Assembly (NCBI GenBank): GCA_018884025.1
Contig: JAHLFB010000061.1
Span: forward strand, 1 to 57,104
From: Candidatus Phocaeicola faecipullorum
GTDB taxonomy: Bacteria > Bacteroidota > Bacteroidia > Bacteroidales > Bacteroidaceae
DNA length: 57,104 nucleotides
Reading direction: 5' to 3'
Below are positions 1-57,104 of this stretch, piece after piece. Under the pieces are notes generated by a model, which was given only the letters and a program-made list of their open reading frames with translations, was not told the DNA's origin and searched no databases. Both the position numbers and the translations under genes were made by a program. Numbering within the stretch: position 1 is the first letter of the stretch; each line of letters opens with the position of its first letter.

Positions 1-59
1 GATTCGAACCTAGAAAAACAGGACCAGAATCTGTTGTGTTACCATTACACCATAACCCA
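1..59 (-). tRNA. tRNA-Gln, 3' part cut by window edge
   Basis: Read on the minus strand this gives a glutamine tRNA from its 5' end (TGGGTTATGG) through the D-arm, the anticodon loop TTCTGGT (anticodon read as CTG) and most of the T-arm (GGTTCGAATC). The acceptor 3' strand lies before base 1, so the gene is truncated by the window edge. It is identical to the next tRNA over the D-, anticodon and T-arms that are visible and differs in the acceptor stem (GGGTTA versus GGGCTA). The two lie in tandem with a 40-nt spacer. Confidence 0.9.
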
Positions 60-99
60 ATAAGAATATTTCCTCCGCGGAAACCTTCAATTTAATGAG

Positions 100-170
100 T
101 TGGGCTACTAGGATTCGAACCTAGAAAAACAGGACCAGAATCTGTTGTGTTACCATTACACCATAGCCCA
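100..170 (-). tRNA. tRNA-Gln (anticodon CTG)
   Basis: A complete 71-nt minus-strand tRNA. The acceptor arms TGGGCTA and TAGCCCA pair fully, with A as discriminator base. The D-loop contains AATGGTAA, the anticodon loop is TTCTGGT (U33, anticodon CTG, reads CAG codons), and the T-arm contains GGTTCGAATCC. No CCA is encoded. It is the promoter-proximal gene of a tandem pair; a Bacteroidetes promoter lies about 40 nt upstream. Confidence 0.95.
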
Positions 171-210
171 AAATCATTATGTTTTGTCATCCGTTTTTCG
201 TTTGACGCTG

Positions 211-240
211 CAAAGGTACAACTTTTTCATTACATACAAA
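211..240 (-). promoter_or_regulatory. Promoter of the tRNA-Gln pair
   Basis: On the minus strand TTTG (237-240) is followed after 19 bp by TACCTTTG (211-218), an exact match to the Bacteroidetes -33/-7 consensus. It lies about 40 bp upstream of the complete tRNA-Gln and points towards it. The rest of the 171-437 spacer holds no gene I can support; short open frames there are AT-rich and unlike any known protein. Confidence 0.75.
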
Positions 241-360
241 CATTTTCGCCGTTTTTTTTCAAAAAAAATGGAGTTTTCGTCTGTTTTTTCCTCTTTAACA
301 AAGAATAAATATGAAATTCACTCTAAAAAATACAAAATATAAAAGAAAACTTCATGTATA

Positions 361-392
361 TTTCGTGGAATACAGAAAAGCAAGTATATTTG
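361..392 (+). promoter_or_regulatory. Probable promoter of rsfS-ftsH-cdsA
   Basis: TATATTTG at 385-392 matches the -7 element TAnnTTTG. TTTC at 361-364, 20 bp further upstream, is a weak -33 element. The start codon of rsfS follows 45 bp downstream. The -7 match is good and the -33 is poor. Confidence 0.5.
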
Positions 393-437
393 CCCTATAT
401 TATGTAATAACAAAAAATAGTTATATTATTTAAGATA

Positions 438-797
438 ATGAACGAGAGCAAAAATTTACTGGAAAGAATAAAAGAAGGCATCCAAGAAAAAAAAGGTAAA
501 AATATTGTAATAGCTGACCTTACAAACATTGAAGATACAATTTGTAATTACTTCATCATATGCAACGGCAATTCACCTAGTCAGGTAATGGCAATTACCG
601 AATCAATAAAAGACTATGTAAGAACGGAAACAGGCATTAAGCCTTTTGCCGTAGATGGAACAAAAAATTCACAATGGGTAGCCATGGATTATGGAGATAT
701 AATAGCACACGTTTTCCTGCCCGAACAAAGAAACTTCTATAATCTTGAACATTTATGGGCAGACGCCAAACTTACCCAAATACCTGATTTGGATTAA
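438..797 (+). CDS. rsfS: Ribosome silencing factor RsfS
   Basis: A 119-residue protein of the RsfS/Iojap/YbeB family. Members bind ribosomal protein uL14 on the large subunit and block joining of the small subunit, damping translation in starvation. Visible family features are the N-terminal segment ending NIVIADLTNIEDTICNYFII, the central SQVMAITESIKDYV helix, and the C-terminal core WVAMDYGDIIAHVF followed by RNFYNLEHLWADA. Length is typical. ftsH starts 38 nt downstream on the same strand and cdsA follows, an arrangement common in Bacteroidetes, so the three are probably co-transcribed from the promoter upstream of rsfS. Confidence 0.95.
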   Translation: MNESKNLLERIKEGIQEKKGKNIVIADLTNIEDTICNYFIICNGNSPSQVMAITESIKDYVRTETGIKPFAVDGTKNSQWVAMDYGDIIAHVFLPEQRNFYNLEHLWADAKLTQIPDLD

Positions 798-835
798 AAA
801 CGTATTAATATTTCATTCAAGAACATTCCAAATAA

Positions 836-2839
836 ATGAACAATAACTCAAATAAACAGAAAATAAACGTGCCAAGACCTAATTTAAGTTGGCTATACAT
901 TATTATAGCAGGCATAATAGCATTCTTATACATTACCAGCGACGAAGGCGGTATAAGCAAAGAAATTACTTATACCGAATTCAAGGATATGGTAAAGAAA
1001 GGCTATGCAGACAAAATCATAGCATACGACAACAACTCCGTAGAAATGTTTATCAAACCGGAAAACATTGTAGATGTATTCAAGAAAGACGCCCCTAAAG
1101 CAGGAAAGAGTCCTTCTGTAAGAGTACAGGTAGGCTCCATGGATTCATTGGACAAATTTCTGGATGAAGAACAGAAGAACGGTAATTTCACCGGTTCGGT
1201 AAGGTACGAAAAAGACAACGATTACTTCGGAGTTATATTCTGGAACCTCTTACCTATTATATTCTTCGTAGGACTGTGGATTTTCATAATGCGCCGCATG
1301 GGCGGAGCGGGAAATGCTGGAGGTGCCGGAAACGTATTTAATGTAGGTAAAAGCAAGGCTCAACTTTTTGAAAAAGGAGCTAACAGAGTAACATTCAAAG
1401 ATGTTGCCGGACAGACTGCAGCAAAACAGGAGGTACAAGAAATTGTAGAGTTCCTGAAACAGCCACAGAAATACACAGAGCTAGGAGGAAAAATTCCTAA
1501 GGGAGCATTGCTTGTAGGCCCTCCGGGAACAGGTAAGACTCTTCTGGCTAAGGCAGTTGCCGGTGAAGCAGACGTTCCTTTCTTTTCAATGTCAGGTTCC
1601 GATTTCGTTGAAATGTTTGTCGGTGTCGGTGCCTCAAGAGTACGTGACCTCTTCAGACAGGCCAAAGAAAAAGCCCCATGTATTATATTTATTGATGAAA
1701 TTGATGCTGTAGGACGTGCCAGGGGCAAAAATCCTAATATGGGAGGAAATGATGAAAGAGAAAATACACTTAACCAGCTCCTTACAGAAATGGACGGCTT
1801 CGGAACAAATAGTGGAGTGATTATTCTGGCTGCAACAAACCGTGCCGACATATTGGACAAAGCCTTGTTGCGTGCCGGACGATTTGACAGACAAATCCAT
1901 GTTGATTTACCGGATCTGAATGAACGAAAAGACGTATTTAAAGTACATATACGTCCGCTTAAACTTGATGATAGTGTGGATATAGACTTACTGGCAAGAC
2001 AAACTCCCGGATTTAGCGGCGCCGATATAGCCAATGTATGTAATGAAGCAGCTTTGATTGCAGCCAGACATAATAAATCGTCTGTCAGCAAAGATGATTT
2101 CATGGCAGCAATAGACAGAATAGTAGGAGGATTGGAGAAAAAGACAAAAGTAATGACTGCCGCAGAAAAAAGAGCGATAGCGTTACACGAAGCTGGACAC
2201 GCCACTATTTCATGGTTCCTAGAATATGCCAATCCGCTTATCAAAGTAACAATAGTACCACGAGGAAGGGCTCTCGGTGCAGCATGGTATTTGCCAGAAG
2301 AAAGACAAATCACTACCAAGGAACAAATGCTTGATGAGATGTGCGCCACTTTGGGAGGTCGCGCTGCTGAAGAATTGTTTATAAAACAAATATCTACTGG
2401 CGCGATGAACGACCTTGAGAGAGTGACAAAACAAGCATACGGAATGATTGCGTACGCAGGTATGAGCGAGAAACTTCCAAACCTGTGTTACTATAATAAC
2501 GACGAATACAGTTTCAGTAAACCGTACAGCGAACATACTGCCGAACTTATAGACAGCGAGGTTAAACAGCTGATAGCCGAACAATATTCACGTGCCAAAG
2601 AGATACTTACACTTCATAAAGAAGGACATAACAAATTGGCCGAACTGCTGATAGAAAAAGAGGTTATTTTCGCTGAAGACGTTGAGGCTATATTCGGTAA
2701 ACGTCCATGGGCTTCCCGCTCGGAAGAAATCATGGCAGAAAGCCAAGTAGAAAATGAAGTGAAAAGTATTGAAAATAAAGAAGAAAATAGTAATAACGAA
2801 TCTGAGAAAAATAACGAAAACGAAAAATCGAACGACTGA
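836..2839 (+). CDS. ftsH: ATP-dependent zinc metalloprotease FtsH
   Basis: A 667-residue membrane-anchored AAA+ protease that degrades misfolded membrane proteins and short-lived regulators. Order of parts: a first membrane helix at about 18-36, a periplasmic FtsH extracellular domain, a second helix at about 132-151, then the AAA+ module with Walker A GPPGTGKT (228-235), Walker B IIFIDEID and the second region of homology ending GRFDRQIHVDLPD. The M41 peptidase follows with the zinc motif HEAGH (451-455). The C-terminus is a low-complexity tail rich in Asn, Glu and Lys, as in related Bacteroidetes proteins. It sits between rsfS and cdsA, co-directional. Confidence 0.98.
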   Translation: MNNNSNKQKINVPRPNLSWLYIIIAGIIAFLYITSDEGGISKEITYTEFKDMVKKGYADKIIAYDNNSVEMFIKPENIVDVFKKDAPKAGKSPSVRVQVGSMDSLDKFLDEEQKNGNFTGSVRYEKDNDYFGVIFWNLLPIIFFVGLWIFIMRRMGGAGNAGGAGNVFNVGKSKAQLFEKGANRVTFKDVAGQTAAKQEVQEIVEFLKQPQKYTELGGKIPKGALLVGPPGTGKTLLAKAVAGEADVPFFSMSGSDFVEMFVGVGASRVRDLFRQAKEKAPCIIFIDEIDAVGRARGKNPNMGGNDERENTLNQLLTEMDGFGTNSGVIILAATNRADILDKALLRAGRFDRQIHVDLPDLNERKDVFKVHIRPLKLDDSVDIDLLARQTPGFSGADIANVCNEAALIAARHNKSSVSKDDFMAAIDRIVGGLEKKTKVMTAAEKRAIALHEAGHATISWFLEYANPLIKVTIVPRGRALGAAWYLPEERQITTKEQMLDEMCATLGGRAAEELFIKQISTGAMNDLERVTKQAYGMIAYAGMSEKLPNLCYYNNDEYSFSKPYSEHTAELIDSEVKQLIAEQYSRAKEILTLHKEGHNKLAELLIEKEVIFAEDVEAIFGKRPWASRSEEIMAESQVENEVKSIENKEENSNNESEKNNENEKSND

Positions 2840-2904
2840 ACAGATTTTTCTCAGAACAAGAAACATTTAAAAGAAAACAACAAACAATATAATATTCCCA
2901 CTCC

Positions 2905-3747
2905 ATGAAAAATAAATTTCTGACAAGAGCACTGACAGGCAGCATATTCGTAGCCATTCTGGTAGGATGCATATTAGGTGGTCCTATCTCATTCACTATC
3001 TTGTTCGCTATAATATGCGCAATGACAGTCAACGAATTCGGGAATATTATGAACAAGAGCGGACTTGCTCAAATCAACAAACCTATATCAATGCTGGCCG
3101 GAGTATTTCTTTTCTTCGGATTTGCCTATCTGGGAGTATCTCCAGGAAAGAATGAGATACTCATTCCATACCTGTTCCTCATTATGTATTTATGCATAAG
3201 CGAACTATATCTGAAGAAAAATACACCGGTAAACAACATTGCATATGCCATGATGTCTCAAATATACATTGCATTACCGTTTGCAATGCTGAATATTCTG
3301 GCATTCTACACAACTGATGCAAATGCATCGTCTGTTTACAGTCCAATTTTGCCATTGTCTATATTCGTATTTACATGGATAAACGACAGTGGCGCATACT
3401 GTACAGGAGTATTGTTTGGAAAGCACAGACTTTTTGAGCGCATATCACCTAAAAAATCATGGGAAGGCTCTTTCGGTGGAGGTATATTAAGCATTATAGG
3501 TGCAATTATCATTGCCAACTACTTCCCTATCCTTTCAAAGGCAGAATGGATTGGATTAGCCGTTACAGTAGTCGTATTCGGGACATGGGGCGATTTGGTA
3601 GAATCACTTATCAAACGCAGTATAGGTATAAAAGATTCAGGCAACATACTTCCCGGACACGGAGGTATGCTCGACAGATTTGACAGCACACTCCTTGCCG
3701 TACCGGCATCAGTGGTTTACCTATACATAATCTCACTTATTCAATAA
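2905..3747 (+). CDS. cdsA: Phosphatidate cytidylyltransferase
   Basis: A 280-residue polytopic inner-membrane enzyme that converts phosphatidate and CTP to CDP-diacylglycerol, the branch-point precursor of phosphatidylethanolamine and other phospholipids. The CDS family signature is clear near the C-terminus: SLIKRSIGIKDSGNILPGHG, followed by GMLDRFDS, starting at about residue 234. Several hydrophobic helices precede it. It lies 65 nt after ftsH and is probably the last gene of the rsfS operon. It converges with the minus-strand regulator that ends at 3790; no clear terminator hairpin is visible in the 42-nt gap. Confidence 0.96.
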   Translation: MKNKFLTRALTGSIFVAILVGCILGGPISFTILFAIICAMTVNEFGNIMNKSGLAQINKPISMLAGVFLFFGFAYLGVSPGKNEILIPYLFLIMYLCISELYLKKNTPVNNIAYAMMSQIYIALPFAMLNILAFYTTDANASSVYSPILPLSIFVFTWINDSGAYCTGVLFGKHRLFERISPKKSWEGSFGGGILSIIGAIIIANYFPILSKAEWIGLAVTVVVFGTWGDLVESLIKRSIGIKDSGNILPGHGGMLDRFDSTLLAVPASVVYLYIISLIQ

Positions 3748-3789
3748 AACCATATCAGAAATCACCGGTTATTATACTTACATTTTTCA

Positions 3790-4551
3790 TTAGAAAATGC
3801 AGAATTGTTCAAGAAGATTTTTCTTATATTTTCTTGAAACAACGACCTCTTTACAATTGTCAAATGGCGGATACAGCACGCAATAATTATCGTGTATCAT
3901 AACCAGGAAATCCATATTTACTATATATGACTGGTGTACCTGAACAAAATTCTTATTGAAAGAGCATAAAAATTCCGCTGAAACATTCCTTCGCAGCGCA
4001 ACACTCTCGCCTGACACAAGTGCCGCCTCCCAGATTTTACGTTCTGAAACATACCTGAAAAATCCCACTTCAGCCGTTTTTACCATTCTCATTTCTCCGG
4101 TCGGCAGTATGACCATAAACGAAGACTCCTTACTACTGCTTGCTACCGGTATCTTTTCTGTAACAACCGGCTTTGTCTCGTTATCAAGAAGAAACCTGGA
4201 AATGACAATCTCAAATTCTTTTCTGTCTATTGGTTTAAGAAGAAAATCGAAAGCACTGTTTCTCAGAGCGTTTATCATATATTTATCGTGGGCGGTATAG
4301 AATACCACACGCATATTGTCTTTAATCTCGTTGTCCAATTCGGAAAGCAACTCCATGCCATACATCTCAGGCAATTCCACATCAAGGAAAAGCAAATCCG
4401 GCATAACCTTCTTTAGCATTTCTATACCGGAAGTCGCATTTTCGGCTACTCCCTCAATATGAAACCTAGGATATCTCTTCAATTGTGCAATCAGGGAATT
4501 TGCGGAATCACGTTCATCATCTATTATAGCAACTTTGAAAAAATCGGCCAT
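3790..4551 (-). CDS. LytTR-family response regulator
   Basis: A 253-residue two-component regulator. The N-terminal receiver domain (about 6-125) has acidic residues IIDDE near the start, the phospho-acceptor aspartate in LLFLDVELPEM, and a lysine in FLLKPIDRKEF. The C-terminal LytTR DNA-binding domain (about 150-250) contains FVQVHQSYIVNMDFL. LytTR domains bind direct repeats rather than through a helix-turn-helix. It starts 2 nt after the end of the upstream TPR histidine kinase, so the two form a co-expressed pair. The target genes cannot be inferred from position alone. Confidence 0.93.
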   Translation of the reverse strand: MADFFKVAIIDDERDSANSLIAQLKRYPRFHIEGVAENATSGIEMLKKVMPDLLFLDVELPEMYGMELLSELDNEIKDNMRVVFYTAHDKYMINALRNSAFDFLLKPIDRKEFEIVISRFLLDNETKPVVTEKIPVASSSKESSFMVILPTGEMRMVKTAEVGFFRYVSERKIWEAALVSGESVALRRNVSAEFLCSFNKNFVQVHQSYIVNMDFLVMIHDNYCVLYPPFDNCKEVVVSRKYKKNLLEQFCIF

Positions 4552-4553
4552 AT

Positions 4554-6575
4554 TTATTTAATTATTTTATATGAATACCCTACAGGTATAGAATAGCTTA
4601 TTTCACAACCTGTTTCCTCTTCATCAAGTTTCACGTTTGATATTTTCATGGTTATAGGCTCCTTATTATACAAGTTTAAAAGCTGGATACTCTGCGTTAT
4701 AACCTTCAAACCGGTACCTGTCCCTCTGTTAGAACTTACTTTTTTAAACCCACCACCATTGTCTGTCACAGTAATGTATATTCTTTTATCATCTTTAAAT
4801 ACCTTTATCCACAAACGTTTTTTGCCTTCTTTTGTCTTTAAGGCGTGTTTCAACGCATTCTCCACCGGTATCTGAATCAGCATTGACGGAATAAGTATTT
4901 CTTTACATTCTATCCCTTCATCTACCGATATCTCATACGAAAATCCCTCACCCATAGTCTGCATTTGTATAGAAACGTATGTTTTCACAAAATCAAGTTC
5001 ATCACAAAGGCTGATAGAAAGATTTCCCGTCAACTCAAGATTTTTACGAATCAATTTAGATAAGGCCACCAGATTATTTTTATCCACATCGTCGGTATAT
5101 CTAGCCACTTCTCTGTTCAGTACGTTGAATATAAAATGTGGTGAAATTCTGTTTCTTACATTCTCAAGCCTCAACGAACTAATGTCAGCCTGCATTCCCC
5201 AAATCTTTTTGTCGCTGCGGCGCTTCCTGTATATTGTAAGTATTATGGACAATGATACGATGAACAGCAAGCTAAGAAACAAAATATAAATCCACTGGTT
5301 AAGCTGAAGAACCTCATTTTCTTTTTCCTTAATAAACAGTTCCTTCTTCATCAGCGTACTGTCCTGTCTATACTTTAAGGCAATCTCGGCAGATCGCATC
5401 TTTATCCTTTCGTTTCTGATGGAGTCATCTATGAACGCATTGTTCCTCTGATAATAATATGCATTTTTATAATCTCCACTCTGCTCAAAATAATGCTGAA
5501 GATACTTATTTCTGATATGCAACATGTTAGGCTCGATAAACTCCGGTTTCACTGCTTTAGAGATGATTTCGGAAGCCAAATGCACATCACCTTTTTTCAG
5601 AGCCAATTCTATAAGTTGAGTCTCAATATAATACAGAGCCGAAACATGATTTATGGATTTGAAAAAAGAATAGCAGTCTTCAAGATAATATGTTGCTGAA
5701 TCTGTTTCATTCATTAGCAAAAAGACCTCTCCCAGATTAACTTTAGTCAGATAACGTTCAAAATCCATATCTTTATACGAAGCCGTCAGCCGCATTATCT
5801 TTCGGAAGTATTCAAGTGCCTGCTTATAATCACCACGGAAATAATATGAGTTTCCCCTATTGTTCAGATAAATATGTTTTTCAAATGGCATCATGTTGTC
5901 ATAAAAACGTCCTGCCAAATCATAAAAATAATCACATTGTTGATAATCCCTTAACTCCATATACACCTGCGCCAACCCATAATATGACGGAAAACGCTTT
6001 TCCTCAGGTATCATCAGGGAGTCCGAAAGCAATAAAGACTTTCTGTACCAATAAGCTCCCATATCAAACTGTCCTCGGCGTAAGTAGGCATCTGCCAGAT
6101 TTATAGATATGTCAACCAAATTATTTGAAAGCCCCAAACCAGAAGAATACTTATATGCCCTTCTGAAACGCACTATGGCTGAGTCCATTATAGCTCTCCT
6201 GCTGTAAAAATTGCCATACATATTATTAACTCTGGAGAGCATATCGTAATCAATCTCTTTATCAGGTATAGGTGTACTGTAAAACTTCTGTATGCTGTCA
6301 AGCAGAATTTTAACAGAATCATATTGCGACAAAAACAGCATTGCCTTAGACTTTATCAAAAGTAATTTATACGACAACGATACATCCGAATCATAATAAA
6401 GGCTATCTACCTCCTTCACCACACGGTTTGGATTCGTACCTATCAATGATTCAAGGTGTCCTATTAACGAGTCGTTTCCGTCATAATCATGACGTTCATT
6501 CGTTCTGGAAACACAGCCGGAATATACAATCGGAGCTATTATCAGATATAATATAAAATAAAAACTTTTATGCAT
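4554..6575 (-). CDS. TPR-containing sensor histidine kinase (LytS/His_kinase type)
   Basis: A 673-residue sensor kinase. The N-terminus has a signal segment ending in a lipobox-like IVYSGC, followed by a long region of TPR-like helical repeats (about 50-400) that would be periplasmic. A predicted coiled segment, one membrane helix (IYILFLSLLFIVSLSIILTI) and a cytoplasmic His_kinase domain follow, with the phospho-acceptor motif SPHFIFNVLN. The HATPase region has VENALKHALK and VTDNGGGF. It pairs with the LytTR regulator immediately downstream. A TTTG-N20-TTACTTTG promoter lies just upstream. The TPR region probably senses a periplasmic protein or peptide partner; that part is inference. Confidence 0.92.
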   Translation of the reverse strand: MHKSFYFILYLIIAPIVYSGCVSRTNERHDYDGNDSLIGHLESLIGTNPNRVVKEVDSLYYDSDVSLSYKLLLIKSKAMLFLSQYDSVKILLDSIQKFYSTPIPDKEIDYDMLSRVNNMYGNFYSRRAIMDSAIVRFRRAYKYSSGLGLSNNLVDISINLADAYLRRGQFDMGAYWYRKSLLLSDSLMIPEEKRFPSYYGLAQVYMELRDYQQCDYFYDLAGRFYDNMMPFEKHIYLNNRGNSYYFRGDYKQALEYFRKIMRLTASYKDMDFERYLTKVNLGEVFLLMNETDSATYYLEDCYSFFKSINHVSALYYIETQLIELALKKGDVHLASEIISKAVKPEFIEPNMLHIRNKYLQHYFEQSGDYKNAYYYQRNNAFIDDSIRNERIKMRSAEIALKYRQDSTLMKKELFIKEKENEVLQLNQWIYILFLSLLFIVSLSIILTIYRKRRSDKKIWGMQADISSLRLENVRNRISPHFIFNVLNREVARYTDDVDKNNLVALSKLIRKNLELTGNLSISLCDELDFVKTYVSIQMQTMGEGFSYEISVDEGIECKEILIPSMLIQIPVENALKHALKTKEGKKRLWIKVFKDDKRIYITVTDNGGGFKKVSSNRGTGTGLKVITQSIQLLNLYNKEPITMKISNVKLDEEETGCEISYSIPVGYSYKIIK

Positions 6576-6594
6576 AATTTTTCATATTGTGACA

Positions 6595-6626
6595 CAAAGT
6601 AATAAAAAAACGGAATAGAAAACAAA
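6595..6626 (-). promoter_or_regulatory. Promoter of the TPR kinase/LytTR pair
   Basis: On the minus strand TTTG (6623-6626) is followed after 20 bp by TTACTTTG (6595-6602), one mismatch from TAnnTTTG, ending 20 bp upstream of the kinase start codon. The 6576-6889 gap between divergent genes also holds the palindromic array described next; apart from these I see no gene in it. Confidence 0.55.
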
Positions 6627-6705
6627 AACTATAATTAGATATTTTGAATTGTCCATATACTTAAAATAAAAATTTGGACAAACGTAAAAAAACGAGCCGT
6701 TTCAG

Positions 6706-6799
6706 TTAGCGTCACACGTACGTGTAACGCGTGTAACACGAACGTGAAACGAGCGCAACACGAACGTGTAACGGGTGTAACACGTACGTGTAACGCTAA
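6706..6799 (+). repeat. 94-bp array of four palindromic ~22-bp units (copy A)
   Basis: The array begins TTAGCG and ends CGCTAA. Between these lie four head-to-tail units of 20, 22, 22 and 22 bp. Each has the core ACACGWACGTG(T/A)AAC preceded by GNG plus two variable bases. The core ACACGTACGTGT is itself a palindrome, so each unit can form a hairpin, and the ends TTAGCG/CGCTAA can also pair. A second array of the same length and unit structure lies at 25733-25826. GC content is well above the surrounding spacer. It lies in the divergent gap between the TPR kinase and folC. Confidence 0.9.
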
Positions 6800-6889
6800 A
6801 TTCGTCAAAGAAAACAGAAATGAATAACCAAATCTATATTAAAACAAAAAAAATGATGATATTTGCACTGCAAAAAAACTAACATAAAA

Positions 6890-8185
6890 ATGGGATATAA
6901 AGACACTATAGATTATCTGTTCAAGTGTGCCCCCATGTTCCAGAACGTGGGAAAGGCTGCATACAAAGAAGGATTGGAAAACACATTAAAACTGGACGAA
7001 TATTTCAATCATCCACACAGGAAATTCAAAATAATACACATAGCCGGCACCAACGGAAAAGGCTCATGCTCGCATACCATAGCGGCAATACTCCAATCCG
7101 CCGGATATAAAACCGGATTATATACCTCCCCACATCTGATAGACTTCAGCGAACGTATAAAAGTAAACGGCAGACCTATAGAAGAAAACTTTGTAATAGA
7201 CTTTGTAAATAAGCACAAGCACTTTTTCGAGCCGCTGCATCCTTCGTTCTTTGAACTTACCACAGCCATGGCCTTCCTGTATTTCGCAGAAAAAGAAGTT
7301 GACGTGGCGGTAATAGAAGTCGGACTTGGGGGACGTCTGGACTGCACAAACATTATCAGTCCAGATTTAACCATAATCACTAACATAAGCCTTGACCACA
7401 CGCAGTTTCTGGGGCATACGCTGACGGAAATAGCAAAAGAAAAGGCCGGAATAATAAAAGAAAACACTCCGGTTGTCATAGGTGAATATACGGCTGAGAC
7501 AAAAGAAGTATTTACCGACAAAGCCAAAAGCGAAAATGCTGAAATAATATTTGCACAGGACAATCCACTGATAAGCAACGCCATACATGACGAACACGGT
7601 CACTACATATACCAGTCGTCAGAAATAAAAGACCTCAACGGAGAACTTGGAGGCACATATCAGATAAAAAATACCAATACAATACTCAACGCTGTAAACA
7701 AACTGAAAGAAAAAGGATACAACATAACTGAAAAAGATATAAGAAACGGCTTCGGAAACGTATGCGAGAGTACCGGATTAATGGGAAGATGGCAAAAACT
7801 GGAAGAAAACCCAACCATAATCTGCGACACCGGACACAACATAGGCGGTATGGAATACATATCCAAACAACTTATGGCAATGAATTATGAAAAACTGCAT
7901 ATAGTAATAGGTATGGTGAACGACAAGGACATTAACGGAGTAATTTCACTATTGCCCAAGAATGCCACATATTACTTTACGCAAGCCTCCGTAAAGAGAG
8001 CCCTACCGGCTGAAGAAATCAGAGCTATCGGTATAGATCACGGACTGAAAGGAAACGCATATGCAAGCGTGAAAGACGCTCTTGCGGCAGCAAAAGAACA
8101 AGCCGGAGAAAATGATTTGATATTCGTTGGAGGAAGCACATTTATAGTAGCCGACCTTATTGTATTGTACAAAAACAACCAATAA
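6890..8185 (+). CDS. folC: Bifunctional folylpolyglutamate synthase/dihydrofolate synthase
   Basis: A Mur-ligase-family enzyme that adds glutamate to dihydropteroate and to reduced folates, using ATP. The P-loop is IAGTNGKGSCSHTIA, about 50 residues in. Further family features are LYTSPHLIDFSERIKVNG, the central EVGLGGRLDCTNII, the ISLDHTQFLGHTLTEIAKEK block and ICDTGHNIGGM in the C-terminal Mur domain. The open frame extends back to a TTG at 6863, but the ATG at 6890 (MGYKDTIDYL) aligns with the usual family start and is preferred, giving 431 residues. No Shine-Dalgarno is seen. It is monocistronic here, with the galactose operon following after its own promoter. Confidence 0.95.
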   Translation: MGYKDTIDYLFKCAPMFQNVGKAAYKEGLENTLKLDEYFNHPHRKFKIIHIAGTNGKGSCSHTIAAILQSAGYKTGLYTSPHLIDFSERIKVNGRPIEENFVIDFVNKHKHFFEPLHPSFFELTTAMAFLYFAEKEVDVAVIEVGLGGRLDCTNIISPDLTIITNISLDHTQFLGHTLTEIAKEKAGIIKENTPVVIGEYTAETKEVFTDKAKSENAEIIFAQDNPLISNAIHDEHGHYIYQSSEIKDLNGELGGTYQIKNTNTILNAVNKLKEKGYNITEKDIRNGFGNVCESTGLMGRWQKLEENPTIICDTGHNIGGMEYISKQLMAMNYEKLHIVIGMVNDKDINGVISLLPKNATYYFTQASVKRALPAEEIRAIGIDHGLKGNAYASVKDALAAAKEQAGENDLIFVGGSTFIVADLIVLYKNNQ

Positions 8186-8239
8186 CTCCAGCCTTAACGT
8201 TTATAAAAGATAAATACGGTTTCTTTTTCACTTAAAATG

Positions 8240-8271
8240 TTTGGGGAATTTAAATAAAATCTTTTTATTTG
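8240..8271 (+). promoter_or_regulatory. Promoter of the galactose operon
   Basis: TTTG (8240-8243) is followed after 20 bp by TTTATTTG (8264-8271), one mismatch from the -7 consensus TAnnTTTG. The predicted start of transcription is near 8278, about 38 nt before galM. The -7 element lies within the left arm of a 19-bp inverted repeat, so access to it may be controlled. Confidence 0.6.
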
Positions 8272-8308
8272 CACAATAAATTAAACGATGTGTAAATAAA
8301 AAGATTTT
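8256..8308 (+). promoter_or_regulatory. 19-bp inverted repeat over the galM promoter (operator candidate)
   Basis: The left arm AAAATCTTTTTATTTGCAC (8256-8274) and the right arm GTGTAAATAAAAAGATTTT (8290-8308) are complementary over 19 positions with a single G/T mismatch, separated by 15 nt. The left arm covers the -7 element and the right arm ends 7 nt before the galM ATG. Because transcription should begin inside the loop, most of the left arm would not be in the mRNA. A protein-binding operator is therefore likelier than an RNA hairpin. No regulator gene is adjacent. Confidence 0.65.
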
Positions 8309-8315
8309 TTAATAT

Positions 8316-9410
8316 ATGGACAACACATTTTACCATGAAAACAATTTAAGCGGTCTGAAAAGACAAGACTTTCAAAAAAGCATCAACGGAAAAGAAACGG
8401 ATTTATTTATCATTTCAAACGACAATGGTGCGGAAATTGCAGTAACCAACTATGGCGGTGCCATTCTTACGATTATGGTTCCTGACAAAAACGGAAAAAT
8501 AGAAAACGTAATTCAGGGACACGACTGCATAGATAATGTAATAAACAGCCCGGAACCGTTCCTCAGCACCTTAATAGGAAGATACGGAAACAGAATAGCG
8601 AAAGGCAAATTCAAATTAGACGGAAAAGAATACAATCTTACCATAAACAACGGTCCTAACTCACTTCACGGAGGACCTACAGGCTTCCACGCCAGAGTAT
8701 GGGATGCCGAACAAACCAGCAAACAAAGCGTGACTCTGCACTACCTGTCAAAAGACGGTGAAGAAGGTTTCCCAGGCAATCTTGACATAACTGTGATATA
8801 CACACTCTCAGACAACAACGAACTCATTATTACATATACGGCAACAACAGACAAAAAGACTCTGGTAAACCTTACACACCATGCTTTCTTCAGTCTGTCG
8901 GGAGTAAAGACACCTACTCCATCTGTTGAAAACAACATCCTAACCATAAATGCCGATTTCTATACTCCTATTGACGAAGTTTCAATACCTACAGGCGAAA
9001 TAAGCAAGGTAGAAGGTACTCCTATGGACTTCAGAACACCGCAGACAGTAGGCAGCCGAATCAATGACAAATTCCAGCAGCTTATATACGGAGCAGGATA
9101 TGACCATTGTTATGTCATCAACAAAGAAGAACAGGGAGCCTTGACATTTGCCGCTAAATGCGTCGAGCCAAACAGCGGCAGAAGCATTGAAGTATATACC
9201 ACAGAACCTGGAGTACAGCTTTATACAGCTAACTGGCACAGCGGATTTGCCGGCTATCATGGAGCTACATTCCCGGCACGCAGCGCGATATGCTTTGAGG
9301 CACAGCGTTTCCCTGACACACCTAACAAGGGACACTTCCCGTCGGCAGTGCTTTCACCGGGCGAAACATACCATCAGGTGACAGTCTATAAATTCGGAAT
9401 AGAAAAATAA
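8316..9410 (+). CDS. galM: Aldose 1-epimerase (mutarotase)
   Basis: A 364-residue galactose mutarotase that interconverts the alpha and beta anomers so that galactokinase receives the alpha form. Family landmarks are TLIGRYGNRIAKGKF, NNGPNSLHGGPTGFH, the catalytic histidine region VNLTHHAFFSLSG, and the catalytic glutamate near the end in ICFEAQRFPDTPN. No signal peptide is visible, so it is probably cytoplasmic. It heads an operon with an MFS sugar transporter (41 nt downstream) and galK, the standard Bacteroides galactose arrangement. Confidence 0.95.
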   Translation: MDNTFYHENNLSGLKRQDFQKSINGKETDLFIISNDNGAEIAVTNYGGAILTIMVPDKNGKIENVIQGHDCIDNVINSPEPFLSTLIGRYGNRIAKGKFKLDGKEYNLTINNGPNSLHGGPTGFHARVWDAEQTSKQSVTLHYLSKDGEEGFPGNLDITVIYTLSDNNELIITYTATTDKKTLVNLTHHAFFSLSGVKTPTPSVENNILTINADFYTPIDEVSIPTGEISKVEGTPMDFRTPQTVGSRINDKFQQLIYGAGYDHCYVINKEEQGALTFAAKCVEPNSGRSIEVYTTEPGVQLYTANWHSGFAGYHGATFPARSAICFEAQRFPDTPNKGHFPSAVLSPGETYHQVTVYKFGIEK

Positions 9411-9451
9411 ATAAACCTAATAATTAATCATTTTATCTCTTAAACAAAATT

Positions 9452-10939
9452 ATGAACCAACAAAAACAAAACGGTAACCTCATCGCAATTATCACAATGT
9501 TCTTTTTGTTTGCGATGATTTCTTTCGTTACCAACCTCGCAGCCCCTTTCGGAACAATCTGGAAAAACCAATATGCCGGGGCAAACACATTAGGCATGAT
9601 GGGTAACATGATGAACTTCCTGGCATACTTGTTCATGGGTATCCCGGCCGGTAATATGCTGGTAAAAATAGGATACAAGAAAACAGCTTTGACAGCCATT
9701 GCAATAGGATTTATCGGATTGCTCATCCAATATTCATCAAGTATTTTCGGAGCGGACATCAGTGTGTTCAATGCCGGTGAATACGTAATCAAACTCAACT
9801 TTATCATCTATCTGTTGGGAGCATTCATCTGCGGTTTCTGTGTATGTATGCTTAACACAGTGGTAAACCCTATGCTTAACCTTCTTGGAGGTGGCGGAAA
9901 CAAAGGAAACCAGCTTATCCAGACAGGTGGCGCGCTTAACTCATTGTCAGGTACATTGACTCCGTTATTCGTAGGAGTGCTTATCGGAACTGTAACAGAA
10001 AAGACTGCAATGTCCGATGTCTCTCCTTTGCTTTTCATCGCAATGGGTGTATTCGCTTTCACTTTCATCGTAATCTCTTTCGTTTCCATACCGGAACCTC
10101 ACATGAGGAAATCAAACGAAAAAGCCGAAAAATTCTCACACAGCCCATGGAGTTTCAGACATACCGTACTTGGTGTTATCGGTATCTTTATATACGTAGG
10201 TATTGAAATAGGTATCCCTGGAACATTGCTTTTCTATCTGGCAGATGCTTCAGAAAAGGGTGCCGGTATCCTCACAAACGGAGCTGCCATAGGTGGAGCG
10301 ATAGCAGCAATTTACTGGCTTCTAATGCTTGTTGGACGTCTTACAAGTAGTATCATCAGCGGTAAGGTATCAACACGCGCACAGTTAATCACAGTTTCTG
10401 CTACTGCTATAATATTCACTGTTTTGGCAATTTCAATACCAAAATCTGTAGGTATAAACGTTCCTACATTCGTTTATGACCCTGTAGCAAAAACAACAGA
10501 GACACTCGTTAACGCAGGTCTTACTGAAGATGCGGTAGCAGCATTCATAGCTAACCCGTCAGAAGAAGCTCTCGCGCCATATTCAGAAAAACTTGAAGCT
10601 GCAAACATCAAACCTTCATATGTAATGGGTTCTCTGGCAACTCCCAAAGTTCCAGTTAGTGCTTTGCTTTTGGTTTTGTGCGGTCTTTGCACATCAATCA
10701 TGTGGGGAGCAATATTCAACCTTGCAGTTGAAGGACTAGGCAAATATACAGCACAGGCATCAGGTATTTTCATGATGATGGTAGTTGGTGGTGGTATCTT
10801 ACCGCTAGTTCAGCAGTTCATCTCAGATGAAGTTGGCTACATGGCAAGTTATTGGTTGATAGTTGCAATGTTGGCTTACCTGTTGTTCTATGGCTTAATA
10901 GGCAGCAAGAATGTAAACAAAGACATACCAGTAGAATAA
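9452..10939 (+). CDS. MFS sugar transporter (galactose/glucose type)
   Basis: A 495-residue polytopic inner-membrane transporter of the major facilitator superfamily, FucP-like sugar:H+ symporter branch. About twelve hydrophobic helices are visible, with a hydrophilic insertion at about 330-390 before the last helices. Between galM and galK its substrate is most simply galactose. Neighbour evidence is strong and sequence evidence for the exact sugar is weak. A 12-bp perfect hairpin separates it from galK. Confidence 0.88.
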   Translation: MNQQKQNGNLIAIITMFFLFAMISFVTNLAAPFGTIWKNQYAGANTLGMMGNMMNFLAYLFMGIPAGNMLVKIGYKKTALTAIAIGFIGLLIQYSSSIFGADISVFNAGEYVIKLNFIIYLLGAFICGFCVCMLNTVVNPMLNLLGGGGNKGNQLIQTGGALNSLSGTLTPLFVGVLIGTVTEKTAMSDVSPLLFIAMGVFAFTFIVISFVSIPEPHMRKSNEKAEKFSHSPWSFRHTVLGVIGIFIYVGIEIGIPGTLLFYLADASEKGAGILTNGAAIGGAIAAIYWLLMLVGRLTSSIISGKVSTRAQLITVSATAIIFTVLAISIPKSVGINVPTFVYDPVAKTTETLVNAGLTEDAVAAFIANPSEEALAPYSEKLEAANIKPSYVMGSLATPKVPVSALLLVLCGLCTSIMWGAIFNLAVEGLGKYTAQASGIFMMMVVGGGILPLVQQFISDEVGYMASYWLIVAMLAYLLFYGLIGSKNVNKDIPVE

Positions 10940-10947
10940 TTAACACG

Positions 10948-10986
10948 AAATCATGATAGTATAAATAAAATATGCTATCATGATTT
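10948..10986 (+). repeat. 12-bp inverted repeat between the transporter and galK
   Basis: AAATCATGATAG (10948-10959) and CTATCATGATTT (10975-10986) are perfectly complementary around a 15-nt loop. Only four T residues follow the stem, so it is a poor intrinsic terminator. It may be an mRNA processing or stability element that sets galK level relative to the transporter, or an operator. Confidence 0.6.
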
Positions 10987-11018
10987 TCATTATATTAACC
11001 TTTTAATAATTTATAATC

Positions 11019-12173
11019 ATGGACATAGAATTTGTAAGAAGCCGCTTCATCAAGCATTTTGACGGTACTACCGGCTCAATATATGCTTCACCGGGACGTA
11101 TCAACCTTATAGGTGAACACACAGACTACAATGGTGGATTTGTATTCCCTGGTGCAGTTGACAAAGGAATGATGGCAGAAATCAAACCTAACGGAACAAA
11201 CAAAGTTTGCGCTTACTCAATAGACCTAAAGGACTATGTAGAATTTGGATTGAACGAAGAAGATGCTCCATCTGCAAGCTGGGCCAGATATATCTTCGGA
11301 GTATGTCGCGAAATGATAAAGAGAGGTGTTGACGTAAAAGGTTTCAACACAGCTTTTGCAGGCGATGTTCCTCTCGGTGCCGGAATGTCTTCATCAGCGG
11401 CTTTGGAATCTACATATGCTTATGCCTTGAACGACTTGTTCGGAGAAAACAAGATTGACAAATTTGAATTGGCAAAAGTAGGTCAGGCAACTGAACACAA
11501 TTACTGCGGAGTAAACTGCGGTATTATGGACCAGTTCGCTTCTATATTCGGAAAAGAAGGCAGCCTTATCCGTCTGGATTGCCGTTCTTTGGAATATCAA
11601 TATTTCCCATTCAAACCTGAAGGTTACAGACTTGTTCTTATTGACTCTGTAGTTAAGCATGAACTTGCATCTTCTGCATACAACAAGCGTCGCCAGAGTT
11701 GCGAAAATGTAGTTGCTGCAATAAAGAAGACTCATCCAAACGTAGAATACCTGCGCGACTGTACTATGGATATGCTTAACGCTGTTAAGGGAGAAGTTTC
11801 AGAAGAAGACTACATGCGTGCAGAATACGTAATAGAAGAAATCCAAAGAGTGCTTGACGTTTGCGACGCTTTGGAAAAAGGCGATTACGAAACTGTAGGA
11901 CAGAAGATGTACGAAACACATCAGGGAATGAGCAAACTGTACGAAGTGAGCTGCGAAGAGCTTGACTTCCTGAATGACATTGCCTTCGATTGCGGAGTGA
12001 CTGGCTCACGCGTTATGGGTGGTGGATTTGGCGGATGCACAATCAACCTTGTTAAGAATGAATTGTACGAAACATTCATTACAACAGCCAAAGAACGCTT
12101 CAAAGAAAAATTCGGACGCAGTCCTAAAGTTTACGATGTCGTAATTGGCGACGGTTCACGTAAAATATGCTAA
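11019..12173 (+). CDS. galK: Galactokinase
   Basis: A 384-residue GHMP-family kinase that phosphorylates alpha-D-galactose to galactose 1-phosphate, the first committed step of the Leloir pathway. Visible signatures are the galactokinase motif GRINLIGEHTDYNGGFVFPG near residue 28, the GHMP ATP-binding motif VPLGAGMSSSAALE, CGIMDQFASIFG, and the C-terminal GGGFGGCTINLV. Full length. It is the last gene of the galM-transporter-galK operon, followed by a strong terminator. galT and galE are not in this window. Confidence 0.97.
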   Translation: MDIEFVRSRFIKHFDGTTGSIYASPGRINLIGEHTDYNGGFVFPGAVDKGMMAEIKPNGTNKVCAYSIDLKDYVEFGLNEEDAPSASWARYIFGVCREMIKRGVDVKGFNTAFAGDVPLGAGMSSSAALESTYAYALNDLFGENKIDKFELAKVGQATEHNYCGVNCGIMDQFASIFGKEGSLIRLDCRSLEYQYFPFKPEGYRLVLIDSVVKHELASSAYNKRRQSCENVVAAIKKTHPNVEYLRDCTMDMLNAVKGEVSEEDYMRAEYVIEEIQRVLDVCDALEKGDYETVGQKMYETHQGMSKLYEVSCEELDFLNDIAFDCGVTGSRVMGGGFGGCTINLVKNELYETFITTAKERFKEKFGRSPKVYDVVIGDGSRKIC

Positions 12174-12192
12174 AATAAATATTTAAATCAAC

Positions 12193-12238
12193 AAAAAAGG
12201 ATGGCACTTTCAAGTTCTCTTGATGTACCATCCTTTTT
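12193..12238. terminator. Bidirectional intrinsic terminator after galK
   Basis: AAAAAAGGATGG (12193-12204) pairs with CCATCCTTTTTT, and the stem extends inward through TCAAG/CTTGA. A-runs and T-runs on the two sides make it usable from both directions, serving plus-strand galK and the convergent minus-strand gene that ends at 12265. Confidence 0.85.
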
Positions 12239-12264
12239 TATATAACAAGCTCTTCAAGCCTAAT

Positions 12265-12579
12265 TCATTTTCTTGACTTCTTTTGCATATCAGATTTCAT
12301 TTTCTCAAATTCAGCCTTTTGCTCATCAGTCAGTAAAGAGATTATTTTAGAATCAAGCTCTTCTTTTTTGGCTTTTCTTTCTTCCTTTGTCACTTTCTGA
12401 TTAAAAAAATCAGTATATAAATCTTTTATTTGTTTCTCCTGCTCATCAGTCAGATTGAGTTTCTTGTCAAGTCTTTCAACCATCTGCTCCGGAGTTCTTT
12501 TGTTTCCATCCTTACGCTGTGCATCAATTGTTTGTGAACAAAGCATTGCTACAAATGCTAAAAATAAAATCTTTTTCAT
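12265..12579 (-). CDS. Small secreted Spy/LTXXQ-like helical protein
   Basis: A 104-residue protein with a signal peptide (MKKILFLAFVAMLCSQTIDAQ) and a very charged helical body. It has two LTDEQ motifs, one in KLNLTDEQEKQIKDLY and one in ISLLTDEQKAEFEKM, the hallmark of the Spy/CpxP LTXXQ fold found in periplasmic chaperones and metal-stress proteins. It lies downstream of the outer-membrane barrel gene on the same strand, with an 11-bp periodic repeat between them. Possible role: periplasmic chaperone for outer-membrane proteins, inferred from fold only. Confidence 0.8.
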   Translation of the reverse strand: MKKILFLAFVAMLCSQTIDAQRKDGNKRTPEQMVERLDKKLNLTDEQEKQIKDLYTDFFNQKVTKEERKAKKEELDSKIISLLTDEQKAEFEKMKSDMQKKSRK

Positions 12580-12614
12580 GTCTTGATTATTTTTTATAAG
12601 TTAATTATTGTTTT

Positions 12615-12680
12615 TTCAAACAGCATTCAAATGCCGTTTGAATATCATTTAAAAGCTCTTTAAAAGGTTTTGCAAAACAG
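12615..12680 (-). repeat. 11-bp phased repeat, six units
   Basis: Six contiguous 11-bp units start at 12615, 12626, 12637, 12648, 12659 and 12670, with consensus TTTAAANNNCN. The first two are TTCAAACAGCA and TTCAAATGCCG. The array fills the gap between the stop codon of the barrel gene and the leader of the Spy-like gene. The same family, with closer units, recurs at 34322-34365. Two internal units form a small inverted repeat (CAAATGCCGTTTG). Confidence 0.7.
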
Positions 12681-12681
12681 T

Positions 12682-15480
12682 TTACCGTATTGTGTAAACA
12701 AAACTTATCATGGCATAAGGTTTGAGTACATTACTGTTGATATAGTCGTAATAATTACTTCCTGTACTATGAGTAAATGCCTGATTCTGTTTCAGTATAT
12801 CGAAAGCCTCTACCTTTATTTCAGCTGCATTATTCTTCAAGAATTTCTTTCCCAGCGAAACATTCCACAGAAAATAATCCTCATTACCAGTATCAAGCCC
12901 CGTATATCCTACATAATTGAACGTACTGCGAAATGTAAGCCCCCAGAAGAATGTACAACCTAACTTTGCTGCCGCATTATGAGTGATATAATCTCCAGTG
13001 CCGTCTGCTGTGTTTTGTGAACTGTATATCTTGTTTATTCCAGCAGAATAGGAAGCAGTGAAGTCCAGATTCTGACTTATATTACTACCAATAATCACTT
13101 TCGGAATAATGTTCAGTTCATTTGTCTTGCTTTTCTCTCCATTGAAGATAGTAGGTACATTAGAGTAATTAGCCGATACACTGAAATTGATATTACTGCG
13201 TATAAGGTCGAACGGGAAACCGTAGGTAAGCATTGACTGGAGACTGTAATATCCATCCATATTTACCGGTTTGGTAAACTGCGAGCCTTTGTTAAGAGTC
13301 ACATTATCAGATATCTGTATATCCTCTTTTGCTATAAATGTACTGTCAGCCACGTAACCCAATTTCGCCGTACCCCCAACCATTGCTATGAATGTCTGTC
13401 CTGATTTAGTGGTACGGATATATCGTAAATTCGCTGTATGCGAAATCTGCTGGTCAAGGTCCGGATTACCGGTAGAAAGGAAAAGAGAATTCGAGTTGTC
13501 TACCACATTCTGAAGTTCCGTAACCGATGGAGAAGACGAGCTGCTTCTGTATCGCAACATGAATGAGTTAGTTCTGTCCAGCGAGTATCTCAAATTGAAC
13601 GAAGGCAGGAATGAGAAATAGGTGTTGTTCATTCTGTCCGGATTAGGATATACAAGGTCGCCCGACAATTCCGACCACTGTACGTCTGCACCTATCATGG
13701 CATTCAACTTTCCGGCATGATATCTGAGTCCCACATTACCCGCATGAGTGGTATATCCGGTCTGATATACATTTGAAAGATTCTCGTCCAACTGGTCATA
13801 TAGGTCTGTCACAGACGATTTCATATAGGTTTTTCTGTCTGAATCCGAATCGGAATATGAGAATTTATAACCTAACTGCAACTGCATATGGTCTGTCAGT
13901 TTTTCCGTATAACTGAGGTTAGAACGGAAACTGTACTGTTTGTTCATTGTGTTCTTATACTGGCTGTACTCCTCTGTCTGAGATGTACCGGACAGCATAT
14001 TCAATGTATTGAGATAGTCCGTATAAGTACCTCCATCCGTATTGCTCATCTTACCGTTCATCATGAGTGACAGTGTTCTGCCTTCCGTAGGGAAACGATG
14101 ACGAAGAATGATATCTGCACCAAGATTATATGCATCGGTATTGCTATTGGAGTTAGTATGTGTTTCGGCGTCAGTCTGTCCACTAATCATATTCTGTCCG
14201 TCCATCACTGATATGTTATCATTATTCTGAAAACTCAGTGTCGGTCAGAACTGAAGAGAAGTTCTGTCAGAGATTTTATAATCAAGTTCCATGTTAAAAC
14301 GGTGGTTCCAGTTCTTCATGGTTTTCTCCTGATACTCATCATATGTCATACCCGGAAGAACTGACTCGAAATATTCGCGTTCGGTCTGCTGCTGTGTAAG
14401 ATTTTCAGACTGATTAAAAAAGTAACTGCCTGTAATGTTAACCTTTTCACCCCATTTGTCAACATAGTTAAGGCCTACACCATTAGTAGAAGTTACGCCT
14501 CCCATGCTTCCTACCATAAAATCAGATGTATTGCCTCCTCCACCGGAACCGCGACCGCCTCCTCCGCCACCGCCACGCCTTCCACGACCACCACCTCTGG
14601 CAGACGATGACATAACTCCAGCAAGATCTTCTTGTGAAAAATTCTGCTGATTGACATTGTTCGACATACCCAATACAGAAATCCTTCGGTCTCCATTGAA
14701 GAAGTTTATATTACCGTTCACCTTATATCTGTCTTCCGTTCCATATCCTGCTGAAACCTCACCAAATGTTCCCTGGCGATACCCACCCTTCGTTATGATG
14801 TTTATAGTCTTTACTTCCTCACCATCATCGAAGCCGGTAAATTCAGCCTGCTCGCTCTTTTTGTCAAACACCTCAATACTTGCTATGACATCGGAAGGTA
14901 AATTCTTGATTGCCAGATTTACGTCACCCTCGAAAAACTCCTTACCGTCAACCAGAATTTTCTTTACATCTTCCCCTTGCGCCTGTATTGTTCCTCCTTC
15001 AACAACAATACCGGGCATTTTTGACAATAAGTCTTCTGCCGAACTTCCCTGCATTACCTTAAAAGCCTCAGCATTATAAAACAGACTGTCACCTTTCTGT
15101 TCCGCACGAGTAGCACGTCCCTGTACTGACACTTCTCCCAGCATCAGGGCATTTTCCTCTAGTTTGAAAGTAACTACATAATTGTCTCTTTTTTCAGTAA
15201 CCTTTAATCTTTTATCATCAGTCTTATACCCAACATATGTAACTTCCAGTACATAACTGTCATACGATACGGATTTAAAGACAAACTTCCCATCCAAGTC
15301 GGTTGATGTATATTTCTTCGCATCCATATCCGATGATGGAGCGATACTAACTGTAGCCGAAGGCAACGGCTCACCGGTATTCCTGTCTGTTACTGTTCCA
15401 CTGACTGTAACCCTACCCTTCGCCAATAACATCAGTGGCAACAACAATAGTATGACAAAAGAAAATAGCCTGAATTTCAT
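12682..15480 (-). pseudogene. Outer-membrane beta-barrel protein gene with in-frame TGA
   Basis: Two minus-strand open frames (15480-14245 and 14208-12682) are in the same reading frame, separated only by a TGA at 14245-14247 and 12 sense codons (PTLSFQNNDNIS). Rejoined, they encode about 932 residues: signal peptide (about 1-22), a carboxypeptidase-regulatory-like domain, a TonB-plug-like region, a Gly/Arg-rich loop at about 295-320, and an OMP_b-brl_3-type barrel ending in FVYTIR. The stop follows LQF, where an arginine CGA codon would fit, so one C-to-T change explains it. The N-terminal 411 residues alone lack the barrel. It may be a recent pseudogene or a base-call error; TGA is a normal stop elsewhere in the window. 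TAGTTTTG at 15508-15515 is a possible -7 element. Confidence 0.85.
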
Positions 15481-15640
15481 ATAATGTTAAAATTTACGTT
15501 TCTGATACAAAACTACTCAAACTATAAACATAAAAAACGCTCTCTTTACAATGCGGTGGCGAACGACACACATCAAGTGGTGAACGACAAGCAGCATTTT
15601 TTTAACATTTCATTTATTCGCTTTTTCGGTATATTTATTT

Positions 15641-15648
15641 TACATTTG
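15641..15648 (+). promoter_or_regulatory. -7 element upstream of the LytS/LytTR pair
   Basis: TACATTTG matches TAnnTTTG and lies 19 bp before the kinase start codon. The sequence 20 bp upstream of it (TTCG) is a poor -33. It faces away from the barrel gene promoter, giving a divergent arrangement. Confidence 0.45.
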
Positions 15649-15667
15649 CATCATAACTCTGAAATAT

Positions 15668-16714
15668 ATGAACAACAAGTATTTACCTATAGGCATAGAC
15701 CTGTTTTTCTGCATTATTCTATTACCTGCAATGATGATGATGTTGCCGGTAGAAAAATGGCTTGAAAGCAATCCACTATTTGTCATTACGCTCATCGTAT
15801 GGCTTTATGCCGTTTACTTCTGCATAAAACAAATCAGTGTTCCTATGGCACTGAAAGACAGAAAGCACCTGTTTATAGCAATTGTCGTACTTCTGGGTAC
15901 AATTTTCATTACGTGGCTGATAACCCAATATCAAATGGATTTTCCTTTCCGTGACCACAGACCAAGAATGGACAGGTTTATGAGAAAAGCCATGAATGTA
16001 AGCAAAATAAAGCAGCATCAACAGGCCACCTGGTTCATGTACCTAGTAACTGTATGCTTCAGCATAGCCGTAGGACTACTTACAGAATTATATCGCCAGA
16101 TAATGGCAAGGCAAGCCAGCGAATTTGAAAAGAAAAAAGCCGAACTGGCACTATATAAGGCACAGATAAATCCGCATTTCCTTTTCAATACACTGAACAC
16201 CCTCTACGGCCTCATGATTACCCAGAGTTCCAAAGCTGAAACAGCATTCATACAGTTTATTGAACTGATGAAATATATGTACACAAAAGCCACCAAAGAC
16301 ACTGTAAGCATTGATGAAGAAGCCGGATATATAGAGCAATACATCGAGCTGCAGAAAAACCGCATTGACGAGAACAGAACTCACATCTATTATTCCTACT
16401 CAGCTGATGAATCGGCAAAAAACGCCAAGATAGCCCCGATGATACTGATAACATTCATTGAGAATGCTTTAAAGTACGGAGCATCATCGCACATTGAAAG
16501 CGACATTATAATAAGTCTGAAAGTAAACAACGATACTCTGACACTCTTTACAGAAAACCATACTGTCAATCCTAAACCGGAGAACAAGGAACCGGGCATA
16601 GGTATATCAAACTGCAAGAAAAGACTTGAACTCTTATATCCGGGGAAACACAACCTTGAAATAAGCAACACCAACGGCATTTTCACCGTCAACCTGATTT
16701 TAAAACTGAAATAG
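15668..16714 (+). CDS. LytS-type sensor histidine kinase
   Basis: A 348-residue membrane kinase. Four hydrophobic helices occupy about residues 7-140 (for example IDLFFCIILLPAMMMMLP and FIAIVVLLGTIFITWLI), with only short loops. The sensor part is therefore essentially intramembrane. A coiled linker leads to a His_kinase domain with the phospho-acceptor motif INPHFLFNTLNTL and an ATPase region with FIENALKYGA and GIGISNCKKRL. It starts a two-gene operon with the LytTR regulator 2 nt downstream. It is divergent from the outer-membrane barrel gene, which could be a target. Confidence 0.92.
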   Translation: MNNKYLPIGIDLFFCIILLPAMMMMLPVEKWLESNPLFVITLIVWLYAVYFCIKQISVPMALKDRKHLFIAIVVLLGTIFITWLITQYQMDFPFRDHRPRMDRFMRKAMNVSKIKQHQQATWFMYLVTVCFSIAVGLLTELYRQIMARQASEFEKKKAELALYKAQINPHFLFNTLNTLYGLMITQSSKAETAFIQFIELMKYMYTKATKDTVSIDEEAGYIEQYIELQKNRIDENRTHIYYSYSADESAKNAKIAPMILITFIENALKYGASSHIESDIIISLKVNNDTLTLFTENHTVNPKPENKEPGIGISNCKKRLELLYPGKHNLEISNTNGIFTVNLILKLK

Positions 16715-16716
16715 AC

Positions 16717-17430
16717 ATGAAATGTATAGCAATAGACGACGAACCCGTAGCACTAAGCATTATAGAACAGTTCTGCAAGCGCTGCGGTGACCTGGAGGTA
16801 ACATCATATACAGACCCGATAACAGGACTGGAAAAAGTAAAATCCACCAAACCGGATATAGTATTTCTCGACATCGAAATGGGAGGAATAAACGGTATTG
16901 ACATTGCCCGTGAACTTCCGGCCGGAATATATCTGATATTCACTACAGCCTATGCCGAATATGCCGTTGATGGATTTGAACTGAACGCCATAGACTACCT
17001 GCACAAGCCGTTTTCATACTCACGTTTTGAAAAAGCTATAGATAGAGTGCGCAGAATGAAGAAACTGGAAAGCCTTTCTGCCGCGCCAGTACTTACGGAA
17101 GAAGAAGAGATAACGCTGAAAGTGGAATATAAAAACGTGAAAATAAAAATAGCCTCGATAGAGTATATCGAAGCTATGGACAATTATATCAAGATTTACC
17201 TTACGGATGATGACAAGCCTGTGCTTTCGCAAACAAGCATGAAATCTATTATGGAGATGTTGCCTGAAGACAGATTCATGCGTGTACACAAATCATATAT
17301 AGTCCCGTTACACAAAGTAGCCAATTATACACGTCGCCAACTGACACTATACCACCGAGCTGTAGAGATTCCTATCGGCCGTGTGTATGCCGATGAGTTC
17401 ATAAACCGTGTCAGCGAAATGAAATCATAA
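16717..17430 (+). CDS. LytTR-family response regulator
   Basis: A 237-residue regulator: receiver domain with IAIDDEP at the start, phospho-acceptor aspartate in DIVFLDIEMGG, conserved lysine in DYLHKPFSYSRF, and a C-terminal LytTR DNA-binding domain containing FMRVHKSYIVPL. It is the partner of the adjacent LytS-type kinase. It converges on the Crp/Fnr gene with a 7-nt gap and no obvious terminator. Confidence 0.94.
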   Translation: MKCIAIDDEPVALSIIEQFCKRCGDLEVTSYTDPITGLEKVKSTKPDIVFLDIEMGGINGIDIARELPAGIYLIFTTAYAEYAVDGFELNAIDYLHKPFSYSRFEKAIDRVRRMKKLESLSAAPVLTEEEEITLKVEYKNVKIKIASIEYIEAMDNYIKIYLTDDDKPVLSQTSMKSIMEMLPEDRFMRVHKSYIVPLHKVANYTRRQLTLYHRAVEIPIGRVYADEFINRVSEMKS

Positions 17431-17437
17431 TTATATT

Positions 17438-18016
17438 TTACTTTTCTTTCGCCAGCTCAGCCCTTATCCTGCTCAACGACTGCGGAGTTATAAAAAGGTA
17501 CGAAGCTATATATTTCAATGGCACATGTTTCAACAGCAGAGGGTCACGTTTCAGCAAGTCAAGATATCTTTCCTTAGCTTGAGGAATAGAACCGGTAGCT
17601 ACTATACGTTCCTCAGCAACAAGAAAATCCTGCTCCACAAGTTTTCTTCCCAGATTGGCACTTTCTATAGAAGAATTAAGAAAATCTTCCATCTTCGGTT
17701 TGCTTATAACATACAGAGTACTGTCCGTCATAGCCTCAATATAGATAGGCGACTGACGACCGGCCATATATCCCCAACTGGAGAAAACCGTCTCGCCAGT
17801 TATAGCAAACCACACGGAAAGTTCCTCACCATCACGAAGTATATACCCACGCCATATTCCATCTTTTATAAGATAATATGAACTGTTTGTCTCTCCTGCA
17901 CGCACAAGGTAATCCCCTTTGCTGAAAGAAACCTCCTCCATATTATCAATGAGTTTCATGCACTCCTTCTCTGTAGCACTGTATCTCTTGCAAAATGCAT
18001 CAACAAACTGCCTCAT
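17438..18016 (-). CDS. Crp/Fnr-family transcriptional regulator
   Basis: A 192-residue protein with an N-terminal cyclic-nucleotide-binding beta-roll (about 20-130; FSKGDYLVRAGETNSSYYLI) and a short C-terminal helix-turn-helix (ASYLFITPQSLSRIRAEL). The beta-roll lacks the classic cAMP-binding arginine-serine motif as far as I can see, as is usual for this Bacteroidetes subgroup, so the effector is unknown. It lies upstream of nothing on its own strand and downstream of the MATE gene (52-nt gap). TATTTTTG at 18045-18052 could be its -7 element. Regulation of the MATE exporter is plausible. Confidence 0.88.
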   Translation of the reverse strand: MRQFVDAFCKRYSATEKECMKLIDNMEEVSFSKGDYLVRAGETNSSYYLIKDGIWRGYILRDGEELSVWFAITGETVFSSWGYMAGRQSPIYIEAMTDSTLYVISKPKMEDFLNSSIESANLGRKLVEQDFLVAEERIVATGSIPQAKERYLDLLKRDPLLLKHVPLKYIASYLFITPQSLSRIRAELAKEK

Positions 18017-18068
18017 GAAATATCACTAATTAAATTCACTGATGCAAAAATAAGCATTACTTTCAAGA

Positions 18069-19409
18069 CTATCTCTTTCTTCTGCAATAAATGGTAATGA
18101 CAAACAGAAAAGTGACAAACTCCGCAGCCGGAACAGAAAGCCATATTCCCGAAACTCCGAACAATGAAGGCATAATCCCAAAACATGCCAAAATAAGAAT
18201 ATATCCTCGAAGTAATGTCACAGCCATGGCAGGACGGTCACGCTCCACGCTTTGAAAGTATCCAATGGAAACCATATTTATTCCGAAAAATATAAATCCT
18301 GAAGCAAACAGTGGAAGACCGCCAACTGCAATATAATATGCAGGGCATGTAGAATCTATGAACATTGACACAATCTGCGGAGAAAATACCTCTGTCAGAA
18401 TAATAACTACGGCACCAAAACCTATGGCAGAGAAAAGAGCCAGTCTGAAAGCGTGATTTACCCTGACGTTGTTTCCCTGACCGAAATTATAACTCAGAAT
18501 AGGCTGCGCCGACTGTGCTATGGCATTATATACCATAAAGATTATCGGGAAAAAATAACATGCTATACTGTATGCAGCCACTCCATCCTCGCCGGTATAA
18601 TGTATAAATACATAGTTGCCAACAAACATCATGGTAGCAATCGCACCCTCACACAGGAATGTAGATAAGCCCAAACGACACATATACCCGACGTTTCTGG
18701 CAGTAAGCATCATACTCTTACGGCTGAGTTTCACCCTGACCATATGTATCACATGCTTTCTGTCGATAAGATAAACCAGTATCATAGCTGCACCCACTAT
18801 ATATCCAAGGCTCGTTGCAAGTGCTGCTCCGAACATTCCCCAATCAAATACAAAAATAAATACATAGTCGAGCACTATGTTGATAACAGCCGGTATGATA
18901 TTACAGAACATGGCATAGTTGGGCGAGCCGTCCAGACGGACAAAGAACATTCCGGAACTGAGCATCGCACTGAACACCAGGAACGGAATAAACCAGTTCA
19001 TATACTCCACAGCCAAAGGCAAAAGCCGTTGCGAACTGCCAAGAAGCAATGCCACCTTTTCCAAATTCAGCATTATCAGCAGTGCATATAGTATGAGCAG
19101 CAGCGATGATACCACCACAGCCTGCGTCACGTTTATACGTGCCACCTTAATCTTACCGTGCGACAAATGTATAGACGCAACCACAGAAGCACCTATACCA
19201 AACATCAGAGCCACACCGGTATTTATCAAAAACAACGGAGCTGTAATATTCACCGCCGCCAGTGCGTCACTGCCTATACCCTTTCCCACAAAAATTCCGT
19301 CGGTTATGATAAATATGGCTGAGAACACCATTCCCATCACCGTAGGTATCAGAAGTTTTACGAACAAATTCGATACGTCCATCTTTCCAAAATCTATACT
19401 ATCCTTCAT
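18069..19409 (-). CDS. MATE-family efflux transporter
   Basis: A 446-residue polytopic inner-membrane protein with about twelve hydrophobic helices and the MATE duplication: two halves each starting with motifs such as LFVKLLIPTVMGMVFSA and RLGLSTFLCEGA. MATE proteins export cationic drugs or other compounds using Na+ or H+ gradients. Features such as IAQSAQPILSYNFGQGN match the family. TAACTTTG (19430-19437, minus strand) fits a -7 element 20 bp upstream of the start codon. The substrate is unknown. Downstream lies a Crp/Fnr regulator. Confidence 0.92.
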   Translation of the reverse strand: MKDSIDFGKMDVSNLFVKLLIPTVMGMVFSAIFIITDGIFVGKGIGSDALAAVNITAPLFLINTGVALMFGIGASVVASIHLSHGKIKVARINVTQAVVVSSLLLILYALLIMLNLEKVALLLGSSQRLLPLAVEYMNWFIPFLVFSAMLSSGMFFVRLDGSPNYAMFCNIIPAVINIVLDYVFIFVFDWGMFGAALATSLGYIVGAAMILVYLIDRKHVIHMVRVKLSRKSMMLTARNVGYMCRLGLSTFLCEGAIATMMFVGNYVFIHYTGEDGVAAYSIACYFFPIIFMVYNAIAQSAQPILSYNFGQGNNVRVNHAFRLALFSAIGFGAVVIILTEVFSPQIVSMFIDSTCPAYYIAVGGLPLFASGFIFFGINMVSIGYFQSVERDRPAMAVTLLRGYILILACFGIMPSLFGVSGIWLSVPAAEFVTFLFVITIYCRRKR

Positions 19410-19464
19410 ACTTTAATTTTTTCAGGGCGCAAAGTTAGGCGAAAGACTTCTCCTAAAAATTAAC

Positions 19465-19508
19465 ATATGATAAAAACATATTTGTCTATCATATTTTTAT
19501 TACTTTTG
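19465..19508 (+). promoter_or_regulatory. 8-bp inverted repeat and -7 element before the esterase gene
   Basis: ATATGATA (19465-19472) and TATCATAT (19487-19494) are perfectly complementary around 14 nt. TACTTTTG (19501-19508) fits the -7 consensus for the plus-strand esterase gene; a TTTG at 19481-19484 is spaced only 16 bp away, short for a -33. The dyad sits between the divergent MATE and esterase promoters and could be an operator. Confidence 0.4.
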
Positions 19509-19545
19509 TGTTTTACAGAAAACTCTTTAATATAAATTTTTAGCC

Positions 19546-21531
19546 ATGAAGAACATCTTTAAAATCAAATTGTTCCTTTTATTTCTATTTTGGGGCACAT
19601 CAATTGCCATTGCATCAGAGTTGGACGTTGTCCGTTCAGATTGGAAAGGTCATACAAGGTATGATTTTAAGTTCAACGACCGTCAAACCACAATAGTCTT
19701 ACCACACAAAGCCGCTGAAGGAAAACCTTGGATATGGCGTCCTGCTTTTTTCGGAGCTTTTTCATGGGTTGATGAAGCTCTTCTTGAAAAAGGATACCAT
19801 ATAGCATATTACGACGTTACACACCTTTACAGCAGTCCGCGGGCTGTGAAATTAGGGACTGAATTTTATAATGCCATGTGCGAACATTTCCAGCTGTCGG
19901 ATAAAGTAACACTCGAAGGGTTCAGCCGTGGAGGATATTTCACCTTCAACTGGGCAGCCGCCAATCCTGACAAAGTAGCATGTATATATGTTGATGCCCC
20001 TGTTTGTGACATTACAAGCTGGCCTGGAAGAAAAAGGACAAATTTATGGAATGATTTTCTAAAAGAATGGGATGTAAAAGACGAAGACGTAACAACCAAT
20101 TTCCGCGGTAATGCACTCCAATTAATAGACAAACTGATAGAAGCTAAAATTCCTATAATAGGAGTTTGTGGTAACAGTGACAAAACAGTCCCATACAAAG
20201 ATAACTTTAAGAAGGTAGCTGAGAACTACCAACAGAAGGGAGGTATTGTAGAAACCATAATAAAACCGGGAATAGATCATCATCCCCACAGTTTAGAAAA
20301 TCCTGAAGCTATAATAGATTTCATAGTCAGATATCAAAAGGGATATACTGACAAACAACATATCAATTTCAGACACAATCTTACAAACTCATTCCATAAA
20401 TTCATAAAAGAGAAAAAAGGATGTGTAGCATTTTTAGGTGGTTCAATTACAGAAATGAGGGGTTGGAGACAACAAGTTCAAGAAGACCTACATCAACGTT
20501 TCCCCCATACAGAATTCACATTCATTGATGCAGGTATAGGCTCAACCGGTTCTGTTCTACACTCTTTCAGAATGACACAGGATGTATTTGAAAAAGGAAC
20601 TCCAGACCTAATGTTTGTAGAAGCCGCAGTAAACGACTTTACCAATACTCCTGACCATGTACAGCAATTACGTGGAATGGAAGGCATAATACGTCATGCA
20701 CGTATGGCCAATCCATATATGGATATTGTAATGCTACATTTCACCTGCGACGGTTTTATCGGTTATTTCAATAAAGGAATAATTCCTGATGTAATAATGA
20801 ATCACGAAAGAGTGGCTAATTATTATTCTGTTACATCAGTAAATCTTGCCCAGGAAATAAGCGAACGCATGGATTCCGGAGATTTCAATTGGAAAACATT
20901 CGGAGGCACTCATCCATCGTGGTTCGGACATAAATTTTATACAGCAAGTATCAACAGAGTTTTTGACAACAGTACACTACCGATAAATGAATACAAACCT
21001 TCAATATATGTATTACCACAAAACCCTATTGACAAGAATTCATATTTTCCAGGTCAATTCTTAGATATTAAATCAGCCAAAAAGCTGAAAGGTTTCAAGA
21101 TTGTTGAAAACTGGCAACCGGAAAATCCACAGGGTAAAACGAGAAAAGGATTCTGCAATGTACCAATGCTTGTAGGACTTAATGAAGGATGTTCATTCGA
21201 ATTGAATTTCACAGGACGTACGATAGGATATTTCGGCGTTTGCGGTCCTGATGCAGGCATAATTTCTTACAGCATAGATAGGGAAAAATACAAAGAGATA
21301 AACACATATACCCAATGGAGTAAACAGCTTTATATTCCATGGCTGTATATCTTGGCAGATAATCTATCCGAAGGTAATCATACATTAAAAGTAAAAATGA
21401 AAAAAGGAAAAGGAAGTGCATGCCATATACGAAATTTTACCGTACTCGGCAAAGACAACATATATGGGAAGGTAAACCTTATGAAAAATCAGGAAAACAA
21501 ATCTTACTATTTTGAAGATTATAAAAAATAG
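19546..21531 (+). CDS. Secreted two-domain esterase: alpha/beta hydrolase plus SGNH hydrolase
   Basis: A 661-residue exported protein (signal peptide about 1-24). The first half (about 25-275) is an alpha/beta hydrolase with nucleophile elbow EGFSRGGYF (Ser about 127), acidic region CGNSDKTVPY and histidine region GIDHHPHSLENP. The second half begins at about residue 294 with an SGNH/GDSL fold: block I AFLGGSITEMRGW, the asparagine block EAAVNDF, and the catalytic pair in GGTHPSWFGHKFY. A C-terminal beta-rich region follows. Both catalytic sets look intact, suggesting two esterase activities, for example removal of acetyl and other acyl groups from glycans. It is monocistronic, ended by a clear terminator. 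Confidence 0.85.
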   Translation: MKNIFKIKLFLLFLFWGTSIAIASELDVVRSDWKGHTRYDFKFNDRQTTIVLPHKAAEGKPWIWRPAFFGAFSWVDEALLEKGYHIAYYDVTHLYSSPRAVKLGTEFYNAMCEHFQLSDKVTLEGFSRGGYFTFNWAAANPDKVACIYVDAPVCDITSWPGRKRTNLWNDFLKEWDVKDEDVTTNFRGNALQLIDKLIEAKIPIIGVCGNSDKTVPYKDNFKKVAENYQQKGGIVETIIKPGIDHHPHSLENPEAIIDFIVRYQKGYTDKQHINFRHNLTNSFHKFIKEKKGCVAFLGGSITEMRGWRQQVQEDLHQRFPHTEFTFIDAGIGSTGSVLHSFRMTQDVFEKGTPDLMFVEAAVNDFTNTPDHVQQLRGMEGIIRHARMANPYMDIVMLHFTCDGFIGYFNKGIIPDVIMNHERVANYYSVTSVNLAQEISERMDSGDFNWKTFGGTHPSWFGHKFYTASINRVFDNSTLPINEYKPSIYVLPQNPIDKNSYFPGQFLDIKSAKKLKGFKIVENWQPENPQGKTRKGFCNVPMLVGLNEGCSFELNFTGRTIGYFGVCGPDAGIISYSIDREKYKEINTYTQWSKQLYIPWLYILADNLSEGNHTLKVKMKKGKGSACHIRNFTVLGKDNIYGKVNLMKNQENKSYYFEDYKK

Positions 21532-21586
21532 CAATCATACAGAATCGTACTTTGTAAGCATTTTTTGACTGCCTTACGAATAATAT

Positions 21587-21628
21587 AAAAGTTGGTTTTC
21601 ATATTATACATTGAAAACCACTTTTTTT
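21587..21628 (+). terminator. Intrinsic terminator after the esterase gene
   Basis: AAAAGTTGGTTTTCA and TGAAAACCACTTTT pair over 14 bp with one bulged T around a 10-nt loop, and the stem runs into seven T residues. It ends the esterase transcript, and the -7 element of the menaquinone operon follows directly. Confidence 0.85.
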
Positions 21629-21630
21629 AT

Positions 21631-21638
21631 TAACTTTG
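21631..21638 (+). promoter_or_regulatory. -7 element of the menaquinone operon
   Basis: TAACTTTG is an exact TAnnTTTG match 24 bp before the first gene. The -33 position falls inside the terminator hairpin just upstream (TTG at 611-613 of the 21-kb region is spaced 17 bp), so the terminator and promoter are fused. Confidence 0.55.
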
Positions 21639-21662
21639 CATTCGGATAAAAACTGAAAGAAT

Positions 21663-22088
21663 ATGCAAGACAGCGAAAACATGGCCAATGCTATTCCCAA
21701 TCTGAAAGGTTCTATGGGAGAACATCTTGGTATAGAGTTTACCAGTATGGAAGAAGGGAAAGTTACAGCCATTATGCCTGTTGACCACCGCACATGCCAA
21801 CCTTTCGGCATACTGAACGGAGGAGCCTCACTTGCTCTGGCGGAAATAATGGCAGGCCACGGTTCTGTGCCGCTATGCTCACCCAATGAAATGCCGTGCG
21901 GCATTCAGGTAAGCGCAAACCATGTAGGAATGGTTAAAGTGGAAAAAGGAGCATATGTTAAAGCCACCGGCACATTGATACACCGCGGAAGGACAACACA
22001 CATATGGAACATAGACATAACAACCCCAGAAGGGAAACTGGTCTCCACAGCAAGAATAGTTAATCAAATAGTGAAAAAACGGATATGA
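21663..22088 (+). CDS. menI: Hotdog-fold thioesterase, probable DHNA-CoA hydrolase
   Basis: A 141-residue PaaI/4HBT-type hotdog thioesterase. The family core is GILNGGASLALAEIMAG, with the catalytic acid in that helix, and the beta strands CGIQVSANHVG and YVKATGTLIHRGRTTHIW. As first gene of the menaquinone operon and overlapping menF by 4 nt (ATGA), it most likely hydrolyses 1,4-dihydroxy-2-naphthoyl-CoA to the free acid. Assignment to menI rests on family plus position. Confidence 0.85.
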   Translation: MQDSENMANAIPNLKGSMGEHLGIEFTSMEEGKVTAIMPVDHRTCQPFGILNGGASLALAEIMAGHGSVPLCSPNEMPCGIQVSANHVGMVKVEKGAYVKATGTLIHRGRTTHIWNIDITTPEGKLVSTARIVNQIVKKRI

Positions 22089-23206
22089 ACAAACCTGATT
22101 CACAAATACATAAACTTATTGACAGAATGACTTGCAGCGACAGGTCGTTCGCCATTTATCGCCTTCCGTGGACTGATATACCAATTTTAGTAATGCAGGA
22201 CGGAGGAGAAAACCACATATTTACAAACTTGAAGGAGCTCAATGGACAAAAGGGATTCGTCGTATCACCATTCCATTTTACAGATGAGCATCCGGGAGTA
22301 ATAATCAGACCGGACATTACAGCTTCCGGCTGGGAAGAAATAGAAGAAAAAATATCAAGTGTGGTCATCGATGAACAGCTTTCCGGTTATTCACCATCAT
22401 CGGTAACACCACAAACTGAATCTGATCTGAAAAAATCATATATCGAAACTTTCTCCAGATTTATAAGTCCACTGAAAAGCAAGACATTCAGCAAACTTGT
22501 ACTTTCCCGAAACGCAGAACACGTGCTAAAAGACGATTTTTCACCTTTGGAAGCTTTCATCACAGCATGCAACAGTTACCCACGCATGATGATTTCGCTG
22601 TCGCACACACCTGTAAGCGGAACATGGATAGGCAGCACCCCTGAAATAATCCTAAGCGGTGAAGGTAGCACATGGAATACCGTGGCATTGGCAGGCACAA
22701 TGCCAATGCAGGGCGAAGTTATGCCTACCGAATGGCACAAGAAAGAACAAGACGAACAGGCTTTCGTAAGCGAATACATAAACAAGGTCATAAAGAAATT
22801 CAGCAGCAAGATTTCCGTCAAAGGACCATATACGGCACGTGCCGGACAACTGGTACACCTGAGAACAGACTTCCAGTTCGGACTGAAAAAGACTTCCGAA
22901 CTTGGCAATCTGCTTGATGCCCTGCATCCAACTCCCGCCGTTTGCGGACTTCCCAAAGATAAGGCATACGATTTCATAATCGAAAACGAAGGTTACGACA
23001 GGAAATACTATTCCGGAATTATAGGATGGCTAGACCCGGACGGACATACCACGCTTTATGTAAATCTTCGCTGTCTGAACGTAAACGGCAATTACGCAAC
23101 TTTATACGCCGGAGGAGGAATCCTTCCTTCATCAGATGCCAACTCGGAATGGGAAGAGACACAGCATAAGATGAAGACCATGCGTAAATGTTTGGAAAAT
23201 TCTTAA
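22085..23206 (+). CDS. menF: Isochorismate synthase
   Basis: A 373-residue chorismate-binding enzyme that isomerises chorismate to isochorismate, the entry to menaquinone synthesis. C-terminal chorismate-binding motifs are clear: FSKLVLSRNA, GSTPEIILS, ALAGTMPMQG, LHPTPAVCGLPKDKAYDFI, YSGIIGWLD and LYAGGGILPSSDANSEWEET. The N-terminal part is shorter than in Escherichia coli MenF, as is common in Bacteroidetes. The start codon overlaps the menI stop as ATGA, showing translational coupling. menD follows after 29 nt of AT-rich spacer. Confidence 0.94.
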   Translation: MNKPDSQIHKLIDRMTCSDRSFAIYRLPWTDIPILVMQDGGENHIFTNLKELNGQKGFVVSPFHFTDEHPGVIIRPDITASGWEEIEEKISSVVIDEQLSGYSPSSVTPQTESDLKKSYIETFSRFISPLKSKTFSKLVLSRNAEHVLKDDFSPLEAFITACNSYPRMMISLSHTPVSGTWIGSTPEIILSGEGSTWNTVALAGTMPMQGEVMPTEWHKKEQDEQAFVSEYINKVIKKFSSKISVKGPYTARAGQLVHLRTDFQFGLKKTSELGNLLDALHPTPAVCGLPKDKAYDFIIENEGYDRKYYSGIIGWLDPDGHTTLYVNLRCLNVNGNYATLYAGGGILPSSDANSEWEETQHKMKTMRKCLENS

Positions 23207-23235
23207 TTTTTAATTCTTAATTATTAATTACCAAA

Positions 23236-24900
23236 GTGTACACCGACAAAAAAAGCATACTACAACTGGCTGCCCTGCTTAAAGCACATGGGATAAGGAA
23301 GATAGTACTTTGCCCCGGTAGCCGCAACATACCTATTGTGCAGACACTTGCCAATATATCAGAGTTCACTTGCTATCCAGTAACCGATGAACGCAGTGCA
23401 GGATTCTTTGCACTCGGACTTGCCCTCCACGGAGGAAGCCCGGCAGCTATCTGTTGTACTTCGGGTACAGCCCTGCTGAACATTCATCCGGCAGTGGCAG
23501 AAGCTTTCTATCAGCAAGTTCCGCTGGTAGTAATATCTGCCGACCGCCCCGGAGCATGGATAGGACAGATGGACGGTCAGACACTGCCTCAACCGGGAGT
23601 ATTCGGAAGTCTGGTAAAGAAATCAGTCAATCTGCCGGAAGTAAATACCGACGAGGACGAATGGTATTGCAACCGCCTGATAAACGAGGCTCTTCTTGAA
23701 CTTAACCATCACGGAAAAGGTCCTGTTCACATCAATGTACCTGTAAGCGACCCTTTCTTCCTGCTTCCGGTGAACGAACTGCCAAATGCAAGAGTTATCA
23801 CCCGCTATCAGGGACTTAGCGTTTATGACAAGGACTACGAACCGCTTATCGAACGTCTGAACAAATATCAGCGTAGAATGATGGTAGTTGGACAGATGAA
23901 CCTGATTTATCTGTTCGACAAAAAATATACCAAACTGCTATACAAGCACTTCGCATGGTTCTCCGAGAATATAAGCAACCGCACTATACCGGGACTGCCA
24001 ATCAAGAACATAGAACCGCTTCTCTGCTCGATGGACTTCGAAGCACAGAAGAAGATGCGTCCGGAACTGCTCATCACATACGGAGGACATATCATATCAA
24101 AGCGTCTGAAGAAATTCCTTCGTCGCCATCCGCCTGTAGAGCACTGGCATGTATCGGCCGACGGTGAAGTGATGGACCTATACGGTTCTCTGACTACAAT
24201 AATCGAAATGGACCCGTTTGAGTTCCTCGAAAAGATTTCATCGCGCATGGAAAACCGTACTCCGGAATATCCGCGCCAGTGGGAAGCCCTGTCGAAAGCC
24301 ATACCACAGACAGAATTTGAATATTCAGAAATGAGTGCCATAGGAAAGGTTATAACCGGACTACCTGCACCATGTTCACTGCATCTTGCCAACAGCTCGG
24401 CAGTGAGATACGCACAACTTTTCGATGTTCCTCAGGATGTAGAGATTCTCTCAAACAGAGGAACGAACGGTATAGAAGGCTCACTGTCAACAGCCATAGG
24501 CTATGCCACAGCATCGGACAAACTGAACTTCATCATCATTGGCGACCTGAGTTTCTTCTACGATATGAATGCCCTCTGGAACAATAACTACGGTTCAAAC
24601 ATACGCATACTCCTTCTAAACAACAGCGGTGGAGAGATTTTCCACGCACTACCAGGACTGGAACTACACGAGAATGCCCGCCGATTTGTAACAGCCACAC
24701 ACACTGCATCGGCAAAGGCATGGGCTGAGGACCGTGGACTGGAATATCTGTCGGCTCATAACGAAGAAGAATTGAACAGCGCCACAGCACGTTTCCTTGA
24801 ACCGTCTGTAACAAACCGTCCTATGCTGCTCGAAGTATTTACAGAGAAAGAAAAGGACATAGAACTGCTTAAAAAGTATTATCATAATCTGAAAAAATAA
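23236..24900 (+). CDS. menD: SEPHCHC synthase (MenD)
   Basis: A 554-residue thiamine-diphosphate enzyme that joins 2-oxoglutarate to isochorismate with loss of CO2 to form SEPHCHC. Visible features are the N-terminal [13 protein letters not shown], the glutamate-bearing [33 protein letters not shown], and the ThDP-binding [16 protein letters not shown]. The start is a GTG at 23236 ([11 protein letters not shown]); this matches the usual N-terminus of the family, whereas the next in-frame ATG would cost far too much. It overlaps nothing; menB begins 7 nt after its stop. Confidence 0.96.
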
Positions 24901-24907
24901 TTACATC

Positions 24908-25729
24908 ATGGAAAAAAGAGAATGGAAAACCATAAAGGAATATCAGGATATTCTTTTCGACTTCTATAACGGAATAGCGAAAATCACTATTAACCGTCCT
25001 CGATACAGAAACGCGTTCACTCCTACCACCACATCCGAGATAAGCGATGCCTTGCTTATCTGCCGAGAATGCCAGGACATCAATGTAGTAGTTCTTACCG
25101 GTGCAGGCGACAAGGCTTTCTGTTCAGGCGGCGACATGCACGTGAAAGGCCATGGAGGATATATCGGAACAGACGGTGTTCCACGCCTCAACGTGCTTGA
25201 CGTACAGAAGCAGATACGTTCCATTCCTAAACCTGTTATAGCGATGGTAAACGGATATGCCATCGGCGGAGGACACGTACTTCACGTGGTTTGCGATCTT
25301 ACCATAGCATCCGAAAATGCCATTTTCGGACAAACAGGTCCACGTGTTGGTAGCTTCGACGCCGGTTTCGGCTCTTCATATCTGGCTCGTATCGTAGGTC
25401 AGAAAAAGGCTCGCGAAATATGGTTCCTCTGCCGTCAGTACTCAGCACAGGAAGCCCTTGAAATGGGACTCGTGAACAAGGTTGTTCCTTTCGACCGTCT
25501 GGAAGATGAAGTTGTGGAATGGGCAGAAACAATGATGCAACACAGCCCGCTTGCACTCCGCATGATTAAGGCTGGTCTGAATGCTGAACTCGACGGTCAG
25601 GCAGGTATTCAGGAACTTGCCGGCGACGCCACAATGCTGTACTACATGACAGAAGAAGCACAGGAAGGCGGAAAAGCATTCCTTGAAAAACGTAAACCGG
25701 ACTGGAGCAAATTCCCTAAAATGCCGTAA
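24908..25729 (+). CDS. menB: 1,4-dihydroxy-2-naphthoyl-CoA synthase
   Basis: A 273-residue crotonase-fold enzyme that closes o-succinylbenzoyl-CoA to DHNA-CoA. Family features are [30 protein letters not shown], the MenB-specific [20 protein letters not shown] with its catalytic residues, and a C-terminal [14 protein letters not shown] tail typical of MenB. The 94-bp palindromic array begins 3 nt after its stop codon, separating it from menC. Confidence 0.97.
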
Positions 25730-25732
25730 CAC

Positions 25733-25826
25733 TTAGCGTTACACGTTCGTGTAACGGGTGGAACACGTACGTGAAACGCGCGTAACACATTCGTGTAACG
25801 AGCATAACACGTACGTGTAACGCTTT
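25733..25826 (+). repeat. 94-bp array of four palindromic ~22-bp units (copy B)
   Basis: Same design as the array at 6706: it starts TTAGCG, contains units of 20, 22, 22 and 22 bp, and ends ACGCTTT. Cores here are ACACGTTCGTGTAAC, ACACGTACGTGAAAC, ACACATTCGTGTAAC and ACACGTACGTGTAAC. As in copy A, the three full units begin GGG, GCG and GAG, each used once but in a different order. It lies between menB and menC inside the operon, so it must be transcribed. Confidence 0.9.
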
Positions 25827-25855
25827 CTTATTCAGCACATCCTAATACATATTCT

Positions 25856-26896
25856 ATGATAAAATCAGAAATTATTCCCTACGAACTTCACTTCAAACAG
25901 CCTGCTGGTACATCACGCGGCGTATATACAACCCGCAGAGTATGGTATGTCCGACTTACAGATACAGAAACCGGTAAATCAGGAACAGGCGAATGTGCCC
26001 CGCTTCCCAATCTCAGTTGCGATGATATTCCGGATTATGAAGATGTGCTGCGATGCCATTGCCTTCAAGTAGAAAAGACCGGTTCGATAGACTATAAGAG
26101 TCTGCGACCATATCCATCAATGCTGTTCGGTCTGGAAACAGCTTTTTATCATCTTAACGCCGACAGCCTTGCTTTCTGGAATACACCGTTCTCACGTGGA
26201 GAAGAAGGTATAACCATAAACGGACTTATTTGGATGGGTAGTTTCGACGAGATGTATGCCCGTATCCGGGAAAAGATGAAAGCCGGATTCCGCTGTATAA
26301 AGCTGAAAATAGGTGCCATAGATTTCGATAAGGAATTACAGCTGATTGAATTTATCCGTAGCCATTTCGACAAGGAAGAAATAGAACTCCGTGTTGATGC
26401 CAACGGAGCTTTCAAACCGTCAGAGGCAATGTCCAAACTTGAAGCACTGAGCAAGTTCGACCTTCATTCCATAGAACAGCCCATACGTCAGGGACAATGG
26501 GACGAAATGGCAAGATTGTGCGCCTCAACTCCTCTGCCCATAGCTCTCGACGAGGAACTTATCGGTGTAAACAAAGAAAGCGAAAAGATTCGCCTTCTTG
26601 AAACTATCCGTCCACAATATATCATTCTGAAACCATCTCTGCATGGCGGAATTGCCGGTTCTGAAGAATGGATAAAACTGGCAAAGGAAAGAAACATCGG
26701 TTACTGGATAACCTCCGCACTAGAATCCAACGTCGGGCTTAATGCCATTGCACAATGGACCGCCACCCAGGAACACACCTTGCCGCAGGGACTCGGAACG
26801 GGGCTGCTGTTTACTGACAATATTGAATCTCCGCTACATATTGAAGGAGAAAAACTGTGGTTTGATGCGGAAAAGAAAGTTGATATATTATTGTAA
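25856..26896 (+). CDS. menC: o-succinylbenzoate synthase
   Basis: A 346-residue enolase-superfamily enzyme that dehydrates SHCHC to o-succinylbenzoate. The catalytic elements are the lysine pair region CIKLKIGAIDFDK, metal ligands in LRVDANGAF, HSIEQPI and ALDEEL, and the second catalytic lysine in YIILKPSLHGG. It is separated from menB by 126 nt containing the palindromic array, unlike the tight packing upstream. The DUF3791/DUF3990 cassette and then menE follow. Confidence 0.95.
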   Translation: MIKSEIIPYELHFKQPAGTSRGVYTTRRVWYVRLTDTETGKSGTGECAPLPNLSCDDIPDYEDVLRCHCLQVEKTGSIDYKSLRPYPSMLFGLETAFYHLNADSLAFWNTPFSRGEEGITINGLIWMGSFDEMYARIREKMKAGFRCIKLKIGAIDFDKELQLIEFIRSHFDKEEIELRVDANGAFKPSEAMSKLEALSKFDLHSIEQPIRQGQWDEMARLCASTPLPIALDEELIGVNKESEKIRLLETIRPQYIILKPSLHGGIAGSEEWIKLAKERNIGYWITSALESNVGLNAIAQWTATQEHTLPQGLGTGLLFTDNIESPLHIEGEKLWFDAEKKVDILL

Positions 26897-26909
26897 TTAA
26901 ATATTTTTC

Positions 26910-26940
26910 TTGCATATCACGTCAATATTTCTTACTTTTG
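26910..26940 (+). promoter_or_regulatory. Internal promoter of the DUF3791-DUF3990 cassette
   Basis: TTG (26910-26912) is followed after 20 bp by TACTTTTG (26933-26940), a full -7 match, 17 bp upstream of the ATG at 26958. It begins only 13 nt after menC stops. The cassette therefore has its own promoter and could be expressed independently of the menaquinone operon; it may also drive menE. Confidence 0.65.
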
Positions 26941-26957
26941 AGAAAATAAGTTTATAT

Positions 26958-27170
26958 ATGAAAGATAAAATTGAATATATCGTTATATGCATATCCGAGT
27001 TTGCTAAGCGACATAAACTGACTATGCAGCAATCTTTCAATTACCTAAAACAATGTAAAGGCATTGAATTTCTCAATAATGGATATGAGGTAGAACATCT
27101 GTTTTCCATAGAAGATGCCATAGACGACTTAACATTATACTGTCAAAAATACGGAGGTAATATAAGATGA
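26958..27170 (+). CDS. DUF3791-like small protein, first gene of cassette
   Basis: A 70-residue helical protein (MKDKIEYIVICISEFAKRHK...). It resembles the DUF3791 family: an N-terminal helix, then a block ending YNYLKQCKGIEF-like (here SFNYLKQCKGIEFLNNGYE) and an acidic C-terminal helix. The open frame runs further upstream to 26910, but the promoter -7 element lies within that extension, so the ATG at 26958 is preferred. The stop overlaps the next gene as ATGA. DUF3791 genes commonly precede DUF3990 genes; a role as antitoxin is inference. Confidence 0.75.
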   Translation: MKDKIEYIVICISEFAKRHKLTMQQSFNYLKQCKGIEFLNNGYEVEHLFSIEDAIDDLTLYCQKYGGNIR

Positions 27171-27640
27171 TATTGTACCACGGTTCAAACCAAGAAATAT
27201 TAACAATTGATTTATCCAAGTCACGACCACACAAAGACTTCGGACAAGGTTTTTATTTGACTGAGAATAAAGAACAGGCACAAAAGATGGCAGAGCAAAA
27301 AGTCATTCAGTATGGAGGAATACCTACAGTAAATACTTACGAATTTGACGAAGTCAATCTAAATAATCCAGCGTTAAGAATTAAAATCTTCGAAGGATAT
27401 ACACAGGAATGGGCTGAATTTATACTTGCAAACAGAAATCGGGAAAATACTGACAAGGTACATGAATATGATATTGTTATAGGACCTATAGCTGATGATA
27501 AAGTTGGAGTTCAACTATTTAGGTATATGAAAGAATACATAGATCTTCCAACATTAGTTAAAAAGCTCCAATATATCAATCTGACTGTACAATATTATTT
27601 TGGCACTGATAATGCTATTAAATTACTTAAAAAGTTATGA
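27167..27640 (+). CDS. DUF3990-family protein, ADP-ribosyltransferase-like
   Basis: A 157-residue protein. The N-terminus MILYHGSNQE places a histidine (about 5) on the first strand, and FGQGFYLTENKEQAQKMA places a tyrosine (about 30) before a helix. This H...Y arrangement is typical of ADP-ribosyltransferase-fold proteins, and I recall the DUF3990 family being grouped with that fold. YDIVIGPIADDKV forms a later conserved block; a catalytic glutamate is not obvious by eye. It overlaps both neighbours by 4 nt, so the three genes are translationally coupled. The probable role is a toxin or defence effector that modifies a cellular target; the substrate is unknown. Confidence 0.78.
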   Translation: MILYHGSNQEILTIDLSKSRPHKDFGQGFYLTENKEQAQKMAEQKVIQYGGIPTVNTYEFDEVNLNNPALRIKIFEGYTQEWAEFILANRNRENTDKVHEYDIVIGPIADDKVGVQLFRYMKEYIDLPTLVKKLQYINLTVQYYFGTDNAIKLLKKL

Positions 27641-27846
27641 CAAACGATGAGCAATTCATGATAGAATGCATTACTACCGAACTTATATCTTATGTAATGA
27701 GGGACTTCCATAAAGACATGGAAGAAGCAATGGACATGGTTTACAATTCCGCCACATACACCAAACTGCTAAATACAAAAAGCGGTTTATATTATCAAAG
27801 TCCGCTCTATGTATATGACTTATTCAAAGAAGAATTTCCTCTATAA
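27637..27846 (+). CDS. Small helical protein, third gene of cassette
   Basis: A 69-residue acidic protein (MTNDEQFMIECITTELISYV...). The C-terminal block ends TKSGLYYQSPLYVYDLFKEE, a pattern I associate with short proteins encoded next to DUF3990-type genes. It overlaps the DUF3990 stop as ATGA and ends 14 nt before menE. It may be an antitoxin, an adaptor, or a partner for the ART-like protein. I cannot assign a named family with confidence. Confidence 0.7.
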   Translation: MTNDEQFMIECITTELISYVMRDFHKDMEEAMDMVYNSATYTKLLNTKSGLYYQSPLYVYDLFKEEFPL

Positions 27847-27860
27847 TTCCACTCACAATA

Positions 27861-28928
27861 ATGCACCCAAACATCACCATAAACGGAAAGACCTATACTG
27901 CCGAAGAAGCATCACTACTTAAAGACCGATTCGCATCAGAATACGGTGAAGACAGTTTCATGGCTTCACTTGGAGGATTCCTTGCCGAATGGTACAACGA
28001 CAGTCCATTACTGAAAGTTCACACTTCCGGTTCGACCGGCACTCCCAAAGAACTGTGGGTAGAGAAAGAAAGAATGATGAACAGCGCACGCCTTACAGTA
28101 TCATTCTTAGGACTAAAGGCAGGTGCCAGTGCTTTGCTGTGTATGCCCCTACCCTATATAGCCGGAAAAATGGTAGTTGTACGAAGCATAATAGCAGGCC
28201 TCAACCTTATGGTAGTTACCCCATGCGGACGCCCGTTGCAGGACATAACGGAAATACCGGACTTCGCAGCCATGATACCGATGCAGGTATTCAACTCCTT
28301 GCAGCACCCGGAAGACAGAAAGAAACTGATGCAAATCCGCCACCTCATAATCGGAGGAGGAGCCATAGACAAGAACATGGCAAAGGAACTGGAACCTTTC
28401 CCTAATGCCGTTTGGAGCACATACGGAATGACAGAAACACTGTCGCACATCGCACTTCGCCGACTGAACGGCAGCAATGCATCGGAATGGTACACACCAT
28501 TCGACAATGTTTCCCTTAACCTTTCAGACGAAGGAACACTTATCATCTCCGCTCCATCCGTAAATCCTGAAACTTTAATCACAAACGATATAGTAGAATT
28601 CAACGACAAAGGACAGTTCCGCATACTCGGACGCAAGGACAATACCATCAACACCGGAGGAGTGAAAGTGCAGATAGAACAAGTGGAAGAAAAACTGAGT
28701 CATTACCTGCCGGAGGGTTCGTATATGATAACCTCCGTACCTGATGCCAAGTTTGGCGAAAAGATAGTAATGCTTGTTTCACACGAGATGGATACGGACA
28801 ATGCAATGAACAATCTTCCACCATACTGGCGTCCGAAACATATCATCCTTATCCCGGAACTTCCGCTTACAGGAACAGGAAAACCGGACAGGGCTAAGGC
28901 GAAAGCTATTGCTGCGGAAATGATTTGA
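27861..28928 (+). CDS. menE: o-succinylbenzoate-CoA ligase
   Basis: A 355-residue ANL-superfamily ligase that activates o-succinylbenzoate to its CoA thioester. Visible motifs are the P-loop HTSGSTGTPKELWVEKE, WSTYGMTETLSHIA, the hinge region GRKDNTINTGGVKVQ and the C-terminal catalytic lysine region TGTGKPDRAKAK. It is about 100 residues shorter than E. coli MenE, mostly in the N-terminal half, which is normal for Bacteroidetes. The AT-poor gene lies directly after the cassette, so its transcription now passes through or starts within the cassette. Confidence 0.93.
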   Translation: MHPNITINGKTYTAEEASLLKDRFASEYGEDSFMASLGGFLAEWYNDSPLLKVHTSGSTGTPKELWVEKERMMNSARLTVSFLGLKAGASALLCMPLPYIAGKMVVVRSIIAGLNLMVVTPCGRPLQDITEIPDFAAMIPMQVFNSLQHPEDRKKLMQIRHLIIGGGAIDKNMAKELEPFPNAVWSTYGMTETLSHIALRRLNGSNASEWYTPFDNVSLNLSDEGTLIISAPSVNPETLITNDIVEFNDKGQFRILGRKDNTINTGGVKVQIEQVEEKLSHYLPEGSYMITSVPDAKFGEKIVMLVSHEMDTDNAMNNLPPYWRPKHIILIPELPLTGTGKPDRAKAKAIAAEMI

Positions 28929-28939
28929 AATACCTGTTT

Positions 28940-28981
28940 GTGAAGGATGTGAAAGTGAAATCATCATATGTTTTTTCATCC
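28940..28981. repeat. Purine-rich repeat with weak hairpin between menE and the porin gene
   Basis: GTGAAGGATGTGAAAGTGAA and the next two bases (28940-28961) match, with one mismatch over 22 nt, the reverse strand of 55385-55406. Here GGATGTGAAA can also pair with TTTTCATCC (28973-28981), giving a weak stem between the convergent menE and porin genes. Confidence 0.5.
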
Positions 28982-28984
28982 ATA

Positions 28985-29971
28985 CTACAATGCAAATGAA
29001 GCATTCAGATAAAAGTATGTCTGATTTTTAACAGAATCATCAGAAGGTTTCCATATTCTGAAATTAGGAGAAAGTCTGACATACTTTCCCAACTTTATTT
29101 CCAGCCCGGCTATACCGGCCATTCCATCCGATGTTTTATCCCATGACCCTTTTGATGAAAGATAATCCCATCTACCATACAGACCTATGTTATCATTAAG
29201 ATTTACAGTCGCATAAACAGAAGTCCCGCTTCTGTCAGCATCATTCACAAAGCCTGAATTCATCATCATATTATATTCAGCCCCCAAAGAAACAATTTCA
29301 TTCCGAAAACCGGCAAAACATGCCAGATTAACCTCTCCCCTATACTGTCCCCCTTCATCAGTTTTCACACCATCAGCAGCTTCATTATACGAAGCATATG
29401 CCCTTAGCACAAAACCTTTTAGATATCCAATCGTAAGTCCTGCGCCATAAAGCAACCCGTCATCGACCTGCACCTGCTTATACCCTTCACCGTTCGCCAC
29501 TATTCCATCGAACGCAATAAATTCATTAACCTTATATTCCGCCGAAACAGCAATATCGGCACTGCTACCAAATCCATATTCATCCTGAAAAGATTTCATC
29601 ACGTACCTCTTTCCCCAGAACGATTCCTGAAATTTGAATTGTGCAGTAGATATCATTCCACCACTAAGAGTAAGTCCTCCAGTTTTCCACCTTAGAAAAG
29701 CATTCTTTATGAAACCTATCCTATGACTGTCGTTTACATCGTCCGACATACCGAAATCCATCACAGCCTTTATCTCCAGATTATGTGGCAGTTTATATCC
29801 ATATCCTATATATGCCCTTTCCAGTCCGAATCCTCTGTCGTTATTTGAAGAACCAAATCCGGAATGAAAATCAGAGAAAATCGTAATAACCGCATCTCCC
29901 TTGCCTTTATTGGCATAGACATGACATACAGACGAAACTATAAGAACTATAATCAAATATATGTTTTTCAT
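28985..29971 (-). CDS. Outer-membrane porin, OprO/OprP-like
   Basis: A 328-residue exported protein (signal peptide about 1-20) made of alternating amphipathic strands, ending in FYLNASFAL with the terminal aromatic/hydrophobic pattern of an outer-membrane barrel. Segments such as GFGLERAYIGYGYKLPHNLEIKA and FLRWKTGGLTLSGGMISTAQ resemble phosphate-selective porins O and P. It is the last gene of the minus-strand Sus-like locus, after the GlpT-type transporter, with a hairpin between. A phosphate-compound porin would fit the locus; the family match is by eye only. Confidence 0.7.
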   Translation of the reverse strand: MKNIYLIIVLIVSSVCHVYANKGKGDAVITIFSDFHSGFGSSNNDRGFGLERAYIGYGYKLPHNLEIKAVMDFGMSDDVNDSHRIGFIKNAFLRWKTGGLTLSGGMISTAQFKFQESFWGKRYVMKSFQDEYGFGSSADIAVSAEYKVNEFIAFDGIVANGEGYKQVQVDDGLLYGAGLTIGYLKGFVLRAYASYNEAADGVKTDEGGQYRGEVNLACFAGFRNEIVSLGAEYNMMMNSGFVNDADRSGTSVYATVNLNDNIGLYGRWDYLSSKGSWDKTSDGMAGIAGLEIKLGKYVRLSPNFRIWKPSDDSVKNQTYFYLNASFAL

Positions 29972-29981
29972 TTATATGGGA

Positions 29982-30080
29982 TTAGAGAAGTTAAAGAAGT
30001 GAATGAAGTTAGAGAAGTTAAAGAAGTATTCTGCTTTAACTTCCTATAGAATGACTTCTTATAACTTCTCTAACTTCTTC
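29982..30080 (-). repeat. GAAGTTA-rich inverted repeat between transporter and porin genes
   Basis: TTAGAGAAGTTAAAGAAGT occurs at 29982-30000 and again at 30009-30027. The segment 30001-30032 is nearly complementary to 30049-30080 (about 30 bp with a few single-base gaps), around a 16-nt loop. In the minus-strand transcript this forms a long stem between the GlpT-type gene and the porin gene. There is no T-run, so a processing or stability element, or an incidental repeat, is as likely as a terminator. Confidence 0.75.
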
Positions 30081-30087
30081 AAATAAA

Positions 30088-31437
30088 CTATTCCTTAGGT
30101 GCCTTTGCATTCCAAACCATCAAGGCACAAAGTACAGACAATACAGCCGCACCTATCCAAAACCAGTTGATTGCAGTAAAGTCATAAACCTCAACACCAT
30201 TCACCACCGACTTATGACCTTCTATCAATACGCCACTCATCACGTCCTGCACACCAGCACCTACATAGCTCGCAATACCTACAACGCCCAAAGCAGCACC
30301 AGAAGCATTTCTCGGTGCAATATCAACAGCCATCAATCCACCAAGGAAGCAAAGCAACACACCGATACTCAATCCGAACAGAACCATAGCCAAGGCATCA
30401 ATCCACAGATGTGTACCCGGAACAAGCAGGAACAGGCATAAAGCCACCACATTGAGCAAACCGAATATCAGTGCAGGAGCATTTCTCCTACCACCAAACA
30501 ACTTGTCTGAAACAAAGCCGGACAACACCGTACCTACTATTCCACAAACAGAATTTATGGAGATAATAAAACTGGCATCCAGTGTGCTATATCCTTTCTG
30601 CGCCTCCAGATAGAACACTCCCCAACTGTTTACGGCATAACGGCTGATATACATAAATGCACTCGATAATGCCAGAATCCATATTGCCGGCATAAGCAAC
30701 ACCTGTTTCTGTGCCTTGTTATAATCGGCAGTCTCCGTTTCTGTCATAACCTTCTTCTCTTTAGGTTGATTCACAGGTGGCAGCCCCTTACTTTGCGGAT
30801 TATCATGGAAGAATTGCCATATCACCAAGGCTCCAACAATACCTACCATACCGGCACCCCAGAAACCATATCTCCATCCCCAGGCAGAAACAACCGAGGC
30901 AACGATTATGAATGTAAGAGCCTCACCGATATTGTGACTGGCAGACCAGAACCCATAGAACGAGCCTCGTTCCTCATCATCAAACCAACGCGACAAACCA
31001 ACTACGCACGAAGCGGCCCCCATTGACTGGAACCATCCGCTTATGCCCCACAATACAGCAAACAGTATAAAGGAATTTACAAATCCCAGACAAAGATTGA
31101 CAAGTGCCGTAACAAGAAGTCCTGTTGACATAAACCTGTTTATGTTACTTCTGTCAGCCAGAAAACCATTTGTGAATTTACCGATGGCGTATGTAAAGAA
31201 AAGTACCGAACCTATTATTCCAAGTTCCGTTTCGGAAAACACTCCTTCTTCCACAATAGGTTTCTTTACCACGTTAAGACTCAGCCTGCACACATAGTAC
31301 ATTCCATATCCCAAAGTAGCCGAGAGAAACGTTGACCATTTATAATAAGTCATCTTCTTTCTCTGTTCTTCGGGCGAAGCAAAGCTACAAGGTCTCGCTT
31401 TCGAGACCTTGTAAAAATTCAGTATAGACCTAAACAT
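30088..31437 (-). CDS. glpT: GlpT-family organophosphate:phosphate antiporter
   Basis: A 449-residue MFS transporter of the organophosphate:Pi antiporter family. The N-terminal helix LGYGMYYVCRLSLNVVKKPI carries the arginine expected in the substrate site, followed by GSVLFFTYAIGKFTNGFLADRSN, a family hallmark. About twelve helices. Members exchange glycerol-3-phosphate or hexose phosphate for inorganic phosphate across the inner membrane. Directly downstream (8 nt) of a secreted glycerophosphodiesterase, so glycerol-3-phosphate is the likely substrate. The gene symbol rests on context as much as on sequence. Confidence 0.85.
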   Translation of the reverse strand: MFRSILNFYKVSKARPCSFASPEEQRKKMTYYKWSTFLSATLGYGMYYVCRLSLNVVKKPIVEEGVFSETELGIIGSVLFFTYAIGKFTNGFLADRSNINRFMSTGLLVTALVNLCLGFVNSFILFAVLWGISGWFQSMGAASCVVGLSRWFDDEERGSFYGFWSASHNIGEALTFIIVASVVSAWGWRYGFWGAGMVGIVGALVIWQFFHDNPQSKGLPPVNQPKEKKVMTETETADYNKAQKQVLLMPAIWILALSSAFMYISRYAVNSWGVFYLEAQKGYSTLDASFIISINSVCGIVGTVLSGFVSDKLFGGRRNAPALIFGLLNVVALCLFLLVPGTHLWIDALAMVLFGLSIGVLLCFLGGLMAVDIAPRNASGAALGVVGIASYVGAGVQDVMSGVLIEGHKSVVNGVEVYDFTAINWFWIGAAVLSVLCALMVWNAKAPKE

Positions 31438-31445
31438 GACTAAAT

Positions 31446-32345
31446 CTATTTATGTAACCTATTGACCCTAAGATAATCCAGCAATAACGCAGGTCTGTCA
31501 GTCTGAATTAACTTTGCTCCCTGATTTATAACCCATCCCCAGCTTTCTTCCGGTTCCTTAAGTTCCACAGCTCTGTCGTCATCATGTCCACCGCACAGTT
31601 CCGGCCACAAGGTATTGATAAAGATTCCGGCTCCGCTGTCCTTTACCTTCTTTATCAACCTAAGGACTTCAGGCGAATCATCCTTGAATACCAGTTCAAA
31701 CGCCACAGGTTTCAAGTTCGCAATATAGTCATCTATAATCTTTTCGGCACCCTCCTTGTTCAGATTCACCACAGGCATGAATACCATTTTCTCCAATACC
31801 TCGCCATTTTCCAACACAACCTTTTCATACGGATGGTCCGATTTCATCACACACTGGTTAACAGTACCCGTCTTTTCAAGTATTGCGTATGCTTCCTTAA
31901 AGTAATCATATCCCTTGTCAACATTTACCATTACTTTACCTTTACACAATGTCATTACTTCTTCAAAGGTCGGGACTTTGTGGCGGGTCTTGCATCCTGC
32001 TCCATTTTTCAGAACAAGTTCTTTAATTTCATCCAAAGTGTAATCGCTTGCCAGACCTTTACCGTTCGTGGTTCTATTCAAAGTTCTGTCATGCATGACA
32101 ATCAATTGACCATCCTTCGTTTTGTTTAAATCTATTTCCACCATATCTACACCCATATCAATGCAATTCTGAATAGCTTGCAATGAGTTTTCAGGTGCAT
32201 TACGCCAGTCCGCACGATGCGACACAACCAATACTGATTCCGATGCAGGTTTCCCGAACGTGTATAGTATGTTATCTACAGGTTGCTGCGCACGGCAGAC
32301 CATGGTCAGCACAACCAAGCAAAAAAGGTTTACTATTCTTCCCAT
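31446..32345 (-). CDS. Exported glycerophosphodiester phosphodiesterase
   Basis: A 299-residue GDPD-family enzyme that splits glycerophosphodiesters to glycerol-3-phosphate plus an alcohol. The signal peptide (about 1-19) indicates a periplasmic or surface location. Catalytic elements are VVSHRADWRNAPENS (histidine, arginine, glutamate), MVEIDLNKTKDG (metal-binding Glu/Asp) and IVMHDRTLNRTTNG (second histidine). The C-terminal region ends in LIQTDRPALLLDYLR, typical of the TIM barrel closing strands. Its start overlaps the end of the MBL gene by 13 nt. The product should be imported by the transporter encoded 8 nt downstream. Confidence 0.93.
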   Translation of the reverse strand: MGRIVNLFCLVVLTMVCRAQQPVDNILYTFGKPASESVLVVSHRADWRNAPENSLQAIQNCIDMGVDMVEIDLNKTKDGQLIVMHDRTLNRTTNGKGLASDYTLDEIKELVLKNGAGCKTRHKVPTFEEVMTLCKGKVMVNVDKGYDYFKEAYAILEKTGTVNQCVMKSDHPYEKVVLENGEVLEKMVFMPVVNLNKEGAEKIIDDYIANLKPVAFELVFKDDSPEVLRLIKKVKDSGAGIFINTLWPELCGGHDDDRAVELKEPEESWGWVINQGAKLIQTDRPALLLDYLRVNRLHK

Positions 32346-33406
32346 ATACCTTGATTTAATTTGTTATCTTTCCATATCAGTTTCTCTCCCCACATCGGGA
32401 CATACGTTTGGGCACAATTTATCTTTGATGCCCTCTCCAATGCCATCGGCAAACTCCATCTGGAGGCTTCCGTATCAACATGCGTGAGTTCCAGTATATG
32501 CGACAACAACACATAATCGGGAATCACTTTTCCGTTACCCTCGCCTATTATGTTGTTTTCTGTCAATTCGTTTGGTGCATATCGTGGTATCAATATATTA
32601 ACCCTATTTAAAATGTTGGTAAACTGTGAAGGCTTATAGTTTGAATCCCCTGTATGCATAATTGTGAGATTGCCACTATCATTCCCACAATCAATTGAAT
32701 ATACCGTTACAAAATTCGACAATCCGGAATTATTATGATCCGTTATGGAAGTGCGTACAGAAACTTTACCTATTTTATAATTAGAAGGACTTTTAGAATA
32801 ATATTCTTTACCTTCTTCTATAAAATTAGAAATCACCGGTTTCCCTTCTGCCAACATCGCTTCTATCAGTTTAGTATCATAATGATCCTGATGATTATGC
32901 GTAAGACAAAGAAAATCCAAATAAGGAGCCAACTTCTCTGCCCATCTGTGCATAATATCAATTGCAAAACAGCATGACGGTGTTTTTACCACATATCCCA
33001 TGTTATATAACATCCATATATGCGCCGTTCCATCCTCTACATTTTCATTCTTAATATCATTTAAAATCCTGTCAAACGCATACCTGTAATAATAAAGCAA
33101 TACATCGTATTTTTCCTGACTTTCAGAAGTGAGATCTATACTTTTGAGATAACTCTCGAAATAATCTGATGTACACTTATCCGCATACTCTTGAATCCTT
33201 TCAAAAGTCAATGTTCTATTTTCGTCAAGAGGCTGTTCTTGTAAAGGCGAAGTAGCCCATAATGACTCTGCCAATTCCTTTCCTTCTTTCTGTTGAGCCG
33301 TCAATTCATCTGACGGTTTTTCAATCTCCTCCTTTGTTTCTTTACTACAAGAGAAAAGGAGTATCACTACGAATAGTAAAGAACAATAAAACAATAATCT
33401 TCTCAT
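32333..33406 (-). CDS. Metallo-beta-lactamase-fold lipoprotein
   Basis: A 357-residue lipoprotein (lipobox LLFSC within the first 20 residues). An MBL fold is indicated by the metal motif LTHNHQDHYD (HxHxDH) and a later MHTGDSNYKPSQF strand carrying a metal ligand. The N-terminal 130 residues are helical and unassigned. NAPE-PLD, an MBL enzyme that cleaves phospholipids, has a similar HxHxDH segment. Given its place in an operon for phosphodiester use it may act on a phosphoester or phospholipid head group; this is inference. It overlaps the GDPD gene. Confidence 0.75.
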   Translation of the reverse strand: MRRLLFYCSLLFVVILLFSCSKETKEEIEKPSDELTAQQKEGKELAESLWATSPLQEQPLDENRTLTFERIQEYADKCTSDYFESYLKSIDLTSESQEKYDVLLYYYRYAFDRILNDIKNENVEDGTAHIWMLYNMGYVVKTPSCCFAIDIMHRWAEKLAPYLDFLCLTHNHQDHYDTKLIEAMLAEGKPVISNFIEEGKEYYSKSPSNYKIGKVSVRTSITDHNNSGLSNFVTVYSIDCGNDSGNLTIMHTGDSNYKPSQFTNILNRVNILIPRYAPNELTENNIIGEGNGKVIPDYVLLSHILELTHVDTEASRWSLPMALERASKINCAQTYVPMWGEKLIWKDNKLNQGIWEE

Positions 33407-33415
33407 CTTCTATTT

Positions 33416-34300
33416 TTATTTTAAAACCTGATTACGGATATTATCAAAACTTGTTTTTATCTGTCCCGGAGTCAAACGTTTATTCTTTGCAAATCTATCT
33501 TTCGTTGCCTCATACATAAACACGCCATTATAACCAACTTTCCGCAATGACGATACCAACTCTTTCCAGTCAATATCTCCTTGTGTCGGCAACCAATGGC
33601 ATTCATTGTTAAAATCAAAGTCTGAAGCGTGGATTGTACCTATATAATTACCCAGCACATCTATAAAATGTTGAGTTGTCCCGCCAAAGTAATGATTTGT
33701 GTCAAAACACACTTTTAAATCAGGTATATCTTTAATTATATACAATAACTCTTCAGGTGTATTTCCTAAACAGGTACGAGGTAAATTTTCTATACAAAGT
33801 TGAAGTCTTAAGCTATCTGCACATTCTTTAAGCTGTTTAATAGATTCCTTTGCATTTTTCAAACGTTTATCTCTTTCTTCGTCTGATATAGGCTCCGAAC
33901 TTGGATGGAGAACCAATCTTTGCGGATTGAAAACAGCTGCCTGTTTTATCATTTCTGCCATAAACTTAACATTTTCCTTACGCAAAGAATCGTTTAATAC
34001 AGAAATATCAAGTGTCCTTGAGAAAGGAAGATGTATTGACCAGACATTTATACCGGCACTGTCAACTTTCAATTTCATATCATGAATACGTTGATTTACT
34101 TCATCAGCAGGAACTCCTCGATAACATTGATTAAAGGCTACTTCTATAAAATCTATTCCTTGCTTTTTTGCATGTTTAAAATCTTCAACTTTTGGCTTCT
34201 TCCATAAAGCAGATGTTGTTCCGACATTATACTTAAAATCTTGCGAAAAAAGATTAGAAGATAGAATAAAAAAGGATATTAAAATTAAGTGTGCTTTCAT
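33416..34300 (-). CDS. Exported TIM-barrel sugar isomerase/epimerase-like protein
   Basis: A 294-residue protein with a signal peptide (about 1-19) and the xylose-isomerase-like AP2E TIM barrel. Metal and substrate strands are visible as DFIEVAFNQ, VWSIHLPFSR, RLVLHPSSEP, LQLCIENLPRT, KVCFDTNHYFGG, IGTIHASDFD and YNGVFMYEAT. Family members isomerise or epimerise sugars or inositol derivatives. An exported form next to GDPD suggests trimming of a phosphodiester head group such as an inositol or sugar. The exact reaction is unknown. It starts 73 nt after the propeller gene, the gap being filled by a phased repeat. Confidence 0.8.
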   Translation of the reverse strand: MKAHLILISFFILSSNLFSQDFKYNVGTTSALWKKPKVEDFKHAKKQGIDFIEVAFNQCYRGVPADEVNQRIHDMKLKVDSAGINVWSIHLPFSRTLDISVLNDSLRKENVKFMAEMIKQAAVFNPQRLVLHPSSEPISDEERDKRLKNAKESIKQLKECADSLRLQLCIENLPRTCLGNTPEELLYIIKDIPDLKVCFDTNHYFGGTTQHFIDVLGNYIGTIHASDFDFNNECHWLPTQGDIDWKELVSSLRKVGYNGVFMYEATKDRFAKNKRLTPGQIKTSFDNIRNQVLK

Positions 34301-34315
34301 TTTACATAAATTTTG

Positions 34316-34366
34316 ATGCTGTTTAAACAGTATTTAAAAACCATTTAAACACCGTTTAAACAGCAT
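34316..34366 (-). repeat. 11-bp phased TTTAAAC repeat bounded by a 13-bp inverted repeat
   Basis: Four perfectly phased 11-bp units: TTTAAACAGTA, TTTAAAAACCA, TTTAAACACCG and TTTAAACAGCA, starting at 34322, 34333, 34344 and 34355. The ends ATGCTGTTTAAAC (34316-34328) and GTTTAAACAGCAT (34354-34366) are perfect inverted repeats. It lies between the propeller gene stop and the TIM-barrel gene start. It belongs to the same family as 12615-12680. Confidence 0.8.
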
Positions 34367-34373
34367 GATTTTA

Positions 34374-36314
34374 TTAATACTGGTTAGTTCCGTGTATATT
34401 ACCACCTCTACAGCTCCATGTTGAAGTTTCAGGACCTGCAAATACCGGTATAGCAACTACATTACCTCCAATATAACCTACATACAAATTTTTGTCTGGA
34501 CCGACTGTCATACCAGCCATAATTTTCTTATTATCACCTGTTGCATCAGTTGTCATATTCCAAACCTCTTCACCTGTTGAAGTGTCAACAGCATGAATAA
34601 CTCCATCAGAAGCGCCGAAATAAATAATGCCCTTTTCATCTAATACAGGAAAACAATATGTCAAAGCCGCTCCGGCATTGAATTTCCATTCAAGTACACC
34701 TTGTGAATTAACAGCATAAAGAGATTTACCTCCTTTATCAACAAAATATACATTACCGTTTTTACCTACAACAGGTGCGTATGCATCGCCATTAGCAGGA
34801 ACAGTCCATTTAATACTTCCGTCAGCTGTATTTATGGCTACAAGTCCTGCACCTGATATTTGTGCTGCATATAATGTAGAACCATCAATAGCAAATGAGC
34901 CAATCTCCGTTACTGTAGCTGAAGCCCTCCATAATTGTTCGCCTTCTTGACTAAAAGCATATATATAGCTTCTTGTTCCTACATAAATCCTACCATCTTT
35001 ATCTATTGCAACCGCACCTGCTTTATTCACTGTTCCTTCCAAATTTTGAGACCAGTTTTTACTTCCGTTAGATGTATTTATGGCATGCAGCACATTATCT
35101 CCGTCAAGAATATAAACAATACTTCCATCGCTTATCACAGCAGGGAAACAATCAAGATTCTTATTTGTAGCACCTGTATCATATACCCATTTTTGAGTAC
35201 CTTGCTTATTTATCGCATATAACTTTCCATCACGTGCACCTTGATATATAACATCATCTGGTCCTACAGTTGAACCACCTCCATATGTGATACTTGTAAT
35301 ACCAAAGTTCCATTTCTTGGAACCATCTGTGACATTATAAGCATTAAGATCTCCTTTCTGATTTGCTGTAGGCAAATAGAATGTTTTTCCATCTATAGAG
35401 AATACAGGGTTTGAGGTCTTTATATAACAACCTGTATTTTGTTCCCATAGCTCAGCTATTACATAAACAGTCTTTTCCGCCTCTTCTACCTGATCATCAA
35501 AATATGTAACTTCAATCTTAATTTCATACTCACCACCATTTGCAAAAGATTTCTCAACCGAATTTCCTTGTCCTTGGGTATTATCTCCAAAAGTCCAATT
35601 GACAGACTTAACTTCACCCATGAAATACATATCATTATAAGACAATGTCATAGTCTCATTAGCAAGGACATATGTTTTAAATCCGGTTATCGGCTCTATA
35701 TTTCCAGGGGTAACATTTGCGGACACGGCATCAGAATCACCTTTATCATACACTGCCTGTAAAGATATTGTATATTCAGTTCCGTTATTAAGTTCAGAAA
35801 CAATATAAGTTTCTGCATTCGCTTCATCTATTCCAATAATCTTATTATCAGGCAAAACTGTTATCTTATACCCTTTTACATCCTGCGATGGTTTTTCCCA
35901 TATTAATTTAACTTTTCCATCACCTGCTACCACTTGATAATTCAAAGGCTCTTTTCTTGAAGTAGCCGGTGTTGCCTTTATAGACACTTTACCAGAACGT
36001 TTGTCACCATAAACAGCTTGTACAGAAAATGTATAAGAAACCTTGTTAACCAAATTCTCTATAGTTATTGAATTCTTATCAGTAGTAATTTCCCCACCTT
36101 CTACACTTGTAGTAGATGGTGTCCATGAAATATAATAACCATCATTTAAAGCCTCTGAAGAAGTATCCCAACTCAAAACGACAGATTCATCCTGTGGTGT
36201 TGCAGACAAATTTGTGATTTCATTCAAGTCCCAACTTGCTTGAGGCAATTTATCTTCGCATGACAAAGTCAATAACGTAACCATCATGCAAATACCATAT
36301 AATATCTTTTTCAT
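34374..36314 (-). CDS. Surface lipoprotein with FN3, PKD and PQQ-type beta-propeller
   Basis: A 646-residue lipoprotein (lipobox LTLSC). Order: two fibronectin type III modules (about 30-205), a PKD-like module (about 210-290; MGEVKSVNWTFGDNTQG), then an eight-bladed-type PQQ/BamB-like propeller (about 300-630) with recurring blades such as VYILDGDNVLHAINTSNGSK and IYFGASDGVIHAVDTSTGEE. It directly follows susD (19-nt gap), the position of the surface substrate-binding lipoprotein of Sus loci. It probably binds the extracellular ligand. No catalytic motif is seen. Confidence 0.88.
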   Translation of the reverse strand: MKKILYGICMMVTLLTLSCEDKLPQASWDLNEITNLSATPQDESVVLSWDTSSEALNDGYYISWTPSTTSVEGGEITTDKNSITIENLVNKVSYTFSVQAVYGDKRSGKVSIKATPATSRKEPLNYQVVAGDGKVKLIWEKPSQDVKGYKITVLPDNKIIGIDEANAETYIVSELNNGTEYTISLQAVYDKGDSDAVSANVTPGNIEPITGFKTYVLANETMTLSYNDMYFMGEVKSVNWTFGDNTQGQGNSVEKSFANGGEYEIKIEVTYFDDQVEEAEKTVYVIAELWEQNTGCYIKTSNPVFSIDGKTFYLPTANQKGDLNAYNVTDGSKKWNFGITSITYGGGSTVGPDDVIYQGARDGKLYAINKQGTQKWVYDTGATNKNLDCFPAVISDGSIVYILDGDNVLHAINTSNGSKNWSQNLEGTVNKAGAVAIDKDGRIYVGTRSYIYAFSQEGEQLWRASATVTEIGSFAIDGSTLYAAQISGAGLVAINTADGSIKWTVPANGDAYAPVVGKNGNVYFVDKGGKSLYAVNSQGVLEWKFNAGAALTYCFPVLDEKGIIYFGASDGVIHAVDTSTGEEVWNMTTDATGDNKKIMAGMTVGPDKNLYVGYIGGNVVAIPVFAGPETSTWSCRGGNIHGTNQY

Positions 36315-36333
36315 AATAATCTTCTCCTATAAA

Positions 36334-37734
36334 TTAATTATTACCATAACCAGGGTTTTGCCATAAGATTTCAGTGTTCCCTATTTTCTCTATTTCATTC
36401 TGCGGAATAGGGAATAATAATTGATAATCCTGAATATCAAAGCCCTCATTTTTCATAATTTCTTTAGCATAACCCATACGAACCAAATCATACCACCTAT
36501 GACCTTCGTATGGAAACTCGCGTTGACGCTCATCAAGTATAGCCCTCCTAAACGAAGACTGATCAGAAAGTTCAACATTGGAAAGTTTTCCCAAACCGGC
36601 ACGCTCTCTTACATCATTTAATTGTTTCAATGCAACAGAACCTTCGGAAGCATCATAACCTATTTCATTCAACGCTTCCGCATACATCAATAAAACATCT
36701 GCATATCTCAATAATATCTGGTCATTACCTACCACATTGTAAGTGTCACTTTTTACATCAAAAAACTTATTCATCAGACAAACATTTGCTGCAGCATTGA
36801 CATAAGTAATCAAATCTTTTCTTTCATCATTTGCCTCATAAGAATTTACAAATGATTCAGACTGATTTGAATCGTCTGTCAAATTTGTTATGCTGTACCA
36901 ATAACCGTGCCCTTCGTTTTCAACATTCTTATTAAAACGGACTGCAAAGATAATTTCCCTATTCATCTTGTTTTCAACATCAAAAACCTTTGAAACAGGC
37001 TTTAAAAGTTCATACTTGCCTATCAACTGTGAGAACACATCTCTTGCCAAATCCCATTTATGGAAAGTCAGATACACTTTGCCAAGCAAAGCCATGGCTG
37101 CACCGGAAGTTGCACGCCCCAAATCTTCACCTGAATAAGATTCCGGCAGCATGTTTTCTTCAACTATAGTTTTTAAATCACCTCCTATAAATTCCAACAT
37201 TTCCTCATCAGTGGCACGTGGAATTTTCATAGCCTCATCTACTGTTACAACCTTTTTTGTCACCGGCACTCCACCCCAAACGCGATACATATTGAAATAA
37301 TTCAATGCGCGTATAAACATAGCTTCGCCTTTATATTGCTTTTTCAGGTTTTCATCAAATTCAGCAGCATCAATACGATCCAATACCATGTTACAACGAT
37401 AAACATTGTTATTGAAATTAGCCCAATAATCATCCAAAATACCATTGGAAGGCTTTTCCGTAAAATGATCTATATCATATCTGTCCTGCGTACCTGATGT
37501 AGGAGCACTAAGATTCAAATTATCACTCCTGTACTCGCAACACTCCATATAAAAATTAACCTGAGTCTGTAACTTTGAATAACATCCTATTACAGCAACA
37601 TTAAAATCGCTTGCAGTTTGATAAACTTTATCTGTCACAACGCTGGTTGACGGCTCCAAATCGAAAAAACTGTCAGAGCATGAAATCAATGAAAGCGAAG
37701 CCATCAATATTAATATGTAATTATATTTTTTCAT
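36334..37734 (-). CDS. susD: SusD/RagB-family nutrient-binding lipoprotein
   Basis: A 466-residue lipoprotein (lipobox SLISC, then SDSFFDLEPS) with TPR-like helices and the SusD C-terminal block ERQREFPYEGHRWYDLVRMG. SusD proteins sit as a lid on a SusC channel at the cell surface and capture substrate. The gene follows susC after 11 nt. It is shorter than many glycan-binding SusD proteins, which would suit a small ligand. Confidence 0.94.
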   Translation of the reverse strand: MKKYNYILILMASLSLISCSDSFFDLEPSTSVVTDKVYQTASDFNVAVIGCYSKLQTQVNFYMECCEYRSDNLNLSAPTSGTQDRYDIDHFTEKPSNGILDDYWANFNNNVYRCNMVLDRIDAAEFDENLKKQYKGEAMFIRALNYFNMYRVWGGVPVTKKVVTVDEAMKIPRATDEEMLEFIGGDLKTIVEENMLPESYSGEDLGRATSGAAMALLGKVYLTFHKWDLARDVFSQLIGKYELLKPVSKVFDVENKMNREIIFAVRFNKNVENEGHGYWYSITNLTDDSNQSESFVNSYEANDERKDLITYVNAAANVCLMNKFFDVKSDTYNVVGNDQILLRYADVLLMYAEALNEIGYDASEGSVALKQLNDVRERAGLGKLSNVELSDQSSFRRAILDERQREFPYEGHRWYDLVRMGYAKEIMKNEGFDIQDYQLLFPIPQNEIEKIGNTEILWQNPGYGNN

Positions 37735-37745
37735 AATAAGTCATT

Positions 37746-40700
37746 TTATAATGTTACATTGATACCAAACATGAATGTTCTTGCAAGAGGATAAGTTCCA
37801 TAGTCCTCACCAGGAGTTAATGCATTATCAGGACGTGCATTAACCTCCGGATTATATCCGCTATATTTTGTAAATGTCGCCAAGTTCTGCCCCGATACAT
37901 ACAGCCTCAGTTTCTCCACATAAAAGCGATTAGTCCATTTTTTAGGGAATGTATATCCCAATGATACGTTCTGCAAACGCAAATATGAGCCATCTTCCAG
38001 ATGCCATGTAGAAGTTCTTCCGTTATAACCTGTCTGTTTCCTGTTTGCCTTATTCACCTGTCCGTTTCCTGGCTGATCTTCACTCTGCCAACGATCCAAT
38101 GCAATAGTCGTACCATTGACATTTCCTTCCATATTATCTATATATCTGCGGTTAAGGTTCAGTATCTTATTACCAAATACACCTTGGAAATTAATATCCA
38201 AATCAAAACCTTTAAACCATAATTTTCCACCAAATCCGTATGTAAATTTTGGCATATAGTTACCGCAAACAGTACGGTCTTTATCCAAATCCAAGACACC
38301 ATCGCCATCTACATCCACAAAACGGAAATCACCTACTTTTGTATTCTCAAAATGAGGATATTTCTTCAAATCTTCCTCCGTCTCAAAAATACCATCCTGA
38401 ACCAACAAATAATAATTACCAATAGGTTTTCCTACTTCAGTAATGTAATAAGCATGTTCAACACTTCCAGAAGAAATAATCGGAGCATTACTTGGACCCA
38501 ATGCTTTTACCTCATTAATATTTTTTGACCAGTTTGCATTAAAAGAATATCCAAAGTCATCAGATATATGTTTTTGTGAACTCAATCCAATCTCCCATCC
38601 ACGATTGTTTACCTTTCCTATATTCATTAATGAAGTGCTATAACCAGTTATCAATGGAACTGGAACACTCAGTAACATATCAGAAGTATTTGTATTATAA
38701 TAATCTACAGTGAATCCTAATAAACCATTAAACATCTGAACATCAACACCGGCATTAACCATCTTATTTTTCTCCCAACTCAAATCATCCCTTTCTATAT
38801 TATCAGGTTTGTATCCATTAGACAAGATTCCCTGCCCTGTTCCCAATATATAATTATCCAAAGACATTGTAGCCAAATGTTCATAATTCCCTATTTGGAA
38901 ATTACCTGTTACTCCATAACTTACACGTAATTTTAAATCATTAATAAAAGATAAAGCTGATTGTTCTTTGAAGAAATCCTCTTCATTTATACGCCATGCA
39001 GCAGATGCTGAAGGGAAATACCCCCATCTGTTGTTCTTGCCAAAACGAGACGAGCCATCTGTACGAATAGCACCAGACAACATATATTTTCCGGAAAAAC
39101 TATACTGTACACGAGCAAGATAAGAAGCAATAGACCATTGTGATTTTTCAGAATATCCTTTTGTTACAGTACCTCCGGATATAGTCTGAATATAGTCATT
39201 AGGATAATCTGTTGCTGTCACATTATTGCTTTTAAAAGTTTCCTTCTGAGCAGACTGAACCAAAATAGCAGTCAGATTATGTTTTTCATTAATAGTCGTA
39301 TTATATGTCAACTGATTTTCAACAAGCCAGTTAAAATAGAAACTTGAGGAACTATATCCTTCCGGATTTGAGGGCATATCATAATAATCCTTACCTTTAA
39401 GAGGCAATGCAGATTGGCGATACTTATCATTATGAGCGCCATAATAGTCTCCACCAAATGAAATCTTATACGTCAAACCTTTATAAAGTTCCAATTCTGC
39501 ATACACTTTTCCTATAATAGACATTCTATCAGTAACGTTAGATTGTAAATTTGCCATTGCTACCGGATTCAATATTTCATTATGCTGATAATCTGTACCT
39601 ATACGCCAGTATCCATTTCCCTGATAATTATAAGAACCGTCTTCATTATATACAGGCCAAACAGGTGGCATCATTAACGCAGATTGCACTATACCACCTG
39701 CTCCAGACGCATCAACACTGTTAGACGTAGAATAAGAAGGAGCAAAATTGACACCAAACTTCAAACGTTTGTATTTTCCGTCTAAGTTCATACGCATACT
39801 ATATTTTTTAAAGTCAGAGTTAATAATAATTCCTTCTTTACTCATATAGTTTCCAGAAACAAAATAATTCACACTATTAGTCTTACCTGATAAAGAAATA
39901 TTGTGTCCTGTTGTACCTGCAGTACGAAAAATAGCATCCTGCCAGTCAGTATCTGTAAGCCCAGGTTGTCCTTCAAGATAAGGGAAGAGTTCAGCCGGAA
40001 TTTGATGATATGATTGTGGTCTCACGCTATTAGGATCGTCAGGAGAAGCACCTGGAACTTCAGCCAAATATGCATTATTATGTCCGTCCCTTGCAAATTC
40101 GGCAAACTGATAAGCATTCATCATTGGGAGCTTCTTTGAAACATTCTGAATGCCATAATATCCATCATACTGTACTATAAGTTTCTCTGATGTTCCTTTC
40201 TTGGTTGTAATCAAAACAACGCCATTTGAACCACGGCTACCATATATTGCAGCTGCCGAAGCATCTTTCAATACTTCTATAGACTCAATATCATTAGTAT
40301 TCATATTGGCAAAGCCTCTCTCCATTGGAACACCATCAATTATATATAAAGGATCACTACCTGCATTTACAGTACTAATACCTCGAACCCTAATACTGAC
40401 ACTACCTTCAGGATCACCACTTGGAGTAGTTACCTGCACACCAGGCATCTTTCCAACAAGAGCCTGACGAAAGTCTGAAGCTGGGTTATTTGCCAACACT
40501 TCAGCTTTTACTGAAGAAACCGCTGTTGATACGTCACGTTTCCTTTGAACACCATATCCCACAACAACCACCTCGTCCAAAACTTCACTATCCTCATGCA
40601 AAACAAGACGTGCAAGCTTCTTGTCAGTAGCTTTCAATGTCAGTGTCTTATAACCGATATAGGATATATCAAGAGTGGAATTCTCAGGAACATCGTTTAC

Positions 40701-41144
40701 CGTAAACTTACCGTCAAGGTCTGTTATCGTTCCGTTGTTTGTTCCTTTCACCAACACGCTTGCACCGATTACAGGCTCGCCATTAGTATCGACTATTACT
40801 CCCGATACAGTTTTTGTCCTTACCGGTTTGCTTTCTTTTGAAGAAGACTTAACATCCTTAAGATAAATCTTTTCCTCACCAATCTCAAAAGCGACGTTTG
40901 TACCTGCAAACAGACGTTTCAAGACTTCGCTCAATTCTTCATTTGTAGCACTGATACTGACGTTCTGGTCCGGATTGACCGTAGGACGACTGTATGCCAC
41001 ACTCAATCCTGTCTGCTTAGTGATGGCATCGAACACTTTCTCTAACTTGACATTCTTTAGATTGATTGTCACCTTCTGGGCAAAGGCTGAATAGCCGGAA
41101 GCCAGACTAAAGCATAATAATGCTAATAGAAATCTGATTCTCAT
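37746..41144 (-). CDS. susC: SusC/RagA-family TonB-dependent transporter with STN domain
   Basis: A 1132-residue outer-membrane transporter. Order: signal peptide (about 1-22); an STN secretin/TonB short domain (about 25-90; INLKNVKLEKVFDAITKQTG); a carboxypeptidase-regulatory-like domain (about 112-190, SGVIVDTNGEPVIGASVLVK); the SusC plug with VVGYGVQRKRDVSTAVSSV and RGSNGVVLITTKKG; and a 22-strand barrel ending TFMFGINVTL. The STN domain indicates trans-envelope signalling to the FecR/ECF pair encoded upstream. It is partnered by the susD gene 11 nt downstream. Confidence 0.96.
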   Translation of the reverse strand: MRIRFLLALLCFSLASGYSAFAQKVTINLKNVKLEKVFDAITKQTGLSVAYSRPTVNPDQNVSISATNEELSEVLKRLFAGTNVAFEIGEEKIYLKDVKSSSKESKPVRTKTVSGVIVDTNGEPVIGASVLVKGTNNGTITDLDGKFTVNDVPENSTLDISYIGYKTLTLKATDKKLARLVLHEDSEVLDEVVVVGYGVQRKRDVSTAVSSVKAEVLANNPASDFRQALVGKMPGVQVTTPSGDPEGSVSIRVRGISTVNAGSDPLYIIDGVPMERGFANMNTNDIESIEVLKDASAAAIYGSRGSNGVVLITTKKGTSEKLIVQYDGYYGIQNVSKKLPMMNAYQFAEFARDGHNNAYLAEVPGASPDDPNSVRPQSYHQIPAELFPYLEGQPGLTDTDWQDAIFRTAGTTGHNISLSGKTNSVNYFVSGNYMSKEGIIINSDFKKYSMRMNLDGKYKRLKFGVNFAPSYSTSNSVDASGAGGIVQSALMMPPVWPVYNEDGSYNYQGNGYWRIGTDYQHNEILNPVAMANLQSNVTDRMSIIGKVYAELELYKGLTYKISFGGDYYGAHNDKYRQSALPLKGKDYYDMPSNPEGYSSSSFYFNWLVENQLTYNTTINEKHNLTAILVQSAQKETFKSNNVTATDYPNDYIQTISGGTVTKGYSEKSQWSIASYLARVQYSFSGKYMLSGAIRTDGSSRFGKNNRWGYFPSASAAWRINEEDFFKEQSALSFINDLKLRVSYGVTGNFQIGNYEHLATMSLDNYILGTGQGILSNGYKPDNIERDDLSWEKNKMVNAGVDVQMFNGLLGFTVDYYNTNTSDMLLSVPVPLITGYSTSLMNIGKVNNRGWEIGLSSQKHISDDFGYSFNANWSKNINEVKALGPSNAPIISSGSVEHAYYITEVGKPIGNYYLLVQDGIFETEEDLKKYPHFENTKVGDFRFVDVDGDGVLDLDKDRTVCGNYMPKFTYGFGGKLWFKGFDLDINFQGVFGNKILNLNRRYIDNMEGNVNGTTIALDRWQSEDQPGNGQVNKANRKQTGYNGRTSTWHLEDGSYLRLQNVSLGYTFPKKWTNRFYVEKLRLYVSGQNLATFTKYSGYNPEVNARPDNALTPGEDYGTYPLARTFMFGINVTL

Positions 41145-41332
41145 ACATTAGAATTTAATTAATAAAAATAGTAATTTGTTTTCTTAGTTGACACACGAAA
41201 ACAGAAAATGGGTGAGAGAAAGATGAAGTTTTTTTTCATAAAAGAATAATAAATATCAGATTTATCTAATAATCAAGGCATTACGCTATAGAGAAAAATC
41301 AACCTACAAACAAGAAACGTGCAATTACACAT

Positions 41333-41376
41333 AAAAAAATCGGCTATACTGCCGTTTGGTTGCAGAATAGCCGATT
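41333..41376 (-). terminator. Intrinsic terminator after the fecR gene
   Basis: On the minus strand AATCGGCTAT and ATAGCCGATT form a perfect 10-bp stem followed by seven T residues. It separates the sigma/anti-sigma unit from susC, which therefore needs its own promoter, presumably read by the ECF sigma. The rest of the 41145-41395 gap holds no gene; no TAnnTTTG element is evident before susC. Confidence 0.85.
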
Positions 41377-41395
41377 ATCATTTTTAATCATTATA

Positions 41396-42391
41396 TCATT
41401 TTTTCAAAGATACATACACCTTTGCCGACTGTTCGTCATATCTGAAAGACAGAGGAGAGATTTTTACCAAATCTTCCAGTACCTTCTCTATCAGAGTATG
41501 TCGGGAAACAAGTGTTATATGCAAATCTGAAGGTATGTCATCTTCCACTTCAAAATCTACATTATACCAACGGCCGAGACGGGAAAACACTTCATCCAAA
41601 GGAGTATCCTTAAACGATATGATGTTGCTTTTCCATACAGAAGATGCGCCGGTGTCTGTGTTTCTGTTAACCCGATAAGACTTTGTGTTCTTATTATATA
41701 CCACACACTCGCCTGGAGATACAGGAACTTCTACATCGGAGAGCAGTTTTAGATTTATTCTTCCCTCATCAAGATTTACCTTTATATCGTCATTTTCGGG
41801 ATAGGCCTCAACATTGAAAGAAGTTCCAAGCACACGTATAGACGGACCGTTGAGATTTACCACAAACGGACGATTCTTGTTTTTTGCCACCACAAAATAT
41901 GCCTCACCCTTCAGTTCTACCGTACGTTCAGAAATACCGAACTTACGCGGATAACGCATATATGAGTCTGAATTTATATACACTTTCGTACCGTCCTGAA
42001 ACATCATTTGCATACGTTCGCCTTTAGGAACGTATATTTCTGCATATTCGCCTGCGCCAAATATATCCACACGGGTGTTAAGATGAAGGTATAATCCTAA
42101 TATAAGCACCAACGGCAGAAGAACTGCTGCGGCACGGAATGTCCAACGCCTGATTAATTTACTTCTGATGCGTGCGTTTATTTTCTGGAACATCTTGTCG
42201 GACGGAACACTATGGTCTATCAGCAAATCGGCATCCTCAAGTGGTATGGAATTGATGTCGGCATCAAAATTATTCGATATGTATGCCGAGCCTTCATCCG
42301 TAGCAAACCACTTTGCCACTTCTCTCGCTTCCTCCGGAGTGGCTAATCCTGCCAACACTTTTTCTATTTGATTATCACTTGGTCTGTTCAT
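41396..42391 (-). CDS. FecR-family anti-sigma factor
   Basis: A 331-residue inner-membrane anti-sigma factor. A cytoplasmic N-terminal segment (about 1-85) is followed by one membrane helix (AAAVLLPLVLILGLYLHL), the periplasmic FecR domain (about 110-215) with GEAYFVVAKNKNRPFVVN, and a C-terminal DUF4974-like domain with FKDTPLDEVFSRLGRWYNVDFE. It relays the ligand-loaded state of the STN-type SusC to the sigma factor. It lies 23 nt after the sigma gene. Confidence 0.94.
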   Translation of the reverse strand: MNRPSDNQIEKVLAGLATPEEAREVAKWFATDEGSAYISNNFDADINSIPLEDADLLIDHSVPSDKMFQKINARIRSKLIRRWTFRAAAVLLPLVLILGLYLHLNTRVDIFGAGEYAEIYVPKGERMQMMFQDGTKVYINSDSYMRYPRKFGISERTVELKGEAYFVVAKNKNRPFVVNLNGPSIRVLGTSFNVEAYPENDDIKVNLDEGRINLKLLSDVEVPVSPGECVVYNKNTKSYRVNRNTDTGASSVWKSNIISFKDTPLDEVFSRLGRWYNVDFEVEDDIPSDLHITLVSRHTLIEKVLEDLVKISPLSFRYDEQSAKVYVSLKK

Positions 42392-42414
42392 ATTCTATAT
42401 TCTCTATTATCTGA

Positions 42415-43017
42415 TTAGACACCCATCACGCCTAAAAGTATAAGGAAAAGTATAATCATTAACATTTTTTTGAGATACATTCTCAATAGTTTCAAGGATT
42501 CCGAGTAATGTGTCTTTATGGTATTTACCGACAGGTTCATACGTTCAGCAATCTCTTTGTTAGACAATTCTTCGCGCACTTTCAGAAGACATATCTCACG
42601 TTTCTGTTCGGGCAATTTATCCAATGCCTTATAGAAAATATCCATTCTCTCCCTTTTCTCCAACTTCTCTACGAAATCATCTTCAAACTCAGACGTTCTT
42701 TGCGCTAATTCATATTGTTTTTCTATCGCAGTATTTTCATTTCGGATTACGTTCAATACATAATTCTTTGTCATCGTAAACAAGTAGTTTTTCAGACTTA
42801 TACCGATATTCAAATCCGAACGGTATTCCCACAAACGTACAAAAACATATTGCACGGCTTCCTCCGCTTTTTCCCTATCCATAAGATAACGGTAGGACAA
42901 GGAATAGAGCAAACGGTGATATTTATTGTACGCCTCGGTGAAAGCCATCTTGTCTCCGCCTTCTATTAGATTGAATAATTGCTCGTCTGAAAAATTTGAA
43001 TACTTTGACACTTTCAT
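42415..43017 (-). CDS. ECF RNA polymerase sigma factor
   Basis: A sigma-70 ECF factor of about 200 residues. Region 2 has AFTEAYNKYHRLLYSLSYRYL and AEEAVQYVFVRLWE. Region 4 has LPEQKREICLLKVREELSNK followed by IAERMNLSVNTIKTHYS. The open frame begins at 43068, but a TATATTTG -7 element (43041-43048) lies inside that extension, so the ATG at 43017 (MKVSKYSNFSD) is preferred. A hydrophobic tail (MLMIILFLILLGVMGV) ends the protein, as in many Bacteroidetes ECF factors. It activates the downstream Sus locus when released by FecR. Confidence 0.93.
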   Translation of the reverse strand: MKVSKYSNFSDEQLFNLIEGGDKMAFTEAYNKYHRLLYSLSYRYLMDREKAEEAVQYVFVRLWEYRSDLNIGISLKNYLFTMTKNYVLNVIRNENTAIEKQYELAQRTSEFEDDFVEKLEKRERMDIFYKALDKLPEQKREICLLKVREELSNKEIAERMNLSVNTIKTHYSESLKLLRMYLKKMLMIILFLILLGVMGV

Positions 43018-43040
43018 AATGAACAGTTCGTTTTGCGGAA

Positions 43041-43048
43041 CAAATATA
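43041..43048 (-). promoter_or_regulatory. -7 element of the sigma-factor gene
   Basis: TATATTTG on the minus strand, 23 bp before the preferred start codon. The nearest TTG upstream is spaced about 17 bp, shorter than ideal. It supports the shorter sigma-factor start. Confidence 0.5.
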
Positions 43049-43240
43049 CTATTATTAAAATTAAACAATGGCTTTCAGATGATTTTTTCATAAAAATACT
43101 CCATTGAAGCGAATACACATAACTATAGAAACGATTTTTAATACATTTGTTTTACATTATTGTAACAGAGAGATAATAATTTACATATATTTTATTACTT
43201 TTTTTCTTGTCAACATTATATATATGTAGTCTTTATTTAT

Positions 43241-43248
43241 TACCTTTG
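43241..43248 (+). promoter_or_regulatory. -7 element of the antiporter gene
   Basis: TACCTTTG fits TAnnTTTG and lies 43 bp upstream of the antiporter ATG. No convincing -33 is found at the right spacing. Nothing else is evident in the 43018-43291 gap. Confidence 0.4.
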
Positions 43249-43291
43249 TTTTATAACCTCGTAATTATTGTAATAATTAATAAACTTTACC

Positions 43292-45433
43292 ATGGAAGAA
43301 TTTGCATTCCTACAACCTTTGCTGCTCACTATAACAGGATTGATTATAGGGGCGTTGCTCAAATCATTACTAAAACACAGTCGTTTCCCTTACACAGTAG
43401 GACTGTTCGCTATCGGTCTGTTAGTCGGAATACTTAACCGTTCCGGGATATTTCATTCATTACCACAGATATCGGATGCTGTGGACAGTGTAGCGGATAT
43501 TAATCCTGACCTTATACTATATCTTTTTCTGCCTATACTTATATTCGATGCGGCATACGAACTGAATATGCACATATTCAAGAAGACACTGGCGAACGCT
43601 ACACTGCTAGCGGCACCGGGACTGATTATTTGCATGATACTCACCGGAGTGCTTATGGTAGTAATAGGTTTAGTAATTCCCGGATATGAAAGCTGGTCGT
43701 GGACATTCGCACTTATGTTTGGCGCACTTATAAGTGCCACGGACCCGGTAGCCGTGGTCGCACTTCTGCATGAACTGAAAACCAGCAAGCGTTTCTCCAC
43801 ACTTGTTGACGCCGAATCATTACTTAACGACGGAACAGGCATCGTATGTTTCATGCTGTTTTTCGGAGTATATGCGGCTACAGGCGGTTCTGACAGTTCA
43901 CCGGTAATGGAATTCATAAAAGTAATAACCGTAAGTACCGTACTGGGATATTTCCTAGCCCGTGTAGTTATATGGTTTATTACACGTATCAACTCGGAAG
44001 AAATGATACAGAACAGTGTAATCATACTTTCGGCATATGTAACTTTCATCATTTCACAGTTCTACCTGGGAGTGTCAGGCGTCATAGCCCTTGTAGCTTT
44101 CGGTCTCACTGTAACATATGTGGGTAAACCTCGTTTAAAGCCACAGGTAAACAATTTCATGGGACATTTCTGGGAACTCGCCACATATATTGCAAATACG
44201 CTAATCTTCATCATAGTGGGCATAGTCATATCAGAAAAAGTTTCATTCTCATGGAGCGCATTCGGAGTGCTTATCCTGATATATATATTCCTCAACCTGT
44301 TCCGTTATGCCATGATTTCTATGCTCTATCCGGTGATGAAAAGAATGGGATACGGACTTACAAAACTTGAATCTGTGATACTTACATGGGGAGGCTTGCG
44401 TGGTGCGCTTGCCATGACTCTGGCATTAATGGTATCATATACAGAAGCAATACCGGAAGATATCAGAAACCAGATATTGTTTTTCACTGCCGGTATAGTT
44501 ACTCTTACACTGTGCATAAACGCCACTACAATGCGCTGGTTGCTCAATAAACTGGGACTGATAAGTGTTCCTTCAGCAAGGGTAAAATTAGAATACAACA
44601 TACACAAACACATCAGGGAAAGCTCGGAAAAATATCTTGAAAGACTGAAATCAAGAGACCACCTGACAGGTGCCAACTGGAGAAAAGTTGAGCATTACAT
44701 GGCATCGGCTCCGGTTGCCCCGATTGTGGAAGCTAAGGACAAAGATGTAATTTCAGAAATCCGTCTAAAAGTCCTCGACCGTGAGAAAGCTACATGCAAA
44801 GCCATCTATGAAGAAGGTATAATATCCGAAACTGCTTTCCGCAGGTTAATGAACTCACTGGACGAACTTTACGACCACGACGGCAAGTACACACTTGATT
44901 TCAGAAATTCAATATTCAGGTTCTGCGACCGAAGCAGCACAATCAACGCACTAAGAAAAACACCGGTAATACACGACTGGATAAGTTTCTATTTCCGTGA
45001 ACGTATTACAGTGGTCTATGATTTGGGAAGAGGTTTCATAATCCTGCAAAAGGAAGATCTTAAACTAATAGAAGAATTACAGGACTCAAAACTGTTGGAC
45101 GACGGACAGAAATCCGTTCTCGGAACACTAAAATCAGAGGTTGAAAATAACATAACACGTATGGACAATGTTATAAACAATCTTGCAGAGGAATTTCCTA
45201 AAGCATACGGTCATGCACTTACACTGAAATCCATACGCATGCTTTTAAGCAACGAGAGACGTACCGTCAAACAAATGATAAGCAACGGTATAATAACTGA
45301 AAAAGATGCTGAACCACTCTTTGAGAACATTGAAGAACGCGCTGATGAGGTAAATTCATTCAGTCATACCATACCCGCATCATTACTCAGATGGATGTTC
45401 TTCTCAAAGAAAAACAAAGAATGGAAAAAATAG
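43292..45433 (+). CDS. NhaP-type Na+/H+ antiporter
   Basis: A 713-residue CPA1 cation:proton antiporter. About twelve helices fill the first 420 residues, including LILYLFLPILIFDAAYEL, the ion-binding ALISATDPVAVVALLHEL and VDAESLLNDGTGIVCFML, which are CPA1 hallmarks. The C-terminal 290 residues are cytoplasmic and helical with coiled-coil character, longer than in minimal NhaP proteins, and may be regulatory. Monocistronic, ended by a strong terminator shared with the convergent ogt gene. Confidence 0.93.
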   Translation: MEEFAFLQPLLLTITGLIIGALLKSLLKHSRFPYTVGLFAIGLLVGILNRSGIFHSLPQISDAVDSVADINPDLILYLFLPILIFDAAYELNMHIFKKTLANATLLAAPGLIICMILTGVLMVVIGLVIPGYESWSWTFALMFGALISATDPVAVVALLHELKTSKRFSTLVDAESLLNDGTGIVCFMLFFGVYAATGGSDSSPVMEFIKVITVSTVLGYFLARVVIWFITRINSEEMIQNSVIILSAYVTFIISQFYLGVSGVIALVAFGLTVTYVGKPRLKPQVNNFMGHFWELATYIANTLIFIIVGIVISEKVSFSWSAFGVLILIYIFLNLFRYAMISMLYPVMKRMGYGLTKLESVILTWGGLRGALAMTLALMVSYTEAIPEDIRNQILFFTAGIVTLTLCINATTMRWLLNKLGLISVPSARVKLEYNIHKHIRESSEKYLERLKSRDHLTGANWRKVEHYMASAPVAPIVEAKDKDVISEIRLKVLDREKATCKAIYEEGIISETAFRRLMNSLDELYDHDGKYTLDFRNSIFRFCDRSSTINALRKTPVIHDWISFYFRERITVVYDLGRGFIILQKEDLKLIEELQDSKLLDDGQKSVLGTLKSEVENNITRMDNVINNLAEEFPKAYGHALTLKSIRMLLSNERRTVKQMISNGIITEKDAEPLFENIEERADEVNSFSHTIPASLLRWMFFSKKNKEWKK

Positions 45434-45449
45434 GCATAAAAAACCAAGT

Positions 45450-45490
45450 AAGCACAGAATAAAAAAACAGATTTATTCTGTGCTTATTTT
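45450..45490. terminator. Terminator between the antiporter and ogt genes
   Basis: AAGCACAGAATAAA (45450-45463) and TTTATTCTGTGCTT (45472-45485) form a perfect 14-bp stem around 8 nt, followed by TATTTT. On the minus strand the stem overlaps the ogt stop codon, so it can serve both convergent genes. Confidence 0.8.
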
Positions 45491-46029
45491 ATTACAGTAA
45501 CCTCCCATTCCAAAAGCATTTTCTTCTTCTCTATTCCCCAGTAATATCCTCCAATTCCGCCATCGGAGCGCAATACCCTATGACACGGAATAATCACAGC
45601 TACCGGATTTCTGCCTATTGCTGTTCCGACAGCACGCAATGCATGTGGATTTTTTATAGCTATTGCTATATCACTGTAAGTAGAAGTCTTTCCAAATGGT
45701 ATTTCCAGTAAAGCTTTCCAAACCTGAATCTGAAAGTCTGTCCCATGCAAATGTAAAACAATTTCATCAGAAAGGTTACGTTCATCTTTACAGAAAAAAC
45801 GTAAAGCCAAGTCGTGAAACTCTGTATGACGCATCTGTTGAAAAGATTTTGCAAACCTCTTGCAAAGAAGTTGCAAAGCCTCATTCCGGTCATCGGCAAA
45901 CTCTATGCAGCAAATACCACGCGACGTAGAAGCTATAAGCATTCTCCCAACCGATGTATCATAGAATCCATAATCAATATTCAGACTCCGGTATTCACAT
46001 TCCGTCATTCTCTCTATTCTGAACCTCAT
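45484..46029 (-). CDS. ogt: Methylated-DNA-protein-cysteine methyltransferase
   Basis: A 181-residue O6-alkylguanine repair protein that transfers the alkyl group from DNA to its own cysteine. The active site is VIIPCHRVLRSDGGIGGYYW. The helix-turn-helix region FGKTSTYSDIAIAIKNPHALRAVG inserts into DNA. The N-terminal domain is of the usual length; no AdaA-type domain is attached. The start may be the ATG at 46029 or that at 46008 (MTECEYRS). Monocistronic. Confidence 0.95.
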   Translation of the reverse strand: MRFRIERMTECEYRSLNIDYGFYDTSVGRMLIASTSRGICCIEFADDRNEALQLLCKRFAKSFQQMRHTEFHDLALRFFCKDERNLSDEIVLHLHGTDFQIQVWKALLEIPFGKTSTYSDIAIAIKNPHALRAVGTAIGRNPVAVIIPCHRVLRSDGGIGGYYWGIEKKKMLLEWEVTVIK

Positions 46030-46138
46030 TTCTTAACCTTGATTTATATTACATCACAAAATAAATGAAATTCACCGCATAAAGCAAACGGACTTTCAAA
46101 ACTTTATTATCTTCGCAGGCAAAACAAAAACAAGAATC

Positions 46139-47941
46139 ATGAAACCGCAGGAATGGTATAACACAAATTTATCTGATACAAATAAGAATCTGAACAAGGT
46201 AAACAAAACCATATTATATATAAGTATCACAAGGATACTTCTCTTCGTAGGATGTATATCAACGGTCATCGCCTTATGGAGCTACAGTGCGCAGACTATC
46301 ATAATCGGAGCTTGCTGTACTCTTATTCCTTTTCTTATAATGATAAAGGTGCACAACCGTTTCTTCATGCGCAAACAATGGCTTGAAGTAAAGGCTGACA
46401 TTCTTAAAAAGGAGCTGAAAGGGCTGGATAACGACTACTCTGATTTTGAAGACGGGAAAGAATTTGCCAATACAGAACATTTATATTCATTCGACCTCGA
46501 CATATTCGGTCGCAAATCGCTATTTCAAGCCATAAACCGTACTTGTACACACATCGGAAAAAAGACTTTGGCAGACTGGATAAAAAATCATCTACGCACA
46601 AAGAAAGATATAGAGAACAGACAGAATTGCATAAAAGATCTTTCCACAAGAAATGATTTCAGACTGAAATTTGCCATTACAGGACTGATAAACAGGAGTG
46701 AAAACAATGATGACAACGATATACAAAAATGGGCCAGAACAGAAAGTTCTCTCACAAAATCCACTTGGGCAAGAATTCTGATATGGCTGGTACCGTCAGT
46801 AAACATAATACTATTGGTATGCGGACTGGTCAATATAATATCCATGTCATGGTTCGGTTTGGTTTTCTCCGTATTCGTGATACTCAGTTTCAGTGTTATA
46901 AAACGTGCGACAGCACTCCAAGAAGAATACGGAAAGAAACTTAGGACACTAAGCATATATGCCCGACTTATAAAGTTGACACAAAGCGAAGAATGGAACG
47001 CAGAGGGTATAAAAGATATTGTAAAACGACTGGAGATAGACGGGAAATCACCTGCCGATGCGCTGAATGCACTTACAAAGGAACTGGACCGACTAGACTT
47101 GCGAAACAATCAGATTCTATACGTTATATTAGAAGGAAGTATGTTCTTCCAATTACGCCAGATGATACGCATTGAGGCATGGAAGGACAGATATGGGAAA
47201 AACCTCTCCGGTTGGCTGGAAGCTGTTGGAGAGATAGACGCTCTTTGTTCATTGGGAACGTTTGCATACAATCATCCGGATTATCAGTTCGCAGAAATTA
47301 CAGATACTCCTTTCTGCTATGACGCAGAAGAACTTGGACATCCGCTAATGCCAGAAGAACAATGTGTAAAGAATAATGCTCTGATTCCTTCAAGACCATA
47401 TTTTCTGATTATTACAGGAGCAAATATGGCCGGAAAGAGTACATATCTCAGGACCATAGGAGTAAACTATCTGCTGGCATGTATAGGTGTGCCGTCATGC
47501 TGCAAAAGGATGAAAATCCATCCTGCACAGCTGATAACAAGTCTGCGTACATCGGATTCTCTAAGCGACAACGAATCATACTTCTTTGCCGAACTAAAAC
47601 GTCTGAAAAGAATTATAGATATGCTTAACAATGGAGAGGAGCTGTTTATCATCCTCGATGAGATACTTAAAGGAACAAATTCTACGGACAAGCAGAAAGG
47701 CTCATTCAGCCTTATACGCCAGTTCATGACTCTAAAGGCAAACGGTATAATAGCCACTCACGACCTACTGCTTGGCGAGCTGGTGAAATACTTCCCTGAA
47801 CAGATAAGAAACTACTGCTTTGAAGCTGATATAAAAAACAATGAGCTATACTTCAGTTACAAAATACGTGAAGGTATAGCCCAAAATATGAATGCGTGCT
47901 TCCTGATGAAGAAGATGGGGATTGTGATAGAAGATAATTAA
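46139..47941 (+). CDS. Membrane-anchored MutS-family ATPase
   Basis: A 600-residue MutS homologue. The C-terminal ABC-type ATPase is clear: Walker A TGANMAGKSTYLRTIGVN, then RTSDSLSDNESYFFAELKRL (signature-like), Walker B LFIILDEILKGTNSTDKQKG and the TTHD-like IATHDLLLGEL. Upstream lie the lever/clamp-like helices. Unlike MutS or MutS2, two hydrophobic hairpins (about 30-70 and 215-255) predict membrane insertion, and no N-terminal mismatch-binding domain is seen. This type is widespread in Bacteroidetes but its function is not established. Monocistronic; a weak TATCTTCG -7-like element lies at 46108. Confidence 0.85.
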   Translation: MKPQEWYNTNLSDTNKNLNKVNKTILYISITRILLFVGCISTVIALWSYSAQTIIIGACCTLIPFLIMIKVHNRFFMRKQWLEVKADILKKELKGLDNDYSDFEDGKEFANTEHLYSFDLDIFGRKSLFQAINRTCTHIGKKTLADWIKNHLRTKKDIENRQNCIKDLSTRNDFRLKFAITGLINRSENNDDNDIQKWARTESSLTKSTWARILIWLVPSVNIILLVCGLVNIISMSWFGLVFSVFVILSFSVIKRATALQEEYGKKLRTLSIYARLIKLTQSEEWNAEGIKDIVKRLEIDGKSPADALNALTKELDRLDLRNNQILYVILEGSMFFQLRQMIRIEAWKDRYGKNLSGWLEAVGEIDALCSLGTFAYNHPDYQFAEITDTPFCYDAEELGHPLMPEEQCVKNNALIPSRPYFLIITGANMAGKSTYLRTIGVNYLLACIGVPSCCKRMKIHPAQLITSLRTSDSLSDNESYFFAELKRLKRIIDMLNNGEELFIILDEILKGTNSTDKQKGSFSLIRQFMTLKANGIIATHDLLLGELVKYFPEQIRNYCFEADIKNNELYFSYKIREGIAQNMNACFLMKKMGIVIEDN

Positions 47942-48012
47942 CTATTCTACAAAGAATTTGCAAAGTTGACAGATGTTTTTTATTTTTGTCTTTATATTAA
48001 AATATAATACAT

Positions 48013-48202
48013 ATGTGGAAAGAGAAGTTAGGAACCTATCTTATAGATGTTTCAAAAATATGTGTTGACAGGTATAGTAATAGCATCTTTATTTAAAGAT
48101 TTGGGCGAAAGCAAACTATTAATATATGTCTTAGGTTTATTAGTAGCTTGCTCCACACTCTTAGCCGGTTTAGTATTAAGTAATAAAAAGGAGGAAAAAT
48201 AA
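48013..48202 (+). pseudogene. Frameshifted 62-codon membrane protein gene (DUF6722-like)
   Basis: The ATG at 48013 opens MWKEKLGTYLIDVSK, but one extra A in the run 48054-48058 shifts the frame and gives an early stop. Dropping that A restores YVLTGIVIASLFKDLGESK and a second membrane helix (LLIYVLGLLVACSTLLAGLV) ending SNKKEEK, 62 residues in all. The restored protein resembles the small DUF6722 membrane family. The next gene starts at TAATG overlapping its stop. It may be a real frameshift or a base-call error. Confidence 0.75.
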
Positions 48203-48312
48203 TGGAAGCAGTATTTGTTTTATCAGCCATAGGACTACCTTGTGTAATATTCCTGATATGGTGTCTTACACCTCCGGGAAAGAAATGGTTAAAATCAAAC
48301 CATATGATTTAA
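48202..48312 (+). CDS. 36-residue membrane protein
   Basis: The ATG overlaps the preceding stop (TAATG). The product is a single hydrophobic helix (VFVLSAIGLPCVIFLIWCLT) followed by PPGKKWLKSNHMI, a positively charged tail that would stay in the cytoplasm. Pairing of a two-helix and a one-helix small protein is common in Bacteroidales. GAG-GA-rich sequence (AAAAGGAGG) 5-10 nt before the start is the best Shine-Dalgarno-like stretch in the window. Function unknown. Confidence 0.65.
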   Translation: MEAVFVLSAIGLPCVIFLIWCLTPPGKKWLKSNHMI

Positions 48313-48332
48313 ATATTATATTGCGCAATCAT

Positions 48333-48638
48333 TCAGACTGCGCAAGTACCCTTACCACCATAATCACAACTAACATCGCCCTGATATTCCGGATGACGCT
48401 GAAGCCACACTACAGCATAAGCACATGTAGCAACTGGTTTCAGACATTTGCAGCGTGCATAATCGTATGCCGCCTTTACAAGTGCTGACGCTATTCCGCG
48501 TCCGCCTATTTCTTCCGGCACTATGGTGTGTCGGATGTCAAGACCTCCATCTTCAGTCAGCTGATAAGCTACGTGTGCGGTATAACCGTCCACTTCTACC
48601 TTAAACTGTTTCTTTGCTTCATCGTGTACAATTTCCAT
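48333..48638 (-). CDS. GNAT-fold N-acetyltransferase, YjdJ type
   Basis: A 101-residue minimal GNAT protein of the YjdJ/Gcn5-related family: DIRHTIVPEEIGGRGIASAL carries the acetyl-CoA-binding Q/RxxGxG/A-type loop (GGRGIA), followed by ALVKAAYDYARCKCLKPVATCAYAVV and the terminal WLQRHPEYQ. Only the core of the fold is present, so the substrate is likely a small molecule or protein tail. It starts 16 nt after jetD on the same strand and may be part of the Wadjet transcript. Confidence 0.9.
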   Translation of the reverse strand: MEIVHDEAKKQFKVEVDGYTAHVAYQLTEDGGLDIRHTIVPEEIGGRGIASALVKAAYDYARCKCLKPVATCAYAVVWLQRHPEYQGDVSCDYGGKGTCAV

Positions 48639-48654
48639 AAGCTATAAATTTTAG

Positions 48655-49815
48655 TCAGATTAACTTTGCGAGGCAATTCTCCACATAACGTTCAGGCAGA
48701 AGTTCCTGCTCGAACCTGAGACCGGCCTCTTTCACAAAGTTATAAATTTCATTTTCATCTCCCAACAGTTCAAGCGTTTTTTTAATCCTGCTGTCTGTTC
48801 CCTTTACACATACAGGATGGACAGACAGAGCTTCCCTGTCCATCATAATACTGACCATGTGAGGAAAATATTTCCTGACGTTTGCCATAATCTCATACCC
48901 CTGTGCATCAATGTCTCCCCAGTAATAAAGATTGACATCATTGAGCCATGCCACATCCTTAAGGACAGTTGCCTGATATCCGCATCCCCACACCACCAGT
49001 GTGTTTTTCATCTCAGGGATAAGCTCAATCACCTTTGTCATGTTATGCTTGTTCTCCACAATTATTACATTCCTGACCGGAATATTGAAACGTGCAAACT
49101 CACACACAAACACTTTATTATAAGTAAAACCTGACATATACCTCATACACAGTTCACTGTCTGTTATGCGGAAAGCAACTTCCGGGTCACCTTCCTTCAG
49201 ATTAAAACGACCGAAAAATGTCTTGGCTTCAGTATTTACATCCTCTCCCACTATCACGTCAAGCAACGGACGTAAAATATCCTTACTTTCCTCCACAAAC
49301 TTGGTATGCACACCTATATTCAGTTCCCTGACAAACTTACCTGGTTTTGGGTTCAAACGGAAGAAACGGCAAACCTTCATTATCTGTTCCCATTCGTCAA
49401 AATATTTTACTACCAGATAATGATGTTTCACCAATGTTTCTTTAAGCTCCGGAAACTCCAGAACAGTCATTTCTATAACTTTACGGAACGTATCTGTGTT
49501 TTCATCCATTCCGATAAACTTAAGGAAATCGGACTCAGTTATGAAAGACACTTTGGAAGGGACACTCTGCTTTCCGAAAAGCTTGGTGTTTCGCTCCACA
49601 TATTCTACTTCATAACCATAGCCATTCTTCTCCTTAGAAGATGAATAAAGACATGTAATTCCCTGTTCAAGCTCCTTCAATGATGCAAAATCAATAGACT
49701 TGTCACATCTTATAACAAGCGGGAAAAAATCCTCTTCCTTAGAGATAAACTCATATTTCAGAAAAGAAGGATATTTTGCCAGCGCTTTTCTTCTTATTTC
49801 TTCAGGAGTTACCAT
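48655..49815 (-). CDS. jetD: Wadjet protein JetD (TOPRIM-type nuclease subunit)
   Basis: A 386-residue JetD (DUF3322/DUF2220). In Wadjet systems JetD is the nuclease that cuts circular DNA extruded by the JetABC SMC complex. The N-terminal DUF3322 arm (about 1-185) is followed by a TOPRIM domain: glutamate in VIIVENKHNM (Glu about 254), DxD in YYWGDIDAQGYE (Asp about 301 and 303) and MMDRE (about 326). These are the expected metal ligands, so it looks active. It starts 13 nt after jetC and is the last core gene of the operon. Confidence 0.93.
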   Translation of the reverse strand: MVTPEEIRRKALAKYPSFLKYEFISKEEDFFPLVIRCDKSIDFASLKELEQGITCLYSSSKEKNGYGYEVEYVERNTKLFGKQSVPSKVSFITESDFLKFIGMDENTDTFRKVIEMTVLEFPELKETLVKHHYLVVKYFDEWEQIMKVCRFFRLNPKPGKFVRELNIGVHTKFVEESKDILRPLLDVIVGEDVNTEAKTFFGRFNLKEGDPEVAFRITDSELCMRYMSGFTYNKVFVCEFARFNIPVRNVIIVENKHNMTKVIELIPEMKNTLVVWGCGYQATVLKDVAWLNDVNLYYWGDIDAQGYEIMANVRKYFPHMVSIMMDREALSVHPVCVKGTDSRIKKTLELLGDENEIYNFVKEAGLRFEQELLPERYVENCLAKLI

Positions 49816-49828
49816 AGGCTATATAGTT

Positions 49829-52800
49829 TTAAAACAGCGTTCCCGGATTCTTCTCTGCCCTCCATTGCTCAATAGGCATACTGTAGAGCCATGAAGTCTT
49901 TTCTTCTTTACGCTCGACGAAATACACATACGAGATATCATTCTCTACAATATGTATATTGTCATTCGGAGTAACCACAAGGAGCTGCAGATGAAGCTGT
50001 TTGCACAAGTCTATCAGATAGCGTGCCTTGTCCTCATCCTGTGCCTTGAAGGCTTCGTCTATGGCTATGAAACGGAACGAATTGTCCTGCATTCCGCTCT
50101 TTGTCAGACCGAACTGGTAGGCTATGGCAGAACCGAGGATGGTATAAGTAAGCTGGGCCTTCTCTCCACCTGACAAATGTCCCATGTTTTCGTATGTAGT
50201 TTCCTTATTTCCCGTATTGCGGTTGAACTCCTCAGCCTTATAAGTGAACCATGAACGCACGTCCATTACCCTGTTTCTCCAGTCCTCATTTTCCAAGCGA
50301 TCCATAAAAGGCTGGATATGCTCGCGGAAATGGATTTTACGACCATCCACGGTAGAATTTATTTTCTGAATGTTAGGCATAGCCTCATCCATCAGTTTAC
50401 AGAATTCCTTAACCTCTTCATTTACTTTTTTCTGCATCACAAGCTGTATATATGTAGCAGGCTGCTTGCGATAGTCGATGCCGTGGAGTGACTCGTTAAG
50501 CATTTGGATATTGTCATCTATAGCACTCTTCCAGTTCATAAAGAACATACGGAAATCACCGACCTTGTCTGTGAGTGTTTTCTGCAGATAGTTGTCAAAC
50601 TGCTTTTCGTATTTCGGCAGGTTTTCTTTCTGCAGACGGTGCAACATTTCCTGATACTCGTCTATAAGGTCGATATTGTCGGCATCAGGCAAGGCATTAA
50701 CGTCCGAACGCCAGTCCTTGAACTTCTCTGTGATATATTCCGAAGGATATTTGAAATCGCGGATATGATTCTTTGCCTTGTCCTCTGCATCACGTTTTTT
50801 TGCCGACAACTTACCTTTCTCACTGTCATTTTTTCTGATGAATGACTTATACTCCTTCTCCAGGTCATCGTATGTACAGTTCCTAAGTTCCTCGTAAGCC
50901 TGCTCAAAGTCGGAAAGAAGGATAGAGCGCATTGATAAAACAGCCTTCTGACATTCCTCCATCTCGTATTTAGTTTCCTTTATCTTGGATTTTATATCAG
51001 AAATCTGACTGACTTTGTCGCGTATCTCCTCAAGAGAAATCTTGCGTATTGCCTGACGCACCTGCTCCAACTGTTTCTGCAGAGCCTGTATAGTATTGTT
51101 GTTCTTCTCCAGCTCTGCTTTGTCGGAAAGTTTCTCCTGCAGACGTGTTGCGTATTCCTTCCAGTTTACGGCATCGAAATCCTTGAACATATCCACCAGT
51201 TTCTTGCTCATGTCGTAATCATACTGGAGTTTCTGTTTCTCGGAGTTTATATCATTCAGCTTAGCCATCAGCTCGATGTCTTTCTGCTGAAGTTCCTTTA
51301 TCTCATGTTGCAGCAGGGCTATCTTGTCCTGGTTATCCCATCCGAGGATATAATTTGCCTTGCTCACTACCTGAGGACGGTCATCCTTCTCATGCCTGTC
51401 GTGCGAGAACTTAATCAGCCCATCACGAGTAACAGCCTTTTCCTGATAGCGTTCGAATTCCTCAAGATTTTCCACGCACGCATAGTTGTATTTATTGAAT
51501 ATGGTATCGCGTATCCACTCCTCATATTCAGAGTCGGGACGTATTTCTATTTTGTCGAGCAGTCTGACATCGTCAGCTGTAAATGTTTCCATACCTGCAA
51601 GCGAGTTGTAAGTACGATAGCGGTAATAAGTAATCCTTCCTTTCAGGTCGTTGGAATTCAGGAACTTGTTTACCTCATGATAATACTCGTCAGGCACAAG
51701 CAGATGCAATGCAAAATTGTGAAGGATTTTCTCAATGGCACCCTCCCACTCCATTTCCGCAGGATTTACTCTTATCAGCTCACCGATAAAAGGTATCTCA
51801 TCCTTAGTGGCTCCGGTATGTTCGAGTATCATTTCACGTATCTCTGATTCACGTCCTGAAATATTGTTCTTGTTCTTCTTCAGAGATTCGATGGTCTTGA
51901 TATACTCATCAATCTTCAAGGTGATATCTTTCCTGTCGTTTTCAAAGGATATTGTCTCCCTGATTTTCTGCTCGATTCCGGCATTCATGCTTTCCAGACG
52001 TCCTGACACAGAGTCACGCTGACTTATGAAAGTATCCTTGTCAGGGTCAGTATTGAGCGAAAGGACAGATGCCACCGAGTTATATTCATCCATACGCGAT
52101 ACACGTTCATCACGGAGTTCTTCCAGGCGCTTGATTTCTTGCTCCATTTCCTTTATCTTCCTGCCCACCTCATCATTCTCTATGGCAAGAGCTATGGAAC
52201 GTTCGTCCTGACGCATTCTGTCCTCGTCGTCACGAAGTTTCTTTTCCTCTTTTTCAAGACGTTCCTGCTCCTGTTCCAAAGAATCAACACGTTCTTTACC
52301 CAGTTCTATAGTCTTACGGGCAAACCAGTAATCAATGCTTTCCCTGTCCATGGAAAGTTGCTTTATTTTCTGGGCATATTCTTTTATCTCATCTGCATAT
52401 TCTGATATAGGTATAAGTAACTCAATCTGTTTTCCAGCCTTTTCGATATTGGTCTTTGCCTCCATCAGAGTCTTGAAGCTGTCTTTAAGCATTATATACT
52501 GCGACTCTGCATTCTGTTCTTCAAGCATATTGGTACGGATAAAGTCGTCCAGGTCGTCGAGCACCTTCACACCCACAATCTGATTGAACAGTGAAAGAGC
52601 CTTTACGGAACGCATACCGAAAAGCTGTGTGATACGGTCGGCATAACCTACAGGTCCTTCAAAAAATTCCACCATAGTACGGTTTCCTTTATGCGAGCTT
52701 TCCAGACGGCGACGCCACATACCCTTGCCGTCGAATGGCTGGAAGTCGGTCTTTATATCCAGTTCGCAATGAGCCAGCCCAAAGGTACGCCTCAACTCTC

Positions 52801-53221
52801 CGCCAGAGAACCAGCGAACCTGAAACACAGTAACCACACGGGTATCGGTATTGGTAAAAGTGGCAAGAAGTACAGAGTATGCCGAATGGTCGCGCAATGA
52901 CTGTGTGCTGGCACCGCTTTCACCGTCACGCTGTATGTTTCCATAATTACCCAGAACGTATGTCTCCTCTGTTCGGTTACCTTTCTTCTCCACTCCCGAC
53001 GACTGATTGTAGAACCTGTCCTTCTTGGCAGGTACCATCAGAGTGAGGAGAGCATCTATTATGGTACTCTTTCCCGAAGCATTTGCTCCCGTAAGCAGGG
53101 CATTGTTTCCCTGAGGCTCCATACGGAAAATCCTTTCGTGGAATGTTCCCCAGTTGTATATCTCCATGTATTTCAGACGAAATCCCGACGTATCGGAACC
53201 GGTACTAAACAGACTCAACAT
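49829..53221 (-). CDS. jetC: Wadjet protein JetC (SMC-like ATPase)
   Basis: A 1130-residue SMC/MukB-like motor. The N-terminal head has Walker A LLTGANASGKSTIIDALL (Lys about 51). Two long coiled-coil arms flank a hinge at about 480-600. The C-terminal head holds the ABC signature MGHLSGGEKAQLTYTIL and Walker B RFIAIDEAFKAQDEDKARY. JetC dimers extrude DNA loops with the kleisin JetA and KITE-like JetB. Its start overlaps jetB by 17 nt. The coiled-coil length is typical; no truncation is seen. Confidence 0.95.
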   Translation of the reverse strand: MLSLFSTGSDTSGFRLKYMEIYNWGTFHERIFRMEPQGNNALLTGANASGKSTIIDALLTLMVPAKKDRFYNQSSGVEKKGNRTEETYVLGNYGNIQRDGESGASTQSLRDHSAYSVLLATFTNTDTRVVTVFQVRWFSGGELRRTFGLAHCELDIKTDFQPFDGKGMWRRRLESSHKGNRTMVEFFEGPVGYADRITQLFGMRSVKALSLFNQIVGVKVLDDLDDFIRTNMLEEQNAESQYIMLKDSFKTLMEAKTNIEKAGKQIELLIPISEYADEIKEYAQKIKQLSMDRESIDYWFARKTIELGKERVDSLEQEQERLEKEEKKLRDDEDRMRQDERSIALAIENDEVGRKIKEMEQEIKRLEELRDERVSRMDEYNSVASVLSLNTDPDKDTFISQRDSVSGRLESMNAGIEQKIRETISFENDRKDITLKIDEYIKTIESLKKNKNNISGRESEIREMILEHTGATKDEIPFIGELIRVNPAEMEWEGAIEKILHNFALHLLVPDEYYHEVNKFLNSNDLKGRITYYRYRTYNSLAGMETFTADDVRLLDKIEIRPDSEYEEWIRDTIFNKYNYACVENLEEFERYQEKAVTRDGLIKFSHDRHEKDDRPQVVSKANYILGWDNQDKIALLQHEIKELQQKDIELMAKLNDINSEKQKLQYDYDMSKKLVDMFKDFDAVNWKEYATRLQEKLSDKAELEKNNNTIQALQKQLEQVRQAIRKISLEEIRDKVSQISDIKSKIKETKYEMEECQKAVLSMRSILLSDFEQAYEELRNCTYDDLEKEYKSFIRKNDSEKGKLSAKKRDAEDKAKNHIRDFKYPSEYITEKFKDWRSDVNALPDADNIDLIDEYQEMLHRLQKENLPKYEKQFDNYLQKTLTDKVGDFRMFFMNWKSAIDDNIQMLNESLHGIDYRKQPATYIQLVMQKKVNEEVKEFCKLMDEAMPNIQKINSTVDGRKIHFREHIQPFMDRLENEDWRNRVMDVRSWFTYKAEEFNRNTGNKETTYENMGHLSGGEKAQLTYTILGSAIAYQFGLTKSGMQDNSFRFIAIDEAFKAQDEDKARYLIDLCKQLHLQLLVVTPNDNIHIVENDISYVYFVERKEEKTSWLYSMPIEQWRAEKNPGTLF

Positions 53222-53783
53222 ATTCTTGCAGTTTATCCTTAAATTCTTGTAGTTTGTCCAATGTTACTTTCTCTTTTATTATTCTGTGAATCTGGTATGT
53301 ATTCACATTGTCGCGCTTTATCAGTTTCAGATATCCCAGCGACACCAGACGGGTGATATATGTATCTATCTCGCTGAGTAGCTTCACTCTATTGAAACGT
53401 TCTGGAAGGAATATCTCTATTCTCTCCTTCAAATCGTCAGCTCTAACAAAACACTCTGTGGAATAAAGCTCATCCATATTGCTATCGAACTCTTCAAGCA
53501 TCTGTCTGAGAATTATCAGAATGACTGATATCTCGAAACCAAGCTGCTGACGGGGAATAAGTCCTGTAGTCCTATCCTCATCGTCCACTATCTGCTTGAT
53601 ATATGCAAAACCTTCGTCTCGTTTTACTATCAGCTCTATACCTATGTTCATGAGATACTTGTTTATCTCCGACTGATAGTTCAGGATGTCCTCCCATGCG
53701 TTAGTGTCCGTCACTTCAACGGGACCTTTAAGCAGGCGTACAACGGTACGTCCGTAAGGTGCTATTATAGAATCTATATTCAT
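53205..53783 (-). CDS. jetB: Wadjet protein JetB (KITE/MukE-like)
   Basis: A 192-residue DUF4194 protein made of winged-helix-like segments, e.g. ILIILRQMLEEFDSNMDELY and YITRLVSLGYLKLIKR. JetB corresponds to MukE and binds the kleisin JetA within the SMC complex. Its ATG overlaps the jetA stop (ATGA) and its end overlaps jetC by 17 nt, showing tight coupling and fixed stoichiometry. Confidence 0.9.
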   Translation of the reverse strand: MNIDSIIAPYGRTVVRLLKGPVEVTDTNAWEDILNYQSEINKYLMNIGIELIVKRDEGFAYIKQIVDDEDRTTGLIPRQQLGFEISVILIILRQMLEEFDSNMDELYSTECFVRADDLKERIEIFLPERFNRVKLLSEIDTYITRLVSLGYLKLIKRDNVNTYQIHRIIKEKVTLDKLQEFKDKLQEYVESV

Positions 53784-55240
53784 TTTAAGATAATAATTTC
53801 CGGTATTACAATTGATTTTTTCAACTCGCTGTTAAACGGTATGACCTGTGTACGGTCGGGATTGATAGTATGTCTGAACCCGCGTATCACACTGATATAT
53901 CCGAACAACTCTGCCAGTCCTTTCTCCAGACCTCCACTCTCCTCTACCACATCGGACAGAGATACCTGCTTGCGGCGCTTCAACGAATCGTGAATTCTCT
54001 GTTTAAGTATCGAACGGTCAACACCGTGACTTACAAACAGTTTATCCGCATGTTCTGCCTCTGAAATATCCGCACTGGCTATTTCTATCACATTGTTGTA
54101 GTCCACATCATCAGTCTTTTCAAGAGTAAGTTTTCTCTCTATAGGCATGGAAATTTCCGGCATTGTCTCCAGTTCAAGCGACACATCGGGTTTTATATTC
54201 CGGCTTGCCAACTGAAGAAGTACCGACTGTATATCCTGAATCACACGTTTCGATGCAGCCGACTGAGAGTTATTGTTCTCGCAGATGATACGGCTCAATT
54301 TTTCAGCCATCTTGTCGTTTGCCTGATATACTTTCTTTCCGCTGTTATAGAGATACTGTTTCATGTTTTTCAGGAACATATCTTCCTGACGGATCTGCGA
54401 CGGATCTATGGAATGATACAAATCATCCACCATATGATCCCAGGCATCCTGCATGGATGGCGTCATAAGGAAATCCCAGAAAGCATAGAAACTCTTTCCC
54501 TGAGAACTTTCCTGAAGCTTGTCGAGCGCATCGAACGTATATCCCAAGATATCGCCTTTCGACACATCTCCCTCGGCATGTTTCTGATAGATGGATTTTG
54601 TAATGGACTTGAAATTGTCTTCCACCTCCTTGAAATCGGAAAGAAGTTCCTTTGCCGTACGGGTAATATCCCGGAAACGCGGAAGCACCTGATAGTCTTC
54701 ATAGACCATGGCAGATTCGCCAGCCTTGAGACTCTGAATCTGATGTTCTATCTCCATCTTTCTCTGTTCCAACATACGGATACGTTCTTCCGGGTCCTCG
54801 TTGGTAAACTCTACAAGTTCCTTTATCTGTCCGTAAAGGTTCATGAACTTTGACTCCGTTCCTACAAACTCATCCTTCTTCAGACTAAGAAGCCAGTCTA
54901 TCACCTTGCTGGAATATGACGAAAGCTCGTAGAACACCTCTCCGCTTTCCTCCTGATAATTGCGTAGAAAACCTTTGTCCGTCCATTTCTGAATATACTT
55001 GTATGCCTTCTCGTCGTACGAATCGAACACATTTATATCATTTTCCTCATCCTTTTCAAGGTTTATTGAGGAAAGATAATCGGAAAGCCTCATTTTAAGT
55101 GAATCATAAGCCACAGGCTCTCTGTGCTTATAAAAAGTTTCGTATAGAAACAATATGATAATCTCCCTGTTGCGCAGACGCAAAAGCTCCGCACACGGAG
55201 AACCGTTCAATATATCGGACAATAGCTGGGTTTCGGACAT
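53780..55240 (-). CDS. jetA: Wadjet protein JetA (kleisin/MukF-like)
   Basis: A DUF3375-type protein corresponding to the kleisin MukF: N-terminal helices (LLRLRNREIIILFLYETFYKH), a central coiled-coil (EERIRMLEQRKMEIEHQIQSLK) and a C-terminal winged-helix-like part near the end. The frame extends upstream to a TTG at 55270, but the promoter -7 element covers that region (55268-55275), so translation most likely starts at the ATG at 55240 (MSETQLLSDIL), giving 486 residues. DUF3375 plus DUF4194 plus JetC/JetD indicates Wadjet type I. Confidence 0.92.
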   Translation of the reverse strand: MSETQLLSDILNGSPCAELLRLRNREIIILFLYETFYKHREPVAYDSLKMRLSDYLSSINLEKDEENDINVFDSYDEKAYKYIQKWTDKGFLRNYQEESGEVFYELSSYSSKVIDWLLSLKKDEFVGTESKFMNLYGQIKELVEFTNEDPEERIRMLEQRKMEIEHQIQSLKAGESAMVYEDYQVLPRFRDITRTAKELLSDFKEVEDNFKSITKSIYQKHAEGDVSKGDILGYTFDALDKLQESSQGKSFYAFWDFLMTPSMQDAWDHMVDDLYHSIDPSQIRQEDMFLKNMKQYLYNSGKKVYQANDKMAEKLSRIICENNNSQSAASKRVIQDIQSVLLQLASRNIKPDVSLELETMPEISMPIERKLTLEKTDDVDYNNVIEIASADISEAEHADKLFVSHGVDRSILKQRIHDSLKRRKQVSLSDVVEESGGLEKGLAELFGYISVIRGFRHTINPDRTQVIPFNSELKKSIVIPEIIILK

Positions 55241-55267
55241 GTTTTTTATTCGAAATAAGTTATCATA

Positions 55268-55298
55268 CAAAGTTAGCTATAAATTACGATACGGCAAT
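55268..55298 (-). promoter_or_regulatory. Promoter of the Wadjet operon
   Basis: On the minus strand ATTG (55295-55298), then 19 bp, then TAACTTTG (55268-55275), an exact -7 match. It lies 28 bp upstream of the preferred jetA start and excludes the longer jetA start. Confidence 0.7.
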
Positions 55299-55378
55299 GT
55301 ATGAGACCTGATTTTGCCTAAATTTACCCTACTCCCAAATATTTCTACCGATTAAAACAACAAAGTATATTATAAACA

Positions 55379-55428
55379 TACTCCATTTCACTTTCACATC
55401 TTTCACAGAAGCAAGCAAAAATGGAGTA
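55379..55428. repeat. 10-bp inverted repeat enclosing a GTGAAAGATGTG-type repeat
   Basis: TACTCCATTT (55379-55388) and AAATGGAGTA (55419-55428) pair perfectly. The loop carries, on the minus strand, GTGAAAGATGTGAAAGTG, nearly identical to the repeat at 28940. It lies between the Wadjet promoter and the end of the DUF234-type ATPase gene. No U-tract follows, so terminator function is doubtful. Confidence 0.55.
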
Positions 55429-55442
55429 CATTTCCCCTTCTA

Positions 55443-56858
55443 CTAAGCAAACAAATCCTCTAATGTTATCTCGCTTTGCACTATTCCGGAATGAGAGTTA
55501 TGACGAATTCCGTAAGTCGTTACCATAGTTAGGTGTACAGCTTTGCGGGTATTTGTAGCTTCGATGAATGCGCTTTTTTTGTTACGGAGATTGCGTTCGT
55601 ATTCCGCATCGATAGAAAATTCCGACAAAGAGTATTTCATTTCGCAAATATTTACCACCTGATCATTGCGGTCTATCAACAAATCAATTTGTGCTCCTTC
55701 ACCATTTTCATCTGCCTCTTTTCGCCAAGAGTAGATATTGCTCAATACACCTGAAATACCCAGTCCGGCCTTGATTTGCTGCGTATGAGCCATACATAAG
55801 CGCTCAAAAGCCAAACCACTCCACGCACGATGCGTTGCAGAATCGATGGATGCCGACCAGAAATGCTCATCATTGTTCTTGTTTTCCCAGATAAACTTGA
55901 AATAAAAGAGCGTATAATTATCGACCAATTGATAAATTGCCTGCTTTGTCTTTTTACCATAGCCACTGTATTTCCTTATAAATCCGCAATATTCCAACTC
56001 ATCAAGTACTTTACTCAATGCGCCGTTACTCGTTTTGCCGATTGCAGTTATAATTTCTTCACGAGTCATACCGACCTTTTTCCTGCCAAGAGCTGTTACG
56101 ACATCTATGTATTGTTCAGGCGACTTAAACAAAGAAGCATAAAGCAGGTTAAATTCATTTGCCAATTTTCCATTTCTGGCAAAGAAAATCTTATCGATAT
56201 TTTGGGCAAGACTAAGCCCTCTTTCAAGCAAGTTCCAATAAAAGGGTATGCCACCCAATACCATATAGCACTCAGCTATTTGGTATCGGTTCATTTCAAG
56301 TCCCTTGCTTTGGACAAACATCTCACACTCTTTCAAAGTAAACGGTTGAAGGGCAATACGTTGCGTCACACGATTATGAAGTCCTCCATGGTCATTAAGC
56401 ACCTTATTGATAATCCACGATGTGGCTGACCCACATATAATCAAAACAATATCCTTGCGAGCTGATGCCCAGCCGTTCCAGAAGTGTTCAAACGCTGAAA
56501 TGAAATTTGAACGGGAAGTGTCCATCCACGGAAGTTCGTCAAGGAAAATAATTTTCTTCTCATCTGTTGAGTCTTTCAAGAAGTGAGATAACAGACTGAA
56601 TGCTTCCAGCCACGATTGCGGTGTGGGACAATCGTCATAACCCGCATCACGAAGTGAAATAGCAAAACTGAACAGTTGGTCTTTGGTCTTAGCATTAGCC
56701 AAGCCTGTATGCTGGAATGTAAATTTATAGCCAAAAGTTTCACGGATAAGGTATGTCTTACCTACGCGCCTACGACCATAGACAGCAATCAGTTCCGAAT
56801 ATTCCGACTGAGCTGCCGAAAGCAATATTCTTTGCTCTTCTTTTCGTCCGATTATCAT
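55443..56858 (-). CDS. AAA ATPase with C-terminal DUF234 (nuclease-like) domain
   Basis: A 471-residue ATPase of the archaeal-type AAA family widespread in Bacteroidales. Walker A is YGRRRVGKTYLIRETF (Lys about 34), Walker B is KIIFLDELPWMD, sensor region IVLIICGSATSWI. A winged-helix segment follows (TREEIITAIGKTSNGALSKV). The C-terminal DUF234 domain contains GEGAQIDLLIDRND and VNICEMKYS, a D...ExK pattern like PD-(D/E)xK nucleases. Function is unestablished; DNA metabolism or defence is suspected. It is upstream of Wadjet on the same strand but separated by 172 nt and a Wadjet promoter. Confidence 0.88.
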   Translation of the reverse strand: MIIGRKEEQRILLSAAQSEYSELIAVYGRRRVGKTYLIRETFGYKFTFQHTGLANAKTKDQLFSFAISLRDAGYDDCPTPQSWLEAFSLLSHFLKDSTDEKKIIFLDELPWMDTSRSNFISAFEHFWNGWASARKDIVLIICGSATSWIINKVLNDHGGLHNRVTQRIALQPFTLKECEMFVQSKGLEMNRYQIAECYMVLGGIPFYWNLLERGLSLAQNIDKIFFARNGKLANEFNLLYASLFKSPEQYIDVVTALGRKKVGMTREEIITAIGKTSNGALSKVLDELEYCGFIRKYSGYGKKTKQAIYQLVDNYTLFYFKFIWENKNNDEHFWSASIDSATHRAWSGLAFERLCMAHTQQIKAGLGISGVLSNIYSWRKEADENGEGAQIDLLIDRNDQVVNICEMKYSLSEFSIDAEYERNLRNKKSAFIEATNTRKAVHLTMVTTYGIRHNSHSGIVQSEITLEDLFA

Positions 56859-56879
56859 AAGTATTGAATTTTGTTTTCA

Positions 56880-56945
56880 CAAATATAGCACAAAAAATCC
56901 ACATAATTTGCCAAATCATACAAAATTTAGAGGATTTGGCAGATT
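56880..56945 (-). promoter_or_regulatory. -7 element and 13-bp inverted repeat before the ATPase gene
   Basis: TATATTTG on the minus strand (56880-56887) fits the -7 consensus, 21 bp before the ATPase start. Just upstream, AATTTGCCAAATC (56905-56917) and GATTTGGCAGATT (56933-56945) are inverted repeats with one mismatch in 13. The dyad covers the -33 region and looks like an operator; the ATPase might control its own expression. Confidence 0.5.
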
Positions 56946-56975
56946 ATACTACGATTACTACACTCATTTTACTTA

Positions 56976-57104
56976 GAATCTGTTTAAATTTATTTATAAT
57001 TAGTTGTAAATCAGTAGGTTAATTGGAATATTTTTCGTAACTTTATGATTATCAAGACATTAAAGTTATGCATAAGTACCCAACCAACCTGACTGATAAA
57101 CAGT
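56976..57104 (+). mobile_element. Left end of an IS5-like insertion sequence (cut by window edge)
   Basis: GAATCTGTTTAAATTT near 56976 resembles the terminal repeat of IS5-type elements in Bacteroides, followed by about 90 bp of leader and the start of a transposase frame. The right end is outside the window, so the boundaries and terminal repeats cannot be confirmed. Confidence 0.55.
57068..57104 (+). CDS. IS5-family transposase, N-terminal 12 codons
   Basis: ATG at 57068 opens MHKYPTNLTDKQ and continues past the window. YPTNLTD(K/S)QW is the usual N-terminus of the DUF4096-type IS5 transposases (helix-turn-helix-like). Only 12 codons are visible, so family and completeness are provisional. 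Confidence 0.65.
   Translation, partial: MHKYPTNLTDKQ

Follow-up and report, generated by a model that had tools for sequence, protein, structure and literature searches.

The two arrays of palindromic units found in the window, i.e. the whole stretch of 57,104 nucleotides of Candidatus Phocaeicola faecipullorum that was analysed (contig JAHLFB010000061.1), are members of a dispersed family of elements and probably serve as platforms for the cooperative binding of a sequence-specific nucleoid protein that controls its own gene and is made of an HU-HIG domain and a wHTH-like domain. Five observations lead to this reading, namely the geometry of the elements, their copy number, the constraint on their cores, their adjacency to regulator genes and the matching of array type to regulator type.

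Both arrays that the first-pass annotation had pointed out, here called copies A and B, are present, with an exact 22-bp spacing in each (Table 1). The 12-bp core ACACGWWCGTGT, with at most one mismatch, occurs eight times in the window, always within copies A and B; in 100 shuffled versions of the window, its mean number was 0.24 and its largest 2. The bounds TTAGCG and CGCTAA that had been given to the two arrays hold in part only, since copy B ends with CGCTTT, and the proposed extent of 94 bp proved too short, as conservation reaches about 128 bp (from -25 to +102 relative to the first core). The left end of copy B (about 25717-25732) overlaps the last codons of the ORF upstream, whose stop codon lies 3 bases before the copy, and the next ORF is found 29 bp after it. 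We take these flanking ORFs to be menB-like (upstream) and menC-like (downstream).

Table 1. Positions of the two type I arrays, their units and their ends in the window
Feature	Position	Strand	Remark
Copy A, type I array of four palindromic units	6706..6799	+	one of 25 copies in the source genome (G000)
Copy A unit 1, 18-bp palindrome GTCACACGTACGTGTAAC	6711..6728		
Copy A unit 2	6733..6750		
Copy A unit 3	6755..6772		
Copy A unit 4, GTAACACGTACGTGTAAC	6777..6794		
Copy A left end, weakly conserved	6690..6705	+	column conservation, 74 copies
Copy A right end, weakly conserved	6800..6816	+	column conservation, 74 copies
Copy B, type I array of four units	25733..25826	+	
Copy B unit 1, GTTACACGTTCGTGTAAC	25738..25755		
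Copy B unit 2	25760..25777		
Copy B unit 3	25782..25799		
Copy B unit 4	25804..25821		
Copy B right end, weakly conserved	25827..25843	+	column conservation, 74 copies

The type I element consists of four 18-bp palindromes GTNACACGWWCGTGTNAC with 4 bp between them and a period of exactly 22 bp. It carries eight half-sites GTNACAC, 11 bp apart and alternating in orientation. The column statistics of 74 copies delimit a conserved unit of ~128 bp, whose centre of symmetry is the middle of the array, with weak and likewise symmetric ends (AAAYGCC...GGCRTTT) of low information. Within a copy, the left end covaries with the right one at only 2 of 16 positions (p<0.02). Further copies, which the first-pass annotation had proposed to look for, do exist: the source genome (G000; 3.8 Mb, 289 contigs, 86% complete) holds 25 of them, A and B included, and the element is also conserved in other genomes of the genus, with 20, 19 and 10 scored copies in three relatives. 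The spacing is 22/22/22 in all 25 copies of G000. A locus of genome G015 (L045) has one spacing of 21, due to a 1-bp deletion, and was missed by the array PWM, as were the 2-unit copies. Nearly all collected arrays have four units, the exceptions seen being one six-unit, one three-unit and three two-unit arrays; loci L088, L098, L156, L161 and L120, with 3, 2, 2, 2 and 6 units, respectively, retain the 22-bp steps. Isolated single units were considered as possible ancestral sites and rejected, since all 46 exact hits of the 18-bp palindrome that were listed on the forward strand lie inside known arrays.

Concerning the spacers, the statement that GCG, GAG and GGG each occur once is true of copies A and B and of 14 of the 25 G000 copies, where 5.4 all-different copies would be expected under independent columns and none of 2000 permutations reached 14. 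Perhaps there is selection against identical neighbouring units, which would recombine.

Type I arrays were found in four of 40 genomes, all of one genus (G000 itself, G015, G018 and G022). A pattern scan of GTDB contigs gave at least 98 stretches, the carriers belonging to the Phocaeicola (Bacteroides) caecigallinarum clade; among the matches listed are An428a, ET21, An496 and ET12, as well as the MAGs BRZ_AV bin8, BRZ_FN bin33 and BRZ_KM bin66. Two matches look unrelated and were set aside: a Prevotella one (L087), where the tandem array is longer and a search of the 8-kb locus found no HU-HIG gene, and an Atopobiaceae one (L142), which is a different repeat. The former, from the rumen Prevotella MAG RUG136 (L087:5970-6160), has more than four tandem 22-bp palindromic units with the core CACGATCGTG.

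Once L087, L142 and the 3-unit L088 were excluded, 133 arrays from eight genomes were available, 124 of which occupy loci sharing their flanks with an array of another genome; note that the locus groups result from single-linkage on flank BLAST matches and that a few are over-merged, the largest containing four ET12 arrays. For G000, 23 of the 25 arrays are at such common loci, copy A having a counterpart in bin33 and copy B in An496, G018, G022 and bin33. Flanks at shared positions are about 73-99% identical between genomes. Sequence identity was then calculated over 202 orthologous pairs, a subset from which the links between 18 loci (L162-L179) and the G000 arrays are left out. It amounts to 0.92 for the ten core bases of each palindrome, 0.76 for the palindrome arms and 0.64 for their centre, vs. 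0.52 for the internal 4-bp spacers, 0.54 for the outer ends and 0.48 for the ungapped DNA outside. Because the spacers form an internal control in a fixed register and have diverged, the cores must be under constraint. Core identity is also 0.91-0.92 in paralogous and in unrelated array pairs, and this equality is what is expected of a fixed motif. The earlier view of the arrays as a maintained design rather than a product of slippage is thus borne out, geometry and cores being kept at orthologous loci whose spacers have diverged.

Within G000, spacer similarity reaches 0.79, which is above most orthologue pairs; gene conversion could explain this likeness, as could a binding preference of the regulator. 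In ET12, loci L132, L136 and L139 have 340-530 bp of left flank in common, at about 90% identity, and hence belong to a longer repeated region, possibly near rRNA operons, although this is a guess.

Other Phocaeicola species possess arrays with an identical geometry and other sequences. The junction of copy B is occupied in G015 by four 22-bp palindromes that differ in sequence, CTCCACACGNNCGTGTGGAG, and in seven non-carriers (G001, G004, G005, G006, G007, G009 and G011) the gene pair is adjacent with no array visible by eye. Three CACGNNCGTG cores at 22 bp, with up to 3 mismatches, were matched in 10 of 24 genus genomes, vs. none of the 24 with the reversed control. The arrays were sorted into type I, type II (G015, G018 and one array in G000), type IIb (G023 and G007), type III (G002, G005, G016 and G020) and others; among the 40 loci inspected, 36 have four units, as counted by eye. 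A scan blind to sequence, conducted on 1.2 Mb of unselected DNA of G007, G011 and G017, gave 14 matches, and none in shuffled DNA. The copy B junction is also a case of type switch, with type I in five genomes and type II in G015 (L181:2330-2500), and a second likely switch is seen beside one gene, between L269 (type II, G015) and L137 (type I, bin33).

The arrays are linked to a particular protein family. Starts of HU-like genes were first noticed beside type III arrays, before clustering; when the proteins encoded beside the arrays were clustered, the largest group was an HU-family protein of ~200 aa, common to types I, II and III. Its gene is transcribed away from the array in 10 cases out of 10, with a start 41-63 bp away, and the candidate type I regulator gene of the source genome is located at G000:C209:44478-45080. 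The N-terminal HU-HIG domain (PF18291) was recognised in three proteins with E-values of 4.4e-33, 3.3e-33 and 1.1e-30, and in all 19 aligned family members; the TIGR01201 (HU_rel) cut-off was passed by one of the three proteins. As for the C-terminal region, weak matches to HTH_20 (2.5e-4), MarR_2 (2.6e-4), HTH_24 (0.001) and HTH_IclR (0.0014) were obtained for some of the 19 members, and the Pfam description of PF18291 mentions a fusion to wHTH. An AlphaFold2 model of the regulator, built from 4 sequences, had a mean pLDDT of 37.5 and was too poor to use.

The HU-HIG/wHTH family was searched in 24 genomes of the genus, and the 450 bp upstream of each gene were scored for a four-unit 22-bp array. 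With a score of at least 54, a cut-off set after the scores were seen, an upstream array was present for 24 of 30 family genes in the first set and for 13 of 16 further distinct genes that had been picked before their upstream DNA was seen. Overall, this makes 37 of the 46 genes examined in Phocaeicola, other family matches, many with the HU domain only, being left out, vs. 11 among 740 upstream regions taken without selection from G007, G011 and G017 (Fisher p 5e-45, with a post hoc cut-off). The distance between such an array and the regulator gene downstream of it is 22-81 bp. The remaining nine of the 46 genes have no upstream array by the score used; one of the loci counted in this way, L323 (G014:C53), scored 51 and displays, upstream of its HU-HIG gene, four differing palindromes at 22-bp spacing, the outer two being alike. 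Outside the genus, an array was found at 8 of 15 full-length genes and at 3 of 11 scored HU-only genes. Also, the HU-only genes of L420 and L419 (G087 and G105, respectively) have upstream 22-bp periodic motifs resembling ATGCGCATTA. The sequences of these putative operators differ by paralogue group, examples being about TTCATCACTNNAGTGATGAA, TGCYGACTATAGTCAGCA and GTTCCACNNGGGTGGAAC, and the layout of 4 x 22 bp is kept.

The distribution of array types follows that of regulator types. Regulators at least 70% identical to that of type I occur in the same four of 24 genomes as the type I arrays, and type III arrays co-occur with a regulator having a type III array upstream in G002, G005, G016 and G020; regulators were searched genome-wide in the G-numbered genomes only, and in part of bin33, bin66, ET12 and An496. 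A further match concerns the spacers. CTATAG-like spacers are found in 13 of 18 arrays in ET12, 2 of 9 in An496 and 4 of 11 in G022, vs. 1 of 95 elsewhere (G015 1/21; G000 0/25, G018 0/19, bin33 0/19 and bin66 0/11), and ET12, An496 and G022 possess a second paralogue, 56-62% identical, with a CTATAG-type array upstream. In ET12, the type I regulator copy is in two out-of-frame pieces (L118:1655-2255), and two paralogues whose arrays have the CTATAG spacer are retained. Two genomes have arrays with no regulator of the corresponding type seen: G007 carries three partly decayed type IIb arrays and no regulator match above 33% identity, and G000 carries one type II array and no type II regulator was seen; these arrays may be relics. 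Judging from the sequences compared, each paralogue version seems to have its own array sequence.

Simple dispersed transcriptional operators would account for much of the same evidence. The arrays might then be ordinary operators of a multi-target HU-wHTH transcription factor whose regulon is made of the adjoining genes, with no role in chromosome folding, a reading that we consider rather unlikely. It agrees with the place of the arrays just upstream of the regulator genes and with that of copies A and B near gene starts. Among 64 classifiable type I arrays, 13 lie at divergent and 26 at tandem junctions, which would suit operators too, but the other 25 lie between convergent genes, an excess over the 79 of 353 background gaps in other species (p 0.007), so that many arrays are unlikely to be promoter operators. 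The HU domain of the protein also speaks against a plain transcription factor, as does the chromosomal position of some arrays, since a regulon need not have an origin-side bias.

This bias was observed in G011, a single 5.16-Mb contig with two array families. Assigned by eye, they comprise 17 arrays (7 in family A and 10 in family B), and in each family one array adjoins an HU-HIG gene. GC skew, taken at 20 samples, points to an origin at about 1.42 Mb and a terminus at about 4.0 Mb, and all 17 arrays are within 58% of the maximal origin distance (KS p 0.0008, max-gap p 0.0007); with all 21 array loci of this genome, the KS p-value is 0.004. The seven arrays proper to G017 show a weak origin-side trend (KS p 0.11). 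When the type I flanks were projected on G007, G017 and G011, with 22, 20 and 20 of the 25 placed, p-values were 0.03-0.07, 0.40 and 0.13, respectively, and one flank fell at the terminus of G007. Another G007 family (TACGTTTTCC...GGGAAACG, four matches in the sampled DNA) is spread round the chromosome, with two members not far from the terminus. Terminus exclusion was rejected as a general law, as it fits two G011 families, is weak in G017, is not demonstrated for type I and is not followed by one G007 family; origin-side confinement is a property of some families.

A mobile origin, with the elements as old MITE- or REP-like repeats that have palindromic interiors and are nowadays inherited passively, appears very unlikely, even though about 128-bp symmetric elements with weak inverted ends and 25 dispersed copies have the look of such repeats, the copy B gene pair goes without an array in non-carrier species, and the spacer similarity within G000 is as would be left by recent spread or gene conversion. 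The first-pass annotation had listed a REP-like mobile element among the possible roles, and this is disfavoured by several results. No match to the Y1 transposase (PF01797) was found in G000, at 86% completeness, whereas 5 of 14 control genomes have one. A clear target-site duplication is lacking among 132 arrays: for k = 2-6 and 8, with boundaries of -36..-19 and 96..113, the best value was 20% identical at k=2 vs. a permuted mean of 15%, and at k=4 and above at most 4.5% were identical. Moreover, positions are common to several genomes, cores are constrained and spacers are not, and differing families of identical geometry stand beside HU-HIG genes.

Hairpin strings acting as RNA, either by stabilising transcripts or by terminating them, are less credible still. 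The palindromic units could form hairpins, the arrays lie between genes, with an excess at places where two genes converge, and some pairs (48-51, -1/12 and several about the spacer axes) do exceed the column expectation. However, 33 of about 36 stem pairs show no excess pairing over 132 arrays, i.e. they pair no more than column composition predicts, and the inner pairs 21-34 and 43-56 pair in 5% and 15% only, all of which runs counter to the RNA-stability module suggested earlier. A simple scan detected no terminator-like site at copy A or B, and Rfam gave no match at the arrays, the only RNA matches in the window being tRNA. Taken with the core constraint, the lack of a clear target-site duplication, of excess pairing in most stems and of a terminator-like site at copies A and B indicates that the DNA sequence itself seems to be kept, rather than an RNA stem or a mobile end. 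Finally, a phage or plasmid origin was rejected, the array having no match in phage or plasmid collections (distant mode) and the exact two-unit pattern none in viral contigs, and attC-like, CRISPR-like and plasmid-centromere readings were considered and dropped.

Binding sites for a nucleoid or chromosome-organising protein are thus the role that fits best among those proposed by the first-pass annotation, on account of the association of arrays with the HU-HIG/wHTH genes that they precede, and a nucleoid-organising function of the arrays and of the HU-wHTH protein appears likely from sequence comparison. Physical binding, cooperativity, autoregulation and the architectural role are what we infer, as follows. 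With half-sites that alternate every 11 bp, one face of the helix could accommodate eight monomers, or four dimers side by side. Recognition of the half-site would fall to the wHTH domain, and bending or bridging of the DNA to the HU domains. Binding to the array that directly precedes the gene of the regulator itself would result in autoregulation. The about 24 further copies would mark fixed intergenic sites around the chromosome; there, the protein, once bound, would organise the nucleoid, and it may influence the transcription of neighbouring genes as well.

A bolder and more doubtful proposal, offered tentatively, extends this to the order: Bacteroidales chromosomes could owe their organisation to HU-wHTH proteins of one family, every member having a four-palindrome, 22-bp-period address of its own, placed both at its promoter and at several to two dozen chromosomal loci. 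Several independent protein/address pairs would act in parallel within a cell, diversified by gene duplication and jointly doing the folding work of the condensins not found in Bacteroides. In a Hi-C study of Bacteroides caecimuris, no homologue of known condensins was found and yet a secondary diagonal of aligned arms is seen (PMC10197239). The arrays could fill this gap in our view of how Bacteroidota fold and segregate their chromosomes, and because they provide exact DNA targets and the HU-wHTH genes candidate proteins in the species of G011, the folding question becomes directly testable. Should the nucleoid-protein reading be right, it would show how a largely non-specific histone-like fold gave rise to chromosome proteins that are sequence-specific and insulated from one another, and it would account for dozens of intergenic repeats per genome that lack annotation. 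Giving each protein version an array sequence of its own would represent a novel mode of bacterial chromosome organisation.

No earlier description of these arrays was found in the literature searched, in which subscription titles are thinly covered, nor was a DNA target for the HU-HIG/HU_rel family. Among known systems, MatP/matS, SlmA/SBS and Noc/NBS each pair a sequence-specific nucleoid protein with palindromic sites, a few dozen in number and dispersed; in some of these systems, the sites are unevenly distributed between origin and terminus. The present arrays resemble them by their tens of conserved sites at fixed positions (25 copies, 23 of which are at shared loci), and families A and B of G011 resemble some of them by an uneven origin-terminus spread. 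MatP, SlmA and Noc belong to other protein families and recognise single short palindromes; here, each site comprises four palindromes, and a genome holds several paralogue/array pairs at once. As for REP/BIME elements with their RAYT transposases, they too have many intergenic palindromic copies, but G000 has no Y1_Tnp match, and the arrays have positions common to several genomes and a four-unit layout.

The half-site GTTNCAC resembles half of parS, whose consensus is TGTTTCACGTGAAACA according to PMC10197239. The arrays differ from ParB/parS by half-sites that are 4 bp apart instead of abutting, by four-fold units, by about 25 sites and by a protein that is HU-wHTH and not ParB. The BrickBuilt MITE of Porphyromonas gingivalis has 19 dispersed intergenic copies made of 1 to 22.8 direct 23-nt repeats with a leader and a tail (PMC4596501); both are dispersed intergenic repeats of a Bacteroidales genome, and the arrays differ by a period of 22, palindromic units, four of them as a rule, and a linked regulator gene. 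A last comparison concerns the HU-HIG (PF18291) and HU_rel (TIGR01201) families themselves, the candidate regulators being HU-HIG members by profile; what the present analysis adds to them is the four-unit arrays of 22-bp palindromes and their paralogue-specific codes.
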